The notes under the pieces: model-generated
What the model was told of the DNA's origin: nothing
What the model saw: only the letters and a program-made list of their open reading frames with translations
Database searches by the model: none
In this document: piece after piece, positions 1-36,412 of the stretch
How positions within the stretch are numbered: the stretch's first letter is position 1
How the letters are laid out: each line of letters begins with the position of its first letter
Origin: Streptacidiphilus anmyonensis
GTDB taxonomy: Bacteria; Actinomycetota; Actinomycetes; Streptomycetales; Streptomycetaceae
NCBI RefSeq assembly: GCF_000787855.1
Contig: NZ_BBPQ01000080.1
Coordinates: forward strand, 1,958 to 38,369
Direction of reading: 5' to 3'
DNA length: 36,412 nucleotides
Position numbers and translations under genes: made by a program

Positions 1-1206
1 CGACCGCGCCGCCGCGACCTTGCCCTGGAGGCGGGCCAGCCCCTCCCGCCGGTCGGCCAGGGCGCGCGCCGCGGCGCGGAGCGCCTGCTCCTCCGCCTGG
101 AGCTCGCGCTCCAGCTCGGCGCGGCGCTCCACCGTCTCCGCGAGCGCGTACTGCGCCTCCTCCAGCGCCTCCGCCAGCTCCGCCTCCTGCTCGCGGATGC
201 GAGCCGCCTCGCGTTCCATGTCCTCGGGGTCGCGGCCGCGCCGCTCCTCCCCCTGCGGGGTGCGGGCGTGCCGGACCTTGGCCTCCGCCAGCCCGATCGT
301 GCCGCGGACCCGCTCCGCCAGGGACGAGAGGTCGAACCAGGTCTGCTGGGCCAGCTCCACCGCCGGGCCGAGCTGCGCGACCTGCGCCTCCAGCACCGCC
401 TCGCGCTGCTGAAGACCTGCCAGCTCCTGCTCGACGCCGCTGCGCCGCAGCCGGAGCGCCATCTCGTCGGCGATCTCCTCCTCGACCGCCTTGCGCAGCG
501 TCACCAGGTCGTCGGCGAGCAGCCGCAGTCGCGCGTCGCGCAGGTCGGCCTGGATCACCGCCGCGCGCCGGGCGATCGCGGCCTGCCGGCCGAGCGGCTT
601 GAGCTGCCGCCGCAGCTCTCCGACGAGGTCCTGGACGCGGGTCAGGTTGGCCTGCATCGCGTCCAGCTTCCGCAGCGCCTTCTCCTTGCGCTTGCGGTGC
701 TTCAGGACGCCGGCCGCCTCCTCGATGAAGGCGCGGCGGCCCATGGGGTCGGCGTGCAGGACTGAGTCGAGCTGGCCCTGGCCGACGATGACGTGCATCT
801 CCCGGCCGATGCCGGAGTCGGAGAGCAGTTCCTGGATGTCGAGGAGCCGGCAGGTGTCGCCGTTGATGGCGTACTCGCTGCCGCCGTTGCGGAACATCGT
901 CCGCGAGATGGTGACCTCGGCGTACTCGATCGGCAGCGCGCCGTCGGTGTTGTCGATGGTGAGCGCGACCTCCGCGCGCCCGAGGGGGGCGCGGCCGGTC
1001 GTGCCGGCGAAGATGACGTCCTCCATCTTGCCGCCGCGCAGCGACTTCGCGCCCTGCTCGCCCATGACCCAGCTGAGCGCGTCCACGACATTGGACTTGC
1101 CCGAGCCGTTGGGACCGACGACGCAGGTGATGCCCGGCTCGAAGCGCAGCGTGGTCGCGGAGGCGAAGGACTTGAACCCGCGCAGCGTGAGGCTCTTCAG
1201 ATGCAC
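1..1206 (-). CDS. smc: Chromosome segregation protein SMC, N-terminal part (cut by window edge)
   Basis: SMC is the ATPase of the bacterial condensin that organises and segregates the chromosome, working with ScpA and ScpB. Only the first 402 residues are present; the family is usually near 1,180, so the hinge, second coiled coil and C-terminal head lie beyond the left edge. The N-terminal head is clear: Walker A GPNGSGKS at residues 31-38, followed by the VGQGQLD segment, then from about residue 170 a long Arg/Glu/Ala/Leu-rich coiled coil. I chose the GTG start at 1206 because AGGAGG lies nine bases upstream and the protein then begins [15 protein letters not shown], as SMC proteins do. It is the last gene of the minus-strand block that includes rnc and mutM, but a hairpin terminator separates it from the small gene upstream, so it probably has its own promoter. 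Confidence 0.97.
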
Positions 1207-1355
1207 CGGCCCCGACCTCCTGTCCCTTTCGGGGACACCCTAACCGCCGATGCCGTCCGAGCCCGGTGACGGCTCGGTTTCATCCGTGTGAGTCACGGGC
1301 ATCTACCGGTTGAGGGGTCAACGATGCGGGGACGAACGGGGAGCCGGGAACGACG

Positions 1356-1380
1356 AAGGGACGCCCAGGAGGCGTCCCTT
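1356..1380 (-). terminator. Hairpin terminator after the 64-residue coiled-coil gene
   Basis: A perfect 10-bp stem (1356-1365 with 1371-1380, arms AAGGGACGCC/GGCGTCCCTT) encloses a 5-base loop. It lies about 50 bases past the stop of the small minus-strand gene and before smc. There is no long T-run, which is common for terminators in high-GC actinomycetes. Confidence 0.7.
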
Positions 1381-1432
1381 GCACTATCCAGTGACGATGC
1401 CGACTGTTCCTGACCACGCGGAAAGGTCAGGT

Positions 1433-1627
1433 TCAGGCCAGCACCGCCTGGGCTGCGTCCATGCGGAGCAACTGCTCGTGGTCCGCGACGGCCTGCAACG
1501 CGTCGTTCTCGGCCTGGATACGGACAAGCTCGGATTCCAGGTCCTGGACACGCTGCTGGAGACGCCGCATCTCGGCGAGCAGTCGGGGGTCGGGTCCGCC
1601 GACGTAACCGAGAAGCGCCTTTGCCAT
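1433..1627 (-). CDS. Small coiled-coil protein, 64 residues, function unknown
   Basis: A short acidic-basic protein starting MAKALLGYVGG and then forming one amphipathic helix (residues about 15-50, LLAEMRRLQQRVQDLESELV) with regular heptad spacing of Leu, Val and Met, so it is probably a dimeric coiled coil. The ATG at 1627 has GGAGG ten bases upstream; the longer reading frame from 1690 adds residues with no ribosome site. It has a hairpin terminator after its stop and a possible promoter far upstream, so it looks like an independent gene between acyP and smc. I recall near-identical small proteins in other Streptomyces, without an assigned function. There is no signal peptide or membrane segment, so it should be cytoplasmic. 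Confidence 0.8.
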   Translation of the reverse strand: MAKALLGYVGGPDPRLLAEMRRLQQRVQDLESELVRIQAENDALQAVADHEQLLRMDAAQAVLA

Positions 1628-1961
1628 GATGTATGGTCCTCCACGCTGAGTGACCGACCGCGAAGTGAGGTCGTGTGAGGTGGGCCGCACCGGAGCGCTC
1701 GCCCGAGCAAGGCTGTACGGGGCCGATCAGCCCTGAGCGGACGTACGGGTGCGCGGGTTTCCAGCGTCTCACCAAACGCGCAGACGGTCAACACGATCAC
1801 AGCGTGCTACCTGAGTCGTCCGGCATGGGCGGCGGTGTGGTCACGCTGCGTGTCTCGGCGACTTCGTTGGTGCGCAGTCAACCACGCGAGGGCGAGAAGC
1901 GCAACACGCGGGAAATCCCTGATGGACCGACCGGGTGGAACCACGTCGCACCGGTGTGCGC
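1628..1961. other. Intergenic region between acyP and the small coiled-coil gene
   Basis: No convincing gene is seen on either strand in these 334 bases. It holds the ribosome site of the 64-residue gene (GGAGG near 1638-1642) and the possible minus-strand promoter at 1763-1791. No RNA gene or repeat was recognised. Confidence 0.5.
1763..1791 (-). promoter_or_regulatory. Possible promoter for the small coiled-coil gene
   Basis: On the minus strand TTGACC (1791-1786), a 17-base spacer and GACGCT (1768-1763) resemble a housekeeping sigma promoter. It would give a leader of about 130 bases. The -10 box is poor, so this is tentative. Confidence 0.35.
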
Positions 1962-2240
1962 TCAGCGGATCGCGAAGCCCTCGTAGTCGCTCTCAGCAGT
2001 GCCCCACAATTCGGTGACACCGTCCACGCGGCCGGGCGTGTCGCCGTGGCGCAGCAGGTCGAGCAGCTGCTCGCACTGCTCGCGGGTGCCCTGCGCGACG
2101 ACCTGGACCCGCCCGTCCCCCAGGTTCGAGGCGTAGCCGCGCAGCCCGATCTCCAGCGCCCGGGACCGCGTCCACCAACGGAAGCCGACCTGCTGCACCC
2201 GTCCGCGCACCCAGGCGGTCATCCGTACCTCTGCACTCAT
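1962..2240 (-). CDS. acyP: Acylphosphatase
   Basis: Small cytoplasmic enzyme that hydrolyses acyl phosphates such as 1,3-bisphosphoglycerate and carbamoyl phosphate. The 92-residue length is typical. The phosphate-binding signature GRVQQVGFR is at residues 13-21 with the catalytic Arg21, and the catalytic Asn is Asn39 in ASNLGDGRV; the C-terminal GFAIR ending is also typical. I kept the ATG at 2240 because homologues begin with a similar MS-acidic-VR stretch before the first strand, although an internal ATG at 2222 has a better ribosome site (AGAGG). It follows mutM by 77 bases in the same direction, and the mutM-acyP-smc neighbourhood is usual in Streptomyces. Confidence 0.95.
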
Positions 2241-2317
2241 GCGCGCAAGTCTCTCACCGGCGACGGAGCGTTTTCCGACGCGGGGTCAGGCGGGCCGGAG
2301 GTCACCGCGCTGACGGG

Positions 2318-3184
2318 TCATCGCACCCGTGGAAGCCGCTGGCACTTGGGGCAGAAGTAGCTCGAGCGGTTCATCCACGACGCGCGGCGCATCGGCGTAC
2401 CGCAGCGGTTGCAGGCCTCGCCCTCGCGGCCGTAGGCGTCGAGGGAGCGGGAGAAGTAGCCCGACTCGCCGTTGACGTTGACGTAGAGGCTGTCGAAGCT
2501 GGTGCCGCCCTGGGCGAGGGCCTCGGACATCACCGCGCGGGCGGAGGCGAGCAGCAGCTGGGACGCCGGGCGGGTCAGCGTGTCGGCCGGGCGGTCGTAG
2601 TGGAGCCTGCTGCGCCACAGCGCCTCGTCGGCGTAGATGTTGCCGACGCCGCTGATCAGCGACTGGTCGAGCAGGGCGCGCTTGACGCCGCTGCTGCGGC
2701 GGCGCAGCGCGGCGAGGAAGACGGTGTCGTCGAAGCGCGGGTCGAGCGGATCGCGGGCGATGTGCGCGAGGGACATCGGAGCCGCGTCCGGGTCGCTCGG
2801 GTCCGCGTCCTCGACGGCGAGGCCGCCGAAGGTGCGCTGGTCGACGAAGCGGAGCTCGGTGCCGGTCGGGTCGTCGAAGCGCACCCGGATCCGCAGGTGC
2901 TTCTCGTCGGGGGCCCCCTCGGGCTGGACCAGCAGCTGGCCGCTCATGCCGAGGTGGCCCAGCAGCGAGACGCCGGTGCCGGGCAGCGGCAGCCACAGGT
3001 ACTTGCCGCGGCGCTGCGCGGCGCCGAGCTCCCGGCCGCGCAGCTGCGCGGCGAAGTCGTCCGGCCCCGCCGCATGGCGGCGCACGGCACGCGGGTGCAG
3101 CACCTCGACGGAGCGGACCGTGCGACCGCTGACCCAGCGGGAAAGGCCGCGCCGGACGACCTCTACTTCGGGAAGCTCAGGCAT
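2318..3184 (-). CDS. mutM: Formamidopyrimidine-DNA glycosylase (Fpg/MutM)
   Basis: Base-excision repair enzyme that removes 8-oxoguanine and formamidopyrimidines and then nicks the abasic site. It has 288 residues, normal for the family. The N-terminus MPELPEVE carries the catalytic Pro2 (Schiff base) and Glu3; a GKYLW segment near residue 60 holds the conserved Lys; the helix-two-turn-helix region includes the [12 protein letters not shown] motif. The C-terminus has the zinc finger with two CxxC pairs (CNRCG and CPKC). It starts 18 bases after the rnc stop, so rnc and mutM are very probably co-transcribed. Confidence 0.97.
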
Positions 3185-3202
3185 CCGGGCAGCCTAGCCG
3201 GG

Positions 3203-3976
3203 TTACGCGTCGCCGGAGGGGGTGGTGGACGCCCCGGAGCCGCCGGCGGGGGCGGTTCCGTCGCCGTGCTTCTCGCGGATGGCGTGCCAGGCGCTCTCGG
3301 CGGCCTTCTGCTCGGCCTCCTTCTTGGAGCGACCGGAGCCCGTGCCGTAGTCCTCCCCGCCGACGCGAGCGGCGGCGATGAACGTCTTCTCGTGGTCCGG
3401 ACCGGACTCGGTGACGACGTACTCCGGCACGCCGATGCCGACGGTCGCGGTGAGCTCCTGGAGACTGGTCTTCCAGTCCAGGCCCGCGCCGAGGTTCGAG
3501 GACTTCTCGATCAGCGGGTCGAAGAGCCGGTGCACCAGCTCGGAGGCGCAGTCCAGCCCCTGGTCGAGGTAGACCGCCCCGATGACGGCCTCGAGGGTGT
3601 CCGCGAGAATCGAGGACTTGTCCCGGCCACCGGTGCCCTCCTCGCCACGACCGAGGCTGATGAACGTGCCGAGGTCCAGGCCCCGCGCGACGTCCGCAAG
3701 GGCGCGCGAGTTGACCACCGCGGCGCGCAGCTTCGCGAGCTGCCCCTCCGGGAGGTCGGGGTGGACGCGGTACAGGGTGTCCGTCACCACCAGGCCCAGC
3801 ACCGAATCGCCCAGGAACTCAAGGCGTTCGTTCGTGGGAAGACCACCGTTCTCGTACGCGTACGAGCGGTGGGTCAGTGCACGCGTCAGAAGGGACGGCT
3901 CAAGCGTGTAGCCGAGCCGTCCCTCCAGAACGCTGTACCCGGTGTCGGCGTGCGAAGCGGATGCTGACGCTGACAT
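3203..3976 (-). CDS. rnc: Ribonuclease III
   Basis: Endonuclease that cuts double-stranded RNA, processing rRNA precursors and some mRNAs. In S. coelicolor the same gene is known as absB and affects antibiotic production globally. The RNase III signature [10 protein letters not shown] is at residues 49-58, the second acidic metal-binding cluster [13 protein letters not shown] follows, and a double-stranded RNA-binding domain occupies roughly 170-235 (it includes [14 protein letters not shown]). The last 20 residues are a disordered Gly/Ala/Ser/Thr tail. The ATG at 3976 has AGGAG upstream. It lies 18 bases after rpmF; the yceD-rpmF-rnc-mutM order is conserved in actinobacteria. Confidence 0.97.
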
Positions 3977-3994
3977 CTGGTGTTCTCCTGCCGA

Positions 3995-4168
3995 TCAGAC
4001 CGACAGGACCTGACGGCGGTTGTAGGTGCCGCAGCTCGGGCACGCGATGTGACCCAGCTTCGGCTGGTGGCAGCGGTCGCACGCCACGAGCGCGGGAGCA
4101 GTGGCCTTCCACTGCGAACGGCGGTGACGCGTGTTGCTGCGCGACATCTTCCGCTTGGGAACAGCCAC
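3995..4168 (-). CDS. rpmF: 50S ribosomal protein L32
   Basis: A 57-residue ribosomal protein of the large subunit. The sequence starts (GTG) [20 protein letters not shown], the typical basic L32 N-terminus, followed by two CxxC pairs (CDRC and CPSC) of the zinc-ribbon form. The GTG at 4168 is only two bases from the stop of yceD, so the two are translationally linked, as in most bacteria. It ends RRQVLSV. The zinc-binding form suggests this is the main copy; a cysteine-free paralogue, if the genome has one, would be elsewhere. Confidence 0.97.
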
Positions 4169-4170
4169 AG

Positions 4171-4812
4171 CTACTTCTCCTGGTTCTCGGCGGCACCCTC
4201 CCGGGTGACGCTGTCCTCTTCACTACCGGTCGCGGTCGATGCGGCCGAGAGTCCCTGCAAAGCCGCCCACCGGGGGTCGACGGCGTCATGGTGGTGGTCC
4301 GGGTCGTCCGTGAGTCGTGCTCCGCATTCGGAGCACAGGCCCAGGCAGTCGTCCTGGCACACCGGCTGCAACGGCAGTGCGAGCACCACCGCGTCACGCA
4401 GCACCGGCTCGAGGTCGAACAGGTCGCCCTCGAGACGGTAAGTCTCGTCGTCCTCGTCCTCGTCGGACTCGGACACTCCCCCGAAGCGGTCGGCCGCCTC
4501 CGGGTAGTAGTACAGCTCCTGGAAGTCCGCGTCGAGCTCGCGCTCGATCGGCTCCAGGCAGCGTACGCACTCCCCCTTGAGGTCGGCCTCGGCGGTGCCC
4601 GTGACGAGCACCCCCTCGATGACCGACTCCAGTCGGAGCTCCAGCTCGATGTCCGCGCCCTGGGGGACGCTGATCACTTCGTTGCCGAAGTGCGCCGGCG
4701 CCGGGGCCGAGCGGGACACCTTCCGCATCGCCCCAGGCCGACGGCCCAGCTCGTGTGTGTCGAACACGAGCGGGTTGCGGTGGTCGAGGCGGTTCAGGGG
4801 TCTGTCCTTCAC
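4171..4812 (-). CDS. YceD/DUF177 family protein (upstream partner of L32)
   Basis: YceD proteins are almost always encoded just before rpmF and are thought to help large-subunit rRNA or ribosome biogenesis (in plants DUF177A is needed for 23S rRNA processing). This protein has 213 residues. The conserved region includes CVRCLEPIE near residue 84 and a C-terminal cysteine cluster [13 protein letters not shown], which probably binds metal. Between these is an acidic stretch (ESDEDEDDE), and the last about 35 residues are a low-complexity tail. It begins [19 protein letters not shown], as actinobacterial members do. The molecular function is not established. Confidence 0.9.
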
Positions 4813-4928
4813 TCAGGTCTTCGGCGGCCGCTGCGCTCGGTTTCGGGCAGCAGCGAATACCAGCACATCAAGCCGGAGAGGTCAGAATACCCGACGCCGG
4901 AACCCCGACCCAACTCCGGTGCGGACGA

Positions 4929-6059
4929 TCAGTGGCCCTGGCCGTACTCGCGCAGCTTGGACACGTCGATGAAGCCGGTGTCGAAGAAGCTGGTCACTTC
5001 CTGCTGCTGAGCGTAGTGCGGCGGCTGCTGCTGCGGGATCTGCGCGTGCTGGACCGGCTGGACGGGCTGGCCGTACGCGTCGTAGACGGGCTGCTGCTGC
5101 GGTTCGGCGTAGCCGCCGGCGTAGGGGTCGTAGACCGGCTGCTGCTCGACGTACCCACCGGTGTACGGGTCGTAGACGGGCTGCTGCTGCGGCTGGCCGT
5201 ACGGGTCCTGCTGCGGCCAGTACTCGACCTGCGGCTGCATCTCCGGGTGCATGTCGGGATGCATGTCCGGGTGCGGCATCTCCTGGCCGTGCTGACCGTG
5301 CTGGTCGGACCCGGACATCATGCCCTGGCGGTTCAGCTCGGCGGCGACGGCGGCCTGGCGGGCGTCGCCCTGCTCGATGCCGGCCGCCTCGTCGGCGGCG
5401 GCCAGGTAGGCGCCCAGCTCGTCGATGGGCCGCTTGCCCAGCAGCTTGTCGCGGCCTCGGCCGACCGCCTCCAAGGTCTTGCTCAGCGCGGTCTCCAGCG
5501 CGGCGAGCTTCACGTCCACGTACTCGTCCACCTCGGGGCTGGGCGAGCGGAACGCGTCCTGGGTGAACTCCTCGCCGTCCTCGCCCTCGACCGGGCCGCC
5601 CGCGACCCGCAGCTTCTCGCGGCCGCGGCCGATGGCGCCGAGGGTCTTGGTCAGCACGACCTCGAAGTTGGCGAGCTTGCTGTCGACGTAGTCGTCCGCC
5701 TCGCGGCGCTGCTCGGACACCTCTGCACGGGCCTCGGCCAGGAGGCGGTCCGCCTCGGACCGGGCCACGGTGACGTAGTCGGTCCCGTTGATGAGCTGCT
5801 GCCGCTCGTCGTGCGCGGCGGCGACCACCCGCTCGGCCTCGCGGCGCGCGTCCTCGACGACCTGGTCGCCGTACTGGACCGTCTCCTGCGCCTTGGCGAT
5901 CTCGCCGGGGAGCTCCTCACGCAGCTCCGTGAGCAGAGTCACCAGCTCCGCCCTGTTGACCACGATCGAGGCCGACATCGGCATCGACCGCGCACCTTCC
6001 ACAAGCTTGGTGATCTCGTCGAGCTTCTGCTGCACGTCCACCGGGGTCACGCTTTCCAC
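4929..6059 (-). CDS. DivIVA/AtpF-like coiled-coil protein with Gln/Tyr-rich tail
   Basis: In actinomycetes this family is often annotated as a cell division initiation protein or ATP synthase B-like protein; its function is not established. The 376 residues split into an N-terminal region with the conserved ARSMPMSASIVVNRAEL (23-39), a coiled coil about 40-125, a duplicated unit (YVDSKLANFEVVLTKTL at 124-140 and YVDVKLAALETALSKTL at 180-196, each followed by GRGR-K-L), then a disordered tail (250-350) with repeats of QQPVYDPY. A conserved-looking motif SFFDTGFIDVSKLREY (357-372) ends the protein. There is no membrane segment. The GTG start at 6059 is uncertain: in-frame GTGs at 6050 and 6041 are alternatives, and homologues often begin at the equivalent of the last (MDVQ-KLDEI). 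It sits between coaD and yceD. Confidence 0.8.
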   Translation of the reverse strand: MESVTPVDVQQKLDEITKLVEGARSMPMSASIVVNRAELVTLLTELREELPGEIAKAQETVQYGDQVVEDARREAERVVAAAHDERQQLINGTDYVTVARSEADRLLAEARAEVSEQRREADDYVDSKLANFEVVLTKTLGAIGRGREKLRVAGGPVEGEDGEEFTQDAFRSPSPEVDEYVDVKLAALETALSKTLEAVGRGRDKLLGKRPIDELGAYLAAADEAAGIEQGDARQAAVAAELNRQGMMSGSDQHGQHGQEMPHPDMHPDMHPEMQPQVEYWPQQDPYGQPQQQPVYDPYTGGYVEQQPVYDPYAGGYAEPQQQPVYDAYGQPVQPVQHAQIPQQQPPHYAQQQEVTSFFDTGFIDVSKLREYGQGH

Positions 6060-6116
6060 GAGGCTGCCCGGACCAGTAGGACCGGCCGGAACTGGAGCTA
6101 CGAACTGTACTCAGTC

Positions 6117-6620
6117 CTACGGGTTCGCGGGCTGTGAGCGCCGTTCGGCGATCCGCTCGGTCAGCCTGCGCAGGACGAGCTCGGGGACAAGATGGGACAC
6201 ATCGCCACCGAGGGTGGCGACCTCCTTGATCAGCGAGGAGGAGAGGAAGCTGTAGGTGGGGTTGGTCGGCACGAAGAGCGTCTCCACGCCGGTCAGGCCG
6301 TGGTTCATCTGGGCCATCTGGAGCTCGTAGTCGAAGTCGCTGACCGCGCGCAGGCCCTTCACGATCGCCGGGATGTCCCGCTCGCGGCAGTAGTCGACGA
6401 GCAGCCCCCGGTGCGACTCGACCTTGACGTTGCCGTAGTCCGCGGTGATCTCCTCGATCATCGCGATCCGCTCGTCGACGCTGAACATGCCCTTCTTGGA
6501 CGGGTTGACCAGGACGGCGACGTGGACGACGTCATAGAGGCGCGTGGCGCGCTCGATCGTGTCGAGGTGGCCGTTGTGGATGGGGTCGAACGACCCCGGA
6601 CAGACGGCACGGCGGAACAT
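6117..6620 (-). CDS. coaD: Phosphopantetheine adenylyltransferase
   Basis: Fourth step of coenzyme A synthesis: transfers AMP from ATP to 4'-phosphopantetheine. It has 167 residues, the normal size. The nucleotidyltransferase motif [11 protein letters not shown] is near the N-terminus and the second motif [11 protein letters not shown] near residue 130. The start needs a choice. ATG at 6620 has AGGAG six bases upstream and gives the usual [16 protein letters not shown] at 6626 directly abuts that site; a GTG at 6638 overlaps the rsmD stop (GTGA). I favour 6620. The gene is coupled to rsmD, an association seen in very many bacteria. Confidence 0.96.
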
Positions 6621-6634
6621 CGTCATCTCCTCGC

Positions 6635-7225
6635 TCACAGGCCGGCTTCCTTGCCGGCTCCGTCGGCGGCGCGGCCGTACCAAAGGGTCGCCTCGCCGTA
6701 GCGGCGCTCCCGCAGGCCCTCGAAGCCCTCCGGCCAGGTGAAGACGCCGCCTCTGGTGCTGCGCTCCACGGTGACGATCACGTCCCCGTCGAGCCAGCCC
6801 TCCGAGCTGAGTGTGACCAGTATCTCCCGCAGTTCGGCGTCGGCGACGGCATAGGGCGGATCGAGAAACACCAGGTCGTACGGGGTGGACGGCGGTGCGC
6901 CCGCGATGACCCGCTCGGCCTTCCCGGAACGGACCTCGGCGCCCGGAAGGGAGAGCGTCCGCACGTTGGCGAGGATCACCTTGACGGCGGCCGGGTCCTC
7001 CTCGACGAGCAGGGTGTGGGCGGCGCCACGGGAGAGCGCCTCCAGCCCGACGGCCCCCGAGCCGGCGTAGAGGTCGATCACGCGCGCGCCCGCGAGGGAG
7101 CCGCGCAGCGCCTCCCAACTGGAGAAGAGCGCTTCCCGCGCCCGGTCCGAGGTGGGACGGGTACCGTTCCCCGGCGGCACGGCGAGGCGTCGGCCCCGAG
7201 CGGCTCCGGCGATCACGCGGGTCAT
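6635..7225 (-). CDS. rsmD: 16S rRNA (guanine(966)-N(2))-methyltransferase
   Basis: S-adenosylmethionine-dependent methylase that modifies G966 of 16S rRNA during 30S assembly. The 196-residue protein begins [14 protein letters not shown], typical for RsmD. The SAM-binding motif is [19 protein letters not shown] (about residues 49-67) and the catalytic motif is DPPY near residue 125. The ATG at 7225 fits the family. A perfect inverted repeat with a possible -10 element at its centre lies just upstream. It overlaps or abuts coaD, and the pair forms one transcription unit. Confidence 0.95.
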
Positions 7226-7252
7226 GTGGTCGGCGTCCTTGCTGGTCGGAAA

Positions 7253-7280
7253 GGTGTGCACTTTCACGCTAGTGCACACC
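7253..7280 (-). promoter_or_regulatory. Perfect inverted repeat around a possible rsmD -10 box
   Basis: GGTGTGCAC (7253-7261) and GTGCACACC (7272-7280) are exact complements, separated by ten bases. On the minus strand the centre contains TAGCGT (7271-7266), a fair -10 element, about 40 bases before the rsmD start. This arrangement suits either a repressor operator or a leader hairpin. No good -35 box is seen. Confidence 0.45.
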
Positions 7281-7417
7281 CCGGGGGCGCGAGGAACTGC
7301 GCGGGCCACCACCCCGTGCGGATGGGCCTGCACGTCCGGACCACCAGCTCCGTGGGTGGCTTGTCGCGCCCACGCGGCGGAGCCGCACATCAGCAGAGCC
7401 TCGCGCCCCTGGGCGGT
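7281..7417 (-). repeat. MITE-like intergenic repeat, copy B
   Basis: The ends form an imperfect inverted repeat (GGGGCGCGAGG-type: 7284-7294 against 7399-7409), with the inner palindrome GCGGCGGAGCCGC near 7374-7386. Read on the minus strand it matches the start of copy A (20549-20729) over about 60 bases, including AGGGGCGCG, CGGCTCCGCCGCG and GGGCGCGA. It fills the gap between rsmD and the next gene. Such elements are very common between Streptomyces genes; no protein is encoded. Confidence 0.6.
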
Positions 7418-7422
7418 TGCGA

Positions 7423-7935
7423 CTACCCCTCCGTGCTCACCGAACCCAGAAGGCTCGGGCTGGCGTAGCGGCTCCAGGAGAGGCAGCCGTCGGGCGGGCA
7501 GTACTCGGGGCGGCGGGGGTCGTGGCCCAGCTCGCGCAGCTTGGTACGGACGGAGTCGGGCGTGCGGCCGAAGCGGGCCGCCACGCGGGCTATGGTCTCG
7601 CCGTCGTGGAAGCGACGGACCAACTCCTCCTCGTGCTGCGGGACCCACGGCGCGCCGTGGCCCGGGTACAGCTCGCGGAGGACGTCCCGGTCCGGGATCG
7701 GCTCGGAGACGTCGGCGACGATGGCGAGGGCCCGCAGCGCGCGGTTGAGCGCGATGCGGAGGGACGCGGTGTCCTCCACCGGCAGCCGGAGCTTGCCGGA
7801 GGCGATCGGCTCGGACGCGTGGCCCTCGCGCCAGCCGGTGAGGGTGAGGGTGACCTCGCGGTCGTCCTCACTGGTGAGTTCGATGCGGAAGACCTTGTCA
7901 CCGAGCGGCAGCTCGTTCAGGTGACGGAACGCCAT
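7423..7935 (-). CDS. Conserved hypothetical protein with C-terminal helix-turn-helix-like segment
   Basis: I do not recognise a named family. The 170-residue protein starts MAFRHLNELPLGDKVFRIELTS, predicted beta-strand-rich to about residue 60. A helix with SLRIALNRALRALAIVAD follows, then from about 100 a segment (HEEELVRRFHDGETIARVAA, followed by RFGRTPDSVRTKLRELG) that reads like a homeodomain-type helix-turn-helix of the kind that tests whether an ORF skips or matches DNA. The C-terminus has CPPDGC. ATG at 7935 has AGGGGG upstream. There is no signal peptide. It may be a small regulator, but this is inference from the helix pattern only. It stands alone between recG and the repeat before rsmD. 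Confidence 0.75.
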   Translation of the reverse strand: MAFRHLNELPLGDKVFRIELTSEDDREVTLTLTGWREGHASEPIASGKLRLPVEDTASLRIALNRALRALAIVADVSEPIPDRDVLRELYPGHGAPWVPQHEEELVRRFHDGETIARVAARFGRTPDSVRTKLRELGHDPRRPEYCPPDGCLSWSRYASPSLLGSVSTEG

Positions 7936-8026
7936 GGATGTGCCCCCTGAGAACGTTGTTTTGGCCGGTCAGGCCCCGTTCACAACACCTCTATTCTCGC
8001 AGGGGGCACTGACATTCCAGGGGTCG

Positions 8027-10234
8027 TCAGCCCTTCTCCAGGTACTCCGCCCGCTCCGCTCCGAGCAGCGAGTCCAGCGCGCTGCGCAGCGCCGGATGGT
8101 CCGTCAGTTCGGGGTCCGCGGAGACGAGCGCCGTCGCCTCCGTCCGGGCCGCCGCGATGATGTCCTCGTCCTCCAGGACGGACAGCACGCGCAGCGAGGA
8201 CTTCACGCCGGACTGGGCCTGCCCCAGCACGTCGCCCTCGCGCCGCTGCTCCAGGTCGATGCGGGAGAGCTCGAAGCCGTCGAGGGTGTCCGCCACCGCG
8301 TCGAGGCGCTGGCGGGCGCCGGACGCGGCCGGCATGTCCGTCACCAGCAGGCACAGTCCCGGCGCGGAGCCGCGGCCGACGCGGCCGCGCAGCTGGTGCA
8401 GTTGGGAGACGCCGAAGCGGTCCGCGTCCATGATGACCATGACGGTGGCGTTGGGGACGTTGACGCCGACCTCGATGACCGTGGTGGCGACCAGCACGTC
8501 CACCTCCCCCGCCGAGTAGGCCCGCATGACCTCGTCCTTGGCGTCCGGGGCCATCCGGCCGTGCAGCACCTCCACCCGGAGCCCCGCGAGCGGACCCCCG
8601 CGCAACTCCTCGGCGACGTCGAGGACGGCCAGCGGCGGACGGCGGTCGTCGCCCTCCTTGGCGGCCTCCTTGGCCGCCTTCTTCAGCGCCTTCTCGTCCT
8701 CCTCGTCCCCGATGCGCGGGGTGACGACGTACGCCTGGTGGCCCTTGCCGGCCTCCTCGCGGATCCGCTCCCAGGCGCGGGCGAGGAAGTTGGGGCGTTC
8801 GAGCGCCGGGACGACGTGCGAGGAGATGGGCGAGCGGCCCGCCGGGAGCTGGTCCAGGACGGAGGTCTCCAGGTCGCCGAAGACCGTCATGGCGACCGTG
8901 CGCGGGATCGGCGTGGCCGTCATGACCAGCAGGTGCGGCGGCCGTTCGGCCTTGGCCCGCAACGCGTCACGCTGCTCGACGCCGAAGCGGTGCTGCTCGT
9001 CGACGACGACCAGACCGAGGTCGAGGAACTGCACCTTGTCCTCGATCAGCGCGTGCGTGCCGATGACGATCCCGGCCTCGCCGCTGACGAGGTCCAGCAG
9101 CGCCTGCCGGCGGGCCGGGACGCCCATGGAGCCGGTCAGCAGCGTGACCTTGGTGCCGTGCTCGGCGCCGCCGAGCATCCCGCCCTCGGCCAGTTCGCCC
9201 ATCATCTCCACGATGGAGCGGTGGTGCTGCTGGGCCAGCACCTCCGTCGGGGCGAGCATCGCGGCCTGGCCTCCGGCGTCCACGACGGCGAGCATGGCGC
9301 GCAGGGCGACGAGGGTCTTGCCGGAGCCGACCTCGCCCTGGAGCAGGCGGTGCATGGGGTGTTCGGTGGCGAGGTCGGCGAAGATCTCGGCGCAGACCCG
9401 CTGCTGACCATCGGTCAGCGTGAAGGGCAGTTTCGCGTCGAAGGCGTCCAGCAGCGCGCCGCTGCGCGGCTCGCGGGCGACGGCGGGGCGGGCGGCGTCG
9501 TCGGCGCGGCGGCGGGCGAGGGCGACCTGGAGCACGAACGCCTCGTCCCACTTGAGCCGCGCCTGCGCGGCGAGGCGTTCGGCGTGGTTGCGCGGGCGGT
9601 GGATCTGCTCCAACGCCTGCCGCAGCGGGATCAGGCCGCGCTCGGCGAGCAGCGAGGCGGGGACCGGGTCGGGGACCTCGTCCCACGTCATCTGGTCGAG
9701 GACGACGTCGACGGCCAGGGCCAGCCGCCAGGACGGGACCTTGGCGGTGGCCGGGTAGACGGGGATCAGCCGCCCCGCGAAACGGTCGGCGGCCCCCCGC
9801 GCGTCCGGATCGTCGCCGTCGCCGAAGAGCTCGTAGTCCGGGTTGGTGAGCTGCCGGGTGCGGTTGAAGACGCCGACCTTGCCGGCGAACATGCCGCTGC
9901 GGCCGGGGCGCAGGTCCTTCTCGCGCCAACGCTGGTTGAAGAAGGTCAGCGAGAGGCGGCCGCGGCCGTCGGTGACCACCACCTCCAGCCGGTCGCCCTT
10001 GCGCCCGCGGAACGGGATCAGCGTGCACTTCTCGATCCGCGCGACCACGGTGACGTGCTCGTCGAGTTCGAGCGAGTCCAGGCTGGTCAGCTCGCCGCGC
10101 TCGTTGTAGCGGCGCGGGAAGTGGTGCAGCAGATCGCCGACGGTGTGCAGGTCCAGCCCCTCCGCGAGCTGCTTGGCGCCGGAGGGGAGGAGCTTCTTCA
10201 GCGGTTCGTCGAGGGGGGACTGGGGAGCGGACAC
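8027..10234 (-). CDS. recG: ATP-dependent DNA helicase RecG
   Basis: Double-stranded DNA translocase that remodels stalled replication forks and Holliday junctions. It has 735 residues. The N-terminal wedge/OB region (about 1-200, including HHFPRRYNERGE and YPATAKVPSW) recognises branched DNA. Helicase motifs follow: Walker A GEVGSGKT near residue 300, DEQH near 410, TATPIPRT near 440, and QLRGRVGRG near 615. The C-terminus is slightly shorter than in E. coli (693 residues overall there, but this protein has an inserted charged segment ALKKAAKEAAKEGDDRRP near 515). GTG start with MSAPQSPLDEPLKKLL. It lies 48 bases downstream of the DAK-type kinase gene in the same direction and is likely co-transcribed, as in other Streptomyces. 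Confidence 0.97.
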   Translation of the reverse strand: MSAPQSPLDEPLKKLLPSGAKQLAEGLDLHTVGDLLHHFPRRYNERGELTSLDSLELDEHVTVVARIEKCTLIPFRGRKGDRLEVVVTDGRGRLSLTFFNQRWREKDLRPGRSGMFAGKVGVFNRTRQLTNPDYELFGDGDDPDARGAADRFAGRLIPVYPATAKVPSWRLALAVDVVLDQMTWDEVPDPVPASLLAERGLIPLRQALEQIHRPRNHAERLAAQARLKWDEAFVLQVALARRRADDAARPAVAREPRSGALLDAFDAKLPFTLTDGQQRVCAEIFADLATEHPMHRLLQGEVGSGKTLVALRAMLAVVDAGGQAAMLAPTEVLAQQHHRSIVEMMGELAEGGMLGGAEHGTKVTLLTGSMGVPARRQALLDLVSGEAGIVIGTHALIEDKVQFLDLGLVVVDEQHRFGVEQRDALRAKAERPPHLLVMTATPIPRTVAMTVFGDLETSVLDQLPAGRSPISSHVVPALERPNFLARAWERIREEAGKGHQAYVVTPRIGDEEDEKALKKAAKEAAKEGDDRRPPLAVLDVAEELRGGPLAGLRVEVLHGRMAPDAKDEVMRAYSAGEVDVLVATTVIEVGVNVPNATVMVIMDADRFGVSQLHQLRGRVGRGSAPGLCLLVTDMPAASGARQRLDAVADTLDGFELSRIDLEQRREGDVLGQAQSGVKSSLRVLSVLEDEDIIAAARTEATALVSADPELTDHPALRSALDSLLGAERAEYLEKG

Positions 10235-10282
10235 AGGATCAACGATGCACCATCGGTCGGACAGCTCCGGGCAAAGGGCGTG

Positions 10283-11962
10283 TCACTCGACGCCGACGAC
10301 GAGCGGCGCCGCGCCCTGGCCGCCCTCGTAGACGACGGCGTCCACCACCGGGTTGGTGCGCCGCAGATGGGCGACGAGCGCGTCCGCGAGGCCCGGCACG
10401 GCGTCCTCGCCGACGATCAGCGTCACCATCTCGCCGCCGGCCGCGAGCATCCGGCCCAGCACGGTGGCGGCCGTGGCGACCATCTCGGCGGCGTCGCCGA
10501 TGACGGCCACGTCGCCGTCGATGAGGCCGAGCACGTCCCCGGCCTGGCAGACCCCGGCCATGGTCCACGACTCCCCCTCGGCGACGGCCAGCTCCGCGTA
10601 GCGGGTGGCGCCGGCGGCGGAGGTCATCGCGACGACGTCCTCGTCGAAGCGCCGGCCCGGCTCGTGCACGGCGAGCGCCGCGAGGCCCTGGACGGGCGAG
10701 CGGGTGGGGATGACCGCGACCCGGACGCCCTCGTCGCGCAGTTGGTCGGCGGCGACGCCGGCCGCGGCGCGCAGTTCGGCGTCGTTGAGCAGCAGCACCA
10801 CCTCGCGCGCGTGGGCGCGCCGGATCGCGGCCGCGATCTCGGCGCTGCTGGGGGCCCGGTCGGGGTCGGCGGACAGCACGGTGGCGCCGCACTCGCGGCA
10901 CAGGCCCGCGATGCCCTCGCCCTGGACGATGCTGACGACCGCGCGCGCCGGGTCGAGCTGCCCGAAGTGGGCCGGGTGACCGGCCGACTGCTCCGCGGCG
11001 GCGGAGGCGAAGTGCGTGATCCTGATCCGGTGCGGGCGTCCCGCGTCGATGCCCGCCTCGACGGCCGCGCCGGGGTCGTCGACGTGCACGTGCACGTTCC
11101 ACAGCCCCTCGCCGCCGCTGACGACGAGCGAGTCGCCGAGGACGCCGAGCCGGGCGCGCAGCCCCGGCACGGCCTCGTCGCGCGCGTCGAGCAGGTAGAC
11201 GACCTCGTAGGCGGGACCGTCCGGGTCGTCCGCGGCGCGGGGCCGCTCCGGCTGCGTCGACACGGTCGACACGATGGTGGCGCGGGGGGTGGCCAGCGCC
11301 AGCGGTCCCATCGGGGACTGGCCGCTGACCGCGTCGGCCAGCGCGCCGAGGACGGCGACCAGGCCGCGTCCCCCGGCGTCGACGACGCCCGCGCGGCCGA
11401 GCACGTCCAGCTGCTGCGGGGTGAGCGCGAGGGCGGTTCCCGCGGCGTCGAACGCGGCCTCCGCGACGGCGGAGAGACCGGTCGCCTCGGGCAGCGTCTC
11501 GACGGCGTCGGCGGCCGCGGCGGCGACGGTCAGCACGGTTCCCTCGACGGGCACGGCCACCGCCTCGTACCCCGCGTCGGCGGCCCGCCGCAGCGCGCGG
11601 CGCAGCGCGGCCGCGTCGCAGGGACCGGATCCGACGGACGCGGCGACGCCGCGCAGCAGCTGCGAGAGGATCACGCCCGAATTGCCGCGCGCCCCCATCA
11701 GCGCGCCGTGCGCCATCGCGCGCAGGGCGGTCTCCAGGTCGGGGCCGCCGCCGCTGCCGTCGCCGGCCGGCACGCCCGCTGTGAACAGCGCCTCGACCTG
11801 CTGGGCGGCGGACTCGACGGTGAGGTAGAGGTTGGTCCCGGTGTCACCGTCGGGCACCGGGTAGACGTTCAGCGCGTCGATCTCCTCACGCGCCTGGCCC
11901 AGGGCGGCCAGGGAGAGCCGGCACCAGGCGCGCACGGCCGCTGCGTCGAGGGTGTGCGGCAC
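10283..11962 (-). CDS. DAK2-domain protein, FakA/YloV-type fatty acid kinase subunit
   Basis: In Firmicutes FakA is the ATP-binding subunit of fatty acid kinase, which phosphorylates fatty acids held by FakB. Whether the actinomycete form does the same is not settled. The 559 residues comprise an N-terminal DhaL-type ATP-binding domain (1-200), with the Mg-ATP motif PDGDTGTN at 37-44 and GARGNSGVILSQLLRG near 90. A middle domain follows, and then a C-terminal EDD-like domain with VSIVQGEGIAGLCRECGATV and VLLLNDAELRAAA. Start MPHTLDAAAVRAWCRLSL is typical. The gene is divergent from rpmB and upstream of recG, the usual Streptomyces order. Confidence 0.9.
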   Translation of the reverse strand: MPHTLDAAAVRAWCRLSLAALGQAREEIDALNVYPVPDGDTGTNLYLTVESAAQQVEALFTAGVPAGDGSGGGPDLETALRAMAHGALMGARGNSGVILSQLLRGVAASVGSGPCDAAALRRALRRAADAGYEAVAVPVEGTVLTVAAAAADAVETLPEATGLSAVAEAAFDAAGTALALTPQQLDVLGRAGVVDAGGRGLVAVLGALADAVSGQSPMGPLALATPRATIVSTVSTQPERPRAADDPDGPAYEVVYLLDARDEAVPGLRARLGVLGDSLVVSGGEGLWNVHVHVDDPGAAVEAGIDAGRPHRIRITHFASAAAEQSAGHPAHFGQLDPARAVVSIVQGEGIAGLCRECGATVLSADPDRAPSSAEIAAAIRRAHAREVVLLLNDAELRAAAGVAADQLRDEGVRVAVIPTRSPVQGLAALAVHEPGRRFDEDVVAMTSAAGATRYAELAVAEGESWTMAGVCQAGDVLGLIDGDVAVIGDAAEMVATAATVLGRMLAAGGEMVTLIVGEDAVPGLADALVAHLRRTNPVVDAVVYEGGQGAAPLVVGVE

Positions 11963-12090
11963 CGGGTCTTCTCCTCGTGTTCGCTGCTTCCCCCGCAGGC
12001 TATCGCCCGATCGGGCCGCTCGGGCGGCGCAGCCCGCTCACGGCCGCTCTCCCGGAGGCGATGCGGGGTTCACTGGCACGTCATGGTAGT

Positions 12091-12120
12091 TTCGTTCTAC
12101 GGAGTCAGCGGATGTATGCT
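12091..12120 (+). promoter_or_regulatory. Possible rpmB promoter
   Basis: TTCGTT (12091-12096), an 18-base gap and TATGCT (12115-12120) resemble a housekeeping promoter. It would give a leader of about 115 bases before the rpmB GTG. The -35 box is weak. Confidence 0.35.
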
Positions 12121-12129
12121 GCTCCGGTT

Positions 12130-12148
12130 GCCTGGAATCCTTCCAGGC
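12130..12148 (+). other. Leader hairpin upstream of rpmB
   Basis: GCCTGGAA (12130-12137) pairs perfectly with TTCCAGGC (12141-12148) around a three-base loop. No gene ends just before it on the plus strand, so it is not an ordinary terminator. It lies in the likely rpmB leader and could take part in control of L28 synthesis. Confidence 0.4.
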
Positions 12149-12241
12149 CACCCCCCAGGACAGCTGTGCGAGCCGCTGTCGCGGCGTTCGCGCCTCGGGG
12201 TTGGATCCGTTAGTGCATCTGAAGTCTTTGGAGTGACTCCC

Positions 12242-12427
12242 GTGGCTGCCAACTGCGACGTCTGCGGCAAGGGGCCGGGCTTCGGCAACAACATCTCCTT
12301 TTCGCACCGCCGTACCCGTCGTCGTTGGAACCCCAACATCCAGACGGTCCGCGCTGTGATCGGGCGTACGCCGAAGCGGCTCAACGTGTGCACCTCGTGC
12401 ATCAAGGCCGGCAAGGTTTCCCGCTGA
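12242..12427 (+). CDS. rpmB: 50S ribosomal protein L28
   Basis: Large-subunit ribosomal protein of 61 residues. It begins (GTG) AANCDVCGKGPGFGNNISFSH and ends CTSCIKAGKVSR, with two CxxC pairs (CDVC and CTSC), so this is the zinc-binding form. The GTG at 12242 is supported by GGAG nine bases upstream and by the family start. The gene stands alone on the plus strand, divergent from the DAK-type kinase gene and convergent with thiD, with a strong shared terminator. Zinc-free L28 paralogues in Streptomyces are controlled by Zur; this copy is the constitutive type. Confidence 0.97.
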   Translation: MAANCDVCGKGPGFGNNISFSHRRTRRRWNPNIQTVRAVIGRTPKRLNVCTSCIKAGKVSR

Positions 12428-12453
12428 CGCGGCGGCTGCCCCTCCGGCTTCGC

Positions 12454-12487
12454 AAGGGCCGGTCCACCTCCGGGTGGACCGGCCCTT
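12454..12487. terminator. Strong bidirectional terminator between rpmB and thiD
   Basis: A perfect 15-bp stem (12454-12468 with 12473-12487) encloses the tetraloop TCCG. It begins 27 bases after the rpmB stop and lies 41 bases past the thiD stop on the other strand, so it can serve both convergent genes. Confidence 0.88.
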
Positions 12488-12527
12488 CGCTTTGCCCTTC
12501 TCCTGCTTCTCGTGCTTCTTGCTTCTA

Positions 12528-13340
12528 CTACTGCCGGAAGCGCCAGCCGTGGTCGACCGGGCCGATGCCCGTGCCGAGCGCGAAGCCGCCCTCGATCGCG
12601 CCGGTGATGTACTCCTTCGCGGCGGCGACGGCGGCGGGAACGTCCAGGCCCAGCGCCAGGTAGGACGCGACGGCGCTGGCCAGCGTGCAGCCGGTGCCGT
12701 GGGTGTGCCGGTTGTCGTGCCGCGGCGCGCGGAACAGCGTCTCGCTCCCGTCGGGCCCGCGCAGCAGGTCGACCGCGTCGCCCTCCAGATGCCCGCCCTT
12801 GACCAGCGCCCACTCGGGCCCGAGGTCCTGCACGGCCTTCGCCGCGTCGGAGAGCTCGCCCTCGCGGGTCACCTCGATGCCCGTGAGTTGCGCCACTTCG
12901 TGCAGGTTGGGGGTCGCCACGGTCGCCTGCGGCAGCAGCCGGTCCCGCAGGACGCTGACCGCCGAGGCCGCGAGCAGCGCGTCCCCGTGCTTGCTCACCC
13001 CGACCGGGTCCACCACGACCGGCGCGGGCCGCTCCGCGAGCAGCCCGGCCACGGCCTCCACGAGTTCGGCGCTCGCCAGCATCCCCGTCTTCACGGCCTG
13101 CACGCCGATGTCGTCCACGACGCTCCGGTACTGGGCGACGACCGCCTCGACGGGCAGCTCCCAGTACCCCTGCACCCCGACGGAGTTCTGCGCGGTCACG
13201 GCGGCGACGACGCTCATGCCGTGCACCCCGAGGGCGAGCATGGTCTTGAGATCGGCCTGGATCCCGGCGCCCCCGCCGGAGTCGGAACCCGCGATGGTCA
13301 GCACACGGGGCGGAGCGGATGTGGTGGAGACAGATGACAT
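12528..13340 (-). CDS. thiD: Hydroxymethylpyrimidine / phosphomethylpyrimidine kinase
   Basis: Phosphorylates HMP and then HMP-phosphate to give HMP-pyrophosphate, the pyrimidine half of thiamine. It has 270 residues, normal for stand-alone ThiD. Substrate- and nucleotide-binding motifs are visible: [18 protein letters not shown] near 15-32, VVVDPVG near 108-114, and the anion-hole motif GTGCTLAS around residues 215-222 with the conserved Cys218. ATG start with GGTGGGG upstream. It lies 61 bases beyond pfkA, with a hairpin between, so it may have its own promoter. No TPP riboswitch was recognised in front of it. Confidence 0.96.
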
Positions 13341-13384
13341 GCCCCCACCTTAGGCTTCGCTCCCGCAGGTCGGTGCACGACCTC

Positions 13385-13403
13385 AGGGGCGGCGTCCGCC
13401 CCT
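13385..13403 (-). terminator. Hairpin at the pfkA stop codon
   Basis: AGGGGCGG (13385-13392) pairs perfectly with CCGCCCCT (13396-13403) around a three-base loop, overlapping the pfkA TAG. A second hairpin follows at 13367-13383 (AGGTCG/CGACCT). Together they probably end pfkA transcription before thiD. Confidence 0.55.
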
Positions 13404-14427
13404 ACAGAACCGCCTCCGCCTCGGTCCAGCGGTCCTCCGGGACCCTCTTCAACTGCGCCACCGCCTCCGCGATCGGGACGAGGTGGATCTCGGTCCCCCG
13501 CAGCGCGGTCATGTGGCCGTAGGCGCCCTTGTGGACGGCCTCGACCGCGTGCCAGCCGAAGCGGGTGGCCAGGACGCGGTCCTGGGCCGTGGGCGTGCCG
13601 CCGCGCTGGATGTGGCCGAGGATGACCGGCTTGGACTCCTTGTTGATCCACTGGGCGATCTCGCCCGCCAGGCGCGAGCCGATGCCGCCGAAGGTCTGGT
13701 GTCCGAAGGCGTCCGTACCGCCGTGGGCGAACCGCATCGTGCCGGGGGCCGGCTGCGCGCCCTCGGCGACCGCGACGATGGCGAATTTCTTGCCGCGCGA
13801 GAACCGCTCCTCGACCATGCAGCAGACCGTCTCGACGTCGAAGGGCCGCTCCGGGATGAGGATGCCGTGCGCGCCTCCGGCCATCCCGGCGTGCAGGGTG
13901 ATCCACCCGGTGTGGCGACCCATCAGCTCGACGACCATCACCCGCTGGTGGGACTCGGCCGTGGTCTTCAGGCGGTCGATGGCCTCGGTGGCGACAGAGA
14001 CCGCGGTGTCGTGACCGAAGGTCACGTCCGTGGCGTCGATGTCGTTGTCGATGGTCTTCGGGACGGCGACGACCGGCAGGCCCGCCTCGCTGAACATCCG
14101 GGCCGCGGTCAGCGTGCCCTCGCCGCCGATGGCGATGAGGGCGTCGATGCCGATGGCGGCAGCCAACTGCTCGGCGCCCGCGACCGCCTCGCGCATGCGC
14201 TCGCGGGCCACGCGGGCGCTGCCGAGGACGGTGCCGCCGCGGGTGAGGATGCCGGTGACGGCGTCCAGGGCGAGCGGACGGGCGCGGCCCTCGATGAGGC
14301 CGAGGAAGCCGTCCTGGACGCCGATCACGGTGTCGTCGTGTTCGGTGACCGCTCGGTGCACCACCGAGCGGATCACCGCGTTCAGGCCCGGACAGTCCCC
14401 GCCGCTCGTCAGCACGCCGATTCGCAT
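13402..14427 (-). CDS. pfkA: 6-phosphofructokinase
   Basis: Key glycolytic enzyme converting fructose 6-phosphate to fructose 1,6-bisphosphate. It has 341 residues. Numbering happens to match E. coli PfkA: GGEGT at 101-105 gives Gly104, PKTIDNDID at 123-131 gives Lys124 with the catalytic Asp127, Arg72 is in GSAR, and MGRHTGW is at 169-175. Gly104 is usual for ATP users, while Lys124 is usual for pyrophosphate users; the Gly104/Lys124 mix is, as I recall, typical of actinomycete ATP-dependent enzymes. Start MRIGVLTSGGDCPGLNAVIR. The gene lacks a clear ribosome site and has a -10-like TAGGCT six bases upstream, so it may be leaderless. It sits unusually between thiL and thiD, with hairpins on both sides. 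Confidence 0.97.
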   Translation of the reverse strand: MRIGVLTSGGDCPGLNAVIRSVVHRAVTEHDDTVIGVQDGFLGLIEGRARPLALDAVTGILTRGGTVLGSARVARERMREAVAGAEQLAAAIGIDALIAIGGEGTLTAARMFSEAGLPVVAVPKTIDNDIDATDVTFGHDTAVSVATEAIDRLKTTAESHQRVMVVELMGRHTGWITLHAGMAGGAHGILIPERPFDVETVCCMVEERFSRGKKFAIVAVAEGAQPAPGTMRFAHGGTDAFGHQTFGGIGSRLAGEIAQWINKESKPVILGHIQRGGTPTAQDRVLATRFGWHAVEAVHKGAYGHMTALRGTEIHLVPIAEAVAQLKRVPEDRWTEAEAVL

Positions 14428-14433
14428 AAGGGA

Positions 14434-14439
14434 AGCCTA
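14434..14439 (-). promoter_or_regulatory. Possible leaderless promoter -10 box of pfkA
   Basis: TAGGCT (14439-14434 on the minus strand) ends six bases before the pfkA ATG, and no Shine-Dalgarno sequence is present. Transcription would start at or near the A of ATG. The -35 region is not recognisable. Confidence 0.4.
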
Positions 14440-14444
14440 TGCAG

Positions 14445-14464
14445 AAAAAGGGACGCTTCGCCCC
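14445..14464 (-). terminator. Intrinsic terminator of thiL
   Basis: On the minus strand GGGGCG (14464-14459), loop AAG, CGTCCC (14455-14450) is followed by five T (14449-14445). It starts ten bases after the thiL stop and ends before the pfkA promoter. This is one of two clear T-tailed terminators in the window. Confidence 0.65.
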
Positions 14465-14473
14465 ACCCTTGTG

Positions 14474-15439
14474 TTACGCCTGCGCGCCGAAGTGGTCCCA
14501 GCCGCCGGTGCGGTCCCACGCCGCCCCGTCGACCGTGACCCGGCCGGTGCCGGACAGGCTCGCCGGGCGGGTCACCTCGCCGACGACCCGCCAGCGGGAC
14601 GGCAGCTGGGTGTCGGGCGGGAAGGTGGCGACCAGCGCGTGGTCCTCGCCGCCGGAGAGGACCCACAGCAGCGGGTCGACGCCGACCGCCTGGCCGATGT
14701 CGGCCATCTGCGCGGGGATGTCGAAGTCCGCCGCGTGCAGGTCGATGTGGACGCCGCTGGCCTCGGCGACATGGCCCAGGTCGGCGACCAGGCCGTCGCT
14801 GACGTCGATCATCGACGTCGCGCCGAGCACGGCAGCGGACGGGCCGGCGTGGTACGGAGGCTCGGGACGCCGGTGCGCCTCGACGAACGCGCGCGGGGAG
14901 CGGAAGCCGCGGGACAGAACGGTGAACCCGGCCGCGGACCAGCCGAGCCAGCCGGTGACGGCGACCCGGTCGCCGGGGCGGGCCCCGGAGCGGGTGACCG
15001 CGCGGCGGCCCTGGAGGTCGCCCAGCGCGGTGATGGAGACGGTGATCGCCTCGCCGCGCACCACGTCGCCGCCGACCACGGCCGCACCCGCGACCTGGCA
15101 CTCGTCGCGCAGGCCGTCCATCAGCTCCAGCGCCCAGGTGACCGGCAGTTCGGCGGGGACGACCAAGCCCAGCAGCAGCGCCGTCGGGACCGCGCCCATC
15201 GCGGCGACGTCGGCGAGGTTCTGCGCGGCCGCCTTGCGGCCCACGTCGTAGGCGGTGGACCAGTCCCGGCGGAAGTGGCGGCCCTCCAGCAGCACGTCGG
15301 TGGTGGCCACGACCCGTCCGTCGGGCGCGGCGACGACGGCCGCGTCGTCGCCCGGACCGAGCTCCACGGCCGAGGTCTGCGGCAGCCGGGAGGTCAGCTC
15401 CCGGATCAGTCCGAACTCACCGAGCTCGCCGACCTGCAT
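14474..15439 (-). CDS. thiL: Thiamine-monophosphate kinase
   Basis: Last step of thiamine pyrophosphate synthesis, phosphorylating thiamine monophosphate with ATP. It has 321 residues. The PurM/ThiL fold motifs are clear: GPGDDAAVV near residue 29, TTDVLLEGRHF near 46, VGGDVVRG near 121, SMIDVSDGLVADLGH near 210, and SGGEDHALV near 262. ATG at 15439 follows GGAAGGAAACCC, a good ribosome site, and gives the standard MQVGELGEFGLIREL. A T-tailed terminator follows it. In other Streptomyces I recall thiL and thiD as neighbours; here pfkA lies between them. Confidence 0.97.
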   Translation of the reverse strand: MQVGELGEFGLIRELTSRLPQTSAVELGPGDDAAVVAAPDGRVVATTDVLLEGRHFRRDWSTAYDVGRKAAAQNLADVAAMGAVPTALLLGLVVPAELPVTWALELMDGLRDECQVAGAAVVGGDVVRGEAITVSITALGDLQGRRAVTRSGARPGDRVAVTGWLGWSAAGFTVLSRGFRSPRAFVEAHRRPEPPYHAGPSAAVLGATSMIDVSDGLVADLGHVAEASGVHIDLHAADFDIPAQMADIGQAVGVDPLLWVLSGGEDHALVATFPPDTQLPSRWRVVGEVTRPASLSGTGRVTVDGAAWDRTGGWDHFGAQA

Positions 15440-15678
15440 GGGTTTCCTTCCGGATCTCGTCTGACTGTCCTTGAGGCACTCTGGTCACACTGTCGTCGCG
15501 GGCGCGCACGCATGCGCCTCACGCGCGCAGCGTACGCCCTGCGGCGGTGCAGGAGGTCTCCCGGCAGACGACGGGGGACGATAGCGTGGCGGTTTCCCCG
15601 TTTCCCCCGTTTCCTTCGTCACAGTCGGGGAACCACAACCTGCGCAAGATCCCCGATCCGAGCCGCCGGAGGTCCACC

Positions 15679-15912
15679 GTGGTACAGGCCTACATCCTCA
15701 TCCAGACAGAAGTCGGCAAGTCGTCCAACGTCGCGGAAGTCATCTCCCGCATCACCGGTGTGGTCCAGGCGGAGGACGTCACCGGGCCCTATGACGTGAT
15801 CGTCCGCGCCGAGGCGGAGACCGTGGACGACCTGGGCAAGCTGGTCGTGGCCCAGATCCAGCAGGTGGAGGGGATCACCCGGACCCTGACCTGCCCGGTG
15901 GTGCACTTGTAG
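15679..15912 (+). CDS. Stand-alone Lrp/AsnC ligand-binding domain protein
   Basis: A 77-residue protein that matches only the C-terminal RAM (ligand-binding) half of Lrp/AsnC regulators: VQAYILIQTEVGKSSNVAEV, GPYDVIVRAEAETVDDLGKL and VEGITRTLTCPVVHL. There is no DNA-binding domain, so it probably binds a small molecule and modulates other proteins; the partner is unknown. The GTG at 15679 has GGAGG six bases upstream; upstream in-frame codons back to 15547 look non-coding (repeated Pro/Ser codons). It is divergent from thiL and just upstream of the DUF3515 lipoprotein gene, the standard Streptomyces order. Confidence 0.92.
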   Translation: MVQAYILIQTEVGKSSNVAEVISRITGVVQAEDVTGPYDVIVRAEAETVDDLGKLVVAQIQQVEGITRTLTCPVVHL

Positions 15913-15932
15913 CTCCCCGTTAGCATCTCGGG

Positions 15933-16454
15933 GTGACCAGGATCGCCGCGCCGTTCGCGCTGACCGCAGCAACCGCCCTCCTGCTGACCGCCTGCGGCGG
16001 TGGCGGGAGCGGCAGCGTGTCCGTCGCGGCTCCGACCACCACGGGAGCCGTGACGCAGCAGTGCGCGGCGCTGCAGAAGGCCCTGCCGCAGACGCTGATG
16101 GGCCTCGCCCGCCGCGACACCTCCCCCGGCAGCCCGAACACCGCGGCCTGGGGCGACCCCGCGGTGACGCTGCGCTGCGGGGCCGCGATGCCCTCCGTGC
16201 TCGACCCGCACTCGAAGGACTACAACCCCGAGGGCGACAACCTGAGCGGCGCCGAGGTCGGCGGCGTCTGCTGGGCCTCGGTCCACGACCAGGCCGACAA
16301 CAGCTTCACCTTCTCCTCGGTGGACCTCCAGGCGATCGTCGAGATCCACGTCCCGAGCGCGTACTCCGGCCGCCAGGCGCCGCTGAGCGAGCTCGCCGGG
16401 GCGGTGGCCAAGGCGAGCCCGCTCGACGGGGACCGCAAGTTCTCCTGCGCGTAG
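15933..16454 (+). CDS. DUF3515 family lipoprotein
   Basis: A secreted, lipid-anchored protein of unknown function, 173 residues. The signal peptide has basic MTR, a hydrophobic core to residue 19 and the lipobox LLTAC with Cys21 as the lipidated residue, then a Gly/Ser linker. The mature part contains CAALQKALPQTLMGLARRD and four further cysteines, which could form two disulfides. GTG at 15933 lacks a Shine-Dalgarno site, but TAGCAT ends six bases upstream, so a leaderless transcript is possible. It lies convergent to ddlA, 32 bases apart, as in other Streptomyces, which hints at an envelope role, but this is not proven. Confidence 0.88.
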   Translation: MTRIAAPFALTAATALLLTACGGGGSGSVSVAAPTTTGAVTQQCAALQKALPQTLMGLARRDTSPGSPNTAAWGDPAVTLRCGAAMPSVLDPHSKDYNPEGDNLSGAEVGGVCWASVHDQADNSFTFSSVDLQAIVEIHVPSAYSGRQAPLSELAGAVAKASPLDGDRKFSCA

Positions 16455-16486
16455 CGCCTCCGGCGCGTGGCCTCCTGAGCTGACGG

Positions 16487-17635
<1,149 letters not shown>

Positions 17636-17730
17636 ATCCCGTAGGACACTACCCGCACTGTCCAGTCCGGGCGCGCGCGACAGGCGCCAGGCGCGCGGCG
17701 CGGCTTCCGGGCGAGGCGCGGGGCCGTGCC

Positions 17731-18735
17731 CTAACGCCGTTCGGGCTTGGCGGAGCGGCCCATGAGCTCCTTGACCGCGGTCTGGGGCGACTTGCCGCCG
17801 TGGACGATGTCGACGACCGTCTGCGTGATGGGCATGTCGACGCCGTGGCGGCTGGCCAGGTCCAGGACGGAGACGCAGGACTTCACGCCCTCGGCGGTCT
17901 GTCGCATGGCCGCGGTCGCCTCGGCCAGGGACATCCCGCGGCCGAGGTTGATGCCGAAGGTGTGGTTGCGCGAGAGCGGCGAGGAGCAGGTGGCGACCAG
18001 GTCGCCCATGCCCGCCAGCCCCGCGAAGGTGTGGGCGTCGGCGCCCATCGCCAGGCCCAGCCTGGTGGTCTCCGCGAGGCCGCGGGTGATGAGCGAGGCC
18101 TTGGTGTTGTCGCCGAAGCCCATGCCGTCGACGATGCCGACGGCCAGACCGATGACGTTCTTCACCGCGCCGCCCAGCTCCGCGCCCACCACGTCGGTGA
18201 TGGTGTAGGGCCGGAAGTACCCGGTCAGGCACGCCGCCTGGAGGCGCCTGCCGACGGACTCGTCCGCGCACGCGACGACGCTCGCGGCCGGCTGCCGCCG
18301 CATGATCTCACCAGCGAGGTTGGGGCCGGAGACGACGGCGACCCGCTCGGCGGGCACCTCCGCGACCTCCTGGACGACCTCGCTCATCAGCTTGGCCGTG
18401 CCGAGCTCCACGCCCTTCATCAGGCTGACCAGGACGGTGTCCCGGGCCAGCACCGGCACCCAGGCGCGCAGTCCCTCGCGCAGCGTCTGCGAGGGGACCG
18501 TCAGGACGGTGAAGTCCGCGTCGGCCGCGGCCTTCGCGGGGTCCGTGGTCGCGGTGATGTTCGGCGGGAGTTCGATGCCGGGGTGGTAGTCCGGGTTGGT
18601 CCTGGTGCCGTTGATGGCGTCCACGAGCTCCTGCCGGCGACCCCACAGGGTCACGTCGCAACCCGCGTCGGCGAGGACCATGGCGAAGGCGGTGCCCCAG
18701 GAGCCGTAGCCGAAGACGGCGCAACGGGTGGTCAC
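17731..18735 (-). CDS. gpsA: Glycerol-3-phosphate dehydrogenase [NAD(P)+]
   Basis: Reduces dihydroxyacetone phosphate to sn-glycerol 3-phosphate for phospholipid synthesis. It has 334 residues. The Rossmann motif GYGSWGTA is at 9-16; the GAVKNVIGLAVGIVDGMGFG segment (near 190-210) carries the catalytic Lys, followed by DNTKASLITRGLAE. The GTG at 18735 overlaps the stop of plsC by four bases (GTGA), so the two are translationally coupled. The next gene makes D-Ala-D-Ala, so this small cluster supplies envelope precursors. Confidence 0.97.
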   Translation of the reverse strand: MTTRCAVFGYGSWGTAFAMVLADAGCDVTLWGRRQELVDAINGTRTNPDYHPGIELPPNITATTDPAKAAADADFTVLTVPSQTLREGLRAWVPVLARDTVLVSLMKGVELGTAKLMSEVVQEVAEVPAERVAVVSGPNLAGEIMRRQPAASVVACADESVGRRLQAACLTGYFRPYTITDVVGAELGGAVKNVIGLAVGIVDGMGFGDNTKASLITRGLAETTRLGLAMGADAHTFAGLAGMGDLVATCSSPLSRNHTFGINLGRGMSLAEATAAMRQTAEGVKSCVSVLDLASRHGVDMPITQTVVDIVHGGKSPQTAVKELMGRSAKPERR

Positions 18736-19571
18736 TCGGCGGGCTCCTTCTCGTTCTCCTTCTGCCCGTCAGAGCCGCCCCGGGAGCCGCTCTCAGCGGC
18801 GTCGTCGGTCCCGCCCCTGGTGGCCGCACGCGACTTGGCCATGTCGAAGCGCTCGGCCGGCGCCTTCTCCCCGCGCAACTCCTCCAGCAGGGCGGTGATG
18901 CCGTCCATGATGGCGTCCGTCGCCTCGCGCAGGACGGTCGAGGTGATCTCCTGGCCGCGCCAGCGGTCGAGGTCCACCGCCGGGCCCGCGACGACCTTGA
19001 CGGTCTTTCGGGGGAACGGCTTGAAGCGGCGGTTGCCCTTCCCGCCCTTCGCGTAGCGCGGCATGATCTCGTGCGCGCCCCACTGGGCCACCGGGATGAC
19101 GGGTGCTCCGGTCGTCAGCGCGACGCGGGCCGCGCCGGTCTTGCCGGTCATCGGCCACAGGTCCGGGTCGCGGGTGAGCGTTCCCTCGATGTAGAACGCG
19201 ACGCATTCGCCGGAGTCGACGGCGTCGATGGCGGCCCGGAAAGCCTGCGTCGCGTCGGTGGATCCGCGGTACACCGGGATCATTCGGGCCCCGTGGAGAA
19301 TCTGCTTGATCACCGGCAGCTTGAAGACGCCGGCCTTCGCCAGAAATCGTGCGGGACGTCCGGAGTCGTACTGGAAGTGCCCGTAGACCAGCGGATCCAA
19401 ATACGAGTTGTGGTTGATCGCGGTGAGGAATCCGCCCTCGGCCGGAATGTTCTCGTAACCGCTCCAGTCCCGCTTCGTCAGCACGAACAGCGGCGGCTTC
19501 GCGATCAGAGCCGCCAGGCGGTACCAGAAGCCGTATTTGCGGCGCGCCGCCCTGGTGCTGGAGCCGGGCAC
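18732..19571 (-). CDS. plsC: 1-acyl-sn-glycerol-3-phosphate acyltransferase family protein
   Basis: PlsC-type enzyme that acylates lysophosphatidic acid at the membrane. Acyltransferase block I is NHNSYLD (His54, Asp59 with the start used here), block II includes ARMIPVYRG, block III is IEGTLTRDP, and a Pro-containing VIPVAQWGAHE follows. I chose GTG at 19571, six bases after GGAGGA, over GTG at 19577, which is only one base from it. The C-terminal about 40 residues are a charged disordered tail (ending EKEPAE). There is an amphipathic N-terminus but no clear transmembrane helix. It is coupled to gpsA, which makes the glycerol-3-phosphate backbone. PlsC is a broad family, so the exact acceptor is inferred. 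Confidence 0.9.
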   Translation of the reverse strand: MPGSSTRAARRKYGFWYRLAALIAKPPLFVLTKRDWSGYENIPAEGGFLTAINHNSYLDPLVYGHFQYDSGRPARFLAKAGVFKLPVIKQILHGARMIPVYRGSTDATQAFRAAIDAVDSGECVAFYIEGTLTRDPDLWPMTGKTGAARVALTTGAPVIPVAQWGAHEIMPRYAKGGKGNRRFKPFPRKTVKVVAGPAVDLDRWRGQEITSTVLREATDAIMDGITALLEELRGEKAPAERFDMAKSRAATRGGTDDAAESGSRGGSDGQKENEKEPAE

Positions 19572-19712
19572 GAGCACTCCTCCTTTGCGCGCCGTCCCCT
19601 GCGGGGGCGACGGTGATTCTTAACGTTCAACCGCACAAGTGTCGCCCCTGCCTCGTGGCACTGTCGAGGCACCCCCGCCGGTCGGGGCCTCTTCCGTGCA
19701 GAATGGGCGCCG

Positions 19713-20540
19713 ATGACGACGCCGAACACGACCGTGGTGATCCCGCTGAAGCCGCCGGCCGAGGGCAAGTCCCGCCTCGCGCCCGCGGTCGGGTCGCTTC
19801 GGCCGCAGCTGGCCCTGGCCTTCGCCCTGGACACGGTCGCCGCGGTCCGGCAGTGCGAGGCGGTGGCCGGCCTCGTGGCCGTCTGCGACGACGAACACGC
19901 GGGCGCGGCCCTGGCCCTCGCCGGAGCCTCGGTCATACCCGACACGCCCGCGGCGGGCCTCAACGCGGCACTCGCCCACGGAGTCCAGTACGCGCGCACG
20001 GTGCTGGGCGCGGGGGCGGTCGCGGCGATGTCCGCGGATCTGCCGGCCCTGCGGCCGGTCGAACTGGCCCGCGCCCTCGCCGCGGCGGCGGCCCACCCCC
20101 GGGCGTTCCTGGCGGACACGCAGGGAGTCGGCACGACGCTGCTGACCGCTACCGCGGGGGTCGCGCTGCGGCCGGTCTTCGGCGGCGAGTCACGCGCGGC
20201 GCATGCCGCCTCCGGCGCGGTGGAGCTCCGTCTCGACGGCGTCGCGAGCGTGAGACGGGACGTGGACACGGGCGCGGATCTGCGCGTGGCGCTGGCCCTG
20301 GGCGCGGGACGCCACACGCTGACTACGCTTGGCCTCATGCAGGCGACCGCGTACACCTACTCCCCCGACAGTCGCAGCGGCCAGGTGCTGCTCGACGACG
20401 GCACCCCGCTGCCGTTCGACTCCGCGGCCTTCGACGCGGGCGGCCTGCGGCTGCTGCGACCGGGCCAGCGCGTCCGCATCGAAACCGAGGGCAACGGCGC
20501 GGACCGCCGCATCACGCTCATCACCCTGCAGACGTTCTAG
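19713..20540 (+). CDS. cofC: 2-phospho-L-lactate / PEP guanylyltransferase CofC, read in frame into a 67-residue small domain
   Basis: CofC (FbiD in mycobacteria) activates phospholactate or phosphoenolpyruvate with GTP for coenzyme F420 synthesis. Residues 1-208 are the enzyme: VVIPLKPPAEGKSRLAP (8-24) with the nucleotide-binding Lys residues, SADLPALRP near 110, VGTTLL near 143 and FGGESRAAHAA near 158. No stop separates it from residues 209-275, which look like the small protein that I recall as a separate gene after cofC in other Streptomyces. ATG at 19713 lacks a strong ribosome site; CAGAAT ends eight bases before it. The gene diverges from plsC. Confidence 0.88.
   Translation: MTTPNTTVVIPLKPPAEGKSRLAPAVGSLRPQLALAFALDTVAAVRQCEAVAGLVAVCDDEHAGAALALAGASVIPDTPAAGLNAALAHGVQYARTVLGAGAVAAMSADLPALRPVELARALAAAAAHPRAFLADTQGVGTTLLTATAGVALRPVFGGESRAAHAASGAVELRLDGVASVRRDVDTGADLRVALALGAGRHTLTTLGLMQATAYTYSPDSRSGQVLLDDGTPLPFDSAAFDAGGLRLLRPGQRVRIETEGNGADRRITLITLQTF
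20324..20329 (+). promoter_or_regulatory. Possible leaderless -10 box inside cofC
   Basis: TACGCT ends seven bases before the internal ATG at 20337, and no ribosome site precedes that ATG. This would produce a leaderless mRNA for the 67-residue protein alone. No -35 box is obvious. Confidence 0.4.
20337..20540 (+). CDS. Possible separate 67-residue small protein from an internal start in the cofC frame
   Basis: Starting at the internal ATG (Met209 of the long frame), the protein is MQATAYTYSPDSRSGQVLLD and onward, with DGTPLPFDSAAF, LRLLRPGQRVRIE and ends RITLITLQTF. The pattern of beta-strands with a GQVLLDDGTPLPF turn resembles cold-shock/OB-like small proteins, and I recall an independent gene of this kind beside cofC. 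It could be made both as a tail of CofC and alone from the TACGCT promoter. The true start cannot be decided from sequence. Confidence 0.5.
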   Translation: MQATAYTYSPDSRSGQVLLDDGTPLPFDSAAFDAGGLRLLRPGQRVRIETEGNGADRRITLITLQTF

Positions 20541-20548
20541 GCACACGT

Positions 20549-20729
20549 TGCACCGCTGAGGGGCGCGGGGCTGTGCCGAATCCGCGGCTCCGCCGCGCGG
20601 GCGCGAGCAACCACCCGCGTGGGGGGACGGCCCTGGGCGTTCGGAGTCCTACCTGCGTGGGACGGGGGCGCCTCCCGGCCGAAGGCTGGGGGATTGTCGC
20701 GCAGTTCCCCGCGCCCCTGAGGCGGTGCA
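20549..20729 (+). repeat. MITE-like intergenic repeat, copy A
   Basis: A 181-base element whose ends are imperfect inverted repeats of about 22 bases (left: TGCACCGC then AGGGGCGCGGGG; right: CCCCGCGCCCCT then GGCGGTGCA), with one bulge. Inside is the palindrome CGCGGCTCCGCCGCG. It fills most of the space between cofC and hupS and encodes nothing. The GGGGCGCGGGGAACTGCGCGAC type end is, from memory, one of the commonest intergenic repeats in Streptomyces. Copy B is at 7281-7417 in the opposite orientation. Confidence 0.65.
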
Positions 20730-20759
20730 CCTTCCGGCGTGCCTCGGCGGAACGTGCCG

Positions 20760-20799
20760 AGGGGCGCGGTGAACCGGGTGAGTGGTTCAGCGCGCCCCT
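20760..20799 (-). terminator. Hairpin terminator after hupS
   Basis: AGGGGCGCG (20760-20768) pairs with CGCGCCCCT (20791-20799); inside, GAACC (20771-20775) pairs with GGTTC (20784-20788). It lies about 30 bases past the hupS stop. Confidence 0.65.
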
Positions 20800-20828
20800 G
20801 CGGGAGGTGTGCTCGACGTGCTGCCGGG

Positions 20829-21530
20829 TTACTTCGCCGCGGCCTTCTTGGCGGTCGCCTTCTTGGCCGTGGTCTTCTTGGCCGCCGAGGTGGCCTTCGT
20901 CGCCGTCGTGGCCTTCTTCGCCGCGGGGCGGGAGGTGCTCGCGGTGACCGTCTTCTTCGCCGGGGCCTTGACCGCCGCCGTGGTCTTCTTGGCGGTGGTC
21001 TTCTTCGCCGTGGCGGTCTTGGCCGCCGTGGTCTTCTTGGCGGCGGCCTTCTTGACCGTGGCCGCGGCGGCCGTCGTCTTCTTGGCGGCGGCCTTCTTGA
21101 CCGTGGCGGTGGTCTTCTTCGCCGTGGCCTTCTTGGCCGCGGCCGCGGCCTTCTTCGCGGCCGGGGAGCCGGCCGGGGCCACCATGCCGGACTTGCCCGG
21201 GGTCAGCGAGCCCTTGGGGGCCTTGCGGACCGCCACGCCCGACTTCGGGAGCTTCTTCGAGCCGCTGACCAGGTCCTTGAAGCCCTGACCCGGGCGGAAA
21301 CGCGGAACCGCGGTCTTCTTGACCTTGACCCGGTCGCCGGTCTGCGGGTTCCGGGCGAACCGCGCGGCGCGGTCCACCTTCTCGAAAGTCCCGAAACCGG
21401 TCACCGACACGCGGTCGCCCGCGGTCACCGCACGCACGATGGTGTCGAGCACAGCATCAACTGCCTCTGCGGCGGCGCGACGGCCACCAAGCTGCTCGGC
21501 CACCGCTTCAACAAGCTGCGCCTTGTTCAC
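20829..21530 (-). CDS. hupS: HU-family nucleoid protein with long Lys/Ala tail (HupS type)
   Basis: Streptomyces-specific two-part HU protein that compacts the nucleoid, most needed in spores. The HU domain is residues 1-90, with KAQLVEAVAEQLGG at the start, GFGTFEKVDRAAR (46-58) and the DNA-binding arm ARNPQTGDRV (60-69 region). From about 95 to 233 there is a histone H1-like tail of repeated AAKK, TAKK and TVKK units. GTG at 21530 follows AAGGGGAAG. The tail's repeated codons make the region prone to slippage and assembly error. A good promoter is seen 50-80 bases upstream. Codons for Lys are nearly all AAG, matching the genome. Confidence 0.96.
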   Translation of the reverse strand: MNKAQLVEAVAEQLGGRRAAAEAVDAVLDTIVRAVTAGDRVSVTGFGTFEKVDRAARFARNPQTGDRVKVKKTAVPRFRPGQGFKDLVSGSKKLPKSGVAVRKAPKGSLTPGKSGMVAPAGSPAAKKAAAAAKKATAKKTTATVKKAAAKKTTAAAATVKKAAAKKTTAAKTATAKKTTAKKTTAAVKAPAKKTVTASTSRPAAKKATTATKATSAAKKTTAKKATAKKAAAK

Positions 21531-21581
21531 GTCTTCCCCTTCGGAAACGGTTGCCCGGAAGATTCTTTCTGGGCAATTCGC

Positions 21582-21610
21582 ACGTTAGGCATGTATATAC
21601 GCCATTTCAA
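21582..21610 (-). promoter_or_regulatory. Promoter of hupS
   Basis: On the minus strand TTGAAA (21610-21605), a 17-base spacer with the AT-rich palindrome GTATATAC, and TAACGT (21587-21582) make the best consensus-like promoter in the window. The leader would be about 45 bases. Confidence 0.65.
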
Positions 21611-21655
21611 TAACCAAACGGGCGCATCACCCTTGTGTCGCAATGGATTCGGGTT

Positions 21656-21934
21656 TCAGCCCGTCGTCCGACCGGTCGGCCCGGGGCCGTCCAGGTCCGC
21701 TACGAAACGCGCCAACCTCCGTGCTGCTTCCGGGAGATCGCGTTTCGCCGCCTCCGTCACCATGAGCAACGAACGGGTCAACGCGGCCCTCTCCGCGTCC
21801 GACACGTCCAGAGCACGCACACGGGCGTGTGCATCCTTGAGTCGTTGTGCGACCAGCCCGTAGAGCTCGACGTCCGCGGCCTCCTCGTTCAGCTCCGCGT
21901 CGTCGCCACCCGCGGGCGGGTCACTGGGACTCAT
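21656..21934 (-). CDS. Conserved hypothetical protein, 92 residues
   Basis: A small, mostly helical acidic protein (MSPSDPPAGGDDAELNEEAA, then LYGLVAQRLKDAHARVRALD and ERAALTRSLLMVTEAAKRDL) of unknown function. It has no signal or membrane segment. The frame extends to 22036, but that extension has no family support that I can recall. At ATG 21934 there is no ribosome site, and CACAAT ends six bases upstream, so a leaderless start is likely. It sits between leuD and hupS, separated from leuD by a strong terminator, as in other Streptomyces. Confidence 0.78.
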   Translation of the reverse strand: MSPSDPPAGGDDAELNEEAADVELYGLVAQRLKDAHARVRALDVSDAERAALTRSLLMVTEAAKRDLPEAARRLARFVADLDGPGPTGRTTG

Positions 21935-22016
21935 GCGGAGATTGTGCCACTCGTGGCCGGTTATCTCCTGCCTGCGCCCGGCGTTGACCTTACACACAGT
22001 CACGGGGAAGACAGCA

Positions 22017-22048
22017 GGCAGCCCCCCGGTGGACACCGGGGGGCTGCC
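22017..22048 (-). terminator. Terminator after leuCD
   Basis: A perfect 14-bp stem (22017-22030 with 22035-22048) with loop GGAC, starting 30 bases past the leuD stop. Stem arms contain CCCCCC/GGGGGG. Confidence 0.88.
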
Positions 22049-22078
22049 TTGGTGTGGCGAAAAAGCGCTGCTGGAGGC

Positions 22079-22675
22079 TCAGCCGACGGGCGTGGTGGTG
22101 GGCTTGAAGGCGGGTCGGGCGGCCTCGTAGGCGGCGATGTCGGCCTCCTGCGCGAGGGTGATCGAGATGTCGTCGAGGCCGTTCAGCAGACGCCAACGGA
22201 CGTTCTCGTCCAGCTCGAACGGGGCGTTGAGGCCCTCCGCGCGGACCTCGCGCGCCTCCAGGTCGACGGTCACCTCCGCCTGCGGGTCGGCCTCGACGAC
22301 CGCCCACAGCCGCTCCACGGTCTCCTGCGGCAGGATCACCGTCAGCAGGCCGTTCTTCAGGGAGTTGCCGCGGAAGATGTCCGCGAAGCGGGAGGAGATG
22401 ACGGCCTTGAAGCCGTAGTTCTGGAGCGCCCAGACGGCGTGCTCGCGCGAGGATCCGGTGCCGAACTCGGGGCCCGCGATCAGGACCGTCGCGCCCTGAC
22501 GCTCCGGGCGGTTGAGGACGAAGGACTCGTCCTTGCGCCACGCCTCGAACAGGCCGTCCTCGAAGCCGTTGCGGGTGACCTTCTTGAGCCAGTGGGCCGG
22601 GATGATCTGGTCGGTGTCGACGTTGCTGCGGCGCAGCGGGACGGCCCGGCCGGTGTGCGAAGTGAACTTCTCCAT
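22079..22675 (-). CDS. leuD: 3-isopropylmalate dehydratase small subunit
   Basis: Swivelling domain subunit that pairs with LeuC to isomerise 2- to 3-isopropylmalate in leucine synthesis. It has 198 residues, normal length. Motifs: [14 protein letters not shown] near 18-31, [17 protein letters not shown] near 70-85, and [17 protein letters not shown] near 98-114. It begins six bases after the leuC stop with ATG, so both subunits are made from one mRNA. A strong terminator follows. Confidence 0.98.
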
Positions 22676-22681
22676 GGCGGT

Positions 22682-24106
<1,425 letters not shown>

Positions 24107-24118
24107 CGCTGTCCCTCC

Positions 24119-24138
24119 GACCGGCGACGTCGCCGGTC
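24119..24138 (-). promoter_or_regulatory. Perfect palindrome next to the leuC ribosome site
   Basis: A 20-base exact palindrome (half-site GACCGGCGAC) lies immediately upstream of the leuC ribosome site in its leader. In RNA it can form a stem of eight pairs or so. It could affect translation of leuC or stop transcription. Confidence 0.45.
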
Positions 24139-24179
24139 AAGCCGTCGATTGCTATGGCGTGCTTTGGCAGAAGCTCCTG

Positions 24180-24212
24180 TCGGAGCCCCCAGGAAGCCCC
24201 TCGGAAGCCCCT
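24180..24212 (-). repeat. Three 11-base direct repeats in the leuC leader
   Basis: Units at 24180-24190, 24191-24201 and 24202-24212 share GGAAGCCCC/GGAGCCCCC (on the minus strand GGGGCTTCC-like). They lie between the promoter and the palindrome. No leucine-rich leader peptide is present here. Confidence 0.5.
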
Positions 24213-24246
24213 GTTCATCCAGAGTGACGCAGTTCCCAGAAGATTG

Positions 24247-24278
24247 AACTTGCGTCTCGCGATCCGAGACTGCAATAT
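24247..24278. promoter_or_regulatory. Divergent ndgR/leuC promoters inside a palindromic operator
   Basis: The palindrome spans 24250-24275: TTGCGTCTCG and CGAGACTGCAA around CGATC. On the plus strand TTGCGT (24250-24255), 17 bases, CAATAT (24273-24278) gives ndgR a leaderless start six bases later. On the minus strand TTGCAG (24275-24270), 17 bases, CAAGTT (24252-24247) serves leuC. NdgR-type IclR regulators are known to bind near leuCD. Confidence 0.7.
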
Positions 24279-24284
24279 CAGGGC

Positions 24285-24998
24285 ATGGACAACTCTAGTG
24301 GCGTCGGCGTTCTCGACAAGGCTGCTCTGGTGCTGAGCGCGCTAGAGGCAGGCCCCGCGACCCTGGCCGGGCTGGTCTCGGCCACCGGATTGGCGCGCCC
24401 CACCGCGCACCGGCTGGCGGTCGCCCTGGAGCACCACCGCCTGGTCACGCGTGACATGCAGGGCCGCTTCATCCTGGGGCCCCGCCTCTCCGAGCTCGCC
24501 GCCGCGGCGGGCGAGGACCGACTGCTGGCCACGGCCGGCCCGGTGCTCACCCACCTCCGCGACGTGACGGGCGAGAGCGCGCAGCTGTACCGGCGGCAGG
24601 GTGATCTCCGCATCTGTGTGGCCGCCGCCGAGCGGCTCTCCGGCCTGCGGGACACCGTCCCGGTGGGCTCCACCCTCCCCATGAAGGCCGGCTCCGCGGC
24701 CCAGGTCCTGCTGGCCTGGGAGGAGCCGGAGCGGCTGCACCGCGGCCTCCAGGGCGCGCGTTTCACCGCGACCGCGCTGTCCGGCGTGAGACGCCGCGGC
24801 TGGGCGCAGTCGATCGGCGAACGCGAGCCCGGAGTGGCGTCCGTCTCGGCGCCGGTGCGCGGGCCGTCCAACCGGGTCGTGGCGGCGGTCTCCGTCTCCG
24901 GCCCGATCGAGCGGCTCACCCGGCACCCCGGCCGGCTCCACGCCCAGGCCATCGTCGAGGCCGCCGCGCGCCTCACCGAGGCGCTGCGCCGCGCCTGA
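24285..24998 (+). CDS. ndgR: IclR-family regulator NdgR/AreB
   Basis: Regulator of branched-chain and other amino-acid genes in Streptomyces; NdgR activates or represses leuCD, metH and others according to nutrient state. It has 237 residues. The winged helix-turn-helix is at about 5-65 (VLDKAALVLSALEAGPATLA then LVSATGLARPTAHRLAVAL). The effector domain follows from about 80, with GLRDTVPVGSTLPMKAGSAA near 122-141 and RVVAAVSVSGPIERL near 205. Start MDNSSGVGVLDKAALVL. No Shine-Dalgarno: CAATAT ends six bases before ATG, suggesting a leaderless mRNA. Divergent from leuC; its own promoter is inside the shared palindrome, which suggests autoregulation. A 13-bp hairpin follows its stop. Confidence 0.95.
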   Translation: MDNSSGVGVLDKAALVLSALEAGPATLAGLVSATGLARPTAHRLAVALEHHRLVTRDMQGRFILGPRLSELAAAAGEDRLLATAGPVLTHLRDVTGESAQLYRRQGDLRICVAAAERLSGLRDTVPVGSTLPMKAGSAAQVLLAWEEPERLHRGLQGARFTATALSGVRRRGWAQSIGEREPGVASVSAPVRGPSNRVVAAVSVSGPIERLTRHPGRLHAQAIVEAAARLTEALRRA

Positions 24999-25010
24999 CC
25001 CCCCGTCAAC

Positions 25011-25038
25011 AGGGCGGACCGCCACGGCGGTCCGCCCT
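25011..25038 (+). terminator. Terminator of ndgR
   Basis: AGGGCGGACCGCC (25011-25023) pairs with GGCGGTCCGCCCT (25026-25038) and is followed by TT. It begins 12 bases after the ndgR stop. Confidence 0.85.
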
Positions 25039-25071
25039 TTCACGCGTGCACCGGAAAACGTCCCGGAAAAC

Positions 25072-25094
25072 AAAAAAAGACCCTTGCGGGTCTT
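25072..25094 (-). terminator. T-tailed terminator of the tRNA cluster, GCAA loop
   Basis: On the minus strand AAGACCC (25094-25088), loop GCAA, GGGTCTT (25083-25077) runs into seven T. It begins 14 bases after the last tRNA-Gln. The GCAA loop is the same as in the two inter-tRNA hairpins. Confidence 0.88.
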
Positions 25095-25108
25095 CGTACG
25101 TTTCGGAG

Positions 25109-25180
25109 CTGGGGTACCAGGACTCGAACCTAGACTAAATGAACCAGAATCACTCGTGCTGCCAATTACACCATACCCCA
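25109..25180 (-). tRNA. tRNA-Gln(CUG), second copy in transcription order
   Basis: Folds as a 72-base cloverleaf: acceptor TGGGGTA with TACCCCA, discriminator G, T-arm GGTTCGAGTCC, and anticodon CTG in loop TTCTGGT. It differs from the other Gln copy at two positions that pair (28-42 in the anticodon stem): C-G there becomes G-U here. Only four bases separate its 5' end from the 3' end of the preceding tRNA-Glu. Confidence 0.94.
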
Positions 25181-25184
25181 AAAG

Positions 25185-25257
25185 TACCCCCGACCGGATT
25201 CGAACCGGCGCTACTGCCGTGAGAGGGCAGCGTGCTAGGCCGCTACACAACGGGGGC
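25185..25257 (-). tRNA. tRNA-Glu(CUC), third copy
   Basis: A 73-base cloverleaf: acceptor GCCCCCG with CGGGGGT, discriminator A, anticodon CTC in CTCTCAC, stem CTGCC/GGCAG, T-loop TTCGAAT. Identical to the copies at 25278 and 25371. CCA is not encoded. Confidence 0.95.
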
Positions 25258-25277
25258 GTTGGCTCTTGCGAGCCGAG
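25258..25277 (-). other. Inter-tRNA hairpin 1 (GGCTC-GCAA-GAGCC)
   Basis: The 20-base spacer between tRNA-Glu copies folds into a 5-bp stem with a GCAA (GNRA) loop on the transcribed strand. Compared with spacer 2, two base pairs change together, so the stem is preserved. It may guide processing of the tRNA precursor. Confidence 0.6.
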
Positions 25278-25350
25278 TACCCCCGACCGGATTCGAACCG
25301 GCGCTACTGCCGTGAGAGGGCAGCGTGCTAGGCCGCTACACAACGGGGGC
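25278..25350 (-). tRNA. tRNA-Glu(CUC), second copy
   Basis: Identical to the other two Glu copies; unit length with spacer is exactly 93 bases, so the three arose by tandem duplication. Confidence 0.95.
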
Positions 25351-25370
25351 GTTGGTCCTTGCGGACCGAG
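25351..25370 (-). other. Inter-tRNA hairpin 2 (GGTCC-GCAA-GGACC)
   Basis: Same size, loop and flanks (CTC before, AAC after) as hairpin 1 but with C-G to T-A and T-A to C-G exchanges in the stem. Confidence 0.6.
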
Positions 25371-25443
25371 TACCCCCGACCGGATTCGAACCGGCGCTAC
25401 TGCCGTGAGAGGGCAGCGTGCTAGGCCGCTACACAACGGGGGC
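25371..25443 (-). tRNA. tRNA-Glu(CUC), first copy
   Basis: Identical to the other two Glu copies. A 22-base spacer without a GCAA hairpin separates it from the tRNA-Gln upstream. Confidence 0.95.
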
Positions 25444-25465
25444 GAGATCTGTATTTCATTGTGAG

Positions 25466-25537
25466 CTGGGGTACCAGGACTCGAACCTAGACTAACTGAA
25501 CCAGAATCAGTCGTGCTGCCAATTACACCATACCCCA
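25466..25537 (-). tRNA. tRNA-Gln(CUG), first gene of the array
   Basis: 72-base cloverleaf with the same arms as the other Gln copy, but a fully paired anticodon stem ACTGA/TCAGT around TTCTGGT. It is the promoter-proximal gene of the minus-strand array. Confidence 0.95.
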
Positions 25538-25613
25538 TCGCACTGTCCAGGTGATCTTGGCGAGAACCTCTCGGTCTCCCCCGTCCCTCCCGGGCGGCGC
25601 AACAAGAAGAACA

Positions 25614-26366
25614 CTACCGGATGGTGGGCGGCGCTCCAAAATCGATAACCCGGAGCAGCTCCGGCAGGTCAGCGAGGGTCCGCACGCGCGGCACGTCGAC
25701 GCCCTCCCCGACCCCTCTCCGGTCCAGCCAGACGGCGTGCAGGCCGGCCGCGAGGGCGCCCTGCGCGTCGGTGGTCAGCTTGTCGCCCACATAGACCACC
25801 TGGCCGGGCGCCAGACCGAGCGCGGCGCAGCCGGCCAGGAAGGCCTCGGGCGCGGGCTTGGCGTAGCCGATCTCGTCCGAGCAGACGAGCGAGACGAAGC
25901 GTCCGCGCAGTCCGATCGCCGCCAGCTTGTCCTCCTGGTACCGGCTGGAGGAGTTGCTCAGCAGCCCGTGCCGGTAGGCGGGCAGGGCGTCGAGCGCGGG
26001 TATCACGTCGTCGAAGACGCGACGGTGACGGGTGAAGGCGTCCAGGTAACCGGCGAACCACGCGTCGGGGTCCTCGGCGGTGCGGCCGATCCGGCCGAGG
26101 AAGGCCTCGACCCGTACCCGGCGCTGCTCCTGGAAGCCGAGCTCGCCGGCCAGGAAGCGCTCGTAGGCGCTCTCCATGTCCGCACTCCAGAGCACGTGCG
26201 CCTCCTGCGCGGAGGCGAACGCGTCCAGCAGCCCGAGGGCGGCCAGGTACTCCAGGATCCCCGCGCGCTCGGCGCCGGAGTAGTCGAAGAGGGTGTCGTC
26301 GATGTCCCAGAGGACACCCCTGCCCGCCTCGACGGGGACGTCGGCCACGGCGACGCCGTCAGCCAC
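25614..26366 (-). CDS. HAD-superfamily hydrolase
   Basis: Phosphatase-like protein of 250 residues. HAD motif I is DIDDTLF (Asp21 nucleophile, Asp23), motif II is SNSS near 148, motif III is the Lys in YAKPAPEAF, and motif IV is GDKLTTD near 195. Between motifs I and II is an alpha-helical C1 cap (about 35-130), as in the haloacid dehalogenase/YjjG branch, so a nucleotide or sugar phosphate is possible; the substrate is not known. The GTG start at 26366 overlaps the end of the FAH-family gene by eight bases, so the two are co-translated. No ribosome site is strong, consistent with coupling. Confidence 0.92.
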   Translation of the reverse strand: MADGVAVADVPVEAGRGVLWDIDDTLFDYSGAERAGILEYLAALGLLDAFASAQEAHVLWSADMESAYERFLAGELGFQEQRRVRVEAFLGRIGRTAEDPDAWFAGYLDAFTRHRRVFDDVIPALDALPAYRHGLLSNSSSRYQEDKLAAIGLRGRFVSLVCSDEIGYAKPAPEAFLAGCAALGLAPGQVVYVGDKLTTDAQGALAAGLHAVWLDRRGVGEGVDVPRVRTLADLPELLRVIDFGAPPTIR

Positions 26367-27126
26367 GCTTGACCACGCGGTTGCTCAGCGTGCCGATCCC
26401 CTCGACGGTGACGGCGACCTCGTCGCCGATCTGCAGCGGGCCGACGCCGGCCGGGGTGCCGGTCAGGATGACGTCGCCCGGGAGCAGCGTCATGGCGTCG
26501 GAGATGTGGACGATCAGGTCGGCGATCGAGCGGACCATCTGCGAGGTGCGGCCGGCCTGGCGCAGTTCGCCGTTGACGGTGCAGGTGACGGCGAGGTCGG
26601 ACGCGTCGAGGTCGGTCTCGATCCACGGCCCGAGCGGGCAGGAGGTGTCGAAGCCCTTGGCGCGGGCCCACTGGCCCTCGCGCTGCTGGACGTCCCGCGC
26701 GGTGACGTCGTTGGCGCAGGTGTAGCCGAAGATCACGTCGTTCACCCGGGCGTGCGGCACCTCGCGGCACATCCGGCCGATGACGACGGCCAGTTCGGCC
26801 TCGTACTGCACGTCGGAGGAGAACGGCGGGTAGGCGATGTTCTCGGTCGGGCCGATGACGGAGGTCGAGGGCTTGAAGAAGGTGAGCGGCGCCTCGGGCA
26901 CCTCGTTGCCCAGTTCCGCCGCGTGGGCGGCGTAGTTGCGGCCGACGGCCACGATCTTGCTCGGCAGCATCGGCGTGAGCAGCCGCACGTCGGCCAGCGG
27001 CAGCACGGCGCCGGTCGGCTGGAGCTCCCCGAACGGGTGGCCGGCGAGGGCGGCGACGGTCTCGGCCTCGGCGTCGATGACGCCGAAGGTGACCTCGCCG
27101 TCGTGGGTGTACCTGGCGATACGCAC
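26359..27126 (-). CDS. Fumarylacetoacetate hydrolase (FAH) family protein
   Basis: FAH-fold enzyme of 255 residues; members hydrolyse or decarboxylate 2,4-dioxo acids. The metal site is Glu109 and Glu111 in YEAELAVVIGR with Asp140 in CANDVTARD; the KPSTSVIGPTENIAYPP segment forms the substrate side, and LTGTPAGVGPLQIGD is the C-terminal signature. The substrate cannot be told from sequence (2-hydroxyhepta-2,4-diene-1,7-dioate isomerase, acylpyruvase and oxaloacetate decarboxylase are all possible). No catabolic genes are beside it. In other Streptomyces I recall gltX between this gene and the HAD gene; here they overlap. Confidence 0.93.
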   Translation of the reverse strand: MRIARYTHDGEVTFGVIDAEAETVAALAGHPFGELQPTGAVLPLADVRLLTPMLPSKIVAVGRNYAAHAAELGNEVPEAPLTFFKPSTSVIGPTENIAYPPFSSDVQYEAELAVVIGRMCREVPHARVNDVIFGYTCANDVTARDVQQREGQWARAKGFDTSCPLGPWIETDLDASDLAVTCTVNGELRQAGRTSQMVRSIADLIVHISDAMTLLPGDVILTGTPAGVGPLQIGDEVAVTVEGIGTLSNRVVKRG

Positions 27127-27195
27127 GGTGCGGACGTCTCCTCGGAGCAGAACGGCGGAACGGATGGATCACGACCCACACTAGTCGGGGGAACG

Positions 27196-27225
27196 CGAAG
27201 GGCCCCGCCGAAGCGGGGCCCTTCG
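27196..27225 (-). terminator. Terminator after the TANPRRT small-protein gene
   Basis: CGAAGGGCCCCGC (27196-27208) pairs perfectly with GCGGGGCCCTTCG (27213-27225) around CGAA. It begins 18 bases past the stop of the 63-residue gene and lies 70 bases before the FAH gene. Confidence 0.85.
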
Positions 27226-27242
27226 TCGAGACGTGGCGCGTG

Positions 27243-27434
27243 CTACTCCGCGACCCGCGCGGCCGGGGCGACCATCAGGTTGGTGCGACGGGGGTTGGCC
27301 GTCTGCTGCGGGAGCTCCGCGGGCTGCTCGGCGGACTGGCGCAGCGCGGGGCCGCCGTTCTCCGGCAGCGCGGCGAGCTGGGTCCGGCGCGGGTTGGCCG
27401 TGGGACGGAAGCTCATGGTCGTCTTGAAGGTCAC
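27243..27434 (-). CDS. Small protein with duplicated TANPRRT motif, 63 residues, unknown
   Basis: I do not recognise this family. The protein has two copies of a nine-residue motif, TANPRRTQL (12-20) and TANPRRTNL (45-53), joined by a Pro/Gln/Glu-rich linker; it has no Cys, no membrane helix and no signal peptide. Signs that it is real: GTG at 27434 has AAGGTGA seven bases upstream, codon third positions are GC-rich, and a perfect 13-bp terminator follows. It is transcribed away from the conservon, with a long shared upstream region. Possibilities are a disordered adaptor, an RNA- or nucleotide-binding peptide, or a peptide precursor; nothing nearby looks like a peptide-modifying enzyme. Confidence 0.65.
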   Translation of the reverse strand: MTFKTTMSFRPTANPRRTQLAALPENGGPALRQSAEQPAELPQQTANPRRTNLMVAPAARVAE

Positions 27435-27599
27435 CGGTGACTCACCTTGGTCTCGATCGGCAGGGGGCCACGTGCTGTGCCCACATCCAGGATCTCATTC
27501 CACAGGAGAGGCGCTCGGCACCACCTCATATCCTGTGAGGTTGGTCACTTACCCGCACTCCAGAACCGACAGTTACGGCATTGTGCCCGCATCCATAGG

Positions 27600-27628
27600 T
27601 TGGACATAACGGCCATATCGGACAAAAT
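27600..27628 (+). promoter_or_regulatory. Candidate promoter 1 of the conservon operon
   Basis: TTGGAC (27600-27605), 17-base spacer, CAAAAT (27623-27628). It would give a leader near 350 bases. Confidence 0.45.
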
Positions 27629-27766
27629 CATGACGCGGCGTCACTCGCTGACCCGCAGCTCGGACGCACGCATGTCCGAAACGTACGGTTTCCCCGGCTC
27701 CATTTCGCACATTGCGTCACACCAGCACCACTGATGGTGACACACTTCGCTACCGAGCGTCGCCCC

Positions 27767-27795
27767 TTGTTGGAGATCGGGGGCTGTGCTGGAAT
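27767..27795 (+). promoter_or_regulatory. Candidate promoter 2 of the conservon operon
   Basis: TTGTTG (27767-27772), 17-base spacer, TGGAAT (27790-27795). Leader near 180 bases. Confidence 0.4.
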
Positions 27796-27981
27796 GCCAC
27801 GGACCGTCGGAGCCGCCCCCACCCAGCAGAAGCTCGGCACCGGGGCTCTCGACGGCAGCTTGGAGACAGACTCCACCCGGGCGATGCTCGGACCCGACCG
27901 GGGTCCACGCCCTCCGAGAACTCGACACCGTTCCGCCGCTGCGCACAGCGCGGGACGCCTGGTCCAGAGGTTGCGACGCTA

Positions 27982-30900
27982 GTGCAGGGACGTATCAAGA
28001 GGGGCGGCGGCGCGGGCAACCCGGCGGACCGCGGAGCAGCTGGTCAGCAGCAGCCGTCGCCGAATGCCCCCCACGCCGCCGAGGGCTCTCGCCCCGGACC
28101 CGCCGCGGGCCGACCCGGCCCCGAGACCGCCGGCCCGGGCGCCACACCAGGCGCGGGCGCCGGGAACGCCAAGGGCGACCAGAAGGACGGTCCCGCCGGC
28201 GCGAGCCGGATCGGCCGGGTGACCCCGCCCAAGGCCGCCAGGACCCGTCGGTTCTCCCTGGGCAACTGGCGCATCCGCTCCAGGCTCACCGCGCTGCTCG
28301 TGCTCCCCGTGGTCGCCGCCATCGTCCTCGGTGGTCTGCGCATCCAGGGCTCGATCCAGACGCAGCAGCAGCTGGACAGCGTCGCCAAGCTCGGTGACGT
28401 GGCCCAGGCCGCCACCCTGCTCGCCACCGCGCTCGAGAACGAGCGCGACGACATGGCGCTCGCGAGCGGCATCCAGGGCCAGAGCGTGCAGAGCAACAGC
28501 CAGGTCCTCTACGACATGTCGCAGACCGCCAAGCGTCACCAGACGCTGAGCAACCTGATCGACTCGCTCGACAAGACCCAGCTGCCGGGCAACGGCGTCG
28601 ACATCACCTCGGTGCAGACCAAGCTCCAGCAGCTGCGCCAGATCGAGGCGAACGCCTTCGCGTACCCGACGGCCGACGCCACGGCCGGCCCGAACCTGCA
28701 GAAGACCGTCGCCGAGTTCGACGGCCTGATCGCCCCGCTGACCCAGGTGACCCAGGACCTGGCCCTCGCCTCCTCGAACCTCCAGCTGGTCCAGGCGACC
28801 CGCTCGCTCCAGGCGTTCACGCAGTGGCACGAGGACATGGCCATCGTCCGCTCCACGCTGCTCGGCGCGCTCGCCTACCAGCAGCCGGGCGCGACGGGCC
28901 CGACGCCGGTCATCCAGCCGAGCGACCGGCAGTACGCCGCCGCGGCGCTGGCGGACGCGAACACCTCGCAGCAGGAGTTCACCGCCCTGTACGGCCCGAG
29001 CAAGGCCGGCAACCTGATCGGCGCCTGGCAGTCCAACACCAACATCTCCGAGGCCCAGCGCTGGGCCTCCAAGGTGCTGAGCGCCAACACGCCGCTCTCG
29101 AACGAGACCGAGACCGCGCAGGACTGGTACTCGCAGTCCCACACGCAGATGCTGCAGATGGCCCAGGACGAGTCCTTCCTGGTCCAGGAGCTGAACACGA
29201 CGTCCGCCAACCTGCGCTCGCAGGCCCAGGCCGACGCCTACGCCAACGCCGGTCTGATCGTCGCGGTCCTCCTGGTCGCCATCCTCGGCGCCGGTCTGGT
29301 GGCCCGCTCGATGGTGCGCACGCTGGCCAAGCTGCAGCAGACCGCCGAGGACGTCGCCGAGCACACGCTGCCGGAGATGGTCCGCAAGCTGTCCGAGTCC
29401 GACCCGCAGGACGTGGACGTCACGATCCAGCCGATCGGCATCGACACCAGGGACGAGATCGGGCACGTGGCCCGAGCCTTCGACAAGGTCCACAGCCAGG
29501 CCGTCCGGCTCGCCGCCGAGCAGGCCCTGCTCCGAGGCAACATCAACGCGATGTTCACCAACCTCTCGCGCCGCTCCCAGGGTCTGATCCAGCGTCAGCT
29601 GGCCATGATCTCCGAGCTGGAGTCGCGTGAGGCGGACCCGGACCAGCTGGCCCAGCTGTTCAAGCTCGACCACCTCGCGACGCGTATGCGTCGTAACGGT
29701 GAGAACCTCCTCGTCCTCGCAGGTGAGGACCCGGGCCGTCGCTGGACCCGCCCGGTCCCGCTGGTCGACGTGCTCCGTGCCGCCGCCTCCGAGGTGGAGC
29801 AGTACGAGCGCATCGAGCTGGCCTCGGTGCCGACCGCCGAGGTCGCCGGCCGCGTCGTCAACGACCTCGTGCACCTGCTCGCCGAGCTGCTCGAGAACGC
29901 CACCTCGTTCTCCAGCCCGCAGACCCGCGTCCGGGTCACCGGTCACGCGCTGCCCGACGGCCGCGTGCTGATCGAGATCCACGACACCGGCATCGGCCTC
30001 TCCCCCGACGACCTGGCCGAGATCAACGAGCGCCTGGCGAACCCGCCGGTGGTGGACGTCTCCGTCTCCCGCCGCATGGGCCTCTTCGTGGTCGGTCGAC
30101 TCTCGCTGCGTCACGGCATCCGCATCCAGCTGCGTCCGAGCGACTCCGGCGGCACCACCGCGCTGGTCATGCTCCCGGTCGACGTCACCAACGTGTCCGA
30201 GCGCCGCGCCGGTGCGACGGGTGGCACCAAGGCCGCTCCGGCGGGCCAGCAGCGTCCGGCCGCGCCGAGCGGTCCGCAGCGCACGCCGCTGGCCTCCGGC
30301 CCGCAGGGCGGCCTCGACGGCCGTGGCGGCCGTCCCACGCTGCCGCAGCAGTCGCAGCCGAACCTGGGCCTGCCGCAGGGCTCCTCGGCGGGCTCCGCGC
30401 CCGCCGGTTCCCCGCAGGGCGGCCTGCCGCAGCGCGGCGCCCAGCCGACCGACGGCCGCGGACTGCCGACCGGCCCCAACGCCGGCCAGGACAACACCTT
30501 CGGCGGCCAGCCCCTGCCGCAGCGCGGCGCCCAGCCCACCGACGGCCGCGGACTGCCGACCGGCCCCAACGCCGGCCAGGGCTTCCCGCAGGCGGGGCCG
30601 ACCGGTCAGCCCGGTGGCTTCGACTCCAGCCGTACCGACGGCCGCGGCATGCCGCTGCCCGGCGCCGGTCCGCTGCCGCAGCGCGGCATGCCGGGCCAGG
30701 CTCCCCAGCAGCCGGGCCAGCAGCAGCCGTTCGGCGTCCCGGGTGCTCCCGGGGCGGCCGGCGGTCGCGGCGACGCCGGCTTCGGCCAGGAGCGCGGCCC
30801 CGAGCCCTCGCTCTGGGCCGAGCAGCCGCAGCACGGCTCGCCCGCGGGCGGCCGGAACGACGGCCAGGGCCCCGGCGGCCACGCCCTCGGTGGGCAGAGC

Positions 30901-31698
30901 CACGGCGGCCACCCCCTCGGCGGCCAGGCTCCGGCCGGTCAGGGCTTCGGCGGCCAGAACGCCATCGGTGACAGCACCGCGCAGTTCGCCCGCCCGCGCT
31001 TCGACGAGGAGCCCCCGGCCCGTCCGGTGCCGCCGGCTCCGGTCCCGCCGCAGCCGCAGCCCGCGTCGCAGCAGGACTTCGCGTCCGACCCGCTCACCCG
31101 CGCGCTGCCCCCGGCGAGCGACTCCGGTGCTCCGTCGCCGATCTTCGAGCAGATGGAGACCACCTGGTTCCGCGCCGGTCGCGCCGAGCGGATGCGCGGC
31201 GTGCAGGTCTCCGGCGCGGAGGCGGGCGGCCCGTCGGTCTCCGGGACCGAGCAGTTCGGCGGCCCTTCGGCCACCGGTCAGTTCGACACCGCGCAGTTCG
31301 GCGCGGACCAGTTCGGCGGCCGTCCGGCCGACGGCGGGCCCGCCCGTCCCGTGCAGGGCCCCTCGGGCTCGACCGGCGTCACCGGCCTGAACGCCGACCA
31401 GACGCCGTGGCGCAGCTCGGCCAACGACGAGACGTGGCGCCGGGCCGAGCAGGTGCGCGAGCCGAGTGCGGGCGGCGTGATGCCCTCCGGTCTGCCGCGC
31501 CGCGTGCCGAAGGCCAACCTGGTCCCGGGCCAGGCGGAGTCCCAGGCTCTTCCCGGTCCGCAGGTCTCCCGCAACCCGGACGAGGTCCGCGGGCGTCTCA
31601 CCAACCTGCGTCGCGGCATCCAGCAGGGCCGCGCCGCCGGTTCGTCCGGTCCCGGTCAGGGCTCCGGCCCGTACGGCAGCAACTCCCAGGAGCGTTGA
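27982..31698 (+). CDS. Nitrate/nitrite-sensor (NIT) domain histidine kinase-like protein CvnA
   Basis: First gene of a conservon, the membrane sensor-like ATPase. 1,238 residues: disordered Gly/Pro/Ala-rich cytoplasmic leader (1-95), transmembrane helix (102-119), extracellular NIT-type helical domain (about 122-420), second membrane helix (about 422-442), HAMP linker, a helical dimer region with FKLDHLATRMRRNGENLL (His564), and a HATPase_c domain with N-box ELLENAT (Asn639) and G-box DTGIGLS. From about 745 to the end is a long Gly/Gln/Pro tail with repeats. The GTG at 27982 gives VQGRIKRGGG, as in homologues; upstream frame is not supported. Whether His564 is phosphorylated is unknown: this class does not show the classic HE motif and has no response regulator beside it. 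The tail may bind CvnB-D. Confidence 0.93.
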   Translation: MQGRIKRGGGAGNPADRGAAGQQQPSPNAPHAAEGSRPGPAAGRPGPETAGPGATPGAGAGNAKGDQKDGPAGASRIGRVTPPKAARTRRFSLGNWRIRSRLTALLVLPVVAAIVLGGLRIQGSIQTQQQLDSVAKLGDVAQAATLLATALENERDDMALASGIQGQSVQSNSQVLYDMSQTAKRHQTLSNLIDSLDKTQLPGNGVDITSVQTKLQQLRQIEANAFAYPTADATAGPNLQKTVAEFDGLIAPLTQVTQDLALASSNLQLVQATRSLQAFTQWHEDMAIVRSTLLGALAYQQPGATGPTPVIQPSDRQYAAAALADANTSQQEFTALYGPSKAGNLIGAWQSNTNISEAQRWASKVLSANTPLSNETETAQDWYSQSHTQMLQMAQDESFLVQELNTTSANLRSQAQADAYANAGLIVAVLLVAILGAGLVARSMVRTLAKLQQTAEDVAEHTLPEMVRKLSESDPQDVDVTIQPIGIDTRDEIGHVARAFDKVHSQAVRLAAEQALLRGNINAMFTNLSRRSQGLIQRQLAMISELESREADPDQLAQLFKLDHLATRMRRNGENLLVLAGEDPGRRWTRPVPLVDVLRAAASEVEQYERIELASVPTAEVAGRVVNDLVHLLAELLENATSFSSPQTRVRVTGHALPDGRVLIEIHDTGIGLSPDDLAEINERLANPPVVDVSVSRRMGLFVVGRLSLRHGIRIQLRPSDSGGTTALVMLPVDVTNVSERRAGATGGTKAAPAGQQRPAAPSGPQRTPLASGPQGGLDGRGGRPTLPQQSQPNLGLPQGSSAGSAPAGSPQGGLPQRGAQPTDGRGLPTGPNAGQDNTFGGQPLPQRGAQPTDGRGLPTGPNAGQGFPQAGPTGQPGGFDSSRTDGRGMPLPGAGPLPQRGMPGQAPQQPGQQQPFGVPGAPGAAGGRGDAGFGQERGPEPSLWAEQPQHGSPAGGRNDGQGPGGHALGGQSHGGHPLGGQAPAGQGFGGQNAIGDSTAQFARPRFDEEPPARPVPPAPVPPQPQPASQQDFASDPLTRALPPASDSGAPSPIFEQMETTWFRAGRAERMRGVQVSGAEAGGPSVSGTEQFGGPSATGQFDTAQFGADQFGGRPADGGPARPVQGPSGSTGVTGLNADQTPWRSSANDETWRRAEQVREPSAGGVMPSGLPRRVPKANLVPGQAESQALPGPQVSRNPDEVRGRLTNLRRGIQQGRAAGSSGPGQGSGPYGSNSQER
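30424..30580 (+). repeat. 90-base direct repeat in the CvnA tail
   Basis: 30424-30490 and 30514-30580 are the same 67 bases with one mismatch, spaced by 90 bases (30 codons). Each encodes LPQRGAQPTDGRGLPTGPNA. The near identity at DNA level suggests a recent duplication or a spot for length change. Confidence 0.9.
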
Positions 31699-31701
31699 TC
31701 A

Positions 31702-32125
31702 ATGAGTCAGATGAGCCAGGCGGCCCAGAACCTCAACTGGTTGATCACCAACTTCGTCGACAACACCCCCGGGGTGTCGCACACCGTGGTGGTCTCGGCC
31801 GACGGTCTGCTGCTCGCCATGTCCGAGGGCTTCCCCCGTGACCGTGCCGACCAGCTCGCCGCCGTCGCCTCCGGCCTCACCTCGCTGACCCAGGGCGCCT
31901 CCCGGATCTTCGAGGGCGGCAAGGTCACCCAGACCGTCGTGGAGATGGAGCGCGGCTTCCTCTTCCTCATGGCGGTCTCCGACGGCTCCTCCCTCGCCGT
32001 CCTCGCCTCCCCCGACAGCGACATCGGCCTCGTCGGCTACGAGATGGCCCTCCTGGTCGACCGCGCCGGCACCGTGCTCACCCCGGCCCTCCGCGCCGAA
32101 CTCCAGGGGCAGTCTCCTGCACTGA
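31702..32125 (+). CDS. Roadblock/LC7 protein CvnB, stop lost by an apparent one-base insertion
   Basis: Roadblock protein of the conservon, expected to regulate the GTPase CvnD. Sequence MSQMSQAAQNLNWLITNF, VSHTVVVSADGLLLAMSEGF, LAVLASPDSDIGLVGYEMAL is typical. ATG at 31702 follows AGGAG in the cvnA end. As printed there is no stop at the usual place: codons run CTC CAG GGG CAG TCT. With one G fewer in the GGGG run at 32106-32109 it reads LQGSLLH and then TGA (32123-32125), giving 140 residues, the ending I recall for homologues. As given, the frame stays open to 32772, fusing with cvnC (356 residues in all). Either a sequencing error or a true fusion. Confidence 0.85.
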
Positions 32126-32397
32126 CGCGGTGTCGGTCCGGTGTGGAACGGATGAGAGATAGACCACCTCGGCCCGTGAATCCCGACCCGGTCGGGACTC
32201 ACGGGCCGTCGGCCCCGTACACTCCGGTGCCACTCGTGTCGCGGCTCGCGCCTCGGCACTCCGGAAGAAGACCAGCGGTACCCACAGCAGCACCCCGCAC
32301 AAGCAGCACCGCACCGCAGCACGCCAGACCCGCAACACGGCACCACCCACCCTCGCCGCGGAAAGGCACGACGGCCGCTGCAGCACTAGGAGGACTG
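32126..32397. other. Probable cvnB-cvnC spacer, open only in the printed frame
   Basis: The 272 bases translate without a stop, but roughly 40% of the codons end in A or T (by eye), against few in the flanking genes; the peptide is Pro/Arg/Thr-rich with no fold. It contains a strong hairpin (32171-32207) and TACACT (32218-32223), a possible -10 box. Confidence 0.6.
32171..32207 (+). terminator. Long hairpin between cvnB and cvnC
   Basis: GGCCCGTGA (32171-32179) pairs with TCACGGGCC (32199-32207); one A-C mismatch, then TCCCGAC (32181-32187) pairs with GTCGGGA (32191-32197). It looks like a terminator or attenuator, which would make CvnCD levels differ from CvnAB. Confidence 0.65.
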
Positions 32398-32772
32398 ATG
32401 ACGACACCGCACGGAGGCCAGGGCGGCGCACGCCAGCCGCTGGTACGCCCGTATGCGATGACCGGCGGCCGGACCCGTCCGCGCTACCAGCTCGCCATCG
32501 AGGCGCTGGTCACCAGCACGCCCCAGGCGTACCGCTCGGGCACGCTGCTGCCGGAGCACGCGCGGATCGTCGACCTGTGCCGCGAGGTCAAGTCGGTGGC
32601 GGAGGTCTCCGCCCTGGTCCCCATGCCGCTCGGCGTCGCCCGCATCCTCGTCGCCGACCTGGCCGAGGCGGGCCTGGTCGCCATCCACCAGCCGGCCGCC
32701 GCCGCCGACAACGGCGGCGCCCCCGACGTCACGCTGCTCGAAAGGGTGCTCAGTGGACTTCGCAAGCTCTAG
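32398..32772 (+). CDS. DUF742 protein CvnC
   Basis: Third protein of the conservon, 124 residues, DUF742 with a winged-helix-like fold; its role is not established, but it is always found with CvnB and CvnD. Sequence begins MTTPHGGQGGARQPLVRPYA, then RPRYQLAIEALV, EHARIVDLCREVKSVAEVSA and PMPLGVARILVADLAEAGLV. ATG at 32398 has a strong AGGAGG four bases upstream, evidence that translation starts here, not as a tail of CvnB. Ends VLSGLRKL; the stop overlaps cvnD by 20 bases. Confidence 0.94.
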   Translation: MTTPHGGQGGARQPLVRPYAMTGGRTRPRYQLAIEALVTSTPQAYRSGTLLPEHARIVDLCREVKSVAEVSALVPMPLGVARILVADLAEAGLVAIHQPAAAADNGGAPDVTLLERVLSGLRKL

Positions 32773-33337
32773 CCCCGCCACGGCCACCCGGGCCACCACC
32801 TCCGCGAAGATCGTGGTGGCGGGCGGCTTCGGCGTGGGCAAGACGACCCTCGTCGGCGCGGTCTCCGAGATCAACCCGCTGCGTACCGAGGCCGTGATGA
32901 CCTCGGCCTCGGCCGGGATCGACGACCTGACCCACGTCGGCGGGAAGACCACGACCACGGTCGCCATGGACTTCGGCCGCATCACGCTCGACGCGGACCT
33001 GATCCTCTACCTGTTCGGCACGCCCGGACAGGACCGCTTCTGGTTCATGTGGGACGACCTGGTCCGCGGCGCCATCGGCGCCGTCGTCCTGGTCGACACC
33101 CGCCGCCTCGCCGACTGCTTCCCGGCCATCGACTACTTCGAGAACAGCGGCCTGCCGTTCATCGTCGCGCTGAACAACTTCGACGGCTTCGTCACGCACA
33201 GCCCCGAAGAGGTGCGCGAGGCGCTGCAGTTGGGGCCGGACACACCCATCATCGCCACCGACGCCCGGCGGCGGGACAGCGCCAAGTCGACGCTGATCAC
33301 GCTCGTCGAGCACGCGCTGCTCGCAAGACTGCGCTGA
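32753..33337 (+). CDS. Conservon small GTPase CvnD
   Basis: Ras-like GTPase of 194 residues, the output arm of the conservon. G1/P-loop is GGFGVGKTT (about 24-32), a G2-like Thr-rich segment GGKTTTTVAMDFG follows, G3 is FGTPGQDRFWFMWD near 88, and the G4 position is LNNFDG in place of NKxD, as is usual in this family. The GTG at 32753 overlaps cvnC by 20 bases, so it is coupled. It has no membrane anchor and probably sits at the membrane through CvnA/B. Confidence 0.95.
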   Translation: MDFASSSPATATRATTSAKIVVAGGFGVGKTTLVGAVSEINPLRTEAVMTSASAGIDDLTHVGGKTTTTVAMDFGRITLDADLILYLFGTPGQDRFWFMWDDLVRGAIGAVVLVDTRRLADCFPAIDYFENSGLPFIVALNNFDGFVTHSPEEVREALQLGPDTPIIATDARRRDSAKSTLITLVEHALLARLR

Positions 33338-33647
33338 CGAGACTCCGCGCAGACGCGGCGACGACGTCGTCGTCCCGGGGCCGGGGAAGACCGCGCGCTG
33401 AACTTTCTATAACGGTTCGACACGCATTTCCCACCCGGCTCTCACCATCGGTAAGTGAATGCATACGCTCCGCCTACAGCGGCACGGACATTCGCCGCCC
33501 GTGGGTGTTTATGTCCCTTTTACACCAGGATCAAAGTGAAGCGGAGGGTGTTTGGCCCAGGCCATTCGCCCGTGCTGAAATGCCAGCCACCGTGGGATGA
33601 CCCCCGGTATGCACGACAAGGCCGCCCCGGCCGAGAGGTTGAGTCGA
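33338..33647. other. Intergenic region between cvnD and the second cvnA
   Basis: Contains CCGCG/CGCGG hairpin (33345-33358) eight bases past the cvnD stop, an exact 14-base palindrome CGACGACGTCGTCG (33359-33372), then AT-rich DNA (CTTTCTATAACGG near 33405; TGTTTATGTCCCTTTTACACC near 33506) where a promoter for the next operon probably lies. No clean -35/-10 pair or gene was seen. Confidence 0.55.
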
Positions 33648-36412
33648 GTGAGCCACAACGAGGCAGCTCCAGGTGCCGGTAGCGCACCCCAGGTCCGGCC
33701 TGCAGGTCGGCTCTCCCTGAGCAACCGCCGCCTACCCTTCAAGCTGATCGCGATCCTCCTGGTTCCCGTCGTCGCAGCCCTGGCGTTCGCCGGACTGCGC
33801 GTACAGAGCTCGGTCACGAGCTGGCGGAACGCCCAGGACGCGGAGAAGACGGCGAAGCTCGTCGAGGCGGCGGCCGCGGTCGAGGAGGACATCGACCTCG
33901 AACGCAACGGCTCGCTCCCCTACCTGATGACGCCGGCCGAGGCGCAGAAGCCGAACCAGACGGTCACGGATCTGCAGAACACGACCAACGCGGCGATCGC
34001 CAACTTCAAGCAGCTGGCCGCCGGCGCGCCGAACATCGGCCATGTGCGGACCCGCGTCGCGGACGCCCTGAAGGAACTCCAGGGCATCGACGCGATGCGG
34101 AAGAGGGACTACAGCCAACCGGGCACCACGACCGAGATCCAGTACTCCTCGCTCACCTCCGCGCTCCAGGGTCTCGACAACGAGCTCGTCTTCGGCAACG
34201 GCAGCAGCATCAACTCCGACGGCCGCGCGATCTACGCGATCACCCTGGCCAAGGACGCCGACTCGATCGTGCAGTCCATCGTGCTGCACCTGCTGCTGGA
34301 GAAGTACGAGCCGGACGGCAACCCGAAGAGCCCGGCCTCGCAGGCCTACGCAAGCCAGCAGCTCGGCGCCTACGCGTACTACTACCTCGAGGGCATCGCC
34401 CAGGAGGAGTTCACCAACTCCGCCGACCCGGCCTTCGTCGCCGCGCTGAACCAGGGCCTGCAGAACGTGCAGGCCGCCATGGAGAACAGCGCCCAGCAGG
34501 CCGCGGCCGCGGCCCAGGCCAGCGGCGGACAGGCCAAGAAGCCGCTGACCATCGACCAGATGGTCGCGATCGTCTACACCGCCCCGACGCCGCACGCCGC
34601 GAAGGCCGCGGGCGTCACGCCGACGCTGTGGGTCAACGAGACCAACGCCGTCTTCGACGCGCTGCGCAACGTCGAGAAGAAGCTGATCGCCGACGCGGTG
34701 AGCCAGTCCTCGACCGAGGCGAGCAGCGCCCGCAACGACGCCGTCATGAACGGCGCGATCGTGCTCGTCGCGGTGCTCCTGGCCGGCCTGGTGACCACGC
34801 TGGTGGCCCGTTCGATGATCGGCAACATGCGCCGCCTGCGGGACGGCGCCCAGCAGGTCGCCCAGCAGCGCCTGCCCGACCTGGTGCGTCAGCTGTCCAA
34901 GACCGACCCCGGCAGGGTCGACCTGACGGTCGCCCCGATCCAGGTGAACGGCAAGGACGAGATCGCCGAGGTCGCCCGCGCCTTCGACGAGGTCCACCGC
35001 GAGGCCATCCGACTCGCCTCCGAGCAGGCCATGCTCCGTGGCAACGTCAACGCGATCTTCACCAACCTCTCGCGCCGCTCGCACGGTCTGATCGAACGCC
35101 AGCTGGCGCTGATCACGGACCTGGAGAACCACGAGGCCGACCCGGACCAGCTGGAGAACCTCTTCAAGCTGGACCACCTCGCCACCCGCATGCGCCGCAA
35201 CGGCGAGAACCTGCTGGTTCTGGCGGGCGAGGACGCCGGCCGCTCCTGGGGTGAGCCGATCCCGCTGGTGGACGTGCTCCGCGCGGCCGCCTCCGAGGTG
35301 GAGCAGTACGAGCGCATCGAACTGGCCGGCATACCCGAGACCGACGTCGTCGGCCCCGCGGTCACCGACCTCGTGCACCTGCTCGCCGAGTTGCTGGAGA
35401 ACGCCACCACCTTCTCCAGCCCGCAGACCAAGGTCCGGGTCACCGCGACCCGCCTGCCCGACCAGCGCGTGCTGGTCGAGATCCACGACAAGGGCATCGG
35501 CCTCACCGCCGAGGACTTCGCGGAGATCAACGCGAAGCTGGCCGAGCCGCCCACCGTGGACGCCTCCGTCTCCCGGCAGATGGGCCTCTTCGTGGTCGGC
35601 CGCCTGGCCGAGCGCCACGGCATCCGGGTCCAGCTGCGCCCCTCCGGCGAGTCCGCCGGCACCACCTCCCTGGTCATGCTGCCCGAGCGGCTGACCCAGG
35701 TCGGCGGCGTCGCCCAGCCCGAGGAGCAGTTCACCGTCTCCCGCATCTACCCGGAGTCCGCTCAGGGCGCCGAGATGCCGGGCATGCGCACCGCGAGCGA
35801 GCTGGGCTTCGACGACAGCCGCTACGACCGGGCCCTGGAGGCGGGCGACCAGGCCTCCGCCCTCGACTCGGTGCAGCGCTCGCTGCGCCTCGGCCAGCGC
35901 CGCCACGCGGCCGCGCTGGAGACCGGCGAGCCGCTCGACCCCACGGCGCAGGGCGCCCCCGCCTCGTTCCGTGGCAACGGCCAGCCGCCCGCCGAGTACG
36001 GCGACTACGGCTCCGGCCGCGAGTACGGCGGCCAGGAGTACGCGGGCCAGGAGTACGGCAACGGCAACCGCACCTTCGAGCAGAACTTCGACGCCGAGTA
36101 CCGCTCGGAGTTCGGCGCCCAGTTCGGCGCCGAGCCGGGCAACGACTACTCCGGCGCCGGTGAGTACGGCGGCTACGGCCGCGGCGGGGAGCCCGCGACG
36201 GGCCACCCGCAGGAGACCGGCTTCGAGACCGGCCGCTACACCTCCCAGCACTTCGAGGCCGGCGTCGCCGACCAGGGCGGCTACGGCACGGACTACGCCG
36301 CCGAGGACACCTACTTCACCCCGGGCTCCACCCCGGGCATGCAGCACTACGGCACGGGCGCCCCGACCTACGAGCCCGGCCCCGCCCCCACGCAGGGCGC
36401 GCAGCCGCCCGC
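33648..36412 (+). CDS. Second CvnA-like sensor kinase, cut by right edge
   Basis: Starts another conservon-type operon; the partners would lie beyond the window. About 921 residues are present. Transmembrane helix 1 is about 33-52 (LIAILLVPVVAALAFAGL), an extracellular NIT-like domain to about 368, helix 2 about 369-388, HAMP, dimer region with FKLDHLATRMRRNGENLL (His510), HATPase_c with ELLENAT (Asn585) and DKGIGL. From about 685 a disordered tail with Tyr/Gly/Gln/Glu repeats (YGGQEYAGQEYGNG). The cytoplasmic core is nearly the same as in the first CvnA, but the sensor domain is not, so they sense different signals. Start is unsure: GTG 33648 has GAGAGG nine bases upstream; in-frame ATGs at 33597 and 33609 have none. 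Confidence 0.92.
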   Translation, partial: MSHNEAAPGAGSAPQVRPAGRLSLSNRRLPFKLIAILLVPVVAALAFAGLRVQSSVTSWRNAQDAEKTAKLVEAAAAVEEDIDLERNGSLPYLMTPAEAQKPNQTVTDLQNTTNAAIANFKQLAAGAPNIGHVRTRVADALKELQGIDAMRKRDYSQPGTTTEIQYSSLTSALQGLDNELVFGNGSSINSDGRAIYAITLAKDADSIVQSIVLHLLLEKYEPDGNPKSPASQAYASQQLGAYAYYYLEGIAQEEFTNSADPAFVAALNQGLQNVQAAMENSAQQAAAAAQASGGQAKKPLTIDQMVAIVYTAPTPHAAKAAGVTPTLWVNETNAVFDALRNVEKKLIADAVSQSSTEASSARNDAVMNGAIVLVAVLLAGLVTTLVARSMIGNMRRLRDGAQQVAQQRLPDLVRQLSKTDPGRVDLTVAPIQVNGKDEIAEVARAFDEVHREAIRLASEQAMLRGNVNAIFTNLSRRSHGLIERQLALITDLENHEADPDQLENLFKLDHLATRMRRNGENLLVLAGEDAGRSWGEPIPLVDVLRAAASEVEQYERIELAGIPETDVVGPAVTDLVHLLAELLENATTFSSPQTKVRVTATRLPDQRVLVEIHDKGIGLTAEDFAEINAKLAEPPTVDASVSRQMGLFVVGRLAERHGIRVQLRPSGESAGTTSLVMLPERLTQVGGVAQPEEQFTVSRIYPESAQGAEMPGMRTASELGFDDSRYDRALEAGDQASALDSVQRSLRLGQRRHAAALETGEPLDPTAQGAPASFRGNGQPPAEYGDYGSGREYGGQEYAGQEYGNGNRTFEQNFDAEYRSEFGAQFGAEPGNDYSGAGEYGGYGRGGEPATGHPQETGFETGRYTSQHFEAGVADQGGYGTDYAAEDTYFTPGSTPGMQHYGTGAPTYEPGPAPTQGAQPP

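Follow-up and report, generated by a model that had tools for sequence, protein, structure and literature searches.

The joined cvnB1-cvnC frame in the Streptacidiphilus anmyonensis draft genome is probably a slip between near-identical tandem cvnB copies

Does Streptacidiphilus anmyonensis make a Roadblock protein fused to a DUF742 protein, or does one extra base in the draft sequence make it appear so? In the window (the whole stretch of DNA that was analysed, 36,412 nucleotides), an unbroken open reading frame on the forward strand runs from the ATG at 31702 to the TAG at 32772 and encodes 356 residues. Pfam finds a complete Robl_LC7 domain (residues 11-102) and a complete DUF742 domain (residues 244-356) in this product, both above the cut-offs, which agrees with the earlier note, where the Roadblock frame was read as running on into cvnC to give a protein of this length. 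A conservon CvnB is a separate Roadblock protein of about 137-140 residues ending in LQGSLLH or similar; as printed, the frame in S. anmyonensis runs to 356 residues. The order of the Pfam matches on one strand, sensor kinase, Roadblock/LC7, DUF742 and small GTPase, is that of a conservon (cvnABCD operon). The features of the locus are as follows.

27982-31698, forward strand: cvnA1, sensor histidine-kinase-like (NIT, HAMP, HATPase_c), from Pfam and a coding-like open reading frame
31702-32125, forward strand: cvnB1, Roadblock/LC7 (MglB-like), from Pfam and alignment with the sister species
32106-32109, forward strand: GGGG, from sequence comparison with the sister cvnB1 and cvnB2 copies
32126-32397, forward strand: intercistronic spacer of 272 nt, a linker only in the printed sequence of S. 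anmyonensis, from codon-position GC and evenly spread differences
32167-32212, forward strand: spacer hairpin, kept in five sister species, from folding and comparison with the sisters
32388-32393, forward strand: AGGAGG ribosome-binding site of cvnC, from the sequence
32398-32772, forward strand: cvnC, DUF742, with its own ATG at 32398, from the open reading frame and Pfam
32753-33337, forward strand: cvnD, small GTPase-like (ATP_bind_1), from the open reading frame and Pfam
33650-36412 (start approximate), forward strand: 5' part of a second tandem conservon with a cvnA2-like kinase gene, truncated at the contig end, from similarity and the gene order of S. melanogenes

The HAMP match in the cvnA1 product is below the Pfam cut-off, and none of the four proteins submitted to NCBIfam was assigned to a family. 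A sequence search of the PDB gave four hits, all on the Roadblock part; three are named cvnB5 or Robl_LC7, and one is Rv3364c. The cvnA2-like assignment is based on the segment 34762-35683, for which the cvnA1 region of S. melanogenes gives a 78% match. The window contains no N, and its end is the end of contig C74. The cvnB2, cvnC2 and cvnD2 genes of S. anmyonensis are on a separate contig, C106, and no end overlap joining C74 and C106 was found. The draft of strain NBRC 103185 comprises 9,386,419 bases in 153 scaffolds, obtained from MiSeq reads only at 68-fold coverage and assembled with Newbler 2.6 (PMC4290990).

The difference from the relatives was localized to a single base. Thirteen other genomes of the genus were searched, and the top three scores at this locus came from S. 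melanogenes (G006), S. neutrinimicus (G007) and S. pinicola (G008). The window reads GGGGCAGTC, whereas cvnB1 reads GGGCAGTC in S. melanogenes and S. neutrinimicus and AGGCAGCC in S. pinicola. In other words, the GGGG at 32106-32109, which is present as the earlier note had it, is GGG in the first two sisters and AGG in the third. All three have one base fewer and keep the normal frame to LLH and a stop codon at the same place. The TGA at 32123-32125 aligns with the cvnB stop of these relatives, and it is out of frame in the window through the one extra base. A pattern scan with a stretch of the spacer returned S. neutrinimicus, S. pinicola and S. melanogenes only; no second assembly of S. anmyonensis was among the matches.

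A survey of 71 other cvnB copies gave the same picture. Sixty-six are intact, none is fused to cvnC, three are frameshifted elsewhere, and two (both in G004) run off contig ends. The intact copies end in GSLLH (62), GSLLG (2), GSLLY (1) or GSLMH (1), so that LQGSLLH or a close variant, the ending that the earlier note gave for homologues, is found in 66 of 71. Two of the three frameshifted copies are those of G013 (L053), a genome rated 76% complete, and the third is in G182 (L127); these frameshifts are probably assembly noise. This set was made of high-scoring places and automatically fetched loci and is hence biased to close relatives. It includes cvnB2 of S. anmyonensis and omits both loci that repeat the same places of the genus and copies lacking a start, such as those of S. 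neutrinimicus; two hits in L085 may be one gene. The intact stop of the relatives also bears on programmed frameshifting or slippage on GGGG that would restore normal CvnB. The site does hold a G run, but a stop that is intact in the normal frame means that no conserved need for such a device exists; its probability is considered to be negligible, and it was set aside on this ground.

The stretch between the two domains does not resemble a coding sequence. From the GGGG to the ATG of cvnC it covers 32110-32397, i.e. 288 nt or 96 codons. The joining that the earlier note described is real in the printed sequence, and its length of about 98 codons is corrected to 96. Read in the fused frame, 32107-32399 has A or T at the end of 38% of its codons (about 40% had been estimated by eye), compared with 4% in cvnB and 6.5% in cvnA. 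The GC contents at the first, second and third codon positions of this stretch are 0.72, 0.74 and 0.62, with the third below the other two, and those of cvnB (0.67, 0.45 and 0.96) and cvnD (0.63, 0.49 and 0.96) rise at the third position. The differences from the sisters are spread evenly over the three codon positions: 5/4/5 from S. melanogenes, 5/5/5 from S. neutrinimicus and 14/14/12 from S. pinicola. In addition, the spacer differs from that of S. melanogenes by one 2-base gap and one 1-base gap. No coding signature was thus found in the linker.

That the frame is open all the way to cvnC is no more than chance gives in high-GC DNA. Traced upstream from the ATG, the cvnC frame is closed after 78 codons by a stop in S. 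melanogenes and S. neutrinimicus; in S. pinicola, G002, G005, G009 and G011 it stays open and enters cvnB out of frame with that gene. When the frame of intact relatives was shifted at this site, a +1 shift gave an open join in frame with cvnC in 6 of 43 and a -1 shift in 4 of 43 (cvnC could be located by motif for 43 of 65 intact copies). Since a +1 shift makes six of these relatives readable in the same way, the open join between cvnB and cvnC is unremarkable. When the fused protein was aligned together with separate cvnB and cvnC rows, all 14 cvnB rows came out at 27-28% identity; the rows are probably misaligned.

These results bear on a selected CvnB-CvnC fusion, in which the two proteins would be tied 1:1 and internal initiation would add free CvnC. 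Neither domain is truncated, the two share one frame, and cvnC retains its own ribosome-binding site, AGGAGG at 32388-32393 followed by the ATG at 32398, as had been pointed out. However, no fused relative is among the 71 copies, the base composition of the linker is non-coding with its differences spread evenly over the codon positions, the nearest sisters meet a stop or read in a different frame at this place, and the spacer contains a conserved hairpin, as described below. Such a fusion is therefore considered very improbable. In the open-licence papers of PubMed Central, no fusion of DUF742 and Roadblock was found. Of the two readings offered in the earlier note, that of a new fusion fixing the CvnB:CvnC ratio at 1:1 is not borne out: no relative is fused, there is no coding signature, and a structured spacer takes the place of a linker. 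That of an error or one-base change is supported, as the stop is intact in the nearest sisters, which lack the extra base, the linker is non-coding-like, and the site borders a near-identical duplicate.

The strong hairpin noticed earlier in the connecting DNA is indeed present at 32167-32212, with a folding energy of -36.2 kcal/mol (z = -5.75; none of 200 shuffles was as good). Of the 120 nt at the start of the spacer, all 120 are identical in S. melanogenes and 119 in S. neutrinimicus, and most of the window shows a lower identity to S. melanogenes, about 92-94% in BLAST pieces. The hairpin element occurs once each in 6 of the 14 genomes of the genus, always in the cvnB-cvnC spacer. Over its five distinct sequences, 96.8% of the cells pair, and two pairs are changed on both sides; sliding the partners lowers the pairing to 26-52%. 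This level of pairing and covariation was matched by 39 of 500 shuffles, and the covariation is suggestive only. Other hairpins that beat all 20 shuffles are found in the spacers of G003 and, narrowly, G001; no such hairpin is seen in the cvnB-cvnC spacers of G002, G010, G011, G012 and G013. For an intrinsic terminator, the stem is present and the T run is absent, and the terminator scan gave 0 sites. A search of Rfam over 31600-32800 gave four weak matches, none of which reached the gathering score (best E 0.069).

The hairpin is interpreted as a putative intercistronic processing or attenuation element. In one column of a table for the bldC mutant of Streptomyces venezuelae, the values from cvnA1 to cvnD1 are -1.15, -1.52, -2.26 and -2.27 (PMC6428758). 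These values would be compatible with a boundary in expression between B and C, but they come from another genus, and no B/C step of this kind is seen for cvn4 in that table (PMC6428758).

Apart from one extra base close to the 3' end of cvnB1, the locus is a tandem conservon (cvnA-B-C-D) of the ordinary kind, and the source of that base seems to be indicated by the tandem paralogue. At the GGGG site, cvnB2 reads GGGG in S. anmyonensis, S. melanogenes and S. neutrinimicus. Over the gene, cvnB1 and cvnB2 of S. anmyonensis differ by seven letters, three of them at the site of the extra G. Those upstream, four in number, all fall on third positions and are synonymous, and residues 1-135 are identical. 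The two copies are identical over gene positions 241-408 (168 nt), a stretch that ends exactly in GGGG. After it, cvnB2 continues with AGCC, and the window with CAGTC, like cvnB1 of S. melanogenes and S. neutrinimicus. The window thus equals cvnB2 through GGGG and cvnB1 from CAG on, with one alignment column present twice. The site lies at the point where near-identical copies diverge, which is the position expected of an assembly slip. The GGGG of the paralogue would be a more specific source of the extra base than a homopolymer error.

Assembly or consensus slips at near-identical duplicates are a known kind of fault in short-read drafts. Reads from cvnB1 and cvnB2 may have aligned together; at the divergence point, the consensus would then have taken the GGGG of cvnB2 followed by cvnB1's own CAG, so that one alignment column was written twice. 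In the cell, CvnB1 would end at LQGSLLH, the 272-nt spacer with its hairpin would come next, and translation of CvnC would start at its own AGGAGG-ATG. The extra G is probably a slip made between near-identical copies during assembly or consensus calling, as judged from the sequences, and the base is most likely absent from the organism itself.

The same part of the gene causes trouble in related drafts. The scaffold of S. neutrinimicus (L043), whose draft was produced by the same method and reported in the same paper (PMC4290990), has N at 1099-1665 where cvnB1 begins, and the first 263 nt of cvnB1 are missing. Its second-copy contig ends in the same part of cvnB. Contig ends inside cvnB are also found in S. 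pinicola and G004. Because of this assembly trouble, the consensus slip is favoured over the two other mechanisms that give such a sequence, a conversion-tract scar and simple slippage, and an origin of the extra base in the assembly or consensus is what we infer. The case is like other short-read duplicate slips in that a one-base shift stands beside a near-identical paralogue and sister contigs or scaffolds break in the same gene. It is unlike them in that the flanks in S. anmyonensis were assembled without Ns, and a slip cannot be proved from the assembly alone.

Other gaps in the alignment with S. melanogenes were compared with that in cvnB. Of 88 gaps, 34 were checked, namely all those after about base 2300 that are not multiples of three and three others; the gaps before about base 2300 lie mostly where the two sequences do not align. 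Besides the gap in cvnB, three checked gaps are in called genes, one in a non-homologous part and two within 16 nt of a gene start (the gene caller is crude and missed cvnB and cvnC themselves). The gap in cvnB is the only checked frame-changing gap inside a gene body in the part homologous to S. melanogenes. This means that such gaps are rare in the window and that the sole one in a gene body is at a duplicate.

Several points speak against the slip. MiSeq reads, if long enough, could span the identical stretch of 168 nt. The assembler partly resolved the copies, since the four upstream substitutions still separate them. The window is free of N, and its genes have few other gaps that change the frame. 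A genuine +1 slippage in GGG would give the same sequence, and CvnB2, with its identical residues 1-135, could mask a real loss of CvnB1.

The main alternative is a real, recent and non-adaptive +1 frameshift in cvnB1, arising by slippage in the G run or as the scar at the end of a conversion tract from cvnB2. The 356-residue protein would then be made, and CvnC would still be initiated internally. Illumina sequencing, including MiSeq, rarely errs on a run of four Gs, which is not a typical homopolymer problem, and this is counted for a real frameshift. The equality of the window with cvnB2 up to GGGG and with cvnB1 after it fits a conversion end, and the identity of CvnB2 over residues 1-135 provides redundancy. 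However, conservation at the C-terminus is very strong, with exactly GSLLH as the ending of 62 of 71 copies, and the locus is assembly-prone in the sisters. Further evidence comes from the letters private to cvnB1 of the window when it is compared with cvnB2 and the two copies of S. melanogenes. They are at positions 138, 213, 240 and 415 and, the extra base aside, are all third-position changes in the frame of the relatives. One of them is a few bases past the extra base, which fits an intact frame. This suggests that cvnB1 was under selection in the relatives' frame until very recently, or still is. A real frameshift is thus possible, but we hold it with some doubt.

In S. anmyonensis, cvnB1 and cvnB2 are 0.983 identical, and their best orthologues among ten other genomes reach 0.965 and 0.974; with the homogenisation in other genera, this makes conversion ends plausible. 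The cvnB pair of a genome was compared with the best copy found in the other 18 genomes; in 18 of 19 cases the greater likeness is inside the genome, the exception being G001 (0.941 within, 0.944 elsewhere), and all cvnB copies are identical in 6 of the 19. This set was chosen from the best hits, with both copies read; 17 of the 19 are on contigs above 5 Mb, so that the likeness does not come from collapse. In 10 of 13 pairs outside Streptacidiphilus (exceptions G122, G053 and G170), the end of the identical stretch lies about 5 bases or less from the stop codon, a pattern expected of gene conversion that diverged flanks hold in check. Within Streptacidiphilus, 5 of 11 genomes (G000, G006, G005, G003 and G012) have copies closer to each other than either is to its best orthologue; this is not so in G009, G002, G010, G011, G001 and G013. 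The within-genome homogenisation of tandem cvnB looks like gene conversion, clear in some genera and mixed in Streptacidiphilus. No open-licence paper in PubMed Central was found on both cvnB and gene conversion.

Two related arrangements were also seen. Stretches of cvnD1 within 32796-33170 are identical or nearly so to cvnD2, and conversion may reach cvnD in a mosaic manner. In L101 (G053), two identical cvnB copies with a shared upstream stretch of 740 nt lie within 3.9 kb, with a further copy in L102; this is possibly an extra duplication.

The arrangement in S. anmyonensis resembles the tandem cvn1-cvn2 of Streptomyces in its order A-B-C-D, in the Roadblock CvnB, DUF742 CvnC and small GTPase CvnD, and in the second operon directly downstream. 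In Streptomyces coelicolor, CvnA1 is SCO5544 and CvnA2 is SCO5540 (PMC9739842). The tandem pair of S. anmyonensis is presumably orthologous to cvn1-cvn2. It differs from them in that cvnB1, as printed, lacks a stop, and none of the 71 other copies runs into cvnC. Fusions of Response_reg with Robl_LC7 are described as architectures in Pfam (PMC4316618), and they too join Roadblock to another signalling domain, but the join in S. anmyonensis is a single copy with a non-coding-like linker.

In excerpts of PMC8510531 and PMC13343842, the joint action of CvnB and CvnC is given as working models only. If true, a CvnB-CvnC fusion would be a handle on how both proteins cooperate, but the evidence is against it. 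We give little credence to a new fusion born as a conversion-tract scar between the tandem conservons, with free CvnC started internally; it would mean that the stoichiometry was changed in one of two parallel G-protein systems. The probable slip between the copies has a more general bearing. Tandem conservons may carry cvnB genes that are near-identical, or identical from end to end, and contigs built from short reads break off in or near cvnB. Apparent fusions, truncations and missing genes at tandem cvnB therefore need checks at the level of the reads. The homogenisation of cvnB, for its part, suggests an interchangeable Roadblock protein that may be common to both systems, which would bear on cross-talk between conservons.
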